A stretch of 64,000 bases of DNA, taken from an uncultured Salinisphaerales bacterium (GTDB lineage Bacteria; Pseudomonadota; Gammaproteobacteria; Nevskiales; CAJXLF01). Every line of letters begins with the position of its first letter. Position 1 is the first letter of the stretch. Both the position numbers and the translations under genes were made by a program. The DNA lies in contig CAJXLF010000001.1 in the NCBI GenBank assembly GCA_913055805.1, forward strand, positions 334,761-398,760, read 5' to 3'. Below, piece by piece: positions 1 to 64,000 of this stretch. The notes under the pieces were generated by a model. The model searched no databases. It worked only from the letters and a program-made list of their open reading frames with translations, and had not been told where the DNA came from.

Positions 1-1074
1 ACGCACCTGTTCGGCACGGTGCCTTTTGCGCTTGCCGCGGTGATTGTCATCCTGCGCGCGGTGCAGCGGCCACACTGGGGCGGCAGGGTATTCTGGATCA
101 GTGTGCTCATTTTCGCGACCATGTTCATGTTATCCATGAGCGGTGTCTACCATTTGCTGGAACCGGGTGGCACGGCCCGCCTGGTGCTGCAGTACCTGGA
201 TCATGCGGCGATTTTTACCCTGATCGCCGGAACCTTCATCACCGCACACGGCATCCTTTTTACCGGTGTCTGGCGCTGGGGCATGGTGGTGCTGATGCTG
301 GCGGTGATTGCCACCGCAATTCCGCTGGTGATGGTGTATTTCAGCGATATGCCGGAATGGCTGAGCCTGACGCTGTATCTGACCATGGGCTGGCTGGGCG
401 TGATTTCGGGCGTCAAGCTGTGGCGGCGTTTCGGTTATCGTTTCATTCGTTTCCTGCTATGGGGTGGCATCGCCTACAGCATCGGCGCCGTGGCGGAATT
501 CATGCGCCAACCGGTACTGATGGAAGGCGTATTCGGTCCGCATGAATTCTTCCATGTGGCTGTGTTGGTCGGGCTGGCCTGTCACTGGATTTTTGTCTGG
601 CAGATTGCCGACGGCCGTACGCCGATGACCGAAGAAGAAGCCCGGCAATTGAAAACAGTCGAAGGCGTCCAGGACAGTCTTTATCGTGGCGTACCCATCG
701 TGGCCGACTATGGGGTTCGTGTGGAAGCTGTCGGTCAGGGCTTTGCCCGCGCCCGCCTGCCGTATGCCACGCGCCTGTTACGCCCTGGCGGCAGTATTTC
801 CGGACCGGCGCTGATGGCTCTTATTGATACCGCCATGTATGCCTTGCTGCTGCATGATTATGGTCACAGCGATATGGATCCGAGTTCGGATGTGCGCATT
901 CGCTTTCTTGACCGGCACCGCCGGCGCGACATGCTGGCCGAGGCCCGCAGCCTGCTGATGGATGAGGATCTGCTGGTGATCGAAGTCGTGATTACCGGTG
1001 ATGACGCGCCGGAACCCTTTGCCCAGGCCAGCGGTACCTACAAACTGCCGGCCCTGGCTGCTGACAAGTCATGA
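1..1074 (+). CDS. HlyIII/PAQR-family membrane protein fused to a C-terminal PaaI-like hotdog thioesterase domain (5' partial)
   Basis: The frame is open to the left edge, and the first in-frame codons (THLFGT) fit the start of the family's first membrane helix, so the true start lies upstream; the GTG at 19 is only the first in-window start-like codon. The N-terminal ~200 residues carry about six to seven hydrophobic helices and the conserved PAQR/HlyIII positions: SGVYH, LDHAAIF and HEFFH, the presumed zinc ligands. After a short linker (TEEEARQLKTVEG) comes ~130 residues resembling an acyl-CoA thioesterase hotdog: a GGSISGPALMALIDTAM helix, then strands with SSDVRIRFLD. HlyIII proteins are integral inner-membrane proteins, and eukaryotic PAQR relatives have ceramidase-type activity. 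The fusion suggests lipid or acyl-CoA chemistry at the membrane (inference). It overlaps the next gene by ATGA, so the two are probably translationally coupled. Confidence 0.8.
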   Translation, partial: THLFGTVPFALAAVIVILRAVQRPHWGGRVFWISVLIFATMFMLSMSGVYHLLEPGGTARLVLQYLDHAAIFTLIAGTFITAHGILFTGVWRWGMVVLMLAVIATAIPLVMVYFSDMPEWLSLTLYLTMGWLGVISGVKLWRRFGYRFIRFLLWGGIAYSIGAVAEFMRQPVLMEGVFGPHEFFHVAVLVGLACHWIFVWQIADGRTPMTEEEARQLKTVEGVQDSLYRGVPIVADYGVRVEAVGQGFARARLPYATRLLRPGGSISGPALMALIDTAMYALLLHDYGHSDMDPSSDVRIRFLDRHRRRDMLAEARSLLMDEDLLVIEVVITGDDAPEPFAQASGTYKLPALAADKS

Positions 1075-1955
1075 GTATCGAGCAGGTCAGCCTTGTCACA
1101 GAGGACGGCTGGTCTCTGGCCGGCACCTGGTACCGTGCCCAGGAACCTGCTTTCGGCGTCAGCGTTGTGTTGTGCGGTGAGTTTGGATACCTGCGCGATG
1201 ACTATGCAGCCTATGCGCGGTACCTGCATGAGCATGGCATGGATGTGCTGTGCTTTGATTACCGCGGCTGTCCCGAAAGTCCATCACCGGCAGGAGAGGG
1301 GCCGCCCCACTTGCTGGACTGGGGGCGGGATATCTCCGCGGCCATGCACTGGGTCACAGAGCGCAAGCCTGGCAACCGGCTCGTACTGGTGAGCCATGGA
1401 CTGGGTGGCTTGCTCACAGGCCTGACCTCTCCACCGCCGGGCCTGCGGGGTATGCTGTGTCTGGCGCCGGCCAACGGTTTTTTCGCCGGCTTGAGTTTTC
1501 TGCAGCGGCGCTGGTTGTGGCTCAGGGCGAGATTCCTTTGGCCGTTATTGCGTCTGACAGGCATGCATCCACAGTTGCCACAAGGCATTGGCCGGCAGCT
1601 GCCACAGAGCCTGATCAGAGACTGGTCTCATTGGTGTTTTCATCCACAGCCGCCCGTGGATGCCTATGGCGTTTCGCCGCAGCAGAGTTACATGGCATGG
1701 AACAGGCCGATACGCTGCTACAGTTTCGTTACCAACCCTGACGAACCTACGCGCAGCATTCATGAAATCGCAGCGCGTTACCCGCGTGCACCCGTGGAGC
1801 TGGTGCGCAGCGCCTCCGCCGCGCTGCCTGAGGGATTGTCAGGCTACGCCTGTTTTTTCAAGCCGGAGATGCAGCATCATCTCTGGGAGGAAACGCTGCA
1901 CTGGATGCAGCGTGTGGCGCCGGCGCCAGTGGGCGAATCCTTGATTGAAGTCTAG
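1071..1955 (+). CDS. alpha/beta-hydrolase-fold protein (COG4757-like), predicted catalytically inactive
   Basis: 294 residues with the layout of the COG4757 predicted hydrolases: FDYRG after strand 4, LLDWGRDISAAM helix, nucleophile elbow, an RDWSHWCFHP cap segment and a C-terminal FF..LW..WM element. The usual elbow GHSLGG is here SHGLGG, so glycine (about residue 110) sits at the nucleophile position. The usual C-terminal GHxGFF reads GYACFF, so tyrosine (about 259) replaces the catalytic histidine. Both reads were checked in the DNA; the frame is intact throughout. This suggests a pseudoenzyme with a binding or structural role, possibly with the upstream PAQR-thioesterase, whose stop it overlaps. 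No signal peptide is seen. A family assignment by eye could misalign the elbow, but both substitutions agree. Confidence 0.75.
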   Translation: MSIEQVSLVTEDGWSLAGTWYRAQEPAFGVSVVLCGEFGYLRDDYAAYARYLHEHGMDVLCFDYRGCPESPSPAGEGPPHLLDWGRDISAAMHWVTERKPGNRLVLVSHGLGGLLTGLTSPPPGLRGMLCLAPANGFFAGLSFLQRRWLWLRARFLWPLLRLTGMHPQLPQGIGRQLPQSLIRDWSHWCFHPQPPVDAYGVSPQQSYMAWNRPIRCYSFVTNPDEPTRSIHEIAARYPRAPVELVRSASAALPEGLSGYACFFKPEMQHHLWEETLHWMQRVAPAPVGESLIEV

Positions 1956-3262
1956 GCTGGCACGGCAGCGGTAGAAGGTACTTCCTTCTGGAAAGCCTTG
2001 ATCCGCATGCCGGCGCGGATTTCATTGCTCAGGTTCTGCCGTATGGCGGACAGCGTGCCCAGTTTCAGATCCGGCTCCTCGCCGCGCCCCAACCGCAGCA
2101 ACTGCACATAGTAGAAGCCCTGCTGGCCCATGGTGTTGATGGTACGAATGAGATTCTTGGGGCTGTGTGCGCCCCAGTAACCTTCACCCATCTGCACCGT
2201 GTCCTCGAAACGCGGAGCTTCGTCTACAGTGCCTTCCAGTAACTGTTTGGCGAAATCGGTATGCGTACACAGTGGGCGTCCCAGGCCGATGACATCGCAG
2301 TCGCCGGAGTTGATCGCTTCGTGCATGGCCCCGCGTGTGCGGAAGCCACCGGTCACCATCAGCGGCATTTTCGCCACGCGTCGGATCGCCGCAGCGTAAT
2401 CCATGAAATAGGCTTCACGCTTGCGCGTGCTGGCGCGCTTGCCGCTTTCGTCTTCCTGCTCCAGGCCCCATAGCGCGACCTGTTCGTAGTTGCCGCCGGA
2501 GATTTCCAGCAGGTCGACGCCGGTCTCGTTGAGCCATTCCACCACTTGCAGGCAGTCTTCGTTACTGAAGCCGCCTTTCTGGAAATCCGAGGAATTGAGT
2601 TTCACGCTGACCGGATAATCCGGACCCACGGCCTGACGTACTGCGCGCACGCTCTCGAGCAGGAAGCGGGCGCGGTTTTCCAGCGAGCCGCCCCATTCGT
2701 CGTCGCGGCGGTTGGTGTAGGGCGAGAGAAAGGAGCTGAGCATGTAGCCATGCGCGCCGTGCACCTGCACGCCGGTAAAACCGGTTTGTTGCGCCACCTT
2801 GGCGACGCTGGCGAAGCGGCCGATGAAGTCACGGATTTCATCCCCGGTCACGGCGCGCGGGGTTTTGAAACTACCGGCCAGCTTCACGCCAATAGGTGAA
2901 GGCGCCAGCGGTTTACTGGTGACATAGAACGGCGACTGCCGGCCGGCATGGCTGATCTGCATCCACAATTGGTTGCCGGCTTCAGTGCCGGCCTCGGCCC
3001 ATGCACGCAAGGCATCTTCGCCGCCGTTGTTGTCGATGGCGACATTGCCCGGGCGTTCCAGCACGCGGCGGTCAATCTGTACGTTGCCAGTAATCAGCAG
3101 GCCACAACCGCCCTGCGACCAGCGGCGATAAAGCCTGACGTGCTTGTCGGTGGCCCGCAGGCGCTCGTCAGCCAGGCCTTCGGTCATGGGCGCCTTGGCC
3201 AGACGGTTGGGCAGGGTCACGCCGCAGGGCAGGCGCAGTTCAGAAGACAGCATCGAATCCAT
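1952..3262 (-). CDS. NADH:flavin oxidoreductase, Old Yellow Enzyme family
   Basis: 436 residues forming one FMN-binding TIM barrel. Recognisable parts are the N-terminal LPNRLAKAPMTEGLAD strand-loop, QISHAGRQ, the substrate-binding HGAHGYMLSSFLSPYTNRR (around residues 168-186), RDDEWGGSLENRARF, and the phosphate-binding VTGGFRTR and DVIGLGRP near the C-terminus. There is no iron-sulfur or second flavin domain, so it is the short ene-reductase type rather than the 2,4-dienoyl-CoA reductase FadH type. Family members reduce activated C=C bonds with NAD(P)H; the substrate here is unknown. The gene runs convergently into the preceding hydrolase (4-base overlap) and diverges from the hydrolase at 3322. 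Confidence 0.88.
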   Translation of the reverse strand: MDSMLSSELRLPCGVTLPNRLAKAPMTEGLADERLRATDKHVRLYRRWSQGGCGLLITGNVQIDRRVLERPGNVAIDNNGGEDALRAWAEAGTEAGNQLWMQISHAGRQSPFYVTSKPLAPSPIGVKLAGSFKTPRAVTGDEIRDFIGRFASVAKVAQQTGFTGVQVHGAHGYMLSSFLSPYTNRRDDEWGGSLENRARFLLESVRAVRQAVGPDYPVSVKLNSSDFQKGGFSNEDCLQVVEWLNETGVDLLEISGGNYEQVALWGLEQEDESGKRASTRKREAYFMDYAAAIRRVAKMPLMVTGGFRTRGAMHEAINSGDCDVIGLGRPLCTHTDFAKQLLEGTVDEAPRFEDTVQMGEGYWGAHSPKNLIRTINTMGQQGFYYVQLLRLGRGEEPDLKLGTLSAIRQNLSNEIRAGMRIKAFQKEVPSTAAVPA

Positions 3263-3321
3263 GGCAAAACCCTTTATTCAGGTGCATAGAGGTAACAAAC
3301 CGTATGGTATGCTCGCGCACT

Positions 3322-4179
3322 ATGCAACACACAGTTAAGCGACAAACGCACTACCTTGGCGAAACCAAGCTTTCCGTCCTGGAGGCAGGGCAGGATCAGC
3401 TTGGCACGGTGATGTTGCTGCATGGTATTCCGGCCGGTGCCGAGTTGTGGCGGGGTATTGCAGAGCGTCTTGCCGCAGCGGGTTATCGTGTTCTTGCCCC
3501 GGATTTGCCCGGTTACGGCCATAGCCGGCTGCCGGCCGAAGCGGATTATTCACTGGAAGGCGCGGCTTCATTACTGGCCGAGTGGCTCAGGGAAGATGTG
3601 CGTACACCGGTGCATCTGGTGGCGCATGATATAGGCGGTGGCGTGGCTCAGCGGTTGCTGACCGCGCATCCCGACCTGTTTCCCAGCGCAGTATTTTGCA
3701 ATGCCATTATTGGCGACACCTGGCCTGTGCGGCCCATCATCCTTATGCAGCTGATGGCCCGCTTTGGTCTGTTGGTGCCACTGGCCGCCATGCGGCTGAT
3801 GCCTAATCCCTATGCCACCTGGGAGCTGCGGCATTCGGTGGTGCAGCAGACGCAGCTGAATCCGGATGTGCAGAAGCGCATTTTCTGGGACGGTAAATTC
3901 CGCGATGCCGAAGGCCGCCGACAGTTCGCCCGGCATCTGCTGGCACTGACCCCGGAGCAGACCCTGGCCTGGGAGTCCGAGCTGGCCAACTACGACAAGC
4001 CGGTGCAACTGGTCTGGGGCATGCGTGACCGTTTCCAGAGCTGGGACGTGGTGGGTGAGCGTTACCGCAAGGTCTGGCCGAAAGCGCAGATCGCCAAGCT
4101 GGAAAGCGCCGGGCATTTTCTGCAGCTGGATTGCCCGGTCGAATTTACACAGGCGTTACTGGACTTCTGGGCGGCATAG
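3322..4179 (+). CDS. alpha/beta hydrolase of the epoxide hydrolase/haloalkane dehalogenase type
   Basis: 285 residues from the ATG at 3322 (MQHTVKRQ). An in-frame ATG at 3304 exists, but the bases around it look like promoter (TATGGTATGCT), so the shorter form is preferred. HGIPAG is the oxyanion segment, DLPGYGHS follows strand 4, and the nucleophile elbow is AHDIGG, with aspartate rather than serine. The C-terminal histidine is in ESAGHFLQLD. An Asp nucleophile is the mark of epoxide hydrolases, haloalkane and fluoroacetate dehalogenases, which form an ester intermediate. Which leaving group is used cannot be told from sequence alone. Cytoplasmic; no signal peptide. Confidence 0.8.
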   Translation: MQHTVKRQTHYLGETKLSVLEAGQDQLGTVMLLHGIPAGAELWRGIAERLAAAGYRVLAPDLPGYGHSRLPAEADYSLEGAASLLAEWLREDVRTPVHLVAHDIGGGVAQRLLTAHPDLFPSAVFCNAIIGDTWPVRPIILMQLMARFGLLVPLAAMRLMPNPYATWELRHSVVQQTQLNPDVQKRIFWDGKFRDAEGRRQFARHLLALTPEQTLAWESELANYDKPVQLVWGMRDRFQSWDVVGERYRKVWPKAQIAKLESAGHFLQLDCPVEFTQALLDFWAA

Positions 4180-4227
4180 CGTCATTTCGAGCAGCGCCGT
4201 GAAGCGGCGGAATGGAGCAATCTCAAG
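4180..4227. repeat. REP-like intergenic repeat relic
   Basis: Between two convergent genes lies a sequence opening GTCATTTCGAGCAGCG and ending GGAATGGAGCAATCTC, with an internal GCCG/CGGC dyad. This resembles the common proteobacterial intergenic repeats of the form GTCATTNCGAGC...GAATCTC. It overlaps the last codons of the sterol desaturase gene on the minus strand. No second copy was noticed by eye in this window. Confidence 0.35.
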
Positions 4228-5161
4228 CCTCGGGATTTTCCGGCTCGGCTAATGCCTCACTTGAAACGACAATAGCCGGCTCCCCATGCCGCTGCCACTC
4301 CGGCGGCGCCCACAGGTGCTTCAGTCGCAGCCACAGCGGCCCGGGCTTGAGCACATCCCGCCACATGTCGGCGAATTCATGAAAGTTCAGGGTCAGTACG
4401 TTGTAGCTGTGCACCTGGTTCACGATACCGTACTCGACTTTCTCCTTTTCTTCGGCGTAGGTGCCGAACAGGCGATCGAAGATGATCAACACGCCGCCGT
4501 AGTTGTGGTCGATGTACCGGGGGTTGCGGCCATGATGGACGCGGTGATTGGAAGGCGTGTTGAAAACCCATTCCACCCAACGCGGCAGTTTGCCGACTGC
4601 TTCGGTGTGCACGAAATACTGGTAGGCAAGATCGGCGGCATACATCAGGAAAACCACTGCCGGATGTACGCCCAGAATGACCAGTGGCATGAAGAACAGC
4701 CACCAGCCGGTGATGGAATACAGCAGGCTCTGGCGCATGGCGGTGGTCAGATTCATGTGCTCGCTGGAGTGATGCACCACATGCGCGGTCCAGAACCAGC
4801 GGATGCGGTGGCTGCTGCGATGGAACCAGTAATAACAGAACTCCACACCAACAAAGAGGGGTAGAACGGTCCAGCCGTTGACGGGAATATCGAACAGCCG
4901 CTGCTGATACAACCACCAGCTGGCGGGGCCGGTGATCAGGGCATGCGCTGCCAGTTCGAAGATCTGGTAGCTGCCGCCCAGGCCCAGGTTGGCCATGATG
5001 TCCGGTAACACGAACTGCTCTGTGCGTTTGCGCCGCCACATGGCATACAGCTCGATGGCAAAGGCAATGACGAAGATCGGACTCAGGCTGATGAGCATGA
5101 CCTGTTTCCAGTCCGGGTCGCTGCCGAACAGGCTGTGAACAAGATTGAGCAGTTCGTTCAT
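4223..5161 (-). CDS. sterol desaturase / fatty acid hydroxylase family membrane protein (copy 1)
   Basis: 312 residues from the ATG at 5161 (MNELLNLVHS); an upstream in-frame ATG at 5179 is less likely. It has a hydrophobic N-terminal half with four or so membrane helices. The three histidine clusters of the di-iron hydroxylase superfamily are present: HRSSHR, HVVHHSSEHMN and NHRVHHG. It ends with the usual DHNYGG...FDRLFGTY and LNFHEF segments. Such enzymes insert oxygen into C-H bonds of sterols, fatty acids, carotenoids or ether lipids in the membrane. The substrate is unknown. It is clearly paralogous to the gene at 33491 (shared HHSS..NLTT, NTPS.HRVHHG, NYGG). A divergent AraC regulator and a perfect dyad lie upstream. 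Confidence 0.88.
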   Translation of the reverse strand: MNELLNLVHSLFGSDPDWKQVMLISLSPIFVIAFAIELYAMWRRKRTEQFVLPDIMANLGLGGSYQIFELAAHALITGPASWWLYQQRLFDIPVNGWTVLPLFVGVEFCYYWFHRSSHRIRWFWTAHVVHHSSEHMNLTTAMRQSLLYSITGWWLFFMPLVILGVHPAVVFLMYAADLAYQYFVHTEAVGKLPRWVEWVFNTPSNHRVHHGRNPRYIDHNYGGVLIIFDRLFGTYAEEKEKVEYGIVNQVHSYNVLTLNFHEFADMWRDVLKPGPLWLRLKHLWAPPEWQRHGEPAIVVSSEALAEPENPEA

Positions 5162-5201
5162 GGCGGTCTCCACGCACATATCTTTTTACGATGATGCGTA
5201 T

Positions 5202-5224
5202 TTTCCCGGGTGGTGCCCGGGAAA
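5202..5224. promoter_or_regulatory. perfect inverted repeat between sterol desaturase 1 and its AraC regulator
   Basis: TTTCCCGGG (5202-5210), a 5-base spacer TGGTG and CCCGGGAAA (5216-5224) form a perfect 9-bp dyad in the 113-bp divergent gap. It could be an operator, or a hairpin in the leader of the AraC-family gene. AraC proteins more often bind direct repeats, so the binding partner is uncertain. Confidence 0.5.
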
Positions 5225-5274
5225 TATTGACCATCGCCCTCCATTTTTTTGACATTTCATGCCAAACTGCCGGG

Positions 5275-6270
5275 ATGAAGCCCGAGATCGGTTATGTATC
5301 CAGCACCTATGTGCAGCTGCTGTTCGACTACATCGAACAGCAGGGCATGAAGGCAGCTACCGTGCTTGGCCGGGTCCGACCGGATACTGCGGACGGCCTT
5401 GGCCGCACGGCCATGAGCGAATGGCGCAGCCTGCTGGAGCGGGCAGCGCAGGCGCTGCAAGACCCGCTGCTGGGCCTGCATGTGGGGCAGACCATCAGCC
5501 CGGCCCATATCGGTGTACTCGGTTATGTCATTCTGGCCAGCGCCAATCTGGGTGAGGCGCTACTCCGGCTGCAGCATTTCTACCGACTGGTCTACGATGC
5601 CGAACCGATGCAGATTCGCCAGGACGGTGAGGACATTACCCTGCACTGGGGCGTGGACCACGGCCGGCCGGGGCAACAGGTGGATGCCTGTGCCCTTGCC
5701 GCACTGGTGCAGTTCGCACGCGACATCACCGGACATACGGCAAACCCGAGTGCCGTGATATTCGTCAATCCCGAACCTGATGATGCGGCAGCCTACCGTG
5801 ATTATTTCGCATGCCCCGTGCTGTTCGAACAGCCGGGCACCCAGGTGCGTTTCCCGATGAAGTATCTGGCCACGGCCCTGCGCCAGCCGGATGCGGCCTT
5901 GCTCGGCATTCTTGAACAACAGGCCACGGCCTTGTTGAATCGGCTGCCGGATGCAGATGATTTTGAACAGCAGATCAGGCGGGCCATCGCACGGCTTGCC
6001 CGCAGCGGTACGCCCGGTATTGAGCAGGTGGCTGCCGAGTTGAACACCTCGGTCAGAACACTACAGCGCCGCTTGGCGGAGCGGCATCTGCAATTTCAGT
6101 TGTTGCTGGATGACACGCGCTACCGCCTGGCGCAGGACTACCTGGCCGACCGGCGTCTGCAGCTCAGTGAGGTGGCGCAGCTTTTGGGTTATTCGGAGCA
6201 GAGCGCCTTCAATCGTGCTTTCAGACGTTGGTCCGGTAGTACGCCGCGCGTCTGGCGTCAGGCCTTGTAG
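5275..6270 (+). CDS. AraC-family transcriptional regulator with Arabinose_bd-type N-terminal domain
   Basis: 331 residues from the ATG at 5275 (MKPEIGYVSS). The upstream extension of the frame to 5191 covers the dyad and is unlikely to be translated. The N-terminal ~200 residues match the long sensor domain found in OruR/ArgR-like and lipid-gene AraC regulators (MSEWRSLLERAAQAL, GLHVGQTISPAHIGVLGYVI, FQFARDITG-like segment). The C-terminal ~100 residues carry two helix-turn-helix units: VAAELNTSVRTLQRRL and LSEVAQLLGYSEQSAFNRAFRRW. It is divergent from sterol desaturase 1, which makes that gene its likely target (inference). Its 3' end overlaps the convergent doc gene by 13 bases. Confidence 0.88.
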   Translation: MKPEIGYVSSTYVQLLFDYIEQQGMKAATVLGRVRPDTADGLGRTAMSEWRSLLERAAQALQDPLLGLHVGQTISPAHIGVLGYVILASANLGEALLRLQHFYRLVYDAEPMQIRQDGEDITLHWGVDHGRPGQQVDACALAALVQFARDITGHTANPSAVIFVNPEPDDAAAYRDYFACPVLFEQPGTQVRFPMKYLATALRQPDAALLGILEQQATALLNRLPDADDFEQQIRRAIARLARSGTPGIEQVAAELNTSVRTLQRRLAERHLQFQLLLDDTRYRLAQDYLADRRLQLSEVAQLLGYSEQSAFNRAFRRWSGSTPRVWRQAL

Positions 6271-6683
6271 GCGGCCGCCGGCTCCTGGATGGAGTCGCTT
6301 TGCAGGCGGATGTGGTCACGTAACCAGCCGGCCAGCTCATGCTCACTCATCAGTCCTTGCGCGACTTCCAGAATGACCGGAAACAGATCGGAATCCGAAG
6401 CGACCAGTGCACCCTCATTGAGTTCGATGAAAAGTTCGGCCGACACTATCGCGGTGCGCTTGTTGCCGTCGACAAACGGATGGTTCCTCGCCAGCCCATA
6501 AGTCAGGGCCGCGGCCAGCGCGGCCATATCAGGCATGGGGTCACCATAGGCGAATAATTGCTGCGGCCTGGCCAGAGCTGATTCCAGCAGACTTTCATCA
6601 CGGATGCCCTCTGAACCACCATGCTCGGAAAGCTGGCGGTCATGAACGGCGATGACCAGAGCCTTTTCCAGCCAGGTGAACAT
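6258..6683 (-). CDS. doc: Doc-like Fic-fold toxin
   Basis: 141 residues with the Fic/Doc motif HPFVDGNKRTA near residue 70, preceded by ALTYGLARN and followed by SAELFIELNEG. The N-terminus IAVHDRQLSEHGG and IRDESLLESALARP is typical of 'death on curing' proteins. Doc of phage P1 phosphorylates elongation factor Tu and stops translation; Fic enzymes more often transfer AMP. The motif here has G at the position where Doc proper has A (HxFxDxNKR), so the chemistry cannot be fixed. Start ATG at 6683 overlaps the antitoxin stop (TGATG), as expected for a co-translated pair. Confidence 0.85.
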   Translation of the reverse strand: MFTWLEKALVIAVHDRQLSEHGGSEGIRDESLLESALARPQQLFAYGDPMPDMAALAAALTYGLARNHPFVDGNKRTAIVSAELFIELNEGALVASDSDLFPVILEVAQGLMSEHELAGWLRDHIRLQSDSIQEPAAAYKA

Positions 6684-6907
6684 CAGTTATCCGCCAACTT
6701 GTGCAGTAGGTTACGGCGCTTGTGCATGATGCGCTCCGCCACTTCCATCTGCCGGGCGAAGTTCTCATCGTAAGCGGTGATCCTGAAGCCGTCCGGTGTT
6801 TCGGTCACATACAGTTCGTCGCCCTTCTTGAGGCGGAGACGGGTGAGCAGTTCGCGCGGCAGTACCACGCCGGCGGAATTGCCTACGGTAGTGATTTTGA
6901 GTTTCAT
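6683..6907 (-). CDS. AbrB/MazE-type antitoxin
   Basis: 74 residues. The N-terminal half is a SpoVT/AbrB swapped-hairpin DNA-binding domain: KITTVGNSAGVVLPRELL then LRLKKGDELYVTETPDG. The charged C-terminal tail (ARQMEVAERIMHKRRNLL) would wrap and neutralise the toxin. Antitoxins of this class bind their own promoter and repress the operon, with the toxin as co-repressor. The upstream gap is AT-rich (positions 6937-6975, with repeated TTATAA-like stretches), which suits an autoregulated promoter. Confidence 0.85.
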   Translation of the reverse strand: MKLKITTVGNSAGVVLPRELLTRLRLKKGDELYVTETPDGFRITAYDENFARQMEVAERIMHKRRNLLHKLADN

Positions 6908-6974
6908 GGCAGGCTCCTGAGTACGGAGCCTGGATTATAACGCAAGTAATAACAAATTATAATAAACGTTATAA

Positions 6975-7220
6975 CTACTGTCGCCGCGCATTCGACAGTT
7001 TGAAGATGGCATTGAGCATCATGATGCCGCCTCCCAGCGCCAGGCCTACCCCGAGACCGATCATCAATTTGCGTTCGGTATACAGAAAGCCACCCATGAA
7101 GCCGGGGTCGTCCCCGAACTGCCAGATGAGAATCAGCAGCACCAGGCCCAGGGTAAATATGCTGTCGGCAATGACCAGCGGTTTGATGTGATCGCGATAA
7201 TTCAGGTTCGACTTTTGCAT
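6975..7220 (-). CDS. small two-helix membrane protein, unknown function
   Basis: 81 residues with two hydrophobic segments: residues ~14-34 (PLVIADSIFTLGLVLLILIW) and ~51-70 (LMIGLGVGLALGGGIMML). A short polar loop GDDPGFMGGFLYTERK joins them, and the C-terminus is basic (KLSNARRQ). It starts 9 bases after the lrgB stop, so it is probably the last gene of the lrgAB operon. I do not recognise the family. The ribosome-binding site (AGGAGA) before ATG 7220 is good. Confidence 0.65.
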   Translation of the reverse strand: MQKSNLNYRDHIKPLVIADSIFTLGLVLLILIWQFGDDPGFMGGFLYTERKLMIGLGVGLALGGGIMMLNAIFKLSNARRQ

Positions 7221-7229
7221 TGTCTTCTC

Positions 7230-7940
7230 CTAGCCAAGCGCTAGTGGCAGGCAAACGGCCAGAGTAAAGCCCATCAGACTCATGCCCAGCGCGGCAAAGG
7301 CTCCGCATTGGCGGCTGATCTCAAAGGCCCGCGCGGTACCCACGGCGTGGGCGGACAGGCCCAAGGCGAAGCCCAGCGCCGCGTGATGCTGCACGCCCAG
7401 TTTATGCAGCAGGCCCGGTCCGGTCATGGCGCCCAGGATGCCCGTAAGCATGACCACGACTGCAGCGACACCCATATAACCGCCGATTGAATCAGCAATC
7501 AGAATGGCGATCGGGGTGGTGGCGGCCTTGGGCGCCAGGGACATCACCAGTGCATCGCTACCGCCCAGGCCAAAGCCAATGTATACCGCCGAAGACGCGA
7601 CGGTGACCGCCGTGATCACAAGCATGAGCAGCAGGGGCCACCACAGACGCGCCATCAGGTGCAGGTTCTCGTAGAGCGGGACAGCCAGCGCCACTGTCAC
7701 CGGCCCGAGCAGAACCATGATGGGGCCTGCACCCAGCTCGTAGGCGGCAAGTGGACGGTCGAGCAACCACACCAGCAGAGCGGTGAGCACAAAGCCGATG
7801 AACACGGGCAGCAGGAAGGGCTTGTTGCCCGAGCGACGATAGGCCCACAGCCCCAGTTGATAGCAGGCCACGGTCAGCGCGATATCGAAAACGGGGCTGC
7901 TGAATATGGCCTCATTGGCGGCCTGCCAGTTCAGCATCAT
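7230..7940 (-). CDS. lrgB: LrgB-family membrane protein
   Basis: 236 residues from the ATG at 7940; the longer open frame reading into lrgA is spurious. About six to seven membrane helices. Family landmarks are YELGAGPIMVLLGPVTVALAVPLYEN, LAPKAATTPIAI (the KS/KAATTPIA motif) and GFALGLSAHAVGTARAFE near the end. LrgB/CidB proteins act with LrgA/CidA and have been tied to murein hydrolase control, autolysis and, in plants and bacteria, to glycolate or pyruvate transport. The start overlaps the lrgA stop (ATGA). Confidence 0.9.
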   Translation of the reverse strand: MMLNWQAANEAIFSSPVFDIALTVACYQLGLWAYRRSGNKPFLLPVFIGFVLTALLVWLLDRPLAAYELGAGPIMVLLGPVTVALAVPLYENLHLMARLWWPLLLMLVITAVTVASSAVYIGFGLGGSDALVMSLAPKAATTPIAILIADSIGGYMGVAAVVVMLTGILGAMTGPGLLHKLGVQHHAALGFALGLSAHAVGTARAFEISRQCGAFAALGMSLMGFTLAVCLPLALG

Positions 7941-8278
7941 TGCCAGCGCTCCCGACTGATGCGATAGACCAGCGCACAGACGGCGAAGGAAATCAGCAGC
8001 GTAAGAACAAGCACAGCGCTGACTGGTTGCCACTCGCGGCCGATCAGTTCCAGGTGCGCGAGTACGCCCACGCTGGGCGGCACGAGAATCAGCGGCAGGT
8101 AGGCGAACATGGCATGACAATGCTGCTGGAACTGCGGCGTGATGCGCTTGCGCAGGATCAGCACAACGAGGAGCAGGCACATGCCGATCACCGGGCCAGG
8201 CACAGGCACGCTCAGTAACGCGGCCAGGCTTTCGCCAAGCAACTGGAATCCACAGAGCACGAGGACGGTTCTGAGCAT
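7937..8278 (-). CDS. lrgA: LrgA/CidA-family holin-like membrane protein
   Basis: 113 residues with four hydrophobic segments. The family signature PGPVIGMCLLLVVLI is at residues ~27-41, followed by FAYLPLILVPPSVGVLAH. The size matches CidA/LrgA proteins, which look like phage holins and form a membrane complex with LrgB. First gene of the lrgA-lrgB-small protein unit. No LytR-type regulator lies beside it. Confidence 0.88.
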   Translation of the reverse strand: MLRTVLVLCGFQLLGESLAALLSVPVPGPVIGMCLLLVVLILRKRITPQFQQHCHAMFAYLPLILVPPSVGVLAHLELIGREWQPVSAVLVLTLLISFAVCALVYRISRERWQ

Positions 8279-8367
8279 GTCAAAGACTGTTTTGCAGGTG
8301 ACGTTGGGGAAAGTTTACCGGCTCGGGGATAATGCCGTCTTGCCTCTTTGTGTCGCGCCGTTGATCG

Positions 8368-9996
8368 TCAACCGGCCTGCAATGCATGGATATGCAGTTT
8401 GACCTCGCAGGCGCCCTCTTGCTCGGTGACGATCAGGCGGCGACCGTCTTCAGCGATTTCCACTGATTCCACACCCTCCGCCTGTAGCCTGTAACCCCAG
8501 GGATAATGCACTTCCAGCGGCACGAAGAGTTCGGTTTTGGCGCTGCTGCGGCGTGGTGTGTAGCGATACGCCATGCGCCCGGTGTCCGGATCGAAACTCA
8601 GTTTCTGCGGAATGCCCGCCGTGTATTGGGGGTAGGCGCGCGAGAGAATGCGCAGCTTGGCCAGGCGCGCCGTATCCAGGTCGGCGTCGTCCTCGAACAT
8701 GCTCTGTTCGCCGCGTCCCTGACTCTGGGTGGTCGGGTCCTGCCAGTTCTTGTAATGCCAGTACATCCAGCCCACCAGATTTTCATCCGCCACTTCGGTG
8801 GCCTGACGCATGTCGCGCAGATCCTGATTGGCGCCGAACTCGGTCATCAAAGAGGCGGCCCCCATGTTTTCGATCACCTTTTCCGCATTCCTGGCGACCC
8901 GTGCATGCTGGGCCTTGCAACCGGGCAGGCCGGTGATGCCGGCCATATTCAGGGCGGCGCCGGTCAGGCAGTAACTGTGGTAGGAAAAGCCCAGCTGCGC
9001 ATCATCATGGCCAGCGTCCTTGCCGAAATGATTGGGCGTGCCAAAGTCGAAGGTCAAAAAGGGTTCGTACCAGACCAGGTTATGCAGATCGCTGTTGCGT
9101 ATGTCCTGACGCACAGCGTCGAAAAACGCCTGCAGTTTCCCGTCCTGTTCCTCGCAGCCGCTGAGCGGATTGGCGCAGGTCATCCAGTCGCTGCCGGGCC
9201 AGGGTTCGTTCATCAGGTCATAACCCAGGTGGTAGGGCTGCGCCCGCCATTTCTCCGCCACCGCCTGCCAGGCCTGTCCGTATTCGTTCCAGATGTCGCC
9301 GCTGTTTTTATAGAGCAGGTCGTATTGATGCTGCACGGCATCGACCAGATAGTTGCGCGGGAATCCGTGCCGGGCCTTGTGTGCGGCGGGCACGTTCTTG
9401 TAAACCGACCATTCGGGGAAACCGTTGCCCTGGAATTTTTCGCTGAACATGTCCTGGTGGAAGTCGAACAGCATCCAGATCTGCTGGTCGGCGAGTAGTT
9501 GCACGATGCGGTCCCAGGCGTCCAGATAGGTTTCGTCTATCTGGCCACGGCGGGGCATGACTCCGGGAAACAACACGCCAATGCGGGCAGCGTTGAATCC
9601 CTGTTGCTGCAGCCATGATGCATCTTCGGCCACGAAGCCTTCCGGAGAATCGGGTGGTACGTAGGGCGCGGTTTTCCAGATAGCGTTCATGCCGTGCAGC
9701 AGCACCACGCGGCCATGGGGATCAATCAGCCAGCGGCCATCACGGCGTAACTGGGTGCTGGCATGCTGAGGGGCGGTTTCCGTGGCACAGGCGGGTGCTT
9801 GCGCGGAGTGCAGCTCAATCAGTGGCTGACGGTCCTTGGCGCGTGCCAGGGGCGCCATGCGGTCACCCGCCCAGGCTGGCGAGATAAAGCTGCTTTCCCG
9901 GGAGGTTGCATCATAAAATGCAGCCAACAACAGTCCCAGGCAGCACAGGCTGCAGAGAAGAAACAGTTTGTTGCGATGCCGGATGATGCGGGTCAC
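8368..9996 (-). CDS. glycoside hydrolase family 5, endoglycoceramidase-like
   Basis: 542 residues. The N-terminus has a basic stretch and one hydrophobic segment (LFLLCSLCCLGLLLAAFY), a signal anchor or signal peptide, so the enzyme is exported. The catalytic barrel shows LLHGMNAIWK, WMLFDFHQDMFSEKFQGNGFPEW, the acid/base glutamate in DLMNEPWPGSDW (around residue 263) and the nucleophile in LMTEFGANQD (around 384). A ~90-residue C-terminal beta domain follows (YTAGIPQKLSFDPDTGRMAYRYTP). The DFHQDMFSE and long NEPWPG forms are characteristic of the endoglycoceramidase branch, which releases whole glycans from glycosphingolipids. Broader GH5 specificity cannot be excluded. Divergent from apaG across a gap with a dyad. 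Confidence 0.82.
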   Translation of the reverse strand: MTRIIRHRNKLFLLCSLCCLGLLLAAFYDATSRESSFISPAWAGDRMAPLARAKDRQPLIELHSAQAPACATETAPQHASTQLRRDGRWLIDPHGRVVLLHGMNAIWKTAPYVPPDSPEGFVAEDASWLQQQGFNAARIGVLFPGVMPRRGQIDETYLDAWDRIVQLLADQQIWMLFDFHQDMFSEKFQGNGFPEWSVYKNVPAAHKARHGFPRNYLVDAVQHQYDLLYKNSGDIWNEYGQAWQAVAEKWRAQPYHLGYDLMNEPWPGSDWMTCANPLSGCEEQDGKLQAFFDAVRQDIRNSDLHNLVWYEPFLTFDFGTPNHFGKDAGHDDAQLGFSYHSYCLTGAALNMAGITGLPGCKAQHARVARNAEKVIENMGAASLMTEFGANQDLRDMRQATEVADENLVGWMYWHYKNWQDPTTQSQGRGEQSMFEDDADLDTARLAKLRILSRAYPQYTAGIPQKLSFDPDTGRMAYRYTPRRSSAKTELFVPLEVHYPWGYRLQAEGVESVEIAEDGRRLIVTEQEGACEVKLHIHALQAG

Positions 9997-10023
9997 GGGT
10001 TCAGCGTCCTGCCGTATTTCTGT

Positions 10024-10048
10024 TTGTCACGAAAACGTCACGTGACAA
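10024..10048. promoter_or_regulatory. inverted repeat between the GH5 gene and apaG
   Basis: TTGTCACG (10024-10031) and CGTGACAA (10041-10048) are perfect 8-bp inverted arms with a 9-base spacer. Inside sits the 10-base palindrome GTCACGTGAC (10037-10046), so GTCACG also occurs as two direct copies 11 bp apart, one helical turn. It is placed to control the GH5 gene, apaG or both. The binding protein is unknown. Confidence 0.5.
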
Positions 10049-10123
10049 TTGTATGAAATTTCCGCGCGCGTATTGTTACAGTCGCTGTCATATTCCAGGC
10101 TTGGAAAGGGATAGAATAAGTAG

Positions 10124-10507
10124 ATGTCCGATACTACAACCAGAAACATCCAGGTGCGGGTCGCTCCCAGCTATGTGCCGGAACAGTCCGAGCCGGAGGA
10201 AGACCGCTATTTGTTTGCCTACCACGTCAGGATCGAGAATCAGTCTGATCAGGCGGTGCGTCTGATTTCACGGCACTGGATCATTACCGATGGCGATGGC
10301 GACGTCTCCGAGGTGCGCGGCCAGGGTGTGGTGGGCGAACAGCCGCATCTGCAGCCAGGAGAGGCCTTCGAATACACCAGTGCCTGTCCGTTGCCGACAC
10401 CGGTGGGTACCATGCAGGGCAGTTTTCAGATGATCACGGACGAGGGCGAATCCTTCGACGCGGAGATCGCACCCTTCACCCTGGCCTTGCCGGGCGCGCT
10501 GAATTGA
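10124..10507 (+). CDS. apaG: ApaG protein
   Basis: 127 residues covering the whole single-domain ApaG fold (fibronectin III-like). Typical segments are VRVAPSYVPEQS, YLFAYHVRIENQSDQAVRLISRHWIITDGDG, VRGQGVVGEQPHLQPGEAFEYTSACPLPTPVGTMQGSFQM and FTLALPG. ApaG was named for cobalt and magnesium efflux phenotypes; the biochemical role remains open. It is usually beside apaH and ksgA, but here it heads a different cluster and overlaps the DUF4112 gene. Confidence 0.95.
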   Translation: MSDTTTRNIQVRVAPSYVPEQSEPEEDRYLFAYHVRIENQSDQAVRLISRHWIITDGDGDVSEVRGQGVVGEQPHLQPGEAFEYTSACPLPTPVGTMQGSFQMITDEGESFDAEIAPFTLALPGALN

Positions 10508-10974
10508 CCGGGCATTCAGACCAGCAGGAAAAATTGCTGGCGGCCCGGCGGCGGCTGGCGCGGTTAGCCTGGTGGCTGGATGAAAGTATTCCACTGCCGG
10601 GCACGAACAAACGCTTTGGTCTTGATCCCCTGATTGGTTTGATCCCCGGCGCCGGTGATGTTGTGGGTGGTCTGCTTTCACTATGGCTTGTGGCGGAAGC
10701 CGCGCGTCTGGGTGCGCCAGGACGATTGCTGGTGCGCATGCTGGGCAATGTGTTACTGGAATCCGTGGTGGGCCTGGTGCCGGTGCTGGGTGACCTGTTC
10801 GACTTTTACTGGAAGGCGAACAGCCGCAACCGCGACTTGCTGGAAAGTTATATAGACCATCAGCTCATGCCCGGGCAGCAGGGTCGCACATGGTTGTGGC
10901 TTTTGCTGGCTATAGTGGCCGTTATGCTCGTGCTGATGCTGTATCCGAAAATCGTGCACGGTCCGGGATTCTGA
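10504..10974 (+). CDS. DUF4112 membrane protein
   Basis: 156 residues, starting at a TTG that overlaps the apaG stop (ATTGA); no ATG lies near the N-terminus. The DUF4112 core is plain: LARLAWWLDESIPLPGTNKRFGLDPLIGLIPGAGD, then helices with SLWLVAEAARLG, and VVGLVPVLGDLFDFYWKANSRN. A C-terminal membrane helix (WLWLLLAIVAVMLVLMLYP) follows. The function of the family is unknown. The overlap indicates co-expression with apaG. Confidence 0.85.
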   Translation: MTGHSDQQEKLLAARRRLARLAWWLDESIPLPGTNKRFGLDPLIGLIPGAGDVVGGLLSLWLVAEAARLGAPGRLLVRMLGNVLLESVVGLVPVLGDLFDFYWKANSRNRDLLESYIDHQLMPGQQGRTWLWLLLAIVAVMLVLMLYPKIVHGPGF

Positions 10975-11011
10975 TCGTTTAGTCGCTCATCGTAGTCAGG
11001 GGAGTTGGGGA

Positions 11012-11638
11012 ATGTTGAAGTTGCCGGTGGTTGGCGATCAGGTGCCGCGTCGCCATGATCCGTTTCTGAGATGGCTGGGCACCAGTATTCTGCGTAACCG
11101 CGGCTGGACGGTTCACGGCGAGTTGCCGAACGTGCCCAAGCTGGTGGTCATTGCCGTGCCGCATACTTCCAACTGGGATGGGCTTTTCGCCATGTCCTTC
11201 GTACAGGCGGCGCAGATCCGCCTGAGTACCATGGGCAAGGACAGTCTGTTCAAGAATCCGTTGATCGGCCGTTTTCTGCGCTGGCTCGGGCTGTTTCCCA
11301 TCGACCGCAGTGCCCCCAATGGCGTGGTGGGGCAGAGCATTGAACGTTTGCAGGCAGCCGACAAACTCTGGTTGATGATGGCGCCGGAAGGTACGCGCGG
11401 CGGTGCCGATGAATGGAAAACCGGGTTCTACCGTATTGCCAGCGGCGCGGGTGTGCCGATTTTCAGCGCTGCACTGGACTATGCGAAAAAACAGGTGGTT
11501 CTGATGGAGCTGTTTCATCCCACCGGCGATCTTGAAGCTGATGTGCAAACACTGATCCGGCGCTTCGTCGATATCGAGCCCAGGCGTCCGGAACGTCTTT
11601 CCGGGCCTTTGAAGGCGTTGCGTCAGGACAAAAACTGA
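11012..11638 (+). CDS. 1-acyl-glycerol-3-phosphate acyltransferase-like protein
   Basis: 208 residues in the PlsC/LPLAT superfamily. The HxxxxD catalytic motif is HTSNWD (residues ~47-52). The second conserved block is FPIDRS, the third PEGTRGG, followed by [24 protein letters not shown]. It lacks a clear membrane helix, so it may be a peripheral enzyme. Short proteins of this type with HTSNWD form their own subfamily, and their acceptor lipid is uncertain. The start at 11012 has an upstream AGGGGAG. Runs toward glnS, whose own -10 sits just after its stop. Confidence 0.85.
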
Positions 11639-11651
11639 GTCCTGCTTCCCT

Positions 11652-11657
11652 TATAAT
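11652..11657 (+). promoter_or_regulatory. -10 element upstream of glnS
   Basis: TATAAT lies 37 bases before the glnS ATG, directly after the acyltransferase stop. No good -35 is seen at 16-18 bp upstream. A plausible glnS promoter, but incomplete. Confidence 0.4.
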
Positions 11658-11693
11658 GTCGCGCTTCAGGTTTTTCCGGCGACATCAGGCCCC

Positions 11694-13388
11694 ATGAGCG
11701 AGCATTCTTCAGAACCCACCCGCGGCAGCAACTTTCTGCGTAACCACATCCAGGCCGAAGTTGATGAGGGCAGGCTGCAACCGCAGGACCTGATGACGCG
11801 CTTTCCGCCGGAGCCCAACGGCTATCTGCATATCGGTCATGCCAAGTCCATCTGTCTGAATTTCGGCCTGGCCGAATACTTCGGCGGGCGCTGCAACCTG
11901 CGCTTCGACGACACCAATCCGGAAAAAGAAAACCAGGAATACATCGACGCCATCCTCGAGGATGTGCGCTGGCTGGGTTTCGAGTGGAACGGCGAGGTGC
12001 GGCATGCCTCCGGCTATTTCGACCAGTTACATGACTATGCCCTGCACCTGATCCGCGAGGGGCTGGCCTATGTGGATGAACTGAGCGCCGAGCAGGTGCG
12101 CGAATACCGCGGCACGCTCACCGAGCCGGGCAGGAACAGTCCCTACCGCGATCGCCCGGTGGAAGAAAACCTGGCGCTGTTCGAGAAAATGCGCAACGGT
12201 GAGCTGGATGAGGGCAGCTGCGCACTGCGGGCCAAAATCGACATGGCCTCGCCCAACATGAACATGCGCGACCCCACCATCTATCGCATCCGCAAGGCGG
12301 CGCATCACCAGACCGGCGACAAGTGGTGCATCTATCCCACTTATGATTTTGCGCACGGCCAGTCGGATGCCATCGAGGGCATTACGCATTCCATCTGCAC
12401 GCTGGAATTCGAGGATCACCGCCCGCTCTACGACTGGTTCATCGAACACCTGCCGGTGCCGGCGCGGCCGCGCCAATACGAATTCGGGCGTCTGAACCTC
12501 AACTTCACGGTGACCAGCAAACGCAAGCTCAAGCAGCTGGTGGACGAAGGCCATGTCGATGGCTGGCGCGACCCGCGCATGCCGACGCTGCAGGGTATGC
12601 GGCGCCGTGGCTATACGCCGCGCGCCATTCGCCAGTTCTGCGACATGATCGGGGTCAGCCGCAGCGATGGCATTGTCGACATGAGCGCTCTGGAACACAG
12701 TATCCGCGACGACCTCAACCAGAACGCGCCACGCGCCATGTGTGTGCTCGATCCGCTGAAACTGGTGATCACCAATTTCCCGCAAGGCGAAGTGGAAATG
12801 CTCAGTGCGCCGGGCCATCCGAGCCGTGATGATCTGGGCGAACGCCAGCTACCGCTGACGCGCGAAATCTGGATCGAGCGCGAGGATTTTCGCGAGGAAG
12901 CCAACAAGAAATACAAGCGCCTGGTGCTGGGCAAGAAGGTACGCCTGCGCAATGCCTACGTGCTGACCGCGGAAGACGTGATCAAGGATGCCGACGGTAA
13001 TATTACCGAAGTGCATTGCAGCTACGATGCCGACACGCTGGGCGCCGATCCGGCCGATGGCGTCAAGCCCAAGGGCGTGATCCACTGGGTCTCGGCCAGT
13101 GAAGGCCGGCAAGCCACGGTGCGGCTCTACGACCGCCTGTTCAACCACGAAGCACCGGGCCGTGGTGATGTGGATTTTCTGCAGCATCTCAACCCGGACA
13201 GCCTCAAAGTACTCGACAATTGCTGGATCGAAGCGGGCCTGGCCGAGGCGCAGCCCGAGCAGAATTTCCAGTTCGAGCGCCAGGGCTATTTCGTCGCCGA
13301 CCGCTTTGATCATTCCGCTGAACAGCCGGTGTTCAACCGTACGGTGGAATTGCGCGACTCCTGGTCCAGAATTGAGGCACAAGACTGA
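11694..13388 (+). CDS. glnS: glutaminyl-tRNA synthetase
   Basis: 564 residues, a class I synthetase that charges tRNA-Gln directly. The HIGH motif is at residues 46-49 ([18 protein letters not shown]), followed by [13 protein letters not shown]. The KMSKS-equivalent is [10 protein letters not shown] within [10 protein letters not shown], where most relatives have MSKRKL. The C-terminal two beta-barrels for anticodon recognition are intact, ending [13 protein letters not shown]. Length matches E. coli GlnS (~554). Having a GlnS points to Gamma/Betaproteobacteria rather than the indirect GatCAB route. Stop overlaps the next ATG (TGATG). Confidence 0.97.
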
Positions 13389-14152
13389 TGGACCTGCGCG
13401 CCAATGCCCTGTTGCTGGTGGTGGTTTCCACGCTGTTGCAGGGCTTCGCGCTACTCGGCCTGCTGCCGATCTCCGACGGTACGCCGGGCAAGATCTGGTT
13501 CGGTCATGCCGAGATGCTGCTGATTGCCCTGTTGCTGCTCAATGGCTGGTTCATTCGCTACCGGGTTATTGCGACGGGACAGGACGCGCTTACGCAATCG
13601 GTGGCGACCCTGTGTTTTCTGTCGCTGCTGGTTTGTGCCGGGGGTGATTTCGTCAACCGCAATTACTTCGGTATCTACCACGGGCACGACAGCGCCATCC
13701 GGCATAGCTACCTGGCCGATTCGGTGTGGCTCTTCGCGCCCGGTTATGCGCTGTTCCTCTGGGCGACCGTCAAGACAGCAAGATTTCATGGCGTGGGCCG
13801 GGGTTTCATCGCGGTCTGTGCCCTGGTCGCCGGAGCCCTGGGTGCGCTGAGTTTTATTGATCTCTACACGCCGGAAGCCGGCGGCTATGTCAGCACCATG
13901 ACCGGTGGCTACGCCGTGTTCATTTCCATTGTCGGTGTGTCGTCCGTGTGGCTGGTCAAGGCGCTGGGCTGGCGCATTGCCTACCCGGTAGCCATCGGCG
14001 CGGTGATGGCCACCGTGGCCGATGCCCTGATCGGTAATTTCTGGATTTACCGCGAAGGTTTCTATCCCGCCATCAGCCACGTCAACTGGATTCTCTACTT
14101 CGCTTCGCAGGCCCTCGTGCAACAATTCCCGTTGCAACTTTCCCGTTCCTGA
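13388..14152 (+). CDS. multi-pass membrane protein, YhhN/lysoplasmalogenase-like
   Basis: 254 residues with about eight hydrophobic segments. The stretch CAGGDFVNRNYFG followed by HSYLADSVWLFAPGYALFLWA resembles the YhhN (TMEM86) family, which hydrolyses the vinyl-ether bond of lysoplasmalogens. Conserved acidic residues in membrane context (GGDF, ADSV, ADALIG) fit that family. The match is by motif only, and the protein is somewhat longer than typical YhhN (~210). Translationally coupled to glnS by TGATG. Confidence 0.5.
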   Translation: MDLRANALLLVVVSTLLQGFALLGLLPISDGTPGKIWFGHAEMLLIALLLLNGWFIRYRVIATGQDALTQSVATLCFLSLLVCAGGDFVNRNYFGIYHGHDSAIRHSYLADSVWLFAPGYALFLWATVKTARFHGVGRGFIAVCALVAGALGALSFIDLYTPEAGGYVSTMTGGYAVFISIVGVSSVWLVKALGWRIAYPVAIGAVMATVADALIGNFWIYREGFYPAISHVNWILYFASQALVQQFPLQLSRS

Positions 14153-14233
14153 CGGCTTGAGATTCTGGCGACTGTCCAGCGTTGTTCGCAGCGTCTATGC
14201 TTAGGGCGGTTTGGAATTCTCCGGAGATACAAA

Positions 14234-14920
14234 ATGTCAAAGCCGGTTCTGTATGGACATCCGTTGTCGCCCTACAGCCGCAAGGCGCGTCTGGTGCTGC
14301 TGTTTCAGGGCGTGGATCATGATTACGAAATCACAGCGCCACATGCTGATAATCCCGAATTCAGGATGGCCAGCCCATTGGGCAAGATCCCGGCATTCAA
14401 GGATGAACATGTTTCCTTTGCCGATTCCAGTGTCATTACGCACTACCTCAGCCGCTATTATCCCGGCGAAAAACTGTTGCCGGAGGGGCAATCAGATTTC
14501 GCCCGCTCCCTGTGGTTCGAGGAGTATGCCGATACCATCATGACGCCGGTCATTGGTGGGCATCTGTTTGCCGAAATGGTGTTGGCCGAACGACTGTTTA
14601 AGCGGGCAGTCATCCAGAGTGACATCGACAAGGCGATCAACGAAGAATTACCGGTGATTTACGCCTTTCTCGACAGCAAGCTGGAATCCGGCGCCTGGCT
14701 GGCAGGGGAGTCTCTCAGCATCGGCGATATTGCGGTGGGCGGACTCATGCTGTCTCTTTACCATTGCGGCCAGACGGTGCCGGATTCCGCACCGAAATTG
14801 CAGGATTTTGTCGAGCGCTTTTTTGCCTTGCCGTCAGTGCGGCAGGTCATGGCCGAAGAAGTGCAGATTCTCAACGTAGTTAAATACGACACGCCCTTGG
14901 CCGCGCGGGTTGCGGCCTGA
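14234..14920 (+). CDS. glutathione S-transferase family protein
   Basis: 228 residues. The N-terminal thioredoxin-like domain opens with LYGHPLSPYSRKARLVL, where Ser of SPYS is the likely catalytic residue. Then come the cis-proline GKIPAF and the glutathione-binding FADSSVITHYL. The C-terminal all-alpha domain includes ESLSIGDIAVGGLML, the N-capping-box region. The class is not clear; bacterial GSTs of this length act in detoxification or reductive steps of aromatic or lipid catabolism. Good start context: CGGAGATACAAA before ATG. Confidence 0.85.
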   Translation: MSKPVLYGHPLSPYSRKARLVLLFQGVDHDYEITAPHADNPEFRMASPLGKIPAFKDEHVSFADSSVITHYLSRYYPGEKLLPEGQSDFARSLWFEEYADTIMTPVIGGHLFAEMVLAERLFKRAVIQSDIDKAINEELPVIYAFLDSKLESGAWLAGESLSIGDIAVGGLMLSLYHCGQTVPDSAPKLQDFVERFFALPSVRQVMAEEVQILNVVKYDTPLAARVAA

Positions 14921-15014
14921 TCGCCTCATGTAAAGAACGGTAAATAATTCCCTGTCTTTATCAGCGCCTATTGTGGTTGGCGGCGGCTGTCGCTAACTTG
15001 ATGTTCCCTTGACG

Positions 15015-16454
15015 ATGTTGTTTTCCGTGCACAGTAGAATCAGCTGCTATTCCCTGAGCCTGACCCTGGCAGTGTTGCTGCCGGCCTGTGCCATTGCGCC
15101 CAGGGACCAGTCGCTGGATGCCTATGTGCCTACCCCGGAGACCTGGCGGGCGGAAAGCGACGACGGAAGTCTGCATGACGACTGGCTGCGGGATTTTGCT
15201 GGCGAACCGCTGACAGACCTGGTTACCGAGGCGCTGAACGGCAATTTCGATCTGCGGGTCGCGGCCAGCCGCATGCGCAGCTTCGAAGCACAGCGCAAGT
15301 CGGTCAATGCCGCCCGCTGGCCGCAACTGTCGGCCGCCTTCGAAGCCGCCCGCAGTCAGCAGGAACTTGCGGGGGTCACGTCCAAAGGCAATGACTTCAG
15401 CTTGCAGGCAAACATCAGCTGGGAGCTGGATCTGTGGCAGCGGCTCGGTAATCGGACCCGTGCCGCGGTATTGGATGTGGAAGCAGCGCGTGCCGATTAT
15501 GCGGCTGCACGGTTGTCGCTGGCTGCCAATATTGCGCGGAGCTGGTACGACGCCATTACTGCCCGCAGACAGGTGCTGTTTGCCGAAGCGACCGAACGCA
15601 GTTTCGCCGAAACGCTGGAGGTTATCGAAGGCCGTTATCGCAACGGTATTGGCGATGCGCTGGATGTGCGTCTGGCCCGCGCCAATCTGGAATCGGCCAG
15701 GAGCCGGCTTGAGGCGCGAAGGGTGCAGGCGGATAACACGGTGTTGTTGCTGGAAACCCTGCTGGGCCGATATCCGGCGCGTGAGCTTCATGTGCTGGAA
15801 AGCATGCCGGAGCTGGCCGCCGTGCCGCCGGCCGGGTTGCCGGCGCAACTGGTCGAGCGCCGCCCCGACCTGCTGTCGGCACGCCTGAGCATGCTGGCGG
15901 AAACCGAGCGCCAGTACGCGGCCAACAAGAACTATCTGCCAAGCCTGAATCTGGCCGGCAGCTATGGCAGTACCACCGATGACATTGATGAGCTGCTGGA
16001 TTTTGACGATCTGGTGTGGCGTGTCGCTGCGCAATTAACCGCGCCACTGTTCCAGGCCGGGCGGCTTGAAGCGGAGCGGGAACTGGCAGCTGCCACCCAG
16101 GAACAGGCGGTACTGAATTATGCTTCCACCGCCCTGGATGCGTTTCGCGAGGTCGAATCCGCCTTGCGCGCCGAACGTTATCTGGAGCAGCAGGAAGACG
16201 CACTGAAGCTGGCGGCAGATGAGTCCGTACAGGCCGAGGCGTTGGCGCAGGAGCGCTACGCAGCCGGTCTGGCGGATATCACGACATTGCTTGAGACGCA
16301 GCGCCGTGCAGTCGATGCCCAGAGCGGGCTGATCGACCTGCGCAACCAGCGCCTGCAGAATCGTATTAACCTGCATGCCGCGCTGGGTGGTGATTTCGGC
16401 GCCGGAGAGCGGATTGATCCGGCTGCAGCAGACAAGGAAACACAGGCACCATGA
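15015..16454 (+). CDS. TolC/NodT-type outer membrane efflux lipoprotein
   Basis: 479 residues from the ATG at 15015; a TTG two codons upstream is also possible. The signal peptide ends in a lipobox LLPAC, so the mature N-terminus is lipidated and the trimer sits in the outer membrane. Two repeats of the OEP domain are present: long helical segments such as LVTEALNGNFDLRVAASRMRSFEAQRK and, in the second half, LPSLNLAGSYG and LFQAGRLEAERELAAATQEQAVLNY. It is the outer membrane channel of the RND system encoded by the next two genes, which it overlaps (ATGA at 16451). Confidence 0.92.
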   Translation: MLFSVHSRISCYSLSLTLAVLLPACAIAPRDQSLDAYVPTPETWRAESDDGSLHDDWLRDFAGEPLTDLVTEALNGNFDLRVAASRMRSFEAQRKSVNAARWPQLSAAFEAARSQQELAGVTSKGNDFSLQANISWELDLWQRLGNRTRAAVLDVEAARADYAAARLSLAANIARSWYDAITARRQVLFAEATERSFAETLEVIEGRYRNGIGDALDVRLARANLESARSRLEARRVQADNTVLLLETLLGRYPARELHVLESMPELAAVPPAGLPAQLVERRPDLLSARLSMLAETERQYAANKNYLPSLNLAGSYGSTTDDIDELLDFDDLVWRVAAQLTAPLFQAGRLEAERELAAATQEQAVLNYASTALDAFREVESALRAERYLEQQEDALKLAADESVQAEALAQERYAAGLADITTLLETQRRAVDAQSGLIDLRNQRLQNRINLHAALGGDFGAGERIDPAAADKETQAP

Positions 16455-17671
16455 GCAAACTGCTTAAAGTGTTGCCGCCGCTGGCCATCATCCTGGTGGC
16501 GGTGGTGGCGGCCAGAATCATGATCGCGAACCGGCCGCCGGCAGAACGCCAGGCGCCGCGTCCGCCAGCACCCGCCGTGCAGGTAATTGAAGTCGAACGA
16601 GGTGAGTATCAGGTTCATGTACTCAGCCGTGGCGTGGTCGAGGCCCGTACTCGCGCCACCCTGCTGGCCCAGGTGAGCGGCGAGGTGGTCAAGATCAACC
16701 CGGACTTTCGGGATGGCGGGTTCTTCTCCGCCCGCGAGGTGCTGGTGCAGATTGATCCGCGTGATTATCAGGCAGCGGTCACCATTGCAGAATCCGACCT
16801 GGTGCAGGCGCAGCAGGCACTGGCGCAGGAAGAGGCCCAGTCCGCGCAGGCTGCTCGCGACTGGCAGCGGCTCGGCGGCGATGATACGCCCAGTGAACTG
16901 ACATTGCGTAAACCGCAGCTGGCCACTGCCCGGGCCAATCTTGCCGCGGCGGAAGCGCGTCTGGCCCAGGCGCGCCTGAATCTGCAGCGTACGCGCATTT
17001 CCGTGCCCTACGATGGCCGTGTTCTCAGCCAGCAGGTGGATATCGGCCAGGTAGTGGGTGTCGGCGCGGTGCTGGGCGAGGTCTATGCCACCGATGCCGT
17101 GGAAATTCGCCTGCCGCTGAGCAACCGGCAACTGGCCCGGCTGCAAGTGCCGGAGCAGTACCGGGGTGAATCCGGTGAGCCGCAGGGGCCCGGAGTCCGC
17201 CTTTCGGCTCTGGTGGGTGACCAGCTGCACAGCTGGGATGGGCGTATCGTTCGCAGCGAAGGCGCGATCGACAGCGGAAGCCGTCAGACCTTTGTCGTCG
17301 CGAGGGTTGATGCGCCCTATGCCCGCCAGGACGATGGCCGGCCGCCGCTGAAGGTGGGGCAATACGTGGAGGCGAGTATCGAAGGTGAGGTGCTGGAAGA
17401 TGTGTTCGTGATTCCGTCCTCGGCCGTGCGCGGCGATGTGCTGGCCTACGTGGTGGGTGAGGATAACCGCCTGTCCGAGCGGCGGCTGGATGTCGTGTGG
17501 CGCGGTGAGAACAATGTGGTGGCGGCGGCAGGTCTGAAATCAGGCGAACGCGTGATTACTACAGTGCCTTCAGGCGCGGCCGAAGGCATGCTGGTGCGTC
17601 TGCCCGCTGAGACGCCGAAGCAGGAAAAGACCGCTGAGCCGACTGAAGCGATGGAGAGCCCTGCATCGTGA
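16451..17671 (+). CDS. RND efflux periplasmic adaptor (membrane fusion protein)
   Basis: 406 residues with an N-terminal membrane anchor (LPPLAIILVAVVAARIMI). The adaptor pattern is complete: half-lipoyl SRGVVEARTRATLLAQVSGEVV, a coiled-coil hairpin rich in Ala/Gln/Glu (AESDLVQAQQALAQEEAQSAQAARDW to AAAEARLAQARLNL), second half-lipoyl RTRISVPYDGRVLSQQVDIGQVV, then beta-barrel and membrane-proximal domains ending AAGLKSGERVITT. It links the inner membrane pump to the outer membrane channel. Overlaps both neighbours, so the three genes are one operon. Confidence 0.93.
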   Translation: MSKLLKVLPPLAIILVAVVAARIMIANRPPAERQAPRPPAPAVQVIEVERGEYQVHVLSRGVVEARTRATLLAQVSGEVVKINPDFRDGGFFSAREVLVQIDPRDYQAAVTIAESDLVQAQQALAQEEAQSAQAARDWQRLGGDDTPSELTLRKPQLATARANLAAAEARLAQARLNLQRTRISVPYDGRVLSQQVDIGQVVGVGAVLGEVYATDAVEIRLPLSNRQLARLQVPEQYRGESGEPQGPGVRLSALVGDQLHSWDGRIVRSEGAIDSGSRQTFVVARVDAPYARQDDGRPPLKVGQYVEASIEGEVLEDVFVIPSSAVRGDVLAYVVGEDNRLSERRLDVVWRGENNVVAAAGLKSGERVITTVPSGAAEGMLVRLPAETPKQEKTAEPTEAMESPAS

Positions 17672-20600
17672 TTGCCTGGTTCGCACGTAACGGGGTTGCC
17701 GCCAATCTGCTGATGGTGACCATTGCCTGTCTGGGCCTGCATGCCGTTATCGCGCGGACACCGCTTGAGGTGTTTCCCAGCTTTGAGCTGGAAATCGTGA
17801 GCATCAATTTCGTTTATCGCGGCGCAACCCCGGAAGAATCGGAAGAAGGGGTGGTGCTGCGTGTCGAAGAAGCCATCCATGATCTGGAGGGCATCAAGGA
17901 AATCACGGCGGTCGCCAGTGAAGGTTCCGCCAGCATCACGGCCGAAATCGAAAGCGGTTATGACCCGCGCGACCTGCTGGACGATATCAAGAATCGCGTT
18001 GATGCCATCAGTACCTTTCCCGCCGAGGTGGAACGTCCCATCTATTCCATCGCCCAGGTACAGCGTGATGTGATTTCGGTGGTCATATCGGGTCCGGGTT
18101 CGGAGCTGGCCCTGCGTCAGATGGGTGAGCGCGTGCGTGACGACCTGACCAATCTACCCGGCGTCACCCAGGTCACACTTGATGCCGTGCGCGACTATGA
18201 AGTCGCAGTTGAGATCTCCGCCAATACCCTGGATGCCTATGGGCTGACCCTGTCCGAAGTGGCCAATGCGGTGAAGAACTCCTCGCTGGATCTGTCGGCC
18301 GGCGAAGTGCGTACCGAGGGCGGGGACTATCTGGTGCGCACCCGAGGGCAGGCCTATACCCGCAAGGACTTTGAAAAGGTGGTGGTGTTGTCGCGCGCGG
18401 ATGGCACGCACCTGACCCTGGCGGATATCGCCACGGTGAAAGATGGTTTCGAGGAAGTGCCCATCGAGTCACGCTTCAATGGCAAGCCGGCGGTGTTGAT
18501 CGAGGTGTTTCGCGTGGGCGACCAGAACGCTATCGATATAGCGGATGCCGTGAAGGCTTATGTCGCAGATGCCCAGGGCTGGCTGCCGGCCGGATTCGAA
18601 ATGGATTACTGGCGGGATGATTCCCGCATCGTCAAGGCGCGCCTGGGCACCCTGATGAACAGCGCCATCCAGGGGGGCATTCTCATCTTCATCCTGCTGG
18701 CCCTGTTCCTGCGCATGTCGGTGGCTATCTGGGTATGCGTGGGTATCCCCATCAGCTTCATGGGCGCCCTGCTGGTAATGCCGGAGATGGGCGCCACCAT
18801 CAATATCGTCAGCCTGTTCGCCTTCATCGTGGTGCTGGGCATTGTGGTGGACGATGCCATCGTCACAGGGGAGAACATCTACAGCCATTTGCAGCACACC
18901 AAGGACAGCACGCTGGCGGCGATACGCGGCACCGAGGAAGTGGCAGTGCCGGTGGTGTTTGGTGTGCTGACTACCGCAGCGGCCTTTCTGCCGATCTATT
19001 TCATCGAAGGCGTGCGCGGCAAGCTGTTTGCCCAGATACCCATTGTGGCCATCTCGGCCCTGATGTTTTCCCTGATCGAGTCCAAGCTGATTTTGCCTGC
19101 GCATATGAAGCATGTGCGGGCCTATCATGACGACCCGGAGCAACACAGTTTCTTTGTGCGCTGGCAGCAAAAATTCGCCAACGGTTTCGAAAAATTCATT
19201 CTTGTTCGCTATCTGCCGATACTGAAAATGGCGATGAAACATCGCTATGTCACCTGGTCGGTGTTTGTGGCTGCGCTGATCCTGAGTTTTGCCATGATCA
19301 TGAGCGGCCAGCTGCGCTTCGTGTTCTTTCCCAGAGTGCAGAGCGAAACTGCCAGGGCGAGCGTAGTGATGAATCCGGGTACGCCTTTCGAAGAAACCCG
19401 GAAGCACATTCAGCGCATGACCGAAGCCGCACAGACGCTGCAGGACAAGTACATCGACCCGGAAACCGATGAAAGCATCATCATCAATATCCTGTCGACC
19501 AGTGGCCATGGCGGGCATAACCAGGGTCAGGGCGCACATGTCGGCCGGGTCATGTTCGAGATCGTGTCACCGGAAAAACGCAGTCTTGAAGTGACCAGCT
19601 CGGAACTGGTCAGCGAATGGCGCGATCTGATCGGTACTATTCCCGGCGCCCAGGAGGTGACCTACCGTGCAGAGATCGGCCGCGGCGAGGCGCCGCTGGA
19701 AGTGCGGCTCAAGGGTGCGAACCTGGAACAGCTGAATGCGGTAGCTGAACGTATCCAGTTGCGTATGACCGAATATGCCGGCGTGTTTGATATCGCCACC
19801 TCGGTGGGCAACGGCAAGGAGCAGATAGAGCTGCGCCTGAAGCCGGAAGCCGAACTGCTGGGTATTACCCTGGAACAGCTGGCGCGACAGGTGCGTGGCG
19901 CTTTTTTCGGCCTGGAAGCGCAGCGCATTCAGCGGGGGCGCGAGGATGTCAGAGTCATGGTGCGGTATCCCAGGGATGAGCGGGATTCCCTGGCCGACCT
20001 GCAGCAGATGCGCATTCGTACGCCGGCTGGCGCCGAGGTGCCTTTACGCGAAGTCGCGCATGTCAGCTTCGGACAGAGCGACGACAGCATCCGTCGCATC
20101 GACCGCAGGCGTATCGTCAACATCAGTGCGGATGTTGACAAGGAAAACGCGGATATCGAGGCCATCAAGGCCGACCTGCTGAGCTTCACCGAGGAAGTGG
20201 TGTCGCACTATCCCGGCCTGGATGCCGAACTCAGCGGTGAAGCCGAGGAGCAGCGCGAATCCTTTGGCAGTCTCAAGCTGGGGCTGATGTTCGTGCTGTT
20301 CGTCATCTACGTGCTGCTGGCAATCCCGTTCCGTTCCTACGGTCAGCCACTGATGGTGATGTCGGTCATACCCTTTGGCCTGATTGGCGCACTGCTGGGT
20401 CACATGCTGTTGGGCTTCGACATGAGCCTGATCAGCCTGATGGGTATGCTGGCCCTGATCGGCGTGGTCGTGAACGACAGTCTGGTGCTGGTGGATTACG
20501 TCAATCGCCGGCGGCGTGAAGGTGCACAGCTGTTCGAGGCAGTTAGCAGGGCCGGTGCGGCGCGATTCCGCGCAGTCATGCTCACGTCGCTGACCACGTT

Positions 20601-20805
20601 TGCCGGACTGATGCCGTTGATCTTCGAAAAAAGCACGCAGGCCCAGTTCCTCAAACCTATGGCCATTTCGCTGGGATTCGGCATCCTGTTTGCCACGGCC
20701 ATCACCCTGATATTAATTCCCGTGAACTACCTGATCCTGGAAGATATCAAACGGGTGCTGGGTATGGGCGGGGAGGAGGCCAATGCCCAGGCCGCCAAGG
20801 GTTAG
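17668..20805 (+). CDS. RND efflux permease, HAE-1/AcrB superfamily
   Basis: 1045 residues with twelve membrane helices and two large periplasmic loops, the standard AcrB plan. It starts at GTG 17668, overlapping the adaptor stop. N-terminal GVAANLLMVTIACLGLHAV, VEEAIHDLEGIKEITAVASEGSA and the helix-4 proton-relay acids in GIVVDDAIVTGEN are clear. In helix 10 the AcrB lysine (KNA) is asparagine here (VVVNDSLVLVDYVN), as in a distinct clade of these pumps. Such pumps use the proton gradient to expel lipophilic compounds. No local repressor gene is present. Confidence 0.94.
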   Translation: MIAWFARNGVAANLLMVTIACLGLHAVIARTPLEVFPSFELEIVSINFVYRGATPEESEEGVVLRVEEAIHDLEGIKEITAVASEGSASITAEIESGYDPRDLLDDIKNRVDAISTFPAEVERPIYSIAQVQRDVISVVISGPGSELALRQMGERVRDDLTNLPGVTQVTLDAVRDYEVAVEISANTLDAYGLTLSEVANAVKNSSLDLSAGEVRTEGGDYLVRTRGQAYTRKDFEKVVVLSRADGTHLTLADIATVKDGFEEVPIESRFNGKPAVLIEVFRVGDQNAIDIADAVKAYVADAQGWLPAGFEMDYWRDDSRIVKARLGTLMNSAIQGGILIFILLALFLRMSVAIWVCVGIPISFMGALLVMPEMGATINIVSLFAFIVVLGIVVDDAIVTGENIYSHLQHTKDSTLAAIRGTEEVAVPVVFGVLTTAAAFLPIYFIEGVRGKLFAQIPIVAISALMFSLIESKLILPAHMKHVRAYHDDPEQHSFFVRWQQKFANGFEKFILVRYLPILKMAMKHRYVTWSVFVAALILSFAMIMSGQLRFVFFPRVQSETARASVVMNPGTPFEETRKHIQRMTEAAQTLQDKYIDPETDESIIINILSTSGHGGHNQGQGAHVGRVMFEIVSPEKRSLEVTSSELVSEWRDLIGTIPGAQEVTYRAEIGRGEAPLEVRLKGANLEQLNAVAERIQLRMTEYAGVFDIATSVGNGKEQIELRLKPEAELLGITLEQLARQVRGAFFGLEAQRIQRGREDVRVMVRYPRDERDSLADLQQMRIRTPAGAEVPLREVAHVSFGQSDDSIRRIDRRRIVNISADVDKENADIEAIKADLLSFTEEVVSHYPGLDAELSGEAEEQRESFGSLKLGLMFVLFVIYVLLAIPFRSYGQPLMVMSVIPFGLIGALLGHMLLGFDMSLISLMGMLALIGVVVNDSLVLVDYVNRRRREGAQLFEAVSRAGAARFRAVMLTSLTTFAGLMPLIFEKSTQAQFLKPMAISLGFGILFATAITLILIPVNYLILEDIKRVLGMGGEEANAQAAKG

Positions 20806-20837
20806 CAGTTTATCCCGCAGTCGTCAGGATAAGTGCG

Positions 20838-20843
20838 TATAAT
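20838..20843 (+). promoter_or_regulatory. -10 element upstream of the DEAD-box helicase gene
   Basis: TATAAT lies 54 bases before the helicase ATG at 20898, in the short gap after the pump operon. No convincing -35 was found. The long leader may hold post-transcriptional control, as is known for deaD, but I see no strong hairpin. Confidence 0.4.
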
Positions 20844-20897
20844 TCCGCTCTCCACCAGGCCAGTGCGCTGGCCGTCTCCTGTTTCTCCGGAATTCCC

Positions 20898-22682
20898 ATG
20901 ACCACCGACTCTCCCGTGCCCGGCTTTGATCAGCTAGGTCTTTCTGAAACCATCCTGCAGGCCCTGGACGCGGTAGGTTATGAAACCCCTTCGCCGATTC
21001 AGGCTGAGGTGATTCCACATGTCCTGCAGGGCCGGGATGTGCTCGGTCAGGCGCAGACCGGTACAGGCAAGACAGCGGCTTTTGCCTTGCCGCTGCTGTC
21101 GAAAATCGATCTGAAGCAGCGTGAGCCCCAGGTGCTCGTGCTTGCACCTACCCGTGAACTGGCGATTCAGGTGGCCGAAGCGTTCCAGAAATACGCGGCT
21201 ACGCTCAAGGGTTTTCATGTGTTGCCCATCTATGGCGGGCAGGCTTACGCCGGCCAGTTGAAATCGCTCAAGCGAGGCGTGCATGTGATCGTGGGTACGC
21301 CGGGCCGTGTGGTGGACCATATAAAACGCGGCACACTCAAGCTCGACAGCCTGCAATGCCTGGTGCTGGACGAGGCCGATGAAATGCTGCGCATGGGGTT
21401 CATCGACGATGTGGAGTGGGTGCTGGCGCAGACCCCTGAAAAGCGTCAGGTCGCACTGTTTTCGGCCACCATGCCAACCGCCATCCGGCGTATTGCAGAG
21501 AAACATCTGCATGAGCCCGTGCAGGTCACGATCAAGGCCAGAACCTCGACGGCGGAAAACATCCGCCAGCGCATGTGGCAGGTCAGCGGTCTGCATAAAC
21601 TGGATGCCCTGACGCGTATTCTCGAAGGCGAAGACTTCGATGGTGTGATCGTGTTTGTACGCACCAAGCTGGCGACTGCGGATCTGGCGGAAAAACTTTC
21701 GGCCAGAGGACATCAGGCCTCCGCCATCAACGGCGACATGGACCAGCGCCAGCGCGAACGCACCATCGAGCAGTTCAAGGCCGGCAAGCTGGATATTCTG
21801 GTGGCGACTGACGTGGTCGCGCGCGGTATTGACGTCGATCGGGTCAGCCACGTGGTGAACTACGACATTCCCTATGACACCGAATCCTATGTGCATCGTA
21901 TAGGCCGTACCGGCCGCGCCGGGCGCAAGGGTGAAGCCATTTTGTTCGTGGCCCCACGTGAGCGCCGCATGCTCAAGGCTATCGAACGCGCCACCAAACA
22001 GCCGATAGAGTGGATGGATCTGCCGTCGGTGGAAGTCATCAACGACAAGCGCATTGCCGACTTCAAGCAACGTATCGTCGATGCGCTGGCCAGTGGCGAA
22101 GAGCTGGAGTTCTTCCGCCGTCTGATCGCGGAAATCGAGGCCGAGCAGGCCATTCCGGCCACGGATGTGGCGGCAGCCCTGGCAAGGCAGTTACAGGCCG
22201 GCAAGCCCTTGTTGCTGAAGAAGGAAGCACCGGGCAAGCCGCGTGCGGAAAAAGCTCCGGATAACCGTTCGAAAGACAGAAAATCCGCCTCACGTCCGCC
22301 GGAAGAGGATATGGAAACCTACCGTATCGAGGTCGGCCACCAGCACAAGGTGGAGCCACGCAATATCGTGGGTGCGATCGCCAACGAGGCGGGACTCGAC
22401 AGTCAGCACATCGGCCGTATCGATATTCGTGAGGATCACAGTTTTATTGATCTGCCGGTCGGCATGCCCAAGGAAGTCTATAAGCATCTGCGCAAGGTCT
22501 GGGTGGCCGGACGCCAGCTGCAGATTCAGAAGATGGGTGCCGGCGCTGAATCCGAGGCCAAACCAGCAGTCCGCAAGTCACACAGCGGCAAGCATCAGGC
22601 ACAGGGCAAGGGGCGCAGCAAACCGGGTGGCCACAAGAAGGCCGCGCACAAGGGTAAAAGAGGGCCCTCGAAGAAGTCCTGA
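20898..22682 (+). CDS. deaD: DeaD/CsdA-type ATP-dependent RNA helicase
   Basis: 594 residues. Q motif FDQLGLSETILQAL...TPSPIQ, Walker A AQTGTGKTAAF, PTRELAIQ, TPGRVVDH, DEAD in VLDEADEML, SAT, then the second RecA domain with VATDVVARGIDVDRV and HRIGRTGRAGR. A DbpA-type RNA-binding domain (TYRIEVGHQHKVEPRNIVGAIANEAGL to LPVGMP) and a basic Lys/Gly-rich tail follow. That order is typical of DeaD, which unwinds structured RNA in 50S assembly and mRNA decay, especially in the cold. DeaD of E. coli is slightly longer (~629). Confidence 0.92.
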   Translation: MTTDSPVPGFDQLGLSETILQALDAVGYETPSPIQAEVIPHVLQGRDVLGQAQTGTGKTAAFALPLLSKIDLKQREPQVLVLAPTRELAIQVAEAFQKYAATLKGFHVLPIYGGQAYAGQLKSLKRGVHVIVGTPGRVVDHIKRGTLKLDSLQCLVLDEADEMLRMGFIDDVEWVLAQTPEKRQVALFSATMPTAIRRIAEKHLHEPVQVTIKARTSTAENIRQRMWQVSGLHKLDALTRILEGEDFDGVIVFVRTKLATADLAEKLSARGHQASAINGDMDQRQRERTIEQFKAGKLDILVATDVVARGIDVDRVSHVVNYDIPYDTESYVHRIGRTGRAGRKGEAILFVAPRERRMLKAIERATKQPIEWMDLPSVEVINDKRIADFKQRIVDALASGEELEFFRRLIAEIEAEQAIPATDVAAALARQLQAGKPLLLKKEAPGKPRAEKAPDNRSKDRKSASRPPEEDMETYRIEVGHQHKVEPRNIVGAIANEAGLDSQHIGRIDIREDHSFIDLPVGMPKEVYKHLRKVWVAGRQLQIQKMGAGAESEAKPAVRKSHSGKHQAQGKGRSKPGGHKKAAHKGKRGPSKKS

Positions 22683-22698
22683 TTTGCGAGAACGGGTG

Positions 22699-23529
22699 TC
22701 AGGGGGCGGACGGTGACGACATCTCCAGTAGTCCGGCCGTGATCGCCTCGGCGATGCGCCCCACTGACAGAGCGCCGCCATATGGCCAGACTCCATCCAG
22801 TATCAGCAGGCGCCCGTTCCCTGCGGCGATATCCGCGGCCAGTTCCTTTTCTCCCCAGGCATTGCCCTTGAAGCTTCGGGCATTCACTAGCCCCAGTTGT
22901 TCCAGGGCATGGCCCGGCAGACTGTTGGGTCCGTAAACGGCAAGCTTTTCCGGGCTCAGCGTGCGTGCTGCCGTGACGTCTGGCAGCTGGCTTCCGAAAT
23001 GATTCATCAGCAGGGAGCGCAGTTCTGCGATGCGTGTATCCATGGCCGCCAGCTTGTTTTCCGCCACTGTGGTTCTCTGGAAAAGCTCAGCTATCTGCAG
23101 GAATCGGGTCCGTGCTTTGCTGCCATTGGTACGGTAGCGCTCGCTGAAGAACTTGTACCAGGCCACGCGGCTGATACGTGAGAACGGCCGCGCCAGATCT
23201 TTCTGTCCGGTGCCGAGGATGATCAGCTCCGGCGTCAGGGTTGCGAGCGCCTTTATCGAAGGTGCTTGCCGCAGGCCGATGTCGGTAATGTCTTGCGGCA
23301 GCGCCGGCCACTGCACGTGACGGCGATAAGCTTCCAGCTCAGGTGCGCCGACCGGCGTGATGCCCAGTTCCAGCAGGTTTTCCAGCAGTGTCCAGTCAGT
23401 TACAACCACCCGGGCCGGCGGGGCGTCGAAGCGGTGCTTGCCGAAGGCGTCGGTGACTTCATAGCTGCCGCTGGCCAGCGCGGGCAGCGCCAGGCACAAG
23501 AATCCGATTGTCAGAAGCAGCGCTTTCAT
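22699..23529 (-). CDS. FecB/BtuF-like periplasmic binding protein
   Basis: 276 residues with a signal peptide (LLLTIGFLCLALPALAS). The class III binding-protein pattern is present: YEVTDAFGKHRFDAPPARVVVTDWTLLENLLELGITPVGAPE, then a long connecting helix, and the second lobe with LGLVNARSF. Family members bind ferric siderophores, heme or cobalamin for ABC import. No ABC permease or ATPase lies here. Instead it is the last gene of the cyo operon, 3 bases after an MFS gene, so an MFS partner or a metal-supply role for the oxidase is possible (inference). Confidence 0.8.
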   Translation of the reverse strand: MKALLLTIGFLCLALPALASGSYEVTDAFGKHRFDAPPARVVVTDWTLLENLLELGITPVGAPELEAYRRHVQWPALPQDITDIGLRQAPSIKALATLTPELIILGTGQKDLARPFSRISRVAWYKFFSERYRTNGSKARTRFLQIAELFQRTTVAENKLAAMDTRIAELRSLLMNHFGSQLPDVTAARTLSPEKLAVYGPNSLPGHALEQLGLVNARSFKGNAWGEKELAADIAAGNGRLLILDGVWPYGGALSVGRIAEAITAGLLEMSSPSAP

Positions 23530-23532
23530 GAC

Positions 23533-24735
23533 TTACAGCCGGGCGCGGTGTTCCCTGGCGGCAGCAAAGAGTGAAACCAGGCCGAGAATCATGATGGCGC
23601 TGACGATGTAAAGGGGCAGGCGGAAGCTGCCGCTCAGCTCGGCAATGATGCCAGAGAGAATTGGCGACAGAATCTGCGCCACGCAATAACCGAGCGTCAT
23701 GCGCGCCATGATCTGGGTGGCCTTGTTGCCATAGGCATGCCCCACCGTGCTCAGGGTCAGGGACACGATACCCATGAACGTAAAGCCGAACAGCACCGCG
23801 GCGATCACTGTAGTTTGCAGCGAGAAGGTCAGGGCCAGCGTGATGTTGCCCAGCACATTGATGACGAAGGCGGCCTTGAGCGCCGTCATGCGGCCAACGC
23901 GGCGGGCAATGCGGTCCCAGATGAAGGGTGCGGGCGTGGCGGCAATGCCCACCACCAGCCACATCTTCGCGCCCCAGCCATCCAGCGGTTGAAGCTCGGC
24001 AATCAAGGAAGTGAAAGTGACATTCAGCGTATTGCTGAAACCGGCACAGAAGTAGGCCGCCTGCATCAGCCACAGCCAGCGCAGGGAGGGCGGCTGCACA
24101 CCGCTGCCTTCGCCGATGTCCTCGTCGCGGGCCATCTCGATATCCTGCGGCTTGGGCATGGGCAGCAGCGCCATGGCGGGGATGGCGAGCAGGGCGGCCA
24201 CGCCGGCCAGCGCTACCCATTGCAGGCGCCAGTTGAAATCCAGGGCAGTGCCCGGCCCGCTGGCGTCCACCACCAGGGCGCAGGCAACGATGCCCAGGCC
24301 AATGCCCGAGAAGTGCAGGCCAAGCTCACTCTTGTGGCCGTGATGATGCAGCCAGTTGAGGATGAGGCCGGTGCCAAGCATGAAGCCGGTAGCCGTGGCG
24401 ACACCGGCAAAAAAGCGGCTCATGTACCACACCAGGCGATGGTCGTGGGCTGCCATGACCAGTGTGGCGATGACGGCCACCACCAGGCCGTAACGGTAGA
24501 AGAAGTCCTTGGCGCGCAGATCAGAAATCAGCCACACAATGAACAGGCCGGTGAGGTAGCCCATATAATTCCAGCCGGCCAGCCAGCCGGCCAGGCTTTC
24601 GCTCAGACCCAGCTGAGCCGACATGTTGGGGATCATCGGCGTGAAGGAATAACGGGCCATGCCCATGCTGAGGATCAGTGCGCAGATGCCGGAAAACAGC
24701 ACGGTGGTACGGTTGGCTCTTAAATTGACTAACAC
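23533..24735 (-). CDS. MFS transporter, YbfB/YjiJ type
   Basis: 400 residues and twelve hydrophobic segments. It begins at GTG 24735 with GAGG upstream. The N-terminus SGICALILSMGMARYSFTPMIPNM and AGWNYMGYLTGLF are characteristic of the YbfB/YjiJ family (PF06779). The charged mid-loop MPKPQDIEMARDEDIGEGSG separates the halves. The substrate of this family is not established. It lies between sco and the FecB-like gene with gaps of 10 and 3 bp, so it is part of the cyo operon. Its place suggests transport of iron, copper or a heme-related compound (inference only). Confidence 0.85.
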   Translation of the reverse strand: MLVNLRANRTTVLFSGICALILSMGMARYSFTPMIPNMSAQLGLSESLAGWLAGWNYMGYLTGLFIVWLISDLRAKDFFYRYGLVVAVIATLVMAAHDHRLVWYMSRFFAGVATATGFMLGTGLILNWLHHHGHKSELGLHFSGIGLGIVACALVVDASGPGTALDFNWRLQWVALAGVAALLAIPAMALLPMPKPQDIEMARDEDIGEGSGVQPPSLRWLWLMQAAYFCAGFSNTLNVTFTSLIAELQPLDGWGAKMWLVVGIAATPAPFIWDRIARRVGRMTALKAAFVINVLGNITLALTFSLQTTVIAAVLFGFTFMGIVSLTLSTVGHAYGNKATQIMARMTLGYCVAQILSPILSGIIAELSGSFRLPLYIVSAIMILGLVSLFAAAREHRARL

Positions 24736-24745
24736 GACTGACCTC

Positions 24746-25363
24746 TTACATCAGGCTGCGGATACGGGTGATCAGTTCGTTCGGCGTGGTGCTGTGACGC
24801 ATGGCGTCCACCAGTTCGCCTGCCTGGTTGATCACGTAGTAACGGGAGGAATGACGAAACAGGTAACCGGGGTCGTTCCTGTCTGCATCGGTAATTTCAT
24901 AATGGGCGCCGTAGTCGGCGGTCACGGCATCGATTTCGCGTTGGCTGCCGCGCAGGCCGATGATGTTTTCGTGAAAGCGCCGGGTGAACTCGGCCAGATC
25001 CTCATTGCTGTCACGCTCCGGATCGATGCTCACCAGCAGGACGCGTACCTGATCCAGTTGTTCAGCGGGAAGCCGCAGCAGACTGGTCTGCAATACGGTC
25101 ATGGAATTCAGGCAGACCTCCTGGCAGTTGAGGAAGCCGAAGTACATGACCACGATCTTGCCGCGAAAATCAGACAGTGAAACCTCACCGTCGATGCCGT
25201 TGAGCGTGAATTCACCACCCAGCTTGCCGTCCGCGCCACCGTAAGCGGCAGCCGACTGATCGCTGGTTTCAACCAGCACGTAGACCAGGGCTGCCACGAT
25301 GCTGGCTGCCAGCAGCAGGGCAAGGCGGGTAGTGTTGCGTGGGCTTACGGTAATTGCAGACAT
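24746..25363 (-). CDS. SCO1/SenC-family copper chaperone
   Basis: 205 residues with an N-terminal membrane anchor (LALLLAASIVAALVYVLVE) and a periplasmic thioredoxin-like domain. The copper-binding CxxxC is CQEVC in FGFLNCQEVCLNSM, and the distal histidine is in YLFRHSSRYYVINQ. SCO proteins deliver copper to CuA of cytochrome c oxidases. The quinol oxidase encoded here has no CuA, so its presence in a cyo operon implies delivery to CuB or thiol-disulfide work. Separated from cyoD by a 142-bp spacer with dyads. Confidence 0.88.
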   Translation of the reverse strand: MSAITVSPRNTTRLALLLAASIVAALVYVLVETSDQSAAAYGGADGKLGGEFTLNGIDGEVSLSDFRGKIVVMYFGFLNCQEVCLNSMTVLQTSLLRLPAEQLDQVRVLLVSIDPERDSNEDLAEFTRRFHENIIGLRGSQREIDAVTADYGAHYEITDADRNDPGYLFRHSSRYYVINQAGELVDAMRHSTTPNELITRIRSLM

Positions 25364-25505
25364 TAGAAAGGCTCCTTCCGTTCAGCGCCGTCGCGAGCGG
25401 GCCAAGCACAAGGCGCCCGGAGCGCAGGTCCCGGAATGTATGGGTAATACATGAGGACACCGAGCACCGCGCAACGCCGGGATTGGTTCGCGTAGCAGGC
25501 GCACA
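25364..25505. repeat. GC-rich intergenic spacer with dyads, possible repeat element
   Basis: This 142-bp gap between cyoD and sco is longer than the other gaps in the operon. It holds ATGTAT (25436-25441) and ATACAT (25447-25452) as perfect inverted arms around GGGTA, flanked by GC-rich blocks (AGCGCCGTCGCGAGCGGGC and CCGAGCACCGCGCAACGCCG). No coding gene is convincing on either strand. It may be an inserted repeat or an mRNA-processing structure. Confidence 0.35.
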
Positions 25506-25838
25506 TTAGTGCCCCAGCAGCATGTTGTGGTTCAGATGCCGCATGATCCAGATCGAGCCGACGATCAGGATGGCGACCAGAATCACTGCGAAGGCCGCCG
25601 TCATGGTGTTCCACCACTGCTCGGACGACGTGTTCATATGCAGGAAGAACACCAGCTGCACCATGACCTGGGCGGCCGCACACAGCAGGATCAGGGTGAT
25701 GCTGATGCTTTCACTGGCTGCGCCACTCATCACCACGCCGAAGGGAATGGCGGTCAGCACAATCGAAAGGATCAGGCCGGTGACGTATTCGCGGACGCTG
25801 CCGTGGGCGGCTGCTGCATGCATCTCGTGAGCGCTCAT
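25506..25838 (-). CDS. cyoD: cytochrome o ubiquinol oxidase subunit IV
   Basis: 110 residues with three membrane helices: YVTGLILSIVLTAIPFGVV, ITLILLCAAAQVMVQLVFFLHM and AVILVAILIVGSIWIMRHLNHNM. The QVMVQLVFFLHM helix and the C-terminal WIMRHLNHNML are typical of CyoD. The subunit helps assemble the CuB site of subunit I. It lies directly after cyoC, with no intergenic base. Confidence 0.93.
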   Translation of the reverse strand: MSAHEMHAAAAHGSVREYVTGLILSIVLTAIPFGVVMSGAASESISITLILLCAAAQVMVQLVFFLHMNTSSEQWWNTMTAAFAVILVAILIVGSIWIMRHLNHNMLLGH

Positions 25839-26468
25839 TTAAAGAACTCCCATCAGGTAGACAAAGCTGAAGACACAAATCCAGATAATGTCGAGAAAGT
25901 GCCAGAACAGACTCAGACACATCAGGCGTACCCGGTTGTGCGCGGTCAGACCATCGCGCAGCAGCAGCGCGCCCAGCACCAGCATCCACATCATGCCGGC
26001 GAAAACGTGAAGGCCATGGGTGCCGATCAATCCGTAGAAGGCCGACCAGGCGCCGGAACTCCAGGCGGCGGCGCCTTCATGCGTGAAGTGGATGAACTCA
26101 TTGACTTCCATGACCAGGAAGCCGCCACCCAGCAACCAGGTAATGCCCAGCCAGCCGAGCAGCCCTTTCATGCTGTTGGCGTTGGCCGCCAGCATGGCCA
26201 TGCCGAAAGTGAAGCTGCTCAGCAACAGCAGCGCGGTTTCACCCAGTACATAGTCGAGCTCGACCAGATCAACGGCTTCAATGGTGCCGGCGTAGTTGCC
26301 CTGCAGTACGGCAAACACTGCGAAAAGGGTGGCAAAGAGGATGCAGTCCGACAGGATGTAGATCCAGAAGCCGAACACGGTATCGCCGCCATAGTCGTGA
26401 TGGTGTTCCTCGGCCAGATAACCGGTGAAACCGGGCGGTGGGGCAGGGAGTGCAGTATTGAGACTCAT
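25839..26468 (-). CDS. cyoC: cytochrome o ubiquinol oxidase subunit III
   Basis: 209 residues with five membrane helices, as in E. coli CyoC (204) rather than the seven of aa3-type subunit III. Landmarks are FGFWIYILSDCILFATLFAVFAVL near the N-terminus, EVNEFIHFTHEG, and GTHGLHVFAGMMWMLVLGALL, then CLSLFWHFLDIIWICVFSFVYLMG at the end. The subunit stabilises the complex. Gap to cyoB is 12 bp. Confidence 0.94.
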   Translation of the reverse strand: MSLNTALPAPPPGFTGYLAEEHHHDYGGDTVFGFWIYILSDCILFATLFAVFAVLQGNYAGTIEAVDLVELDYVLGETALLLLSSFTFGMAMLAANANSMKGLLGWLGITWLLGGGFLVMEVNEFIHFTHEGAAAWSSGAWSAFYGLIGTHGLHVFAGMMWMLVLGALLLRDGLTAHNRVRLMCLSLFWHFLDIIWICVFSFVYLMGVL

Positions 26469-26480
26469 ATTGAATACCTG

Positions 26481-28541
26481 CTAGACGGAGATGGTGACGA
26501 CATCGGCTTCTTCGACCCTGTCGTCGGCCGCTTCCAGACGGCGGTAACGCTGGTCTTCGATAGCCTGTACCTCATCGGCCTCGACGTAGTAGTCCTTGTC
26601 GTTCAGGAAGGCATGGATGATCCACGAAGCGATCATGCCGGCCGTGCCGAGCGCGGCCATCCACCAGATGTGCCAGACCATGGCGAAGCCCATCATCATG
26701 GCGAAGCCGCTGATAACCACGCCAGCCCAGGTGTTTCGTGGCATATGGATGCGCTGGTAAGCCTCCGGGCGCTGCCAGGCCAGACCGTTTTCCTTCATGT
26801 CATGCCAGTGGTCACGATCACGCACCTGCGGCAAATGGGCGAAGTTGTAGAACGGCGGCGGTGAGGAAGTGGACCATTCCAGGGTGCGGCCGCCCCAGGG
26901 ATCGCCGCTATGGTCACGGTTCTTCCGTTGGTCACGAATGCTGGCGAAGATCTGGTAGAGCTGGACCAGGATGCCGCAGAGCACGATCAACGCGCCGCAG
27001 GCAGCGACGATCAACCAGGCATTCCACACCGGGTTGTCGTAGTAGTTCAGCCGGCGCGTCATGCCCATGAAGCCGAGTACATACAGTGGCATGAAGGCCA
27101 GGAAGAAGCCGACGGTCCACAGGCTGCAGGCCCATTTGCCCAGTTTTTCGTCGAGCATGAAGCCGGTCGCTTTCGGGAACCAGTAGGTGAAACCGGCGAA
27201 GTAACCGAACAGCGCGCCGCCAATAATCACGTTATGGAAATGCGCCACCAGGAACAGGCTGTTGTGCAGCACGAAATTGGCCGCCGGGATCGCCAGCATG
27301 ACGCCGGTGGCGCCGCCGATGGCGAAAGTCAGGAAGAACGCCACCGTCCACCACATGGGTGAGCTGTATTCCACCTGGCCGCGGTACATGGTGAACAGCC
27401 AGTTGAACAGCTTTACCCCGGTGGGTATCGAGATGATCATGGTGGCGATGCCGAAGAAGGCGTTGACGCTGGCGCCGGCACCCATCGTGAAGAAGTGATG
27501 CAGCCACACCACGAAGGACAGCAGCATGATGCAGGCCGTGGCCCAGATCAGTGCGGTATAACCGAACAGGCGCTTGCGCGAGAAGGTGGCGGTGACTTCC
27601 GAAAAAATACCGAAGGCTGGCAGGATGAGGATGTATACCTCGGGATGACCCCAGGCCCAGATGAGGTTCACATACATCATCTGGTTGCCGCCCATATCGC
27701 CGGTAAAGAAGTGCGTGCCGATATAGCGATCAAGCGTCAGCAGGGTGAGGCTTACCGTGAGGATCGGGAAAGCGGCCACGATGAGGACGTTGGCGCACAA
27801 CGAGGTCCAGGTGAACACCGGCATCTGCATCAGCTTCATGCCCGGCGCCCGCATGCGCAGGATGGTGACGACGAAGTTCACACCGGTCAGTAGCGTGCCG
27901 ATGCCCGAAATCTGTAGCGCCCAGAGCCAGTAATCCACCCCGACCCAGGGGCTGTATTCCAGCCCGGACAGTGGCGGGTAGGCGAGCCAGCCGGTGGCGG
28001 CGAACTCGCCCAGGAACAGCGAGATGTTGAGCATCAATGCGCCGACCACGAACAGCCAGAAACTCAGCGAGTTGAGGAAGGGGAAGGCCACGTCGCGTGC
28101 GCCGATCTGTAGCGGCACGACGATATTCATCAGGCCAACAATGAAGGGCATGGCCACGAAGAAGATCATGATCACGCCGTGGGCGGTGAAGATCTGGTCG
28201 TAGTGTTCAGGCGGCAGATAGCCGGCGCCGGAAGAGTCCGCCACCGCGATGGCCTGTTGCGAGCGCATCAGCAGAGCATCGGAGAAACCGCGCAGCATCA
28301 TGATGAGCGCAGTGATGATGTACATGATGCCGATCTTCTTGTGATCGACCGAGGTGATCCATTCGTCCCACAGGTACTTCAGCTTGCCGAAGTAGATAAC
28401 CGAACCGACGATGCCCAGCGAGCCGATCAGCACCACGATAAAGGTCGTGACCAGGATCGGGTCGTGGTAGGGGATGGAGTCGAGCGTGAGCTTGCCGAAC
28501 AGGATGTGGGGTTCGGTCACGATAGTGTGATTACTGGCCAT
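26481..28541 (-). CDS. cyoB: cytochrome o ubiquinol oxidase subunit I
   Basis: 686 residues from ATG 28541 (MASNHT); the frame extends five codons further, but MASN matches relatives. It starts inside the last codons of cyoA (11-base overlap). The heme-copper core shows [20 protein letters not shown] and HFHNVIIGG, with the covalently linked His-Tyr pair available. The quinone site residues known from E. coli, Arg and Asp in [16 protein letters not shown] and His in [11 protein letters not shown], are all present, so the electron donor is ubiquinol. The C-terminal extension [19 protein letters not shown] is also typical. Confidence 0.97.
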
Positions 28542-29388
28542 TGAGGGCTCCTGCATACTGCTCGATGATGTCGGTGAAGAGCAGGGGGTTCACCGAGGCG
28601 AAGTGCATGGGCGGCACATCGCGGCTCTTCTTGCGCAGCTCGGCGAGGCGCTCATCATCCAGTGATTCGGGCGAGGCTTTTACCTTGGCAACCCAGTCAT
28701 CAAAGCCAGCGTTATTGGTGGCAATGGCCGTGAATTTCATGCCGGAAAATCCGAAGCCGCTGTAGTTGGCCGAGAAGCCGCGGTACTCACCAGGCTCATC
28801 CGCCATCAGGTGGACGCGGTTTTCCATGCCGCTCATGGCGTAGATCTGGGTGCCGAGCTGGGGAATGAAGAAGGAGTTCATGACCGTGTCCGAGGTCACC
28901 AGGAACTCCACCGGCGTCCCCACCGGCAGGGCCATTTCATTCACCGTGGCAATGCCTTCTTCGGGGTAGATGAACAGCCACTTCCAGTCCATGGCCACCA
29001 CCTGGACCACCATGGTGGGTTTTTCAGACTCGATCGGCTGGCGCGGGTCGAGCGTATAGGAGGTCACCAGGGTAATGGCGCCCAGGGCAATAATAATCAG
29101 AATAGGAATGGTCCAGACCACCGCCTCGATGCGGTTGGAGTGCTGCCAGTCAGGACGGTATTTCTCGACGCGTTTGCCCTTCGCGTACCGGATCGGAAAT
29201 ACCACACCCATGATGGTGACGGGTACCACTACAATGAGCATCACCAGTGCGCAGATGATGATGAGCCACATCTGTTCCTCGGCGATCGGCCCTTTCGGGT
29301 CGAACAGCCAGAAATTACAGCCGCTGAGCAGCAGCATCAGGCTGGCGATTCCAAGCCGCAGGCAGCCCCGGGTCAACGTCTTTTTCAC
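28531..29388 (-). CDS. cyoA: cytochrome o ubiquinol oxidase subunit II
   Basis: 285 residues. A lipoprotein signal ends at LLLSGC, then two membrane helices ([25 protein letters not shown] and [22 protein letters not shown]) and a periplasmic cupredoxin-like domain. The domain keeps [17 protein letters not shown] and [16 protein letters not shown] but lacks the Cys/His ligands of a CuA centre, as expected for a quinol oxidase. Starts 33 bp after the GbsR-type regulator's stop, so it shares that transcript. Confidence 0.95.
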
Positions 29389-29421
29389 GTTTGTGTCCCT
29401 TGCAGGTTGTTGAGATCCGGA

Positions 29422-30051
29422 CTAGTTGTCCGTGTTTTTGCCTGGATCCTCGAGGGATTCCAGTTCCTTGATCAGCGCGGTCTGCGCGTCCTTGTTCGGC
29501 GTGCCGGAGGAGAAGAAGCGGTCCTTCAGGTCCAGCAGTTTTGCGATCTTGCTGCCCAGTGACATCAGGCGGCGCATGGAATCCGGCGACATGCGCTGCA
29601 GTTCGTCAAACCAGTTGTTGGCCATTTCGGCCAGGTCGTACATTTCCTGCATGCGCTGCTGGGCGTATTTATCGGTTTCGCTCTCCGAGGACATCAGCAG
29701 CGCCTGACGCAGCATCGACAGGGTGGGTTCGATTTCGCGGCGGCGGCGTTCGGCGGCTACTGCGCGGAAGATGTCCCACACGCTGCCCAGCGTGGTGAAG
29801 TATTCGTGCCGATCGCCCTGCACGCGTTCCATTTTCACGATCTGCCAGGCCTGCAGTTCCTTCAAGCTCATGCTGACATTGGAGCGGGACATGCCCAGGG
29901 TGTCGCCGATTTCATCGGCATGCAGGGGGCGCTGGGTGACGAAGAGCAGGGCATAGACCTGCCCGACGGAGCGGTTGATGCCCCAGCGGCTGCCCATTTC
30001 ACCGAAGTGAGCGACGAAGGATTCGGTCAGGGTCGATGTTTGCATGATCAT
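29422..30051 (-). CDS. GbsR/MarR-type winged-helix regulator heading the cyo operon
   Basis: 209 residues. The N-terminal winged helix (GINRSVGQVYALLFVTQRPLHADEIGDTLGMSRSNVSMSLKEL, then WQIVKMERVQGDRHEYF) matches the GbsR family. The C-terminal ~110 residues are helical, for dimerisation (RRRREIEPTLSMLRQALL). The start may be ATG 30051 or 30045. It precedes cyoA by 33 bp on the same strand, and a perfect dyad lies 5 bp upstream of its start codon, so it probably represses itself and the whole oxidase operon (inference). GbsR of Bacillus senses choline; the signal here is unknown. Confidence 0.88.
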   Translation of the reverse strand: MIMQTSTLTESFVAHFGEMGSRWGINRSVGQVYALLFVTQRPLHADEIGDTLGMSRSNVSMSLKELQAWQIVKMERVQGDRHEYFTTLGSVWDIFRAVAAERRRREIEPTLSMLRQALLMSSESETDKYAQQRMQEMYDLAEMANNWFDELQRMSPDSMRRLMSLGSKIAKLLDLKDRFFSSGTPNKDAQTALIKELESLEDPGKNTDN

Positions 30052-30055
30052 CCTG

Positions 30056-30079
30056 AACTTTCAGTAATTTCTGAAAGTT
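30056..30079. promoter_or_regulatory. operator-like perfect dyad upstream of the gbsR-cyo operon
   Basis: AACTTTCAG (30056-30064) and CTGAAAGTT (30071-30079) are exact inverted arms around TAATTT. It sits just before the regulator's start codon in an AT-rich stretch, the place for an autoregulatory operator. The centre of the arms is 12 bp apart within one helical-turn-sized site, fitting a winged-helix dimer. Confidence 0.65.
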
Positions 30080-30134
30080 TAAACAATTCGATCAGGAATG
30101 CAAGCGTATCCTGCTGTGACTGTCCCGGGTTGGA

Positions 30135-30512
30135 TCAGGCTTTGTCAGTGGTCAGCAGCCAACCGGCCAGGGCTGCCATGGCGGCTTCGGCGACGAGATA
30201 AAGCAGCATGTACTGATTCGGTGATCCGTCGATCAGCAGGCCCATGGTGCGTGTGACTGCCATGCAGATCAGGATAAGAAAAACGGCCTGCAGCCCGATG
30301 CGTACGGTCTTGTCGTTGCGCGTGGTGAGGGCCAGCAGAAGACCGATTCCGATCATCATGCCGCCATAGACGGCACGGAAGTCGGTCATGGCGGATGTGC
30401 TGGCGGGTATCGCGCCTGTAGTGAGTTCTGCAATCCCGGCTGGCCATAAGGCACAGGCGACGCCAAAGCCCGCAAAGACCGCGGCGTTCAGCCAGAGGAT
30501 GAGTTTGGCCAT
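30135..30512 (-). CDS. DUF4345 membrane protein
   Basis: 125 residues with four hydrophobic segments: LILWLNAAVFAGFGVACALWPAGIA, FRAVYGGMMIGIGLLLALT, IGLQAVFLILICMAVTRTMGLLID and MLLYLVAEAAMAALAGWLL. The DFRAVYGGM turn and RTMG are landmarks of DUF4345. Function is unknown. It starts 11 bp after the DUF445 gene ends and probably shares its transcript. Confidence 0.8.
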   Translation of the reverse strand: MAKLILWLNAAVFAGFGVACALWPAGIAELTTGAIPASTSAMTDFRAVYGGMMIGIGLLLALTTRNDKTVRIGLQAVFLILICMAVTRTMGLLIDGSPNQYMLLYLVAEAAMAALAGWLLTTDKA

Positions 30513-30523
30513 GTCATGGTCTC

Positions 30524-31759
30524 CTAGTGACTCAGCATGATCTGCACCTGCAATTCACCCACCAGGAAGCCGAGTACGGCGCCGACCGCAATCAGTTTCC
30601 ACTCATCCTGCTTGAAGATGGGGCGCAGCAGGCCTTCGAAATCCTCATCGGACAGCAGTTTTATCTTTTCGATCAGGTTGTTCTTCAGGTCCATGGCGTC
30701 GGTGGCGTATTCCTCGACATGCTTGAGCGCTTCCGGCATACGGTGCATGACGCCTTCTGCGACGGACCTTTTCATGTCCTGGTAATTGCGGCTGCCAATG
30801 CGGAACACCACCAGCGGCCGGGCAATGCCAGCCTGGTCGTCTACTGTTTTCTGCACATGTTTTTGCACCATGTCGAACAGGCGGTCTGACATGGGCCCGG
30901 AAAGAATGGCCTCAGAAATATTGGCCGGGGTGAGAATTTCATTGGCGATCAGCGTGCCGTAGTCCACGGCCACTTCGTCCCGACGCTTGTGAAACAGTCC
31001 CTGCCAGCGGAACAGGCCAAACACGCGTTTCTCGTCGCGGGGCTCGAAGATCAGTTTCAGTGCCAGCCAGTCGGTGAGCCAGCCGGTGAGGCCGCCGAAA
31101 ACCGGCATCACCCAGGGGTTATGGGTCAGTGCCCACACGACCGCCTGCACGCAACCGATGGCGAAACCGAAGTAGATGCCCGAGTTGCGTATGAAACGGA
31201 ATTCCTCGGCGCCCATGTCCTGGAAGATTCTGTTCAGCAGCACCTTGTCGCGCGTGAGGTTGGTGACCACCATGTGCTTGAGGTCCACCACCCTGTCGAG
31301 GTTGTTGCGGATGTCGGACATGAGGCCCTCGATCATGCGCGGAGCATCGGCCTGTACGCGGCGGATCAGCATGCCGCGGACGCGTTCCGGCAGGGATTCC
31401 CACAGGCCGGGTTGGTAAGAGGCGGCGACTTCGCGGGTGATGTCCTCCACCATTTCCAGCAGCGGCTGCTCGATTTCCTCGGCCACGCGGGCCGGATCCA
31501 GGCGGTCGAACAGGTCTTCAGGCTTGAGCAGGTCGCGGGTCAGGGTGTCGCAGGCGATCTCGGCCATGGCCTGCGCACGGGCCGGCACCACACCCTGCCA
31601 GCCAAAGAACGGGCGGAAGCCGACGAATTCCAGGGGTTCGAACATCATGCGGATAGCAGCAATTTTGGTGCCGTAGCCGATCATCGCGGCCACCACCGGC
31701 AGCAGGCAGTAAAGCCACCAGTTCTCCTGAATATCCGTCAGGATGCTGTTGAGATCCAT
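30524..31759 (-). CDS. DUF445 membrane protein
   Basis: 411 residues. An N-terminal helix (WWLYCLLPVVAAMIGYGTKIAAIRMMFEPLEF) is followed by the family pattern GWQGVVPARAQAMAEIACDTLTRDLL, a long helical middle, then a repeat of the first unit (GGLTGWLTDWLALKLIFEP, QGLFHKRRDEVAVDYG) and a C-terminal helix (LIAVGAVLGFLVGELQVQIML). This internal duplication is usual in DUF445 proteins. Their role is unknown, though the YheB/YjiN relatives are envelope-associated. Confidence 0.87.
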   Translation of the reverse strand: MDLNSILTDIQENWWLYCLLPVVAAMIGYGTKIAAIRMMFEPLEFVGFRPFFGWQGVVPARAQAMAEIACDTLTRDLLKPEDLFDRLDPARVAEEIEQPLLEMVEDITREVAASYQPGLWESLPERVRGMLIRRVQADAPRMIEGLMSDIRNNLDRVVDLKHMVVTNLTRDKVLLNRIFQDMGAEEFRFIRNSGIYFGFAIGCVQAVVWALTHNPWVMPVFGGLTGWLTDWLALKLIFEPRDEKRVFGLFRWQGLFHKRRDEVAVDYGTLIANEILTPANISEAILSGPMSDRLFDMVQKHVQKTVDDQAGIARPLVVFRIGSRNYQDMKRSVAEGVMHRMPEALKHVEEYATDAMDLKNNLIEKIKLLSDEDFEGLLRPIFKQDEWKLIAVGAVLGFLVGELQVQIMLSH

Positions 31760-31933
31760 GATTCTCCCCTCGCTCTTGTAATCGTAAGTTATCCCCAGAT
31801 GTCGATATTAGAGACAACAGACTGGCCTGCAAAGCGAGGGCAGGGTGCCTGCGGGTAATAGCCGGTACCCTGGTGGTTGCCTGTCGTGCCCGGCCCGCGC
31901 AATCTTGGCGCAGATTCAACACTGGGGATAGAC

Positions 31934-32707
31934 ATGGATTACCGGGATAAAGTGGTATTTGTGGCCGGCGGCACCAGCGGCATCAATCTGGGTATTGCCC
32001 GCGGCTTCGCCGCTGCCGGCGCGCGTTTGTCAGTGATCAGCCGCAAACAGGACAAGGTCGATGCCGCTGTAGCGGAACTACAGGGTTTGGGCGCTCAGGC
32101 CATGGGCTTCGCTGCCGATGTGCGTGACTACGAAGCGGTGGAAAAAACGCTGGCGGCAACGGCAGAGGCTTATGGTGAGATCGATGTGCTGATATCCGGC
32201 GCCGCGGGTAATTTTCTGGCGCCGGCCCTGGGCCTTTCCGCCAACGCTTTCAAGACCGTGGTGGATATCGATCTGCTCGGCACCTTCAATGTCATGCGTG
32301 CGGCTTATGCCTTTCTACGCAAGCCCGGGGCGACGGTGGTGAATATATCCGCGCCGCAGTCCTGGCTGCCGACCCCCATGCAGATACATGCCTGCGCCGC
32401 CAAGGCCGGGGTGGATATGGTCACGCGTACTCTGGCCATGGAATGGGGGCCTGCGGGTGTGCGCGTAAACGCCATCGCACCGGGTCCCATCGAGGGTACG
32501 GAAGGCATGGACCGCCTCTCGCCCAACCCGGAGGCGGTCGCGAAACTGACCAAAACCATTCCTCTGCAGCGTTACGGCCAGAAAGAGGAAATCGCCGAAG
32601 CCGCCATGTGGCTCTGTTCCGACAAGGCCGCCTACGTGAACGGTGTGGTCCTGCCGGTAGACGGTGGCTGGTCGCTGGGCGGTTCGCTGGGTATGTCACA
32701 GGCCTGA
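31934..32707 (+). CDS. SDR-family 2,4-dienoyl-CoA reductase, DECR2-like
   Basis: 257 residues from ATG 31934, with GGGGATAG before it; the longer frame to 31877 is unlikely. The cofactor motif is VAGGTSGINLG. The middle reads AAGNFLAPALGLSANAFKTVVDIDLLGTFNV and the end EWGPAGVRVNAIAPGPIEGTEGMDRL, both very close to peroxisomal-type 2,4-dienoyl-CoA reductase. The usual SDR Tyr of YxxxK is absent: the motif reads HACAAK, like DECR2, which works with an Asp/Lys pair. It would remove double bonds at even positions during beta-oxidation of unsaturated acyl-CoA, NADPH-dependent. Confidence 0.85.
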   Translation: MDYRDKVVFVAGGTSGINLGIARGFAAAGARLSVISRKQDKVDAAVAELQGLGAQAMGFAADVRDYEAVEKTLAATAEAYGEIDVLISGAAGNFLAPALGLSANAFKTVVDIDLLGTFNVMRAAYAFLRKPGATVVNISAPQSWLPTPMQIHACAAKAGVDMVTRTLAMEWGPAGVRVNAIAPGPIEGTEGMDRLSPNPEAVAKLTKTIPLQRYGQKEEIAEAAMWLCSDKAAYVNGVVLPVDGGWSLGGSLGMSQA

Positions 32708-32762
32708 TTCGTTTTTCCAGCCTACGAGGGACAGCTTGAATAATCGTGTTGCAGAGAAACAG

Positions 32763-33374
32763 TTACGGGTTGACGATTTTTTGCACCATGTTGTGTAGTG
32801 CTTTCCTTGAAGCGCTACTCGTTTTTCTGCCGGAAAAGGCTGATCTCAATGCCAGGCCTTCGATCAGGTCGAGAAGCAGCCCGGCTACTTCTATGTTGCT
32901 GGCCGACTGGGCAAACTGTTCCTGCCCTACGCCTTTTGTCAGCAGGTTCAAAATGGCTTTTGCAAGTCTTTGCCTGTTCGTCATGAAGCGCTTGCCAATT
33001 TGAGGATTACGAATTGCCTCCGCAGTGATCTGGGCTGTCAAAACGGCACTTACAGGTTGCTGGCTGTAGTCCAGATACTCATCGGAAAACCGCTTCAGCG
33101 CAGAAGCGGGGTCACCCGCAGACAATAGTCCGGCTTCGAATTCTGTGAGTTCGTTTGCTTCAAGTACCGCAATTTCCTCAATGAGAGCGTCTTTGCTCTC
33201 AAAATGGTTATAAAACCCGCCAAGGCTTATACCTGCCTTGTTGGCGATGTCACGAATGCTGGTTTGGTGGAAGCCCTTGAGAACAAAGCAGTCGACTGCT
33301 GTTTCCAGAATCAGCTCGCGACGTTGGTGGATGGACTCAGCCCGGCTTGGTTTGTTTTGTATTTTCTCTGTCAT
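32763..33374 (-). CDS. TetR-family repressor divergent from sterol desaturase 2
   Basis: 203 residues. The N-terminal helix-turn-helix reads RRELILETAVDCFVLKGFHQTSIRDIANKAGISLGGFYNHFESKDAL. The C-terminal domain is all-helical (ALKRFSDEYLDYSQQPVSAVLTAQITAEAIRNPQIGKRF) and would bind a small ligand. Base composition is AT-richer than the flanking genes. The divergent gap holds a clear operator over the desaturase promoter, so it very likely represses that gene and the following hydrolase gene. Confidence 0.9.
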   Translation of the reverse strand: MTEKIQNKPSRAESIHQRRELILETAVDCFVLKGFHQTSIRDIANKAGISLGGFYNHFESKDALIEEIAVLEANELTEFEAGLLSAGDPASALKRFSDEYLDYSQQPVSAVLTAQITAEAIRNPQIGKRFMTNRQRLAKAILNLLTKGVGQEQFAQSASNIEVAGLLLDLIEGLALRSAFSGRKTSSASRKALHNMVQKIVNP

Positions 33375-33385
33375 ATACGACGTCC

Positions 33386-33414
33386 TTGCGTATCTTTGAT
33401 GAGGTGATTATAGT
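33386..33414 (+). promoter_or_regulatory. sigma-70 promoter for sterol desaturase 2
   Basis: TTGCGT (33386-33391) and TATAGT (33409-33414) are 17 bp apart, an ideal spacing. The predicted start of transcription, near 33421, falls inside the operator described next. Confidence 0.6.
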
Positions 33415-33416
33415 AA

Positions 33417-33434
33417 TGAACGGTCGTTCGTTCA
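33417..33434. promoter_or_regulatory. TetR operator-like dyad
   Basis: TGAACG (33417-33422) and CGTTCA (33429-33434) are exact inverted arms with a 6-base spacer. An inner GAACG/CGTTC dyad also exists. The TGAACGnnnnnnCGTTCA form is typical of TetR-family sites. It starts 2 bases after the -10, so a bound repressor would block initiation of the desaturase transcript. Confidence 0.7.
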
Positions 33435-33490
33435 AATAATGTTGAATCAAGGCATGGTTATGGCCTTGAAAGAAAAAGAGAGAAAGCATC

Positions 33491-34378
33491 ATGGATGATA
33501 TTGAGCAACAGTTTGAGGCTTTTGCCGGTACCTTTGCTGTCCTGGAACTCGTGGGTCTGGCATTTTTGGTCTTAATACTCGGCGAGACGGTATGGGATAT
33601 CTGCATTAAAAATAGAACAAGTTACGGGGAAACGATTGCTAACTTTATTATCGCTGCCGGTAATTCTTTGCTGGATCGTACAGTGTACGGTCTTGTGTTC
33701 GTCTTGGGATTATTTATCACGCAGGACTACGCGTTTTTCGAAATCAGGACTGCGTGGTGGAATTGGATACTGGCGATAGTAGCCGCCGACTTTACCTACT
33801 ACTGGATGCACCGGGCGGAGCACGAGATACGAATCTTATGGGCATATCATAGTATCCACCACTCTTCGCCCGAATTTAATCTGACCACGGGGCTTCGTCT
33901 GGCCTGGATAGAAGGCGCTATCGAGTGGATATTCTTTGTGCCAATGATTCTGCTCGGATTCGGCACCGTACAGACAATTATTGCTCTAGCGATTGTCGTT
34001 ATCTATCAGACCTGGATCCATACCGAGAAGATCGGGAAACTCGGCTGGCTCGATCGTGTCTTCAACACTCCGTCCGTTCATCGTGTGCATCACGGGTCCA
34101 ACAAGCAATACCACGACAAGAACTATGGCGGAATATTGATGCTGTGGGACCGTTTTTTCGGAACGTACAAGTCAGAGCAAGAGGCGGTTATTTATGGCAT
34201 TACCACACCTGTAGGCACATGGAATCCGCTGATAATCAATTTTCACGAGTTCGGGAAAATATTCAAAGAGGTCAAACACTCAAAAAGTGTGAGTGATGCG
34301 TTTGGGTATGTATGCAAACGTCCTGGCTGGAAACCGGAAGCTGACACGAATAAAACAGAATCATTGGGCAGCGATTGA
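33491..34378 (+). CDS. sterol desaturase / fatty acid hydroxylase family membrane protein (copy 2)
   Basis: 295 residues. The N-terminal half is hydrophobic with four or so helices. Histidine clusters are HRAEHE, HSIHHSSPEFN and VHRVHHG, with KNYGGILMLWDRFFGTY and INFHEF at the end. It is a close paralogue of the gene at 4223-5161. Start ATG 33491 has GAGAAAG upstream. Codon use is more AT-rich than in copy 1, which argues for separate acquisition rather than recent local duplication. Coupled by TGATG to the lipoprotein hydrolase that follows. Confidence 0.9.
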   Translation: MDDIEQQFEAFAGTFAVLELVGLAFLVLILGETVWDICIKNRTSYGETIANFIIAAGNSLLDRTVYGLVFVLGLFITQDYAFFEIRTAWWNWILAIVAADFTYYWMHRAEHEIRILWAYHSIHHSSPEFNLTTGLRLAWIEGAIEWIFFVPMILLGFGTVQTIIALAIVVIYQTWIHTEKIGKLGWLDRVFNTPSVHRVHHGSNKQYHDKNYGGILMLWDRFFGTYKSEQEAVIYGITTPVGTWNPLIINFHEFGKIFKEVKHSKSVSDAFGYVCKRPGWKPEADTNKTESLGSD

Positions 34379-35493
34379 TGAAAGTCGCTTTGAAAATGAT
34401 CTTGCTTCCCATGGTGGCATTTCTTGCTGCATGTAGCAGTGCATTCGACAGCGTCTTGTTCAGACTGGTACATCATCCGCAAGAGCCGGGGCCAAGACCC
34501 TATACCGTTAGGGAGGCGGAGTTTGTTAACGCTCGGGATGGGATCAGGTTGGCAGGCGAGCTTACCTACCCGGCATCTGGAGAGCCCTTTCCTGCCCTGG
34601 TGCTGGTATCGGGGCACTCGGGAGGTGAGCCACCTGCCGACCGGGATAACTACATTACCGGGCATAAATATTTCCTGGTCATCTCTCACCTTCTGACACT
34701 GCGTGGTTACGCCGTATTGCGCTATGACAATCGTGGAGTTGGAAAAAGCTCCGGTGATTACGCCGATGCTTCGGATAATGAGTTCGCCTCTGATGCGGCG
34801 GCTGCATTGAAATGGCTTCGCGAAGATTCTGGAATTCAATTGGCTTCGTCGGGCTTTCTGGGGCATTCCCAGGGAGGCATTAAATCGCTGCTGGCGGCCG
34901 AGATTGAAAAGCCGGATTTCATTGTCAGTCTTGCGGGAATGGGCATTGAAACAACTGCCGAGGCAATAATTCGTCAGAACCAGGAAATAAGTAAAGCAAC
35001 GGGTGTAAAGCAGGCGATAACGGATCAGCAAACGAAAGAGATGACAGATATATTCGAAATTCTTCGCAAATCCAGAGACAGAGAGCAAGCACAGTTATTG
35101 ATACAACAATATGCGCGGGATGCAGGCGTTACCGATGAGACCCATATTCGGAAACTCGTAACCGAATTCGGTTCCGCCTGGTGGTTTACTGAGTCTCACA
35201 GAGATGTGCAGGCACTTATCGAGAGCTACGATGGTCCGGTGCTGGCGCTGTTCGGGTCAAAGGATTTGTTGGTTTCAGCATCAAAAAATGAAGCGCCGAC
35301 AAGAAATCTGCTTCGACATCCTCGGGCAAAATCCCATACCTTTGAAAACCTGAATCATCTTTTCCAGATTTCGAAGAAGGGAACCGGGCCGGAAGAATAC
35401 TGGGAGATTCCGACCACGATAGAGGAAAAGGTCATCGACGAAATTGATGTCTGGATAAGGTCAATTTCCTTGCATTCTGAATCTAGAACTTGA
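34378..35493 (+). CDS. alpha/beta hydrolase lipoprotein
   Basis: 371 residues from ATG 34378, overlapping the desaturase stop. The signal peptide ends at the lipobox LAAC, so the protein is an envelope lipoprotein. The catalytic domain shows LVSGHSGGE (oxyanion region), YDNRGVGKSSGDY, the nucleophile elbow GHSQGG, and the C-terminal histidine in FENLNHLFQ. It resembles the prolyl-oligopeptidase-like and YjfP-type esterases. Possible work on the product of the desaturase partner is inference. The 3' end overlaps the convergent SDR gene by 11 bases. Confidence 0.85.
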   Translation: MKVALKMILLPMVAFLAACSSAFDSVLFRLVHHPQEPGPRPYTVREAEFVNARDGIRLAGELTYPASGEPFPALVLVSGHSGGEPPADRDNYITGHKYFLVISHLLTLRGYAVLRYDNRGVGKSSGDYADASDNEFASDAAAALKWLREDSGIQLASSGFLGHSQGGIKSLLAAEIEKPDFIVSLAGMGIETTAEAIIRQNQEISKATGVKQAITDQQTKEMTDIFEILRKSRDREQAQLLIQQYARDAGVTDETHIRKLVTEFGSAWWFTESHRDVQALIESYDGPVLALFGSKDLLVSASKNEAPTRNLLRHPRAKSHTFENLNHLFQISKKGTGPEEYWEIPTTIEEKVIDEIDVWIRSISLHSESRT

Positions 35494-36256
35494 GCTTGCC
35501 TGCAACTGCGGCTGAAAGACCCGGGAACAGGGTGTTATTCACGCCGCCCATCACGGCATAGGATGGTGCGATGCGCGCCGGACGTTTGCGTACGGCTTTC
35601 ACGATCCATTTGCCGGCCTGCTCCGGCGTCATGCCGGGTATTTTTGCGTAGTGCTTGGTGGGTGCGCTCATGGCGGTATGCACCAGCGGATAGTGGATGG
35701 ACGTAAAGGGAATGCCTTTGCGGCGCAGTTCGGCGTCCATGCCCTGGGTGGCGGCACCGAGTGCGGATTTGCTGGCGTTGTAGGCAGTAAAGTTGGCCGC
35801 CGGTAGCAGGGTGCCCCAGGTCAGCACGTTCACGATATGGCCATCGCCTGCCTCCAGCATGGCCGGCAACACCTTCAATATGAGACGCATGGCCGCAAAA
35901 TAATTGATCTGCATGCAGCGTTCATAGTCGTGAAAACGGTCCAGTGATTTGGCGACCGGGCGGCGGATGGAGCGGCCGGCATTGTTGATCAGTACATCGA
36001 TTTTGCCGTGTTCGGCCAGGATGTCATCGACAGTGGCATCCAGAGCATCGAGATCGCTCAGGTCGACGGCATTAATATGTACCCGGCCGCCAGCCTCAAG
36101 AATTTCCTTTTCCACGGCTTCCAGTTCTTCCTGGCGACGCGCGATCAGGAACATCTCCGCGCCCTGCGCGGCAAGCTGAATTGCGGCGGCCCGGCCGATT
36201 CCACTGGAAGCGCCGGTGAGGATGATCTTCTTGTTCTGTATGGATGTGCTGCTCAT
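35483..36256 (-). CDS. short-chain dehydrogenase/reductase
   Basis: 257 residues from ATG 36256 (MSSTSIQ); an open extension of 52 codons upstream has no support and runs into the amine oxidase region. The cofactor motif is TGASSGIG, followed by NNAGRS and the catalytic YNASK with Ser/Thr in VLTWGTLLP. The C-terminal HTAMSAPTKHYAKIPGMTPEQAGKWIVKAVRKRP matches SDRs of the 'DltE/YqjQ-like' lipid-acting kind seen near sterol or fatty-acid genes. Substrate unknown. Probably NADP(H)-dependent, given the ARRQEE after strand 2. Confidence 0.87.
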   Translation of the reverse strand: MSSTSIQNKKIILTGASSGIGRAAAIQLAAQGAEMFLIARRQEELEAVEKEILEAGGRVHINAVDLSDLDALDATVDDILAEHGKIDVLINNAGRSIRRPVAKSLDRFHDYERCMQINYFAAMRLILKVLPAMLEAGDGHIVNVLTWGTLLPAANFTAYNASKSALGAATQGMDAELRRKGIPFTSIHYPLVHTAMSAPTKHYAKIPGMTPEQAGKWIVKAVRKRPARIAPSYAVMGGVNNTLFPGLSAAVAGKLKF

Positions 36257-36344
36257 CTGAGTACCCAAAGCTTGAATGATGGCAACAGTGTAACTGCCAG
36301 AAACGCTGGCAGAAGAGTGAAGGGAATACAGGATTACCGAAGCT

Positions 36345-38161
<1,817 letters not shown>

Positions 38162-38180
38162 GTATGAGCAGGGCGGTTAT

Positions 38181-38202
38181 AATTAGGTCTTATGACCTAA
38201 TT
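38181..38202. promoter_or_regulatory. TetR operator-like perfect dyad in a divergent promoter
   Basis: AATTAGGTC (38181-38189) and GACCTAATT (38194-38202) are exact inverted arms around TTAT. On the minus strand TTGACA (38199-38204) overlaps the outer arm as a -35. On the plus strand TATAAT (38178-38183) overlaps the other arm as a -10. One site could thus control both the membrane protein/amine oxidase unit and the TetR gene itself. Confidence 0.7.
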
Positions 38203-38227
38203 GTCAAGAATGGGGCAAGGATTGAAA

Positions 38228-38836
38228 ATGAGTACGCGAAAAGGCACAGGCGTTCAGAAACGCGGCAAACAGTCAGCGGTAGCAGCGTTGGCGGCCGCAG
38301 AACAGTTATTGATAGATAAAGGCTGGGCCGCTTTATCTCTGCGGGGCGTGGCCACAATGGCGGGCATGCGTCTGGGTAATCTGCAGTATTACTACCCGAC
38401 CAAGCGCGATCTGCTGCGCGCACTGCTGACCCGGTGGGAAAGTCAGTACGCCGAACGTGCAAGCACATGGGAAGCGGACAAGACGAAACCGGAGGACAGG
38501 CTCATGGCCGTGGCCGGAGGTTTTTTTGATGACCTTGCGACGCCCGGCGGTTCGGTACTGTTCTGGGAGCTGTGGGCCATGGCGGCGCATGACGAGGATG
38601 CCGCCGAAATCATGAACAGCATCTACGGCAGTTATCGCCAGGCGGTGGCTGATGTTCTGATGGAGATAGACAGCAAATTGCCGCGGAAACGTGCTGAATT
38701 GAAAGCGGCCGTATTTGTTTCGCTTCTGGAGGGCAGTAGCCTGCATGCGGGCTACGGCAAGCAGCCGCCGTTCAACAGGGCTTTACTCAAGGAAGAAGTG
38801 CTGCAGGCGGTTCGGGGGCTGGCCGGTATCAGGTAA
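38228..38836 (+). CDS. TetR-family regulator
   Basis: 202 residues from ATG 38228 (MSTRKGTG), with AAGG upstream; earlier start codons at 38201 or 38210 would lie in the operator. The helix-turn-helix is WAALSLRGVATMAGMRLGNLQYYYPTKRDLLRALL, a variant with LQYYYPTK in place of the usual LYYHFxSK. The C-terminal domain (FWELWAMAAHDEDAAEIMNSIY) resembles the BetI-like group. Divergent from the membrane protein/amine oxidase pair. The 3' end overlaps the secernin gene by 8 bases. Confidence 0.87.
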   Translation: MSTRKGTGVQKRGKQSAVAALAAAEQLLIDKGWAALSLRGVATMAGMRLGNLQYYYPTKRDLLRALLTRWESQYAERASTWEADKTKPEDRLMAVAGGFFDDLATPGGSVLFWELWAMAAHDEDAAEIMNSIYGSYRQAVADVLMEIDSKLPRKRAELKAAVFVSLLEGSSLHAGYGKQPPFNRALLKEEVLQAVRGLAGIR

Positions 38837-40088
38837 ACCCGTCCAGACGGTCCAGATGCCGCCAAAAGAGGCCTGCCGGGTTCCAGGGTTTGCGGAAATC
38901 GGAGGCCGCCAGGCGTTGCAGTTGATGGGCCTCCCATTCCCGCGCCAGCAAGTCGGCCTTGTCACGCTTGCCGGTATGAATCATTTGCAGGATCTGTGCT
39001 TCAACCGCATCACGGCTGGCGCGCAGGGCGTGGCGCAGGTCAGCATCGAAAAGCGCACGCCGGTGCAGCGGCTCGAAATGCCACCACAGGCTTTCTTCCG
39101 GCACGGCATCCGCAGCTGACAGCACCGAATAATCCTGGTCATCGAAAGCCACCGGCCGGAACAGCGACAGGCAGGGTGCGGAAGTGCCTGTCACCAGATG
39201 CGTGATGCCATTGCGACTGAGATGGGAAACCATTGATCCACAGCTTTGACTGCGCCGAACGGGGCCTGCGGCATGCATGCACAGGTCGGCATTGCTGCCG
39301 GCCATGGGATCTTCGTTGTCGGCGGCATGGCTGCGCAGGTGCTCGATCATGCCGGTCAGGCTTGCGCCGGATTGCTGGCGGCGGTGCAGGCATTGGGCGG
39401 CCAGCGCCACCCGTCGATGCGAGCCGGCAAACCAGGGCATGAGGCGGGTATCGAAAGTGTCGGCAAAATGCACCGGTCCGCCAGGGTGACCATGCTCGCG
39501 GGCCACGGTTTCCAGGTCGTCGGCCTGCAGGTCGTAGTCGGTGCCCAGCGTCAGGCAATTTGAAATGGCATGGAAAGTCTGCACGCGCTTGGCCACCCAC
39601 ACCCGGCCGGCAGTTTCCAGCACCCAGGCCTCGTCGGGGTCGGCAATAATGAAGCTGTTGTCGTAGTGAAAGCGCCTGTCGCGATAGCCGGCCGGACCAC
39701 CCTGGCCGTATTCCTCCAGATGCCAGGTGATGACATCCATGGCCTGCCGCGCCGTGGCGCCGCGTTCCAGTCCAAGCCGTAACAGATCCATGCCCAGCAG
39801 CCCGGGCTCGAGTGTGCGCAGCTTCGAAAAAATGGCCTCGTTGCCGATGACCACGCCGGCATCATTGGCGCCTATTTCCGCACCCCACATCCAGTGCGGT
39901 TTGGACAGGATCACTGCATGCCGGTCCGGCACCTGGGGGATTTCCAGGTAAGTTGTGTGCAGGGTGGTCGTGCGGTCGCCATATACCGCCGGCAGCCGGA
40001 TGACCGGCTGCGGTTCCGAGGGTTCGCGGTCCGAGTTCTTGGCGAACCACACGCCCGCCTCGTTAATCAGTACCTGGGTATCGCACAT
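38829..40088 (-). CDS. secernin-like C69-family N-terminal nucleophile hydrolase
   Basis: 419 residues from ATG 40088, chosen because MCDT places the nucleophile cysteine at position 2, to be exposed by Met removal. Characteristic segments are FAKNSDREPSEPQPV, YLEIPQVP, PHWMWGAEIGANDAGVVIGNEAIFSK, GMDLLRLGLERG, HYDNSFIIADPDEAWVLETAGRVW and LTLGTDYDL. These match eukaryotic secernins and bacterial C69 dipeptidase relatives. Classical C69 enzymes cleave dipeptides, while secernin activity is unsettled. No signal peptide remains with this start. Confidence 0.88.
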   Translation of the reverse strand: MCDTQVLINEAGVWFAKNSDREPSEPQPVIRLPAVYGDRTTTLHTTYLEIPQVPDRHAVILSKPHWMWGAEIGANDAGVVIGNEAIFSKLRTLEPGLLGMDLLRLGLERGATARQAMDVITWHLEEYGQGGPAGYRDRRFHYDNSFIIADPDEAWVLETAGRVWVAKRVQTFHAISNCLTLGTDYDLQADDLETVAREHGHPGGPVHFADTFDTRLMPWFAGSHRRVALAAQCLHRRQQSGASLTGMIEHLRSHAADNEDPMAGSNADLCMHAAGPVRRSQSCGSMVSHLSRNGITHLVTGTSAPCLSLFRPVAFDDQDYSVLSAADAVPEESLWWHFEPLHRRALFDADLRHALRASRDAVEAQILQMIHTGKRDKADLLAREWEAHQLQRLAASDFRKPWNPAGLFWRHLDRLDGFT

Positions 40089-40183
40089 GGCGGTTACATT
40101 GACGCGCGAATCCGGTTCGCGCAACTGCCACTAAAGTGGAGCAGTCCGCAGCCATAAAGCTGCGGACTACCCAAAACCGGGGA

Positions 40184-41458
40184 CTAGCGGATATAGCTCA
40201 CCGGGTAGTTTTCGGGCGGCGACAGCATCAGGGTTTCGCAGGCCGGAGAGACGAAGTTGTCGCTGACCAGCTGCATATCCAGTTGCTGCGGATTCTGTCC
40301 CAGCAGCAGTTGCAACAGCCAGTCCAGGCCCGCCGGGGGCTGCAGGCGCAGGAACAGGGCGTGATATCCCACCATGCCGCCCACATCGAAACGCAGGTCG
40401 TAACACACCGTGCCGGTCTGGAAACTGACGCTGGCAGGATCCGGGTTAACGACGGCCGCGGGGTCCGGATCGATGGCGACCACGAAATCCTCATGAATGG
40501 AATCCAGGTTGTCGTCGGGGTCGAAGGCTGAAAAATCACTGCCGTGACCGATGGCGATGTTGACATGTGTGTCCGGAGCCAGGTTCCAGGGCACGATGCT
40601 GACAGCCGCCTGTTCGAGTTCGAACAGCGCTTCGGGTGGGGCTGCATCAATATCCGGGTTGAACCAGGCGCCACGCAGGCGCAGCGGCAAGTCCCAGCCG
40701 GCCCGTCCGCAGGCTGGTGGCACTGATGCCAGTAACGCGGCCCACTGCTGGCGCAGTGGCTCAGGCATGTAGTCGAGGAAACAGGCGGCATTCAAAGTAC
40801 GGCTGCCGCGGAACGGCGGATGCTCCAGTTCCACGCCGAGTATCTCCAGCAGTTCCAGGTCGGGATAACGCTCCGGGTTGGCAAAGCGGCCGCTGCGCTG
40901 ACGGCTGTCAATAACACCGACATCCCAGGCATGGCCGTAGCTTTTGGTCGTGCCGAGCACCTCGCCGGCGGTAATCGTCAGCGGTTCCGATGCGCCCAGT
41001 TGGCCCGGGAACAGGAAAGCTGTGTCACCGAATTCAATCCAGGCACCTGGAACGGAATCCAGGTAGGCCTGCAGACCCGGTGTTACGGAGTACATATGTG
41101 CGTACTGGGAAGTCAGGTGGAAACTGTGGCGCACATACAGTTCGTAATCGGGGTCGGGGATGTCATCGGAGGTTTCCCGCAGCACCATCACCAGTTCGCC
41201 ATCGCCCATGGCATAGACCAGGAATTCGTCCATGCCGCCATTGGCCGGATCGGGATAGGCGATCATAGCGTGGTCGACAGGCAGAATGTGTGAAAAGCCA
41301 TTCAGGCCGCCGATCGGTATCACCGCCGGGGTACTGCCCAGGTCGGTCGGGCCATGGATGAAAGGCTTGGGATGGAGTGCATATGCCGCGGACGCGAATC
41401 CGGCCGCGAACCATGCCAGAACCAGAGTGACGATGGCAGGAAGAGCTCGACCGGTCAC
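40184..41458 (-). CDS. secreted protein of unknown function with a weak M23/lysostaphin-like segment
   Basis: 424 residues starting at GTG 41458, with AGGAGG eight bases upstream and the stop of the preceding gene overlapped (GTGA). A signal peptide ends at FASAAYA. Residues ~25-170 (HILPVDHAMIAYPD, ELVMVLRETSD, DYELYVRHSFHLTSQYAHMYSV, AGEVLGTTKSYGHAWDVGVID) follow the order of a degenerate LytM/M23 domain: an HxxxD-like start, beta hairpins and a final DVGVID. The zinc ligands are not all evident, so enzyme activity is doubtful. The rest has Cys pairs and is unrecognised. Last gene of the STAND/beta-helix operon. Confidence 0.6.
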   Translation of the reverse strand: MTGRALPAIVTLVLAWFAAGFASAAYALHPKPFIHGPTDLGSTPAVIPIGGLNGFSHILPVDHAMIAYPDPANGGMDEFLVYAMGDGELVMVLRETSDDIPDPDYELYVRHSFHLTSQYAHMYSVTPGLQAYLDSVPGAWIEFGDTAFLFPGQLGASEPLTITAGEVLGTTKSYGHAWDVGVIDSRQRSGRFANPERYPDLELLEILGVELEHPPFRGSRTLNAACFLDYMPEPLRQQWAALLASVPPACGRAGWDLPLRLRGAWFNPDIDAAPPEALFELEQAAVSIVPWNLAPDTHVNIAIGHGSDFSAFDPDDNLDSIHEDFVVAIDPDPAAVVNPDPASVSFQTGTVCYDLRFDVGGMVGYHALFLRLQPPAGLDWLLQLLLGQNPQQLDMQLVSDNFVSPACETLMLSPPENYPVSYIR

Positions 41459-43371
41459 GGGCGGTACCTCCTGGTTGCGGTCGTTCTGGCCGCCAGATAG
41501 ACACAGCTCAGCAGCAGCCACAGCATCCAGAGCGGATCAGGCTGCCCGGCTGCGGTCATGCTGCAGCCGCTGCTGCCACCGCCGCCTCCACCACCGCCGC
41601 CTCCGCCGCCACCACCACCGCTATTGCTGATGGTCACGCCGTAATCTTCGACTTCGCCGTCCGTAGCGAGGTCACGGGGGCCGAGGGCGCCGGCGGAAAC
41701 CAGCCGGAAGCGGGCGAAAGTATCACCGGTTTGCGCATCGTCGGGGACGGGGAAACTCAGATCCGGGTTATTGCCGTTGGCTACCGCTTCGCCGGAGAAG
41801 ATTTTCTCGCCCAGGTCGTCGAAGTCACCGTCGGCGTTGAAGTCGATCCAGGCATGCAGTTCTGCCGGCCCGTTGCTCACGGTGACATCAATGGTGGCGT
41901 CACTATCCGGCGTGATATCGGAACTGAAGAAAATGCCATCCTCGTCGGCCAGATTGTCGTTATCGTCACCATCTGCGTCGGCGCTCGGCAAAGGTCCTAT
42001 TTCGGCATCGGCCAGCGGGCCGAGAAAAGGCGCGCCAGGCACTTGCACGTGGCCGGCGCCATTGTCGAAGAGCGCGGTGGGGTAGTTACTCGCAAAACCG
42101 GATTGCGCGGCGGTGGGTGCATCGCCAAAGTCGAGCAAGGCACCGGCTTCAAACGCGCCGATATCGCAGGCCCCTCCCTGCGGCCGCGGTACGCCGCGCT
42201 GATCCGTAGAGGTGCAGAATCCCGCCAGCGCGCCATCAATCGCCACGCTGCCGGCATCCAGACCGCGTATGCGGGTAGGTCCGCCCCGGAAGCCCAGGCC
42301 CTGCAGAGCGATATCCGCAGCGGTGGTGCTTACGCCCGTGCAACTGTCATGTGTGGCCAGGCTATTAGCCAGTACGTCGGCTGGCTTGGAACAGGTCAGG
42401 TCGCCCGGGTCCGGCTGGGTGATAAGGCTGTTCTGCAGGATCAACATGGCAGCGGCATTGTTCATATGCACAGCATGCGCGCCGCTGGCTCCGGCGTTAT
42501 TGGAGAGGGTGGCATGCTGCAGGGAAACACCGCCATCGTCGTTGAACAACCCGCCACCGTGGCTGTTGTTGCCCTGTGTGAAGTTGCCGACTACGGTGCT
42601 GTTTACCAGGTTGAGGTTGCCGCCGAAAACAGCAATGCCGCCGCCCGGGGAAGTGTCGCCCGCGGTGGAATTGCTCACCAGCGCCGATTCGGAAATGGTC
42701 GCATCGCCTCCGAAAACCGATATGCCTCCACCGTGCGAGGTGACCTCCGCGGTTGAGTTGTCCGACACTTCGCAGCGGGTCAGGCTGACGTCGCCGTTGT
42801 TGACACTGATCCCACCGCCGGCACTTTGTGTGCCCGCGGTCGAGTTGTCGACGATGGCCACGTTGTTAAGCACCAGATCGGCGTTGACTGCGCTGATTGC
42901 ACCGCCTGGTAGTCCCGCGCCATTGATAAAACCCTGGGTCAGTGTGAGGCCGGCAAGCGTAACGCTGAACTCATGCGGCATATTGCCGTTAATCAACAGG
43001 ATCTGCGAGTTGCCGCCGGCATCGAGCGTCATGCTCGATGCACTGCCGGCCAACGGGCCGCTAATCAGCAATGGTTCGGTGATGGCCAGGGCTGAGCCGT
43101 CAAGGTTTACGGTCTCGCCGGTCAGTGAGCCGTGAAAGATAATACTGTCGCCACCTGCATCGCCTGCCGCACAATCCGCGGAACCGGACTGGTCATTGTT
43201 GTTGGTGTTGACGATCGCTTCGCGCAGACTGCAGACCTCATTGTCGTTGATGACGTCATCAGTGGTTTCTACCACCAGAATCGCGGCCTGTGCCGGCAGG
43301 GTGGTCAGCAGCAGGAGCGCAGCAGCGGCGTATCGCAGGGCGGGAATAAGGGGTTTGTCGTAATGTTTCAT
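41455..43371 (-). CDS. exported CSLREA/beta-helix/GEVED protein with polyglycine-Cys C-terminal sorting tail
   Basis: 638 residues. Signal peptide LLLLTTLPAQA, then a CSLREA domain (VCSLREAIVNTNNND), Asp/Asn/Gly-rich right-handed beta-helix repeats (GGGISVNNGDVSLTRCEVSDNSTA and similar), a choice-of-anchor segment (GACDIGAFEAG), and a GEVED domain ending DGEVEDYGVTI. The C-terminus is 15 glycines, SSGCSM, a hydrophobic helix (LWMLWLLLSCVYLAA) and a basic end, the plan of protease-processed C-terminal sorting signals with a Gly-rich linker and Cys. It should be surface-anchored. RBS GGGGAT lies 5 bases before ATG 43371. Confidence 0.85.
   Translation of the reverse strand: MKHYDKPLIPALRYAAAALLLLTTLPAQAAILVVETTDDVINDNEVCSLREAIVNTNNNDQSGSADCAAGDAGGDSIIFHGSLTGETVNLDGSALAITEPLLISGPLAGSASSMTLDAGGNSQILLINGNMPHEFSVTLAGLTLTQGFINGAGLPGGAISAVNADLVLNNVAIVDNSTAGTQSAGGGISVNNGDVSLTRCEVSDNSTAEVTSHGGGISVFGGDATISESALVSNSTAGDTSPGGGIAVFGGNLNLVNSTVVGNFTQGNNSHGGGLFNDDGGVSLQHATLSNNAGASGAHAVHMNNAAAMLILQNSLITQPDPGDLTCSKPADVLANSLATHDSCTGVSTTAADIALQGLGFRGGPTRIRGLDAGSVAIDGALAGFCTSTDQRGVPRPQGGACDIGAFEAGALLDFGDAPTAAQSGFASNYPTALFDNGAGHVQVPGAPFLGPLADAEIGPLPSADADGDDNDNLADEDGIFFSSDITPDSDATIDVTVSNGPAELHAWIDFNADGDFDDLGEKIFSGEAVANGNNPDLSFPVPDDAQTGDTFARFRLVSAGALGPRDLATDGEVEDYGVTISNSGGGGGGGGGGGGGGGSSGCSMTAAGQPDPLWMLWLLLSCVYLAARTTATRRYRP
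41575..41619. repeat. GGN codon run encoding 15 glycines
   Basis: Forty-five bases of tandem CCN triplets on the plus strand (GGN on the coding strand) inside the beta-helix gene. The mixed third bases show selection for glycine rather than a fresh slippage run. Length could still vary between strains. Confidence 0.8.
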
Positions 43372-43414
43372 ATTGCATCCCCATGCTTTAGTGATCCTGA
43401 CTTCTAAATTAGTA

Positions 43415-43834
43415 TTAATTACCGCTCACTTTCTGCATCAAAATTCGTTCAGATTGATCCAGTTCGGCCATCCACAGGCGGGCGGACAATAATTTGCGTG
43501 CATCGGTCAGATATCGCCGGTAACTGCCATAGGCCAGTCCCAGGCTGCGGGCGGCTGCGGGTTGACTGGTTGCGGGACACAGATAGGTTGCCGCCAGGAC
43601 ATCGCGGTAAATCACGGTCTTTGGAGCAGCGGCCAGGGCATCCACCTGTTGCGCCAGCAGGCTGCGCAGGACAGCAACTTGCTCCAGTGGGTCGGTGTCT
43701 ACACTGATTCCGGTGCTGATGAGCCTGGAATCCAGCAGGGGATTGCCTACCAGGCGATCGGGACGGGCGTAGTGCCTGAGTGCCTGCGCCAGGCCGGTTT
43801 CGAAGTTTGTCCGTGAAAGTCGGGTTTCGTACAT
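43415..43834 (-). CDS. small protein that is a free-standing copy of the STAND ATPase's C-terminal domain
   Basis: 139 residues. Nearly its whole length aligns with residues ~563-687 of the ATPase encoded just upstream. Shared points, in order: F..AL.HY.RP.RL..NPLL, A..TYL.PA..Q..AA, AYGS-F/Y-RR-H/Y-L, A...L..RLWMAE/WLAE. The AYGSYRRYL stretch after an Ala-rich helix looks like a helix-turn-helix recognition helix. The duplication, with clear divergence, suggests heterodimers or competition for one DNA site. It lies 70 bp after the ATPase stop and 43 bp before the beta-helix gene. Confidence 0.7.
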   Translation of the reverse strand: MYETRLSRTNFETGLAQALRHYARPDRLVGNPLLDSRLISTGISVDTDPLEQVAVLRSLLAQQVDALAAAPKTVIYRDVLAATYLCPATSQPAAARSLGLAYGSYRRYLTDARKLLSARLWMAELDQSERILMQKVSGN

Positions 43835-43904
43835 GGCATCTTCCCGCGCAGGTTCACGACAAGTCTAGGTCCTGCTTCCGCTCAGATTCTGCTACAGATT
43901 TTGC

Positions 43905-45968
43905 TCAATCGCCGGCGCGGGCGTTCTGTTCCGCCAGCCACAGGCGCGTTTGCACCTCCCGTACCGCAGCACTCAAGTGCCGACGAAAGCTGCCATAGGC
44001 CATTTGTGCGGCCTCGGCAGCGAGTTCCTGATTAGCTGCCGGCTTCAGGTAGGTGTGACGCAAGGCGCGAGCCAGCGGCTCGGTCTGTGGGTTGTCGGCC
44101 AGTTCTTCGTAACTGTCTTCCAGCACTGCCTGCAACGCCGCCAGACAGGCAGTGCTGTCGTTACTGCCGGCCCGTTGGATGACCAGAGGTGCGGTTAACA
44201 GGGGATTGTCGGCCAGCCGGTGTGGACGGTGATAATGCTTGAGCGCATCGCGCACCGCCTGGTCAAAAGCTGGCCGGTCCATGGCAGTGTACTGCGGCGT
44301 GGCGGTAGAGGATGGTGCTTCTGCCAGGCCCTGGATGCGCCGGAAGACATTGCGTAACCAGTCCAGGGCCGAACGTTGCCTGAAATCCTGATACATGACG
44401 ACCGTTGCGCCGCCCGGCAGATTCTGTTCGGAGCCCTCAAGGCGCTGGTGGCCGACCAGGTCGGCAATATAGCGCCAGACCTCGTCGTCCAGTTGGCGGG
44501 CGCCGGAATAGGCCTGCCCCGGCCGCACCGCCTCCAGCACCAGGGAAATAAACCCCAACGTCACAATACTGGACAGCCGCATGTAGTGTTCGGCATGCAT
44601 CCAGTAACGCAGCAGGCTGACACGCCCGTCCTTGTTCGTGGCTTTGGAGCAACGGGCCTGGAAAGCGGCGCAAACCGGGTCGGCGGCGATGACGTCGGCT
44701 GGCAATTCCTGCAGGGCCAGCAGCAGGGAAAAACCGATCACTTGCTGGTGGGTATCGCGGATGACCTGCAACGCCTCGGGCTGAGCTGCCACCAGCCTTC
44801 GCAGGTTGGCTACTTCGGCTGCGCCCTCATGTCTGCGCAGCATGGCCTCGACAGCATTCATGTCCTGGTCAGAGGCTGCATCGATATAAGCCGGCTCCTC
44901 TACGGCAGGGCCGGCCATGTGCCAGGGCAGTTCCATGTCGCCGAGCAGGAAGAAGGCATCCAGGCCATGTGTAAGTACGTCGCCCCGGTTCGCTTCAATC
45001 GCCTGCAGATACCAGGTATAGGCACGTTCACCGAGCAGGTGGTACAGGTCGGGGTCGCATTGCTTGAGATCGGCTACCAGCACGTCGCGGATCAGGTCAT
45101 GCGGGAAAAGCCCACCCGGACCGGATTCAATAAAGGACAGATTGCGCAGCCAGGCAAACAATTCGCTGCACTGGGTCTGGTCCAGCATGACACCCAGCAG
45201 GGATTCCGGCAGGCTGCGCACAATGGCGCAGGCGTATAGCGCCCGTCTGCGGGACTCGTCCTGCACATTGCCCAGCAAACCGGCCATGAGTTCGGGCAGC
45301 AGAGTCTCGGGGTCGGGCACTTGTTCAGGTGCATCGCTCTGGCCGCTGACCGCGGCGTCTGCAAACAGGGCCAGGGCCAGCGGGTGACCCCGGGCAAAAC
45401 TGATGCCCTGTTCAATGGCTGCGGGTGGCATTTCCCGTCGCTGGAGATACTCGCGAGCCAGCTCCTCCTGCAGGTACGGTAATTGGTGGTGCCTCAGACT
45501 GTCCGCCCAGGCGGTATCTGTCCGCCAGGCCAACGAAGGTGGCGTGCGGCCCGCGATCACTACACGGACACAATCTGCCTGCGCAGGCAGCCATTGTTCC
45601 CTCAGCCAGCTTTCCAGTGGGGCCAGTAATTCATACGTATCGAGAACAATAATATGCGGCGTATCTTCAGCAACACTCAGACGATCCCGGGCCTGTTGAA
45701 CGGCTTTGGCCACTGCCTGCGGCATGGCGGTAATGCTGCGCGCATCCAGTTGAATGACAGGTAGTGCTCTGGCTTCGGCCAGTGCGGCGTATTCCCGAAG
45801 CAGGCTGGTTTTTCCAATGCCACCAGCCGCAAAAAGGTAGAGAACCCGGAATTTGCTGTCCGCATCTATCAAATTTTCGAACAGGACCTTTTCCGCCTCC
45901 CGGCCGACAAAAAACCGGCGGCGGGCGTCGGCCAGACGGCCGGCTAGCCTGTTATGTTGCTTCTTCAT
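43905..45968 (-). CDS. STAND-type ATPase with C-terminal helix-turn-helix-like domain
   Basis: 687 residues from ATG 45968 (MKKQHNRLAG); a longer frame up to 46079 would cross the intergenic palindrome. FFVGREAEKVLFENLI precedes Walker A AAGGIGKTSLL (about residues 47-57); Walker B is IIVLDTYE (106-113) and the sensor strand VVIAGRTP. A helical middle of ~400 residues has no clear TPR or LRR. The last ~125 residues hold HTYLKPAANQELAAEAAQMAYGSFRRHL, resembling the C-terminal domain (LPFSTYRRHL form) seen in other predicted signalling ATPases. STAND proteins are ATP-switched scaffolds in regulation or defence. Here it most likely controls the downstream surface-protein genes (inference). Confidence 0.75.
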   Translation of the reverse strand: MKKQHNRLAGRLADARRRFFVGREAEKVLFENLIDADSKFRVLYLFAAGGIGKTSLLREYAALAEARALPVIQLDARSITAMPQAVAKAVQQARDRLSVAEDTPHIIVLDTYELLAPLESWLREQWLPAQADCVRVVIAGRTPPSLAWRTDTAWADSLRHHQLPYLQEELAREYLQRREMPPAAIEQGISFARGHPLALALFADAAVSGQSDAPEQVPDPETLLPELMAGLLGNVQDESRRRALYACAIVRSLPESLLGVMLDQTQCSELFAWLRNLSFIESGPGGLFPHDLIRDVLVADLKQCDPDLYHLLGERAYTWYLQAIEANRGDVLTHGLDAFFLLGDMELPWHMAGPAVEEPAYIDAASDQDMNAVEAMLRRHEGAAEVANLRRLVAAQPEALQVIRDTHQQVIGFSLLLALQELPADVIAADPVCAAFQARCSKATNKDGRVSLLRYWMHAEHYMRLSSIVTLGFISLVLEAVRPGQAYSGARQLDDEVWRYIADLVGHQRLEGSEQNLPGGATVVMYQDFRQRSALDWLRNVFRRIQGLAEAPSSTATPQYTAMDRPAFDQAVRDALKHYHRPHRLADNPLLTAPLVIQRAGSNDSTACLAALQAVLEDSYEELADNPQTEPLARALRHTYLKPAANQELAAEAAQMAYGSFRRHLSAAVREVQTRLWLAEQNARAGD

Positions 45969-46011
45969 CGGCCGGATATATGCCCCCGATGCATTCGTAG
46001 CGCAGCATGTT

Positions 46012-46023
46012 TGTATTAATACA
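46012..46023. promoter_or_regulatory. perfect 12-base palindrome between the STAND ATPase and the amidase gene
   Basis: TGTATTAATACA is fully self-complementary. It lies in the 146-bp divergent gap (45969-46114), 44 bases before the preferred ATPase start. It is a candidate site for the ATPase's own C-terminal domain or for its small paralogue. Confidence 0.5.
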
Positions 46024-46114
46024 TCAGTAAGTGTAGCTGCTTGGAGGCGGAGAATTGACGGCATAAGCCTCTCATGCAAGCCTGCCGTCTATTACAAACA
46101 ATTGAGCCAACACA

Positions 46115-47551
46115 ATGCAAAGTGAATTGCTGGCGCTATCGGCCACCGAACTGGCCAGGCGTATTCGTGAGGGGGAGGCGACGTCGCGCGCTGTGGTCGA
46201 GGCCCATATTGCCCAGGCCCAGCGGGTAAATCCCTATATCAATGCCATTGTGCGTGACCGATACCAGGCGGCGCTGGCCGAAGCCGATGCCGCCGATGCC
46301 GCAATTGCCCGTGGCGGGAAGAATTTGCCGCCGCTGCACGGCGTGCCCTGCAGTATCAAGGAGAATTTCGCCTTCAAGGGTATGCCGCAGGCCTCCGGGC
46401 TGGTGGCGCGCAAGCATATGGTGTCAGATCATGATGCGCCCACGGTGGCGCGTTATCGGGCAGCGGGCGCCATTCCCATCGGCGTAACCAATACCTCCGA
46501 GTTGTGCATGTGGATGGAGAGCAATAACAGGGTCTATGGCCGCAGTAATAATCCTTATGACCCGGCACATATCGTGGGCGGCTCCTCGGGCGGCGAGGGC
46601 GCCATTATCGGTTCCGGTTCCTCACCCTTCGGCCTGGGCGCGGATGTTGGCGGTTCGATTCGCATGCCGGCTTTTTTTAACGGTGTGTTCGGCCACAAAC
46701 CCACGCCCGGGATTGTACCCAACACCGATCAGGTGCCGATGCCCATCGGCGATATCCTCAAGTACTGTGTAACCGGGCCGCTGGCCCGCCGGGCAGAGGA
46801 CCTGTGGCCATTGCTGCAGATTCTGGCCGGCCCCGACGAGGGCGACAGCATCAGTGGTTCCGTACAGCTAGGTAATATCGAGTCGGTGGATCTGTCACGC
46901 CTGAATGTGATCAATATCACCGGCAATGGCCGGCAGCGGGTCAGCGCCGAAATGCAGCGGGCACAGCAGCGTGCGGTGGAGGGCTTGACGCCGCATGTGG
47001 CGACGGTGCGCAAGGCAGCCGTCAATGAGTTGCGCAAATCCTTTGAGATATGGGGCGCCATGATGGCGGCTGCCGGAGGACCCAGTTTCAGTCACCAGCT
47101 GGGTAATGGCCGCGATGTCGCCCTGTTTAAAGAGTTCGCCAAATGGAGTCTGCGTCAGTCCGATCACACCTTGCCGGCGCTGAGTCTGGCCCTGACGGAG
47201 AAACTGCCCCTGCCGAAAAGGTTCGTCGACATGGGGGCGCAGTTGCGGGAAAAGCTGCTCGATCTGATGGGAGATGACGGCGTCATTCTGTACCCGCCCT
47301 ATACATGCACTGCGCCGCGCCACTATGTGCCGCTGGCGCGCACCTTTGACTGGGTCTATTGCGGCATTATCAATGTCATGGGGTTGCCGGCAACGCAGGT
47401 GCCGATGGGGCTGGACGAACGCGGCCTGCCGTTGGGAGTGCAGGTGATAGGGCCGCCCGGCAAGGACCATGTCACTATCGCCGTGGCCATGAAGCTGGAG
47501 GCGCTTTTCGGAGGCTGGATTCCCCCCTGGCGGGCGCATCGCCGTTTCTGA
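46115..47551 (+). CDS. amidase signature-family hydrolase
   Basis: 478 residues. The Ser-cisSer-Lys triad is intact: Lys in GVPCSIKENFA, cis-Ser in VGGSSGGEGAIIGSG, and nucleophile Ser in GADVGGSIRMPAFFNGVFGHKPT. The C-terminal VMGLPATQVPMGLDERGLPLGVQVIG is also typical. The layout (EATSRAVVEAHIAQAQRVNPYINAIV) is like the fatty acid amide hydrolase 2 and aryl-acylamidase group rather than GatA, and no gatB/C is adjacent. The substrate is unknown. No signal peptide, so probably cytoplasmic. Divergent from the STAND gene. Confidence 0.9.
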   Translation: MQSELLALSATELARRIREGEATSRAVVEAHIAQAQRVNPYINAIVRDRYQAALAEADAADAAIARGGKNLPPLHGVPCSIKENFAFKGMPQASGLVARKHMVSDHDAPTVARYRAAGAIPIGVTNTSELCMWMESNNRVYGRSNNPYDPAHIVGGSSGGEGAIIGSGSSPFGLGADVGGSIRMPAFFNGVFGHKPTPGIVPNTDQVPMPIGDILKYCVTGPLARRAEDLWPLLQILAGPDEGDSISGSVQLGNIESVDLSRLNVINITGNGRQRVSAEMQRAQQRAVEGLTPHVATVRKAAVNELRKSFEIWGAMMAAAGGPSFSHQLGNGRDVALFKEFAKWSLRQSDHTLPALSLALTEKLPLPKRFVDMGAQLREKLLDLMGDDGVILYPPYTCTAPRHYVPLARTFDWVYCGIINVMGLPATQVPMGLDERGLPLGVQVIGPPGKDHVTIAVAMKLEALFGGWIPPWRAHRRF

Positions 47552-47671
47552 TTGTCAGGCTGTGTTTTGGCGCGGCCCTCGGCTAGTATGAGTAGAAGGT
47601 AAGGAGAGGGCGCGACTGTTCCGCGTCATAATTATTAGATGAGTGCGGCCACAAGCCGCCGGGAGCTGACA

Positions 47672-50626
47672 ATGAGGAGTGAGAAACGCCGGGGGGTGGC
47701 AGCAGCGCTGTTGCTGACGTTTGGTTTTCTGAATGGCTGCGGTGGCAGTTCAGATGATGATGGCGATGGCGGGGTCAGTACCAAGGCGGAAACCCATACT
47801 GTCTGTGGCGAAGATGCCCAGAAAGAGGCGCTGACCGCTTTCTTCGAGGCCCGCGAAGGCGACATCATCGAATTCTGCGAAGGTGAGTTCGATTTCAGCA
47901 CTGGCCTGACCATGACCGGCAAGAAGGGCATCACCGTTCGCGGCGCCGGTATGGACAAGACCATTTTGTCCTTCGCCAACAGCCCGGCCCAGGATGGTAT
48001 CAACGTCAACCAGACTGATGGCTTCACCATCCAGGATCTCACTGTCTACGATGCACCCGGCAACGGCGTGCGCGTGTTCCGCTCAGAGCACATCACCTTC
48101 CGGCGCGTGAAAATCGGCTGGTCCAACGCCGACCCGGCCTCACCCAACTACGATGCCAGCATGGCGTCCTGGTCGGGTAACGGCGCCTATGCCTTCTATC
48201 CGGTGGTGTCACGCTACATTCTGATCGAGGATTCGGTGTCAATCGGTTCCTCCGACGCCGGCGTCTATGTCGGGCAGTCCAGCGATATTCTGGTACAGCG
48301 TACCGAGGCTTTTCACAATGTGGCGGGCTTTGAGTTCGAGAATACCTATCGCGCCGAATACGTGGATAACGTCGCACACAGCAATGTCGGCGGCTTTCTG
48401 GTGTTCGATTTGCCGGGGCGTGTGCAGTTCGGTGAAAAGAACATCGTGCGTAATAACAAGACCTATAACAACAATATCCCGCAGTTTGCGCCGCGCGGTG
48501 CGATCGTGGCGGTGATTCCTCCCGGCACCGGCATGCTGTTGGCGGCGGCTGATCAGGTGGAGATATATGACAACGAAATCTACGACAACAACACCGTAGG
48601 CATTGCGATTGTGAACTACGGGCTGGCCGATGCCGGCGAGCCGGCCACCAATTACGATTTCTTCCCGGAAGGCATTCATATTTATAACAATGTCTTCCGC
48701 AACAACGGCACCCAGCCGGCGTTGCCTGACCTGGAGCGCAGCGGCTGCCTGGGTAATCCGCTACTGCCGATCCCCGGCCTGCCGGGGCTGGGCGAAGATC
48801 CCAGCTGCCTGGCAGACAACGCCACGGTGCTGCCCACCATCCTGCTGGTGAAGAACCTGGGCAAGAGCGCGCACATCATCTTTGATGGCGGCGAGGATGT
48901 GCCCAACGACTGCGACCAGATACCTGTGGACCGCGACGGCATTCCGCTGACCCAGCCGAATCCGAATGAAACCGACCGGCCCGAACCGCGTACCGACGAA
49001 CGCGGCCGACCCAATCTTTATCAGTTCGACCCGATTCCGGTGTGCAAATGGAATGCCTGGAAGTTCGACGAAGAAGGCCAGCTGAAGAAGCCGGAGAACG
49101 GTCTCTGCGTCGAAGGCAATACCTTCGAGAACCCGGTCAATCCGCTGATCGACGCCTATGCCAATGTGCATTTCGCCACGGCCGATCCCACCGATCCGGC
49201 CAACCTGGTGCCGGCCGACAATACGATTCCGACCGATTGCCCGGTCGTGAGTGCCGACCTGCTGCCCTTGTACAAGCCCGAATTGCCCAGCTTCAAGGCC
49301 AATCCTGCCAATGATCCGCGGCCGTCGCAGGCAGCCCTGGAGCAGGTCTGCAATGCCGGGCAGGCGGGCACCATCAACAGGGAGGCCGTGCTCAACTACA
49401 ACTGCCCGCGGCTGGATCAGTACGGCCTTTATCTGGATGAAGCCGATCCACGCAAGGGGCCGACTGCCCCCGGTGTACCGTTCGACCTGAACAGCATCCT
49501 GTTCTCGGATTACGCCGCCAAGTACCGCTTCATGTTCCTGCCGACCGATGCGGCCGGAAAACCGGTCAAGGCGACCTACCAGGATTCCCAAAACTGCGAG
49601 ACGCTGAATATCTACGACTGCTATTCGCAGACACTCAAGTTCCCGGTGGGCACGGTATTTTCCAAGACCTTCGCCTTCCCTAACGGGGATACCGAAGAGG
49701 TGATCGAGACCCGGTTACTTATCAAACGCCAGAATGCGGATGGCTCTGTTTACTGGGTGGGGCTGCCCTATGAGTGGACCACCCAGAACGGTCAACGCGT
49801 GGCCCTGCTCAAGGTCGAGGGCAATACCGTACCGGTGTCATGGGACTACGATGATCCTGATCCGCGGGTGGTGGACGGCGAGGGGGATCTGCGGCACTAC
49901 ACGGGTTCTACCGACAGTTATGCCATTCCTGATGCCGGCGCCTGCGTTCTCTGTCATAACGGCGATGATCTGGAAGCAGGTTCGCCGCCGATTGGTCCCA
50001 AGATCCGCAATCTCAACCGCGACTATGACTTCCCCGATGTGGGCGTAATGAATCAGCTGGCCTTTATGGAAATGAAGGGCCTGATTGATCTGCCCGATAC
50101 ACCGGCCAATCTGGAGAAACTGCCCAAATGGGATGTGCCCGGCAGTACCGGTGAAACACCGGATTCGGCGGCGGATGTGCATCACCGTGCCCGCGCATTC
50201 CTGGAAGTGAATTGTTATCACTGCCACAACCCGGCCGGTAATGCCCAGAATTCGGGGCTGGTACTGGATTTCTTTACCAACCCGATGACCCAGCGCCAGG
50301 GTATCTGCAAGGTGCCGATTGCTGCCGGCCGGGCGGCTGACTTCGGCAATTATGATATCGAGCCGGGCAATGCCGGCCAGTCGATTCTGCCGTTGCGAGT
50401 GGCCACCACCGAGTCGGGCGCCAGGATGCCGCCACTCGCACGCAGCGTGCCGCAGGCTGAAGCCGTGGAGCTGTTGATGCATTGGGTCGATAACGTGGTC
50501 AGTGGATTTGCCGACCCGGATGCCAATACCTGCGGGGGCGGTGGAGGTGGTTTGCCGTTGCCCAGCATGGTGCCTGCCGGTTCGGAAGTGGCGCCGACGC
50601 AGGCCCAGGAAAAGCCCTGGGGCTAG
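47672..50626 (+). CDS. lipoprotein fusing a parallel beta-helix domain to a diheme c-type cytochrome (SO_2930-like)
   Basis: 984 residues from ATG 47672, with GGGAG upstream; 47639 is an alternative. The lipobox is FLNGC. Residues ~70-400 are a beta-helix: VRGAGMDKTILSF, VRVFRSEHITFRRV, AEYVDNVAHSNVGGFLVFD, VEIYDNEIYDNN. Residues ~580-984 match the SO_2930-type cytochrome: LFSDYAAKYRFMFLPTD, FPVGTVFSKTF, heme motif CVLCH (~758), IGPKIRNLNRDY, second heme motif CYHCH (~848) and ARMPPLARSV. These two families are normally separate adjacent genes; here they are one open frame without a stop. The protein should be periplasmic or outer-membrane bound. Confidence 0.85.
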   Translation: MRSEKRRGVAAALLLTFGFLNGCGGSSDDDGDGGVSTKAETHTVCGEDAQKEALTAFFEAREGDIIEFCEGEFDFSTGLTMTGKKGITVRGAGMDKTILSFANSPAQDGINVNQTDGFTIQDLTVYDAPGNGVRVFRSEHITFRRVKIGWSNADPASPNYDASMASWSGNGAYAFYPVVSRYILIEDSVSIGSSDAGVYVGQSSDILVQRTEAFHNVAGFEFENTYRAEYVDNVAHSNVGGFLVFDLPGRVQFGEKNIVRNNKTYNNNIPQFAPRGAIVAVIPPGTGMLLAAADQVEIYDNEIYDNNTVGIAIVNYGLADAGEPATNYDFFPEGIHIYNNVFRNNGTQPALPDLERSGCLGNPLLPIPGLPGLGEDPSCLADNATVLPTILLVKNLGKSAHIIFDGGEDVPNDCDQIPVDRDGIPLTQPNPNETDRPEPRTDERGRPNLYQFDPIPVCKWNAWKFDEEGQLKKPENGLCVEGNTFENPVNPLIDAYANVHFATADPTDPANLVPADNTIPTDCPVVSADLLPLYKPELPSFKANPANDPRPSQAALEQVCNAGQAGTINREAVLNYNCPRLDQYGLYLDEADPRKGPTAPGVPFDLNSILFSDYAAKYRFMFLPTDAAGKPVKATYQDSQNCETLNIYDCYSQTLKFPVGTVFSKTFAFPNGDTEEVIETRLLIKRQNADGSVYWVGLPYEWTTQNGQRVALLKVEGNTVPVSWDYDDPDPRVVDGEGDLRHYTGSTDSYAIPDAGACVLCHNGDDLEAGSPPIGPKIRNLNRDYDFPDVGVMNQLAFMEMKGLIDLPDTPANLEKLPKWDVPGSTGETPDSAADVHHRARAFLEVNCYHCHNPAGNAQNSGLVLDFFTNPMTQRQGICKVPIAAGRAADFGNYDIEPGNAGQSILPLRVATTESGARMPPLARSVPQAEAVELLMHWVDNVVSGFADPDANTCGGGGGGLPLPSMVPAGSEVAPTQAQEKPWG

Positions 50627-50640
50627 GCCGTCGGTTAACA

Positions 50641-50680
50641 GGGGCGGGGCTGTGAAAGCACGGCTGTCCGCCCCTTTTTT
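50641..50680 (+). terminator. rho-independent terminator after the beta-helix/cytochrome gene
   Basis: GGGGCGG (50641-50647) pairs with CCGCCCC (50668-50674), with further pairing inside the loop, and is followed by six Ts (50675-50680). It begins 15 bases after the stop codon. Confidence 0.85.
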
Positions 50681-50843
50681 GTTCTTGGTTGCAGTGCACA
50701 AAAAGTGCTATTCTCGAATTAATTGACAACCCGATTTTTCAGATTCGGGTGCGCAGGAGCAGTGCCGGGTCGCCGGCCAGGCAGGATATCTCATACAGGC
50801 CAGCATGCGACGCGTGCCGGCCGATAACGGTTTTGGAATACGA

Positions 50844-52331
50844 ATGAAACGCAGCTTGAAAGCCGCCAAGTCGGCCATGGTCAGTGCCAATACCTATGAT
50901 GAATGGAAAGCCGCAGCGGTTGCACATGACCGGCTGACGGGCATGGATGAATGGCGGGCCGAAGATTTTTCACCGGATTATGACTATCGCCTGATCAAGT
51001 CGCGCCTGGCCGAAATTCGCAAGCTGCGCCGTGAAAACGACCCCATGGGCCTGGCCTTCATGCTCAACGAGGGGTTGCATGGCAACCTCGCCAACATGGC
51101 CAATCCGGCGTTGTACATGCATGCCCAGTTCGGCACCAAGCAGTTGCTGACGGATTATCTGCGGGAGGTATCCGAGGCCCTGAATTACCTTTGCGACTGT
51201 GATTCCGAGGCTTTCCCCTACGACCAGAAGATCAAGTTTTTCCAGCGTACCGGCCGCAGTTTCGGTCGTTCCGCACTGATGTTGTCCGGTGGGGCGACCC
51301 TGGGCATGTTCCATCTGGGTGTGATCAAGGGTCTTTTCGAGCAGGGGCTGCTGCCGCGGGTGATTTCCGGTTCCAGCGCCGGTTCGATTATTGCGGCGGT
51401 CGTGGGCACGCATACCGACGAAGAACTGGTGCAGATGTTCGACCCCGAATATCTGACCCTGCAGGCCTGGCGTGGGCTTGGTGTCTGGGGCGCGCTCAAG
51501 GAACGCGCCATCATGGATGGTCGTCAGTTGTCGGAATGTATTCGCGACAATGTCGGGGACTTTACCTTTGAAGAAGCCTTTGAGCGCACGGGCCGTATTA
51601 TCAACATCACCGTGTCGCCGGCCGATCCGCATCAGCAGGGGCGCATCCTCAATTACCTGACTTCGCCCAACGTGCTGGTGCGCCGCGCCTCTCTGGCCTC
51701 CTGCGCCATTCCCGGCGTATTCCCCGCGGTGGAACTGGAAGGCAAGAACATTCAGGGCGAAGTGGTGCCCTATATGCCCGGTCGGCGCTGGGTAGACGGC
51801 ACCATCGAGGCCGATCTGCCGATGCTGCGTCTGGCGCGCATGCATAACGTCAATCATTACATCGTCAGCCAGACCAATCCGCACGTGGTGCCTTTCCTGA
51901 CGGAGAAGGAACAGTTGCGTGAAACCGGCCTGTTGCCGTTTGCCAAGGACATGGTGACAACACACAGCCGCAATACGCTGAAGCTGGCTCGCCGCCACAT
52001 GGGACCCAATGTGGTCTCCAACCTGATCGGCAAGGTGCATGCCATCACTGACCAGAAGTACAGCGGCGATATCAACATTTTTCCCAAACAGACGCCGGCC
52101 AAGCTGCTGCGCATGTTGTCCAATCCCACGCCGGACGACATCCAGAACTACATCGTCGAGGGTGAACGGGCCACCTGGCCCAAGGTGGAGCGGATCCATA
52201 ACAGCACCATGCTGAGCCGCACTTTCGACACCTGCCTGCTGCGACTCAAACACCGCACTTATGGTGACGAGCAGCTCAAGCAGGAATCCAAGAAAGTCGT
52301 GCAACTTCTCAATCGCCGCCGGCGTTCCTGA
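50844..52331 (+). CDS. patatin-like phospholipase with N-terminal DUF3336
   Basis: 495 residues from ATG 50844 (MKRSLKAAK), with GGAATACG upstream; 50805 is an alternative. The DUF3336 part (TYDEWKAAAVAHDRLTGMDEWRAED) occupies the first ~140 residues. The patatin domain has the oxyanion GGATLGMFHLG, the nucleophile GSSAGS and the catalytic Asp in DGTIEADLPM. Proteins of this make-up include eukaryotic triacylglycerol lipases and proteobacterial relatives. No signal peptide, so it acts inside the cell, perhaps on storage lipid or membrane. Upstream gap 50681-50843 holds no gene. Confidence 0.9.
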   Translation: MKRSLKAAKSAMVSANTYDEWKAAAVAHDRLTGMDEWRAEDFSPDYDYRLIKSRLAEIRKLRRENDPMGLAFMLNEGLHGNLANMANPALYMHAQFGTKQLLTDYLREVSEALNYLCDCDSEAFPYDQKIKFFQRTGRSFGRSALMLSGGATLGMFHLGVIKGLFEQGLLPRVISGSSAGSIIAAVVGTHTDEELVQMFDPEYLTLQAWRGLGVWGALKERAIMDGRQLSECIRDNVGDFTFEEAFERTGRIINITVSPADPHQQGRILNYLTSPNVLVRRASLASCAIPGVFPAVELEGKNIQGEVVPYMPGRRWVDGTIEADLPMLRLARMHNVNHYIVSQTNPHVVPFLTEKEQLRETGLLPFAKDMVTTHSRNTLKLARRHMGPNVVSNLIGKVHAITDQKYSGDINIFPKQTPAKLLRMLSNPTPDDIQNYIVEGERATWPKVERIHNSTMLSRTFDTCLLRLKHRTYGDEQLKQESKKVVQLLNRRRRS

Positions 52332-52451
52332 ACACAGCAGAGATCGCCGTAATCCACTGATTACCTGAGGCGTTATTGCCATTGGCAAGAGGGCGGCGCA
52401 TACTGCCAGCAACATACATACCGGTTGGTAGGTAAAATTTACAGGTGACAC

Positions 52452-54818
52452 ATGGTGACAAGATTTGCCCAGCATCTGGTTCGCTGGCGCTATTTCATTC
52501 TTCTGGCAGCCCTGGTTGTGGTGGCCGCTGCCGGTTATGGCGCCAGTAAACTGCAGCTCAGTACGGATCTGGAGGTTTTCTTCCATCCTGACGATCCCCA
52601 ACTCCATCTCTACGACAAACAGCGTGATACCTATACGCACGACGACAACCTGTTTTTTGTCATAGCGCCTGAGAACGAGCTTGAACGGGGTGCCGCCTTC
52701 AGCCGCGAAATCATGATGCTGGTGGAGGAACTGACCGAGCGCGCCTGGCAGATTCCCCATGCGCTGCGCGTGGATTCCCTGACCAACTACCAGCACACCC
52801 GTGCGATGGGAGATGATCTTGAGGTCAAACCGCTGGTGGAGAACGCAGAGTCGCTTTCACACCTGGATCTGATCGAGGCGATGAACATTGCACTGGCCGA
52901 ACCGACGATCGCAGGACGTCTGATTTCACCGGATGCGTCGGTGACCGGCATTAACATCACTATTCATCTGCCGGGTGAAAACCGGGCGAAGGAAATTCCC
53001 GAAGCGGTCAAGGCAGCACGGGCCCTGCGCGATGAAATGAAGGCCAAATACCCCGGTGTCTTTATCGGCATCTCCGGCAAGACAGCCGGCAACAACGCTT
53101 TCTCCGAATCCGCTCTCTATGACATGACGCATATCGTGCCCATTGCATTGTGTATTGCACTGGGCCTGATTGCGTTCTACATCTGGTTCGCCAGCGGCAG
53201 CGTGCTGACCGCCGCTACCGGTACTTTCACCACCCTGGTGATCATCATTGCCGCGGTTGCCTGTGCCTTGGGCATGGCGGGCTGGATCGGTTATGGCGTA
53301 ACACCGCCCATGTCCAATTCACCGACCATGATCCTGACCCTGGCGGTGGCCGATTCCATGCATTTACTGGTGACGTTCTTCCAGCAGATGCGCCTGGGCA
53401 AACCCCGGGCTGAGGCCATGGTGGAAAGTCTGCGTATCAATTTCCAGGCGGTGTTCCTGACCAGCGTGACGACGGCCATTGGTTTCCTGGCGCTGAATTT
53501 TTCCGACTCCCCGCCCATGCACGATCTGGGCAACGTAGTCGCCATTGGCGTGATGGCGGCCTGGTTGTTCACCATCACCCTGTTGCCGTCACTGATGCTG
53601 ATTCTGCCGGTGCGCGTACACAAGGAACATACGGAACAGGTGGGCGCCATGAAGCGCCTGGCCGACTGGGTGATTGCCAACCGGGTCCTGTCATTCGTGG
53701 TGACCGGCGCGCTGATTGTGACCGCGGCATCCTTTCTGCCCAAAAATGAACTCTACGATGTCTGGGCCGAGTACTTCAGCGACCGCACCGAGATTCGCCG
53801 GGATACCGATTTCCTGCGTGCGCATCTGGCCGGCATGAACAGCGTGGAGTTTTCGGTCGGGGCTGCAGATTCCGGCGGTATTACCGACCCTGAGTATCTG
53901 GATAGGCTGGAAGCCTTCGCCGAATGGCTACGTGGCCAGGAGCATGTGAAACATGTGCTCAGTTTCACGGACATCATGAAGCGTCTGAACAAGAACATGC
54001 ACAACGATGATCCGGCCTGGTATCAGTTGCCCGATGAGCGCGAACTGGCGGCCCAGTACCTGCTGCTGTATGAATTCTCGTTGCCCTTTGGTCTGGACGT
54101 GAATAACCAGATCAATCTGGACAAATCGGCCACTCGCCTGATCGTTTCACTGGACAGCTCATCCACCAAGGTGATTCTGAAACTGCAGAGCGACATCCAG
54201 GCCTGGCAGGCTGAGAACCTGCCGGAATACATGCGTCACGACGGTATCAGCTCGGATGTGATCTTCGCCCACCTGGGGCGGCGTAACGTCATCAGCATGC
54301 TGGAGGGCTCCACGCTGGGTCTGCTGGCGATATCGCTGATTCTCGCGCTGGCGCTGCGTTCGGTGAAGTACGGTTTCATCAGCCTGTTCGCCAATGTGCT
54401 GCCGATCGTGGTGGGCTTCGGTGTCTGGGGCCTGCTGGTGGGGCGTATCGGCCTGGGCATGTCCATTGTCTCGGGTATGACCATGGGTATTGTGGTGGAT
54501 TACACCGTGCACTTGCTGGCCAAATACCGGCTGGCCAAACGCGAACATGGCTTCACTACGGAAGCGGCGATCCGTTATGCCTTCAGTACCGTGGGCGTGG
54601 CGCTGTTCATCACTACCGTGATTCTGACCGCCAATTTCGGCTTGCTGAGCTTCTCCGATTTCGCCTTGAATGCCGATACCGGACAGTTGACCGCCGGCAT
54701 TATCCTGATCGCATTGATCACGGATTTCTTTTTCCTGCCGCCCTTGTTGCTGTTACTCGACAGAAAGAAAGAGGAAAATGTGGCGGATTACGGCGAGGAT
54801 GCCGTAGAGCCCGTATAA
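52452..54818 (+). CDS. RND-superfamily transporter, HAE3/MMPL type
   Basis: 788 residues, twelve helices in two halves, each with a periplasmic loop; shorter than AcrB-type pumps. The N-terminus LVRWRYFILLAALVVVAAAGYG, STDLEVFFHPDDP and helix 4 proton acid in MILTLAVADSMHLLVTFFQQM are typical. The second half mirrors it with IVSGMTMGIVVDYTVHLLAKY. HAE3/COG1033 members move hopanoids, fatty acids or other lipids and often work without an outer membrane channel. No adaptor gene is near. It follows the patatin gene by 120 bp, which suggests a shared lipid role but perhaps a separate promoter. Confidence 0.9.
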   Translation: MVTRFAQHLVRWRYFILLAALVVVAAAGYGASKLQLSTDLEVFFHPDDPQLHLYDKQRDTYTHDDNLFFVIAPENELERGAAFSREIMMLVEELTERAWQIPHALRVDSLTNYQHTRAMGDDLEVKPLVENAESLSHLDLIEAMNIALAEPTIAGRLISPDASVTGINITIHLPGENRAKEIPEAVKAARALRDEMKAKYPGVFIGISGKTAGNNAFSESALYDMTHIVPIALCIALGLIAFYIWFASGSVLTAATGTFTTLVIIIAAVACALGMAGWIGYGVTPPMSNSPTMILTLAVADSMHLLVTFFQQMRLGKPRAEAMVESLRINFQAVFLTSVTTAIGFLALNFSDSPPMHDLGNVVAIGVMAAWLFTITLLPSLMLILPVRVHKEHTEQVGAMKRLADWVIANRVLSFVVTGALIVTAASFLPKNELYDVWAEYFSDRTEIRRDTDFLRAHLAGMNSVEFSVGAADSGGITDPEYLDRLEAFAEWLRGQEHVKHVLSFTDIMKRLNKNMHNDDPAWYQLPDERELAAQYLLLYEFSLPFGLDVNNQINLDKSATRLIVSLDSSSTKVILKLQSDIQAWQAENLPEYMRHDGISSDVIFAHLGRRNVISMLEGSTLGLLAISLILALALRSVKYGFISLFANVLPIVVGFGVWGLLVGRIGLGMSIVSGMTMGIVVDYTVHLLAKYRLAKREHGFTTEAAIRYAFSTVGVALFITTVILTANFGLLSFSDFALNADTGQLTAGIILIALITDFFFLPPLLLLLDRKKEENVADYGEDAVEPV

Positions 54819-54822
54819 CCAG

Positions 54823-54846
54823 GCCCTGGCATGACCGGGGCTTTTT
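54823..54846 (+). terminator. rho-independent terminator after the HAE3 transporter
   Basis: GCCCTGG (54823-54829) pairs with CCGGGGC (54835-54841), one G-T pair included, around a 5-base loop, followed by five Ts (54842-54846). It sits 5 bases after the stop. The rest of the gap to 55024 shows no gene. Confidence 0.7.
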
Positions 54847-55024
54847 CCGTCTATCACTGCGGCGAGGAGCTCCGGCTCCGGGCTTTCCGGGCTGCCTCTG
54901 TCATTCCGGTAGCTGTGTTTATGCTGGCCCACTGTAGGGAATCAATTTAGTATAGGCGGATTCTGGCCGCCGGATTCTGGTGACTGCGCCACTTCATGCT
55001 TGAGGCCATTGCCTCCGGAACACG

Positions 55025-55975
55025 ATGAAAAAAAAGACACGTCCTATCAAGGACATTATTTTACTGCCCTTCGTTTATTTCTCGGCACTGGTAATGCGGA
55101 TCGTCACAAAGACCGGCGTCAAGCGCCTGCCGCTTTCCAGAAATGCGTTATTGCAGGTCGGGGTGTTTCCCATTCGGAATCATTATTATCAGCCACAGTT
55201 TGATTATCGCGGTGTAAGCGAGGATTTTTCCAGCCAGCGTAAGCTACCCGGGCTGGATCTTAATACTGCCGGTCAGCTGGATTTTCTCGACACGCTTACC
55301 TATGCGGACGAACTGGTCGGCATACCGGATGAGAAGAGCGGTGATGGTGTCTTTTACTGGAATAACGGCAGTCTGGCTCCGGGAGATGCTGAATACTGGT
55401 ATCAGGTTGTGCGTCATCTCAAGCCGCGGCGCATCGTGGAAATTGGTAGTGGCTTTTCCACGCTCCTGGCGCTCAGGGCGTTGAATAAGAACCGCGAGGA
55501 AGACGCGGCTTATGAGTGCGAGCATGTCTGCATCGAACCCTATGAAATGCCCTGGCTCGAGAAGACGGGCGTTACGGTCAAACGACAGAAGGTGGAAGAG
55601 CTCGATCTGGAATATTTTGCCGGCCTGGCTGAGGGCGACATCCTATTTATCGACTCTTCACACATTATTCGCCCGGCAGGCGATGTGCTCTTCGAATACC
55701 TCCAGATCCTGCCTGTTCTGAAGCCGGGTGTGGTCGTCCATGTGCATGATATTTTCACGCCTTACAACTATCCACTTATCTGGTTCAGGGAGAACGTGAA
55801 GTTCTGGAACGAGCAATATCTGCTGGAGGCGATACTCTCGAATGGACGCGAATGGGAAATTCTCGCAGCGCTGAACTATCTGCAGCACAACCATCACGAT
55901 GCACTGAAAAAAGTGTGTCCGAAATTGACTACGCAAAACGAGCCCGGTTCCCTTTACATGAAAAAGCGCGGCTGA
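55025..55975 (+). CDS. class I SAM-dependent methyltransferase-like protein
   Basis: 316 residues. The SAM-binding motif I is RRIVEIGSGFSTLLALRAL, followed by the acidic CIEPYEMPWLEKTGV, motif IV EGDILFIDSSHIIRPAGDVLFEYLQILPVLKPGVVVHVHDIF, and a Trp/Tyr-rich C-terminus. The layout fits the Methyltransf_24 group found in polysaccharide, lipid and natural-product loci. The Lys-rich start plus VYFSALVMRIV may make it membrane-associated. Acceptor unknown. It ends 10 bases from the convergent thioesterase gene. Confidence 0.82.
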   Translation: MKKKTRPIKDIILLPFVYFSALVMRIVTKTGVKRLPLSRNALLQVGVFPIRNHYYQPQFDYRGVSEDFSSQRKLPGLDLNTAGQLDFLDTLTYADELVGIPDEKSGDGVFYWNNGSLAPGDAEYWYQVVRHLKPRRIVEIGSGFSTLLALRALNKNREEDAAYECEHVCIEPYEMPWLEKTGVTVKRQKVEELDLEYFAGLAEGDILFIDSSHIIRPAGDVLFEYLQILPVLKPGVVVHVHDIFTPYNYPLIWFRENVKFWNEQYLLEAILSNGREWEILAALNYLQHNHHDALKKVCPKLTTQNEPGSLYMKKRG

Positions 55976-55985
55976 GCGCCGCGGT

Positions 55986-56801
55986 TCACCGTTTCAGCGG
56001 CTCGCACAAACCCAGCTGACGGGAATGCGCCAGTACGGTGCCATCCTCGGCCCAGATTACGGCGTCTTCTTCTATATAGCCTTCATGTGCGTAACGGGTT
56101 TCAAAGCGGGCATGCACCCAGGCATCATCCGGTAGTTGCAGGGCGTCGATATCGGTACGGAAATGCACAGTCAGATCGATAGTTGGTGCAGGCACGGGCA
56201 TTTTTGAACGGACAAAGAAGGCCGGTGGCCAGCAATCCGTGATGGCGGCGACGGAAAGCGCGTCAGGCCGCCGGTGATCAGACAGCCGGATCCAGCCGCC
56301 CGTCAGGGCCCGCTCGCCACCGGAAAAGGCCTCATCACCCATCGTGCGCCGGAATTCGTAATGCTTGAGAAAGATCGGCCCATGACCCTGCCCGAAGGGA
56401 TGGTAGGGTTCCAGCGCCTCCGCTGCCGGCGTTTCGGGCATGGGCATGTCGTTGAATTCCACTATCCCTTCACGCGGCTTGGCGAAGGCGCCCGTACCGA
56501 TACCGATCAGGCGCTCACCCTGCAGGAAGCGCACACTCACCGTTGTCATACTGCGACCGGCGCGCTCGACCGTCGTTCTGATTTCCAGCGATTCGTTGCC
56601 GGGCACGCTCAGATAGTGAATGGTCAGTGAGCGTGGTACCCGGCTGTCGTCGGCGACGGTGTCGCGCATGGCTCTGAGTACGATGGCCATCAGATAACCC
56701 CCGTTGGGGCCGAGGATAACGTTCCAGCTTTCGGGAAGACTGGCCGTGTAAAGGCCTTCCGCCTGTTTGCTGACTGCAGTGTCTTTGTCGAATGTGTTCA
56801 T
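55986..56801 (-). CDS. TesB-like acyl-CoA thioesterase (double hotdog)
   Basis: 271 residues. The first hotdog has WNVILGPNGGYLMAIVLRAM and RSLTIHYLSVPGNESLEIRTTVERAGRSMTTVSVRF, the second GGWIRLSDHRRPDALSVAAITDCWPPAFF and IDLTVHFRT, ending EDAVIWAEDGTVLAHSRQL. The Asp in TDCW stands where TesB-type enzymes have their catalytic Asp. It would hydrolyse acyl-CoA, releasing fatty acid. The gap to the next gene on the same strand is 10 bp, so the two are probably co-transcribed. Confidence 0.87.
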   Translation of the reverse strand: MNTFDKDTAVSKQAEGLYTASLPESWNVILGPNGGYLMAIVLRAMRDTVADDSRVPRSLTIHYLSVPGNESLEIRTTVERAGRSMTTVSVRFLQGERLIGIGTGAFAKPREGIVEFNDMPMPETPAAEALEPYHPFGQGHGPIFLKHYEFRRTMGDEAFSGGERALTGGWIRLSDHRRPDALSVAAITDCWPPAFFVRSKMPVPAPTIDLTVHFRTDIDALQLPDDAWVHARFETRYAHEGYIEEDAVIWAEDGTVLAHSRQLGLCEPLKR

Positions 56802-56811
56802 TGTTCTTGCT

Positions 56812-57702
56812 TCAGTTCTGATGATTCCGGGTTCTCAGCCTCAGCTGGATGCGGGTATTCTCACGGTCAAGTTGCGAAAGGGCAAAAGTCATGCAGGTTG
56901 CTCCCGCGGCTTCTGTCGGTTCATCTGCCAGACGAATCTCAAATGGCACGTCCAGTTCCACGAAGCGCATGAATTCGGCTTGTCCACCCGCGCAATCCAG
57001 AGGATGGTTATGCGGTGTCAACAAGTGTGCCATCTGCAGCACGCAATCAAACAGATGGCCGGCGTTTACATGATCACCGGAACCCGTATGGAAAGGGTGC
57101 GCGGGATGGAAGCCGTTTGCACTGGTCACCAGGGCGGTAACGCAAGGCATGTCAGACGAGGGATGAAGATCACTGATCAGACTGTGGCCCCGTTCATCCA
57201 GACCGACTTTATGGGCTGCGGTCAGTTCGGGTGGGGGCGATCCGCACGCGGCCAGGGCCTTCTGCCTCGATGCCTTTCGCCAGCCGGCAAAATCGCGGTC
57301 GGCAAAAGCAAAGCCGGTGCCGGCCAAATGAACCATGGCCTGCCTGTCAGCGTTACGGGTGGTGATCTCAAAGCCCATATCGTTGTCGTTCTGCCACAGC
57401 TCGCATTCGCCGAGCGGGGCATGCCCGCTGTCGAAAGCAGCCGCTTCACAGCGCCACTGAAGACGGGTAAGGGCGGTCTGTACGCCGAGGCTCTGGTTCA
57501 AAACCCTGTCACCTGAAGTGACGGCGCTGAAGTACTGATACTTCTCTACCAGTACGGGATGCTGTGCAGGCAGGCTCAGCCACGGCCAGCGGATACGATC
57601 CAGATCGTAGGACAGGGAAACCCGCATGCCATCCACCGATGTCACGCGGGCAAAGTTGTGGGCATAAACGAGCGAGCTGGACCGCTTTTCTTCAGCGGCC
57701 AT
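56812..57702 (-). CDS. protein of unknown function, possibly hotdog fold
   Basis: 296 residues, no signal peptide or membrane segment. The second half holds TGSGDHVNAGHLFDCVLQMAHLL, which looks like the HxN..H/D helix of hotdog proteins, and each half has strand-rich stretches of similar size (ALTRLQWRCEAAAFDSG, TCMTFALSQLD). It is probably in an operon with the TesB-like gene, which supports acyl-CoA-related work. The assignment is tentative; no family was recognised with certainty. Confidence 0.55.
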   Translation of the reverse strand: MAAEEKRSSSLVYAHNFARVTSVDGMRVSLSYDLDRIRWPWLSLPAQHPVLVEKYQYFSAVTSGDRVLNQSLGVQTALTRLQWRCEAAAFDSGHAPLGECELWQNDNDMGFEITTRNADRQAMVHLAGTGFAFADRDFAGWRKASRQKALAACGSPPPELTAAHKVGLDERGHSLISDLHPSSDMPCVTALVTSANGFHPAHPFHTGSGDHVNAGHLFDCVLQMAHLLTPHNHPLDCAGGQAEFMRFVELDVPFEIRLADEPTEAAGATCMTFALSQLDRENTRIQLRLRTRNHQN

Positions 57703-57729
57703 ACCCGCTCGCCGGCCAGTGCAGGGTTT

Positions 57730-58260
57730 TCAATGGCAGTTCTTCAGATTTCTGTTCAACAGCCACCAGTTTACCGGGAAGGCGGCTGCGAAGCCCGCTG
57801 CTACGGCCACGGCAAAACTGGTCCAGAACAATGGGTCGGCGATACTCTGCACGCTCATGCCGCCCATGTGGTAGTCGGTGAAATTCATGGCGATTTCCAT
57901 CACGCCGATGGAAACGGTTTCCCCGATCCAGACGATCTTCCAGGCCTGTGAAAAGCTCAGGCCGCGGCCGCGCATCAGCGGAATAAGTGTCAACGCAAAG
58001 CCGGTGATGAACGCCAGCGCGGTGGCTACAATGATCGTGGTCACGGGCGCCCAGCCCAGCTGTACGCCCAGCATGAGGCCGGCGAGTTCGCCAATCACAC
58101 AACCGGTCAGGCAGTGCAGGGTGGCCGAGGCCGCCGTGCGGGCATTGCCGCCGCCGTGGGCGTGATGTTCCTGCGCAGCATGGTCATGATGACCCTCCTT
58201 GCTGCAACAGGCGGCAGTCTCGTTCTGTGTCTGAGTCATGCTATCGCTGTGCTGTGTCAT
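57730..58260 (-). CDS. DUF4396 membrane protein of the copper locus
   Basis: 176 residues; the start may be ATG 58260 or 58239. The N-terminus is rich in metal-binding residues: CCSKEGHHDHAAQEHHAHGGG. DUF4396 follows: ATLHCLTGCVIGELAGLMLG, then FALTLIPLMRGRGLS, AWKIVWIGETVSIGVMEIAMN and FPVNWWLLNRN, with four helices. The function of DUF4396 is unknown, but it is commonly near copper-resistance genes. It lies 41 bp after the MerR-type gene on the same strand and probably shares its promoter. A role in copper transport across the inner membrane is inference. Confidence 0.85.
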   Translation of the reverse strand: MTQHSDSMTQTQNETAACCSKEGHHDHAAQEHHAHGGGNARTAASATLHCLTGCVIGELAGLMLGVQLGWAPVTTIIVATALAFITGFALTLIPLMRGRGLSFSQAWKIVWIGETVSIGVMEIAMNFTDYHMGGMSVQSIADPLFWTSFAVAVAAGFAAAFPVNWWLLNRNLKNCH

Positions 58261-58301
58261 GTCGTTTCTCTCCAGGGGGTTGCGGAATAAAAAGCCCGGT
58301 T

Positions 58302-58739
58302 TCAGCGATGCTCGGGATGCGTGCAGTCCTCGATCCCGGAGAGCGTTTCAATAATCGGGCAGTGGGCAACACCACCCTTGCCGCTGCATTCATGCGCCAG
58401 GTGCGACAACACTTTCTGCATGCGCTGCAGGTCGGCGATCTTGTGTTCGATGTCGTCCAGTTTGCGTTCGGTGATGGCCTTGACTTCGGCCCGGCCGGTC
58501 TTGTTCGAGGCGGGGTTGTCCTGCAGGGCCAACAGATCGCGGATTTCCGCCAGCGTGAAGCCAAGCGCCTTGGCTCGGGCGATAAAACGCAGGCGCTTCA
58601 CCGTACTTTCGTCGTAGAGGCGGTAACCGCTCATGGTGCGCGGCGCTTCGGGCAGCAAACCCTCGCGCTCGTAGAAGCGGATAGTCTCTATGGGTGTGCC
58701 GCTGGCCTTGGCGACGTGGCCGATGGTTTGTGCGGGCAT
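58302..58739 (-). CDS. MerR-family heavy-metal sensor, probably for copper
   Basis: 145 residues. The N-terminal winged helix reads IGHVAKASGTPIETIRFYEREGLLPEAPRTMSGYRLYDE, then RLRFIARAKALGFTLAEIRDLLAL and a dimer helix. The metal loop is CSGKGGVAHCPII, two cysteines nine residues apart, similar to CueR (eight) and PbrR/CadR-like sensors. Two MerR-type promoters with 19-20 bp spacers lie in the divergent gap, so it should activate copAB and its own operon by DNA distortion. Context (copA, copB, DUF4396) favours copper over lead or cadmium. Confidence 0.88.
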   Translation of the reverse strand: MPAQTIGHVAKASGTPIETIRFYEREGLLPEAPRTMSGYRLYDESTVKRLRFIARAKALGFTLAEIRDLLALQDNPASNKTGRAEVKAITERKLDDIEHKIADLQRMQKVLSHLAHECSGKGGVAHCPIIETLSGIEDCTHPEHR

Positions 58740-58768
58740 GTGCCGGCTCCTTGGTGTCTATGAGGCTG

Positions 58769-58800
58769 AGCATAAACCCTAAAGTCAACTACAGAGTCAA
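58769..58800 (-). promoter_or_regulatory. MerR-type promoter for the regulator/DUF4396 operon
   Basis: On the minus strand TTGACT (58800-58795) and TATGCT (58774-58769) are 20 bp apart, the overlong spacer used by MerR activators. The spacer holds an imperfect dyad (ACCCTAAAGT against ACTCTGTAGT read inverted). Confidence 0.7.
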
Positions 58801-58820
58801 GAGTTTTATGATCATGGATA

Positions 58821-58851
58821 TTGACCCTGAAGTGTACGCAAGGGTTTAAAT
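58821..58851 (+). promoter_or_regulatory. MerR-type promoter for copAB
   Basis: TTGACC (58821-58826) and TTAAAT (58846-58851) are 19 bp apart, with an ACCCT/AGGGT dyad in the spacer (58824-58828 and 58841-58845). The predicted transcript start falls at or next to the copA ATG (58859), which implies little or no leader. Confidence 0.7.
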
Positions 58852-58858
58852 TCACTAC

Positions 58859-60574
58859 ATGAAAGAGATAAATAGGCAAAGAAGAGCATTATTGGCCGGG
58901 CTGGGACAGCTGGGTGCGCTGGCCGGCATGAATGCTTTACTGCCGGCCTGGGCGCGGGTGGCGGGGCAAGTACTGGGCGGAGGTGAGCGCCACCGTGATG
59001 TGCTGATCGACCTGGCTATTGAGAAACTGAATACCCCCATTGCCGGGCAAATGGGCACGGTGACCGCCGTGAACGGTACGGTGCCGGGGCCGCTGCTGGA
59101 GTTTTATGAAGGTGGCAGTGTCACGCTCAATGTGAGCAATCACATGGCAGTGGACAGTTCCATTCACTGGCACGGGATCCTTCTGCCTTACCAGATGGAC
59201 GGTGTGCCGGGCGTGACCTTTCCGGGTATCCGTCCGGGTGAAAACTTCACTTATCAATATCCGGTAAAGCAGAGCGGCACCTACTGGTATCACAGTCATT
59301 CCGGGCTGCAGGAACAGAGCGGCCTGTATGGCCCACTGGTGATTCATCCCGCCGAGCCAGAGTCCTTCAGCTTCGATCGTGATTACATCGTGATGTTGTC
59401 CGACTGGACCTTCGAAGATCCGCATGACGTGTTTGCGAAACTGAAGGCTTCCAGCGATTACTACAATTTCCAGCGTCCCACCTTCGGCGACTTTCTGGGT
59501 GACATGGATCAGCAGGGTTTCAAGGCGGCACTGGCTGACCGGCTGGCCTGGGCCCGTATGCGCATGGACCCAGCCGATCTCGCCGATGTCACCGGTTATA
59601 CCTACAGCTACCTGATGAACGGCCGGCATGCGGCCGGTAACTGGACGGGCTTGTTCGCGCCGGGAGAAACCATACGCCTGCGCTTCATTAATGGTTCGGC
59701 CATGAGTATTTTTGATGTGCGCATTCCCGGACTCGATATGACCGTGGTGGCCGCCGATGGTCAGCCGGTGAAGCCGGTGACCGTGCAGGAATTCCGCATC
59801 GGTACAGCGGAAACCTACGACGTGCTGGTGCAGCCAGGCAGCGAGAAGGCTTATACCGTTTTCGCCGAATCGCTGGACCGCAGTGGCCATGCCCGCGGTA
59901 CGCTGGCGACGCAGCCAGGGTTGCAGGCCGCCGTGCCCGAGCCGCGCAAACGTCCGCTGCGGTCCATGGCGGCGATGGGGCATGGCATGGATCATTCTTC
60001 AATGAAAGGAATGTCCCACATGGACCATGACATGTCAGGTCATGCCGGCCACGATATGAAGATGGATGCCATGCACGAGCATGGCAGCGGCGCGGCCATG
60101 CTGGCGGAGAATCCGCAGAACCAGCTGTCTGAACCGGGAGTGGGTCTGGAAGATGCGGGTCACCGTGTACTGGTCTACAGCGATCTGGAAGCGCCGGGCC
60201 CCTGGCCGGATCAGCGCGCACCCTCGCGCGAAGTCGAACTGCATCTGACCGGTAACATGGAACGCTATATGTGGTCCTTTGACGGCAAGCAGTTTCATGA
60301 AGTGAGGGAGCCGATTCACTTTCACCATGGAGAACGCCTGCGTCTGACCATGGTGAACGACACCATGATGGAACACCCGATTCACCTGCATGGTATGTGG
60401 ATGGAACTGGTGAACGGCGCGAAAAACAAGCCGCGCAAACACACGATTCTGATCAAGCCGGGCGAAAAGATTGCTCTGGATATCAGCGCGGATGCGCCAG
60501 GTCGCTGGGCCTTCCACTGCCACCTGCTGTTTCACATGCATATGGGCATGATGCGCGTCGTGGAGGTGAGCTGA
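58859..60574 (+). CDS. copA: CopA-type multicopper oxidase, Tat-exported
   Basis: 571 residues. The N-terminus RQRRALLAGLGQLGAL is a twin-arginine signal, so it folds with copper before export. Copper-ligand clusters are HWHG, HSHSG, HPIHLHG and HCHLLFHMHMGMM, with the type 1 ligands in the last. Between domains is a Met/His-rich insert (MAAMGHGMDHSSM to MHEHG, ~364-406) for copper binding. It oxidises Cu(I) in the periplasm. No Shine-Dalgarno precedes the ATG, and the upstream promoter leaves almost no leader. The stop overlaps copB (TGATG). Confidence 0.95.
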   Translation: MKEINRQRRALLAGLGQLGALAGMNALLPAWARVAGQVLGGGERHRDVLIDLAIEKLNTPIAGQMGTVTAVNGTVPGPLLEFYEGGSVTLNVSNHMAVDSSIHWHGILLPYQMDGVPGVTFPGIRPGENFTYQYPVKQSGTYWYHSHSGLQEQSGLYGPLVIHPAEPESFSFDRDYIVMLSDWTFEDPHDVFAKLKASSDYYNFQRPTFGDFLGDMDQQGFKAALADRLAWARMRMDPADLADVTGYTYSYLMNGRHAAGNWTGLFAPGETIRLRFINGSAMSIFDVRIPGLDMTVVAADGQPVKPVTVQEFRIGTAETYDVLVQPGSEKAYTVFAESLDRSGHARGTLATQPGLQAAVPEPRKRPLRSMAAMGHGMDHSSMKGMSHMDHDMSGHAGHDMKMDAMHEHGSGAAMLAENPQNQLSEPGVGLEDAGHRVLVYSDLEAPGPWPDQRAPSREVELHLTGNMERYMWSFDGKQFHEVREPIHFHHGERLRLTMVNDTMMEHPIHLHGMWMELVNGAKNKPRKHTILIKPGEKIALDISADAPGRWAFHCHLLFHMHMGMMRVVEVS

Positions 60575-61299
60575 TGCGCAGCTTTTATCTGCTTCTGCTG
60601 CTGCCAGTGACCGCGTTGGCTGAGTATGAACCGCCGCCGGATTGGCCGTCGGCCATTCACGAACCGATGAACTTTCACAGCGTGACGGTCGACCGGCTCG
60701 AGATTGGCGCCGGCGATGACGAAGACGTTTATCTGTGGGATGTGCAGGGTTGGTGGGGCACGGATCAGCACAAACTCTGGATCAAAACGGAAGGTGAGGG
60801 TGAACTGGACGTCGAGCCCGAGCAGGCGGAACTGCAGCTGCTCTACAGCCATCTGTGGATGGCATTCTGGGACTGGCAACTCGGTCTTCGTTACGACTTC
60901 GAGCCTGAACCCGAGCGTACCTACCTGGTGGCTGGCGTGCAGGGGCTGGCGCCTTACCGCTTCGAAGTCGATGCGGCCTTGTTTGTCAGTGAGGAAGGCG
61001 ATGCCAGTGTCCGGGTGGAGGCGGAATACGATCTCTACCTGACCCAGCACTGGGTGCTGCAACCTCGCGTTGAACTGAATGCCTCGTTCAGTGAAGCAGA
61101 CGAACTGGGTCTGGGTTCAGGCGTTAACAGCAGCGAGACCGGTTTGCGGCTGCGCTATGAAGTTCGCCGGGAGCTGGCGCCCTATGTGGGCGTGGAGTGG
61201 TCGCGGCTTTATGGCGAGACGCGTGATCTTGCACGGCAGCATGATGCTTCCACTTCCAGTACGGTCGTTGTGGCTGGCGTGCGGCTGATGTTTCAGTAG
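60574..61299 (+). CDS. copB: CopB copper-resistance outer membrane protein
   Basis: 241 residues from ATG 60574. A signal peptide (SFYLLLLLPVTALA) is followed by a beta-barrel with the CopB pattern: WWGTDQHKLWIKTEGEG, EAELQLLYSHLWMAFWDWQLGLRYDF, and a C-terminus ending in Phe-Gln after VVVAGVRLMF. The N-terminal Met/His-rich region of many CopB proteins is missing here, so it is a short form. It acts in the outer membrane, in copper sequestration or passage. Coupled to copA. Confidence 0.9.
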   Translation: MRSFYLLLLLPVTALAEYEPPPDWPSAIHEPMNFHSVTVDRLEIGAGDDEDVYLWDVQGWWGTDQHKLWIKTEGEGELDVEPEQAELQLLYSHLWMAFWDWQLGLRYDFEPEPERTYLVAGVQGLAPYRFEVDAALFVSEEGDASVRVEAEYDLYLTQHWVLQPRVELNASFSEADELGLGSGVNSSETGLRLRYEVRRELAPYVGVEWSRLYGETRDLARQHDASTSSTVVVAGVRLMFQ

Positions 61300-61357
61300 G
61301 TTGTGACGGAAGAGCCGGCGTTCGGATCCGGGTTTCTCCTGCCTGCCACATAAATAC

Positions 61358-62110
61358 CTACTGTTCGTGACCGTCCTCGTCATGCGCCGGCTGCGAGGGC
61401 GGTTCTGCCGGTTCCTCCGGTTCGGGTGCCATTTCCATCTCTCCGGAAGGAGTGCTGTCCTGTGCCGGGTCAATATGCGCCTCCGACATGTTGCCGTTCC
61501 TGGGCTGCCCTTCGTTCGTAATGGGCAGTTCTTCCAGTAGCTTTTCTTCGGCAGGCGCCTGGGTGTCGCCGGGTTCACTATGCGTCATGCCTTCGTGGTG
61601 GTGGCCTGCGCTCTCGACCACCAGGGTCTCGTAGACCTCTTGGGGCATATCGGGCAAGGCTTGCAGCAGTGCGACCATGTCCCAGATGCTTTCATCATCC
61701 ACTCCGGCCTGTCCCCAGGCCGGCATGCCGGTCATTTTGAGTCCATGCTTGATGACCCAGAATTCTTCGGCAGGCTCATGTGCGCGTCGGGTCAGGTCCG
61801 GTGGGCGCGGATAGAGCCCCTTGCGGATTTCGGTGTTTTTCATACCCGGGCTGAGGTGACAGTGCACACACATCGCATCGTACTGACCGGCACCACGCCG
61901 TATGCGCTCGCCTTCATTCAGGTCATCGGGCACCCGGATGTCCAGGCTATGCGCCTTGACGGAGCGTTCGCGTACCCAGTCGATGATGTCTTCGTTAATG
62001 GCGTAGTGCGGCTGGTCGGCAGCTACGTCGTAATAGCCCATATAGAGATAGCCACAGGCCGCCAGGATCAGCAGGATGAGTAACGCTAGAAAGAACTGGA
62101 GTGTTTGCAT
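61358..62110 (-). CDS. membrane-anchored monoheme cytochrome c with acidic His/Met tail
   Basis: 250 residues from ATG 62110, with AAGGAGG upstream. One N-terminal helix (FFLALLILLILAACGYLYMGY) anchors it; the LAAC could instead be a lipobox. The heme motif is CVHCH in GAGQYDAMCVHCHLSPG, with the axial Met in GMPAWG and LKMTGMPAW. After the heme domain (~170) comes a ~80-residue low-complexity tail rich in Glu, Pro, His and Met (GHHHEGMTH, GEMEMAPEPEEP, HDEDGHEQ), which could bind metal. It is convergent with copB, so it belongs to the copper neighbourhood. Confidence 0.85.
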   Translation of the reverse strand: MQTLQFFLALLILLILAACGYLYMGYYDVAADQPHYAINEDIIDWVRERSVKAHSLDIRVPDDLNEGERIRRGAGQYDAMCVHCHLSPGMKNTEIRKGLYPRPPDLTRRAHEPAEEFWVIKHGLKMTGMPAWGQAGVDDESIWDMVALLQALPDMPQEVYETLVVESAGHHHEGMTHSEPGDTQAPAEEKLLEELPITNEGQPRNGNMSEAHIDPAQDSTPSGEMEMAPEPEEPAEPPSQPAHDEDGHEQ

Positions 62111-62214
62111 GGCGGCCTCCTTGGCAGCGGATATGCAGACGCCTGATGGTCTCCAAGCATAGCAGCGGATCAAAACGAATGAATGAAATGCGTCACCGAC
62201 GCCGGAGGGGGCAG

Positions 62215-63075
62215 CTAGAAGGTATTGCCCCGCTTGGCCTGAAAAGGCCGGATTAACTGGCCGAGATAGTCCTGTGGATAGTCGGGTTCGCTGCCGATTC
62301 CAATTTCACCGGAGATAAAAGCGCGGTCACGGCTTTCATAGCAGAAGGTGCCCAATAAATAATCCCAGATGACCAGGAAGAGGCCGAAATTGACATCGCC
62401 AATGCCTTTTTCCTTGCGGTGGTGAAAGCGGTGGATTTCATTGGTCGCGAAGATGTATTTAAGCGCTCCGATACGCATGTCGGCATTGGAGTGCTGTAGC
62501 AGCAACTGGATTGCTACGCAGAAGGTCATCGCCACGGCGACATCCACAGGTATGCCAATGAGAATAAGGGGCAGGGCGCCTACGCTGGTTTCAAAGGCCT
62601 GGTGCAAGGGGTGTTTCATGAGGCCGTTGAAACCATAGAACCGTTTCACGCTGTGATGCACTGCATGGAAGCGCCACAGCAGGGGTACATGATGGCTCCA
62701 GTAATGCGCCAGTGTAATACCAAGGTCGAGCACGATCACCGCGGCGATTACCTGCAGGGCAAAGGGCCAGTTGTCAGGCCAGGCACTTGAAAACGGCGCC
62801 AGGGTCACGAGCAAGGGTAGTAACAGAAGCGTGACCTGTTCGCCGGCTTTATTCACGATGAAATGGCAGAAATCACGGCCGAGATCGTTATGCGAGCGAT
62901 TAAAATCGCTGTTGTAGGGCTGTATCCGTTCAGCCACAAACATCAGGGCGATCGCGGCCACAAGCAGGGCCAGCAGCCAGAGCTTTGGGGTATCTCGGGC
63001 AATAAGCAGCAGTGCGCCGCCATTCACGGCCAGCAGCATGAAGGGGAAAAGTCCATAGCGAATCAGCAGTTTCAT
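62215..63075 (-). CDS. sterol desaturase / fatty acid hydroxylase family membrane protein (copy 3)
   Basis: 286 residues from ATG 63075 (MKLLIRYG). Several N-terminal helices are present. Histidine clusters: HYWSHH, HAVHHSVKRFYG and IHRFHHRKE, with the family ending GLFLVIWDYLLGTF. It is more distant from copies 1 and 2 than those are from each other, and lacks their NYGG and NFHEF blocks. Substrate unknown. Divergent from an AraC gene across a 78-bp gap, as copy 1 is. Confidence 0.88.
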   Translation of the reverse strand: MKLLIRYGLFPFMLLAVNGGALLLIARDTPKLWLLALLVAAIALMFVAERIQPYNSDFNRSHNDLGRDFCHFIVNKAGEQVTLLLLPLLVTLAPFSSAWPDNWPFALQVIAAVIVLDLGITLAHYWSHHVPLLWRFHAVHHSVKRFYGFNGLMKHPLHQAFETSVGALPLILIGIPVDVAVAMTFCVAIQLLLQHSNADMRIGALKYIFATNEIHRFHHRKEKGIGDVNFGLFLVIWDYLLGTFCYESRDRAFISGEIGIGSEPDYPQDYLGQLIRPFQAKRGNTF

Positions 63076-63153
63076 AATGATCTCGACAGAAGTATCTTGA
63101 GTCGCATCATGCAATGGGGCTACCAACGTGGCTTGTAAAAACGGGGTATTTGA

Positions 63154-63945
63154 ATGACAGCCAGTTCATTGCCGGCACTGATTCTCTGGCCGGACAGCGC
63201 CTTGTACGCCGGACCGGGTTTTGATGCCGATATGCATCGGCACCATGCCCTGCAAATCTGTATGGCACTGGAGCATCCCTTGCGTTACAGAAGCCGGCGA
63301 GAGTGTGCGTGGCTGACGTCTCAGGCTGTGGCGATTGATGCGGACCAATCGCATGAGCTGCAGTGCAGTGGCCAGGTATTGGTGCTGTTTGTTGCGCCGG
63401 AAAGTGATCTGCAGAAGCTGCTGGTCGCACGCCTGCTTGCCGGCAAGCAGGCGAGGTTGGCAGGTTTTGCTCCTGATATAGCCACAGCTACGGGGCTCCT
63501 GAATACGTTCGCACAGACGCAGGACAAGCCCTGCGCTGCTGCTTGCGGGTTGCGCGATCTGTTCTGCGATCAGGAACAGATCAGTCAGAAGCGCAACGGG
63601 GATGAGCGTATTGAGCGGGTGATCGCCAGTATTCAGCAGCAACTGGAAGCAAAAATATCCGTGGCCAATCTGGCTGCGCAGGTTGCACTGTCTGCGGATC
63701 ATCTGATGAAGCTGTTTCGTCAGACAACCGGCTTGTCCGTACGTCAATATATTCTGTGGAGCCGTATTCAGCGGGCTACGCAGGCGGTAGTCGGGGGTAT
63801 GTCACTGACCGATGCGGCCATGGAGGCCGGGTTTTCCGATTCCGCACATTTCTCCAAGAGTTTTCGCGCCACCTTCGGGTTGGCGCCGAGTCTGCTGAAT
63901 CTGATCGGTAAGCAGGGGCGTTTCCTGATATGTCAGGACGCGTGA
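63154..63945 (+). CDS. AraC-family regulator with short cupin-type sensor
   Basis: 263 residues. The N-terminal ~130 residues look like a small cupin sensor (DADMHRHHALQICMALEHPL, SHELQCSGQVLVLFVAPES). The C-terminal two helix-turn-helix units are ISVANLAAQVALSADHLMKLFRQTTGLSVRQYI and SLTDAAMEAGFSDSAHFSKSFRATFGLAPS. The sensor type differs from that of the AraC protein at 5275, so they are not close copies. Divergent from sterol desaturase 3, its probable target. Confidence 0.87.
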   Translation: MTASSLPALILWPDSALYAGPGFDADMHRHHALQICMALEHPLRYRSRRECAWLTSQAVAIDADQSHELQCSGQVLVLFVAPESDLQKLLVARLLAGKQARLAGFAPDIATATGLLNTFAQTQDKPCAAACGLRDLFCDQEQISQKRNGDERIERVIASIQQQLEAKISVANLAAQVALSADHLMKLFRQTTGLSVRQYILWSRIQRATQAVVGGMSLTDAAMEAGFSDSAHFSKSFRATFGLAPSLLNLIGKQGRFLICQDA

Positions 63946-63964
63946 TCAATAAACCGGTGGTCGT

Positions 63965-64000
63965 CTAGGAAGTCAGGCGATCCAGACGCAGCCTTGCCGC
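63965..64000 (-). CDS. possible 3' end of a gene that continues past the window
   Basis: A minus-strand frame open to the window edge ends in TAG at 63967-63965 and reads AARLRLDRLTS. It would be convergent with the AraC gene, leaving a 19-bp gap. Eleven codons are too few to identify anything. Confidence 0.25.
   Translation of the reverse strand, partial: AARLRLDRLTS

Follow-up and report, generated by a model that had tools for sequence, protein, structure and literature searches.

The closest described system to the gene discussed here is the TIGR03805–TIGR03806 (SO2930) gene pair, in which separate genes, arranged in the order of the two domains here, encode a parallel beta-helix protein and a two-haem cytochrome; this is their usual form. 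In a sample of 299 genomes from the phylum, one family is almost never present without the other: about 21 genomes have them as neighbouring genes and 6 as a fusion, which bears out the expectation of an earlier sequence-only reading that they normally occupy two neighbouring genes. Such two-gene versions are readily found in relatives, and in named genomes the partners usually overlap or are no more than a few bases apart, and both carry a signal peptide, which in most proteobacteria has a lipobox. Unfused pairs are also present in Bacteroidota and other groups. In 12 of 80 loci (L099, L102, L103, L111, L112, L120, L122, L124, L127, L130, L135, and L152), the beta-helix has no detectable cytochrome beside it. 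Our literature search returned no functional study of the pair, and the sole mention of SO_2930 in the literature found is in a table listing predicted outer-membrane or extracellular cytochromes of Shewanella (PMC4837345).

In the window, that is, the whole 64,000-nucleotide stretch of DNA analysed here, the two domains share one chain. A frame on the plus strand, to which the coordinates of its parts below refer, runs uninterrupted from an ATG at 47672 to a stop codon ending at 50626 and encodes a 984-residue fused beta-helix/diheme cytochrome lipoprotein, confirming the single frame that the sequence-only reading had described. An alternative start at 47639 is possible, but it is 47672 that has a Shine-Dalgarno-like GGGAG upstream. 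The amino-terminal half belongs to the beta-helix family as proposed: residues 56–354 (47837–48733) match TIGR03805 in an NCBIfam search with 278.9 bits (E = 4.5e-83), well above the NCBI curated cut-off of 141.5 bits for this model (beta_helix_1). The assignment of the other half to the SO_2930-type family stands only in part. Residues 577–941 (49400–50494) align with TIGR03806 over model positions 1–313 of 314, both CxxCH motifs included, but the score of 254.3 bits (E = 1.5e-75) falls under the curated cut-off of 313.3 bits, so that by sequence this half is a divergent relative of TIGR03806/SO2930 and not a formal member. Compared with the gene pair, the host protein differs in this lower cytochrome score, in being a single chain with a single signal peptide, and in the roughly 150–230 residues that separate the two cores. 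That signal peptide (47672–47740) is the first of the two and carries a lipobox, FLNGC, whose Cys23 is shared by all 12 fused homologues in alignment A1; the second is absent. The lipobox indicates a lipoprotein, and the non-Asp +2 residue suggests placement at the outer membrane. An Rfam search of the 64-kb window gave no match; promoter and terminator scans were also run, and promoter-like sites were no commoner than in shuffled sequence.

To a chimera created by misassembly or a frameshift we assign virtually no probability, nothing having been found in its favour. No frameshift or join is found at 49000–49450 (residues 443–593), the interval that the sequence-only reading had marked for checking; two homologues with 65% identity to the host protein (G030 and G024) align through it, from residue 9 or 13 to residue 984, in one stop-free stretch. 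An artefact is rejected because the same fusion recurs in independent genomes, and the sequence across the junction is conserved among them. A protein search of the host and 40 relatives yielded matches in 30 of the 41 genomes, and many of these are frames of about 1,000 residues without a stop. Of 85 genomes of the order covered by a profile search, 52 have the fusion, usually as a full-length frame of that size. The nearest named organisms with the fusion belong to Nevskiales: Fontimonas thermophila, Stagnimonas, and a Nevskiaceae metagenome-assembled genome. The host itself carries a second fused copy (G000:C3:240511-243456; L055:8527-11580), and within the order the fusion has been kept in at least two lineages of paralogues. 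What these genomes carry is the TIGR03805–SO2930 pair in a naturally occurring, conserved single-chain form. Tandemly duplicated fused genes occur in several genomes (G015:C386:10152-16253, G011:C125, and L086:2737-8937).

The history of the fusion was approached with a quick tree of 82 fused or paired units, built from both domains over 711 columns. The 31 fusions with long linkers, from Nevskiales, Moraxellales, Alcanivorax, Marinobacter, Zhongshania, and others, form one all-fused clade without a single unfused member (SH-aLRT 100); four compact fusions from Planctomycetota form a separate clade (support 99), and other compact fusions lie elsewhere in the tree. Given its well supported branches, the tree requires at least two switches between the fused and unfused states, a count that does not distinguish gain from loss. 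Within the fused clade, the host's second paralogue belongs to a different branch, with Zhongshania closest to it. The sequence-only reading had argued from the fusion that the two halves act as one complex. In favour of this are the recurrence of the fusion and the loss of the second signal peptide, from which a 1:1 single-chain complex can soundly be inferred as the natural, well supported reading; at a single locus the partnership is common but not obligatory.

Structure prediction adds to this picture. A full-length AlphaFold2 model (pLDDT 81, pTM 0.85) folds residues of about 40–524 (47789–49243) into a right-handed beta-helix, the fold of AlgE-type mannuronan C5-epimerases, and extends it over much of the apparent linker, which is therefore partly additional beta-helix; this corrects the simple view of two domains and a connector. 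The best structural match is the alginate epimerase/lyase 8ja4 (Z 31.8, 1.9 Å over 284 aligned residues), with AlgE4 and RbmB also close (Z 28.7–31.8 across these matches). The likeness is one of fold: identity to these proteins is only about 17–22%, and the matched structures have no haem part. Sequence searches against solved structures returned only short cytochrome or phage-appendage matches. A set of polar residues on the beta-helix (D195, Y199, Q202, E221, and E223) is highly conserved and could serve binding only.

Modelled alone, the two-haem domain is predicted with higher confidence (pLDDT 91, pTM 0.90) and consists of a beta-sheet part that runs up to the first CxxCH and, after it, a small cytochrome c-like half that bears the second. 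The two motifs, placed by the sequence-only reading near residues 758 and 848, are C758VLCH (residues 758–762, 49943–49957) and C848YHCH (residues 848–852, 50213–50227), the latter in a class I cytochrome c-like half with a PSCyt1 match at residues 848–921. Both are unvarying in 66 relatives, as are Lys617, Lys665, Glu679, Trp695, Lys880, and Met919. Judging from its invariance, Met919 (50426–50428) is the likely second axial ligand of haem 2. Haem 1 may be open or reactive, because no distal Met or His ligand for it is conserved among the same 66 relatives. Cytochrome c maturation genes are present in the host genome.

The portion of this domain made up of the beta-sheet and the haem-1 site (residues of about 567–806, 49370–50089) can be compared with cytochromes P460 and c'-beta, in which a beta-sheet haem domain likewise ends in CxxCH and a lysine occupies a matching motif. 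Foldseek alone gave no significant match for the two-haem domain. Cytochrome c'-beta and P460 chains fill the first six places among the structural matches to the haem-1 part (Z 5.7 for c'-beta; Z 5.2 for P460, over 133 of 160 residues), weak values that lie below 6, within the range that the tool itself ascribes to chance. The P460 family model PF16694 matches 21 of the 66 relatives at E ≤ 1 (best 0.0012), and in 3 of 10 inspected relatives its match spans approximately the region from FPxGT to the first CxxCH; scores in relatives inspected singly are 10.6–13.2 bits, under the gathering score of 27 bits, and the host protein has no match at E ≤ 1. Lys665 (49664–49666), in an FPxGTxxxK motif, falls in register with the lysine of the P460 motif DGTxxxK, K106 in AL212, which we take to be the haem cross-linking lysine, in keeping with the title of a PDB entry for a K106L mutant. 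These observations, and the invariance of Lys665, Glu679, and Trp695, raise a rival explanation: the haem-1 domain would be a P460/c'-beta-type site and the protein a self-contained oxidase that acts on a small molecule (hydroxylamine or nitric oxide) and has its own haem for electron exit; Lys665 would be, or once have been, a haem cross-link and Glu679 the distal acid, and the beta-helix would only anchor the protein to matrix polysaccharide. Taken as a whole we regard this as possible, though rather unlikely. Glu679 (49706–49708), part of an invariant E-T-R, is possibly equivalent to the distal acidic residue of P460. Against the rival, column shuffles that kept CxxCH reached the observed P460 profile score in 11–21 of 100 trials, the inclusion of divergent relatives brought no improvement, and an hhalign value of 92.7% is discounted since that alignment included signal peptides. 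Sequence homology to P460 is not supported, the controlled hhalign and HMM tests being not significant; structure and register are what the resemblance rests on, and the fusion further differs in its extra second haem. The P460 likeness is a lead, not a finding. The bolder extension, whereby the SO2930 module at large would be an unrecognised two-haem P460 relative, with a cross-linkable lysine, a distal glutamate, and an electron-exit haem c, mounted on a beta-helix or a glucose/sorbosone dehydrogenase (GSDH) domain to give single-chain periplasmic oxidases, seems to us doubtful.

The neighbours of the fusion in the window (an amidase, a patatin, and an MMPL transporter) are not kept beside it in relatives, so that context names no pathway and an operon was rejected as a functional clue. 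Downstream lie a DUF3336 patatin (50805–52331) and, on the same strand as the patatin, an MMPL/HAE3-type RND transporter (52452–54818), and the window also encodes a CopA-type copper-resistance multicopper oxidase (58859–60574; TIGR01480, 786 bits). Only a few loci share an AraC-type regulator or an M19-like lipoprotein near the fusion. Regulators of the AraC type lie near fused or paired genes in L045, L056, L057, L058, L061, L064, L079, L081, and L082; one that was tested is QhpR/CypR-like, below cut-off. The lipoprotein, of about 800 residues with a weak Peptidase_M19 match (L087:3290-5758, L088:3125-5725, and L052:9963-12296), is encoded by the gene immediately upstream in Alcanivorax, Marinobacter, and G030; some 4.5 kb separate a homologue from the host's second fused copy.

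The fusion is widespread among related bacteria, many of them hydrocarbon degraders. The identity of several named holders (Alcanivorax, Marinobacter, Hydrocarboniphaga, and Fontimonas) brings to mind a protein that takes part in using alkanes or oil at the cell surface, as does the presence of AlkB in 51 of 52 genomes of the order with the fusion compared with 21 of 33 without (Fisher p = 2.6e-5, kinship ignored). The host has three AlkB-like genes, two with a carboxy-terminal rubredoxin (G000:C9:66780-68174 and G000:C9:136092-137465) and a third without (C3:118108-119259). However, AlkB hardly separates fusion-bearing from fusion-less genomes within genus g11, the immediate neighbourhood contains no recognised alkane gene, and the unfused pairs extend to Bacteroidota and beyond; we consider a role in alkane use improbable and treat the co-occurrence as a hint only.

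A further comparison comes from proteins in which the two-haem module is attached to a different partner. In GSDH–two-haem proteins (L031, L074, and L075), whose holders include G286, G226, and a member of the order Nevskiales, it stands carboxy-terminal to a GSDH (PF07995) domain, so that the amino-terminal half is sugar-dehydrogenase-like and not a beta-helix; 13 GSDH-linked or similar divergent copies keep the invariant lysine and the E-T-R. Loci at which an SO2930-like module follows GSDH, or sits in a frame of like appearance, include L074:4869-8459, L075:5383-11499, L031, and L194-L204; several belong to the same order. Because the same module follows sugar-dehydrogenase domains elsewhere, it may by analogy be a built-in electron acceptor for its partner domain. 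The explanation that we tentatively favour, at somewhat under an even chance, is a single-chain TIGR03805–SO2930 pair that would be exported as a lipidated protein and retained at the outer membrane. Its beta-helix, built like AlgE epimerases/lyases and RbmB, would grip carbohydrate or another extended substrate, and the two-haem module would accept electrons from a reaction at or near that substrate, with haem 1 as the putative active site or point of entry, while haem 2 (His/Met919) presumably hands electrons to soluble periplasmic cytochromes. The attachment to GSDH domains is also compatible with a relay or attachment protein serving other oxidoreductases, neither half being an enzyme and the beta-helix acting as a scaffold as in NosD, which is among its structural and Pfam matches; that no neighbouring enzyme is conserved also fits. 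We judge such a relay unlikely, since the highly conserved polar residues of the beta-helix and of the haem-1 domain (K617, K665, and E679) suggest more than scaffolding.

New here are the AlgE-type match of the beta-helix, the occurrence of the module after GSDH domains, and the weak structural match to c'-beta/P460. The TIGR03805–SO2930 pair is widespread and apparently uncharacterised, and in its stable single-chain form a single gene suffices for expression, deletion, and crystallisation. Concrete first assays, namely, sugar oxidation and hydroxylamine or nitric oxide chemistry, follow from the GSDH fusions and the possibly P460-like haem.
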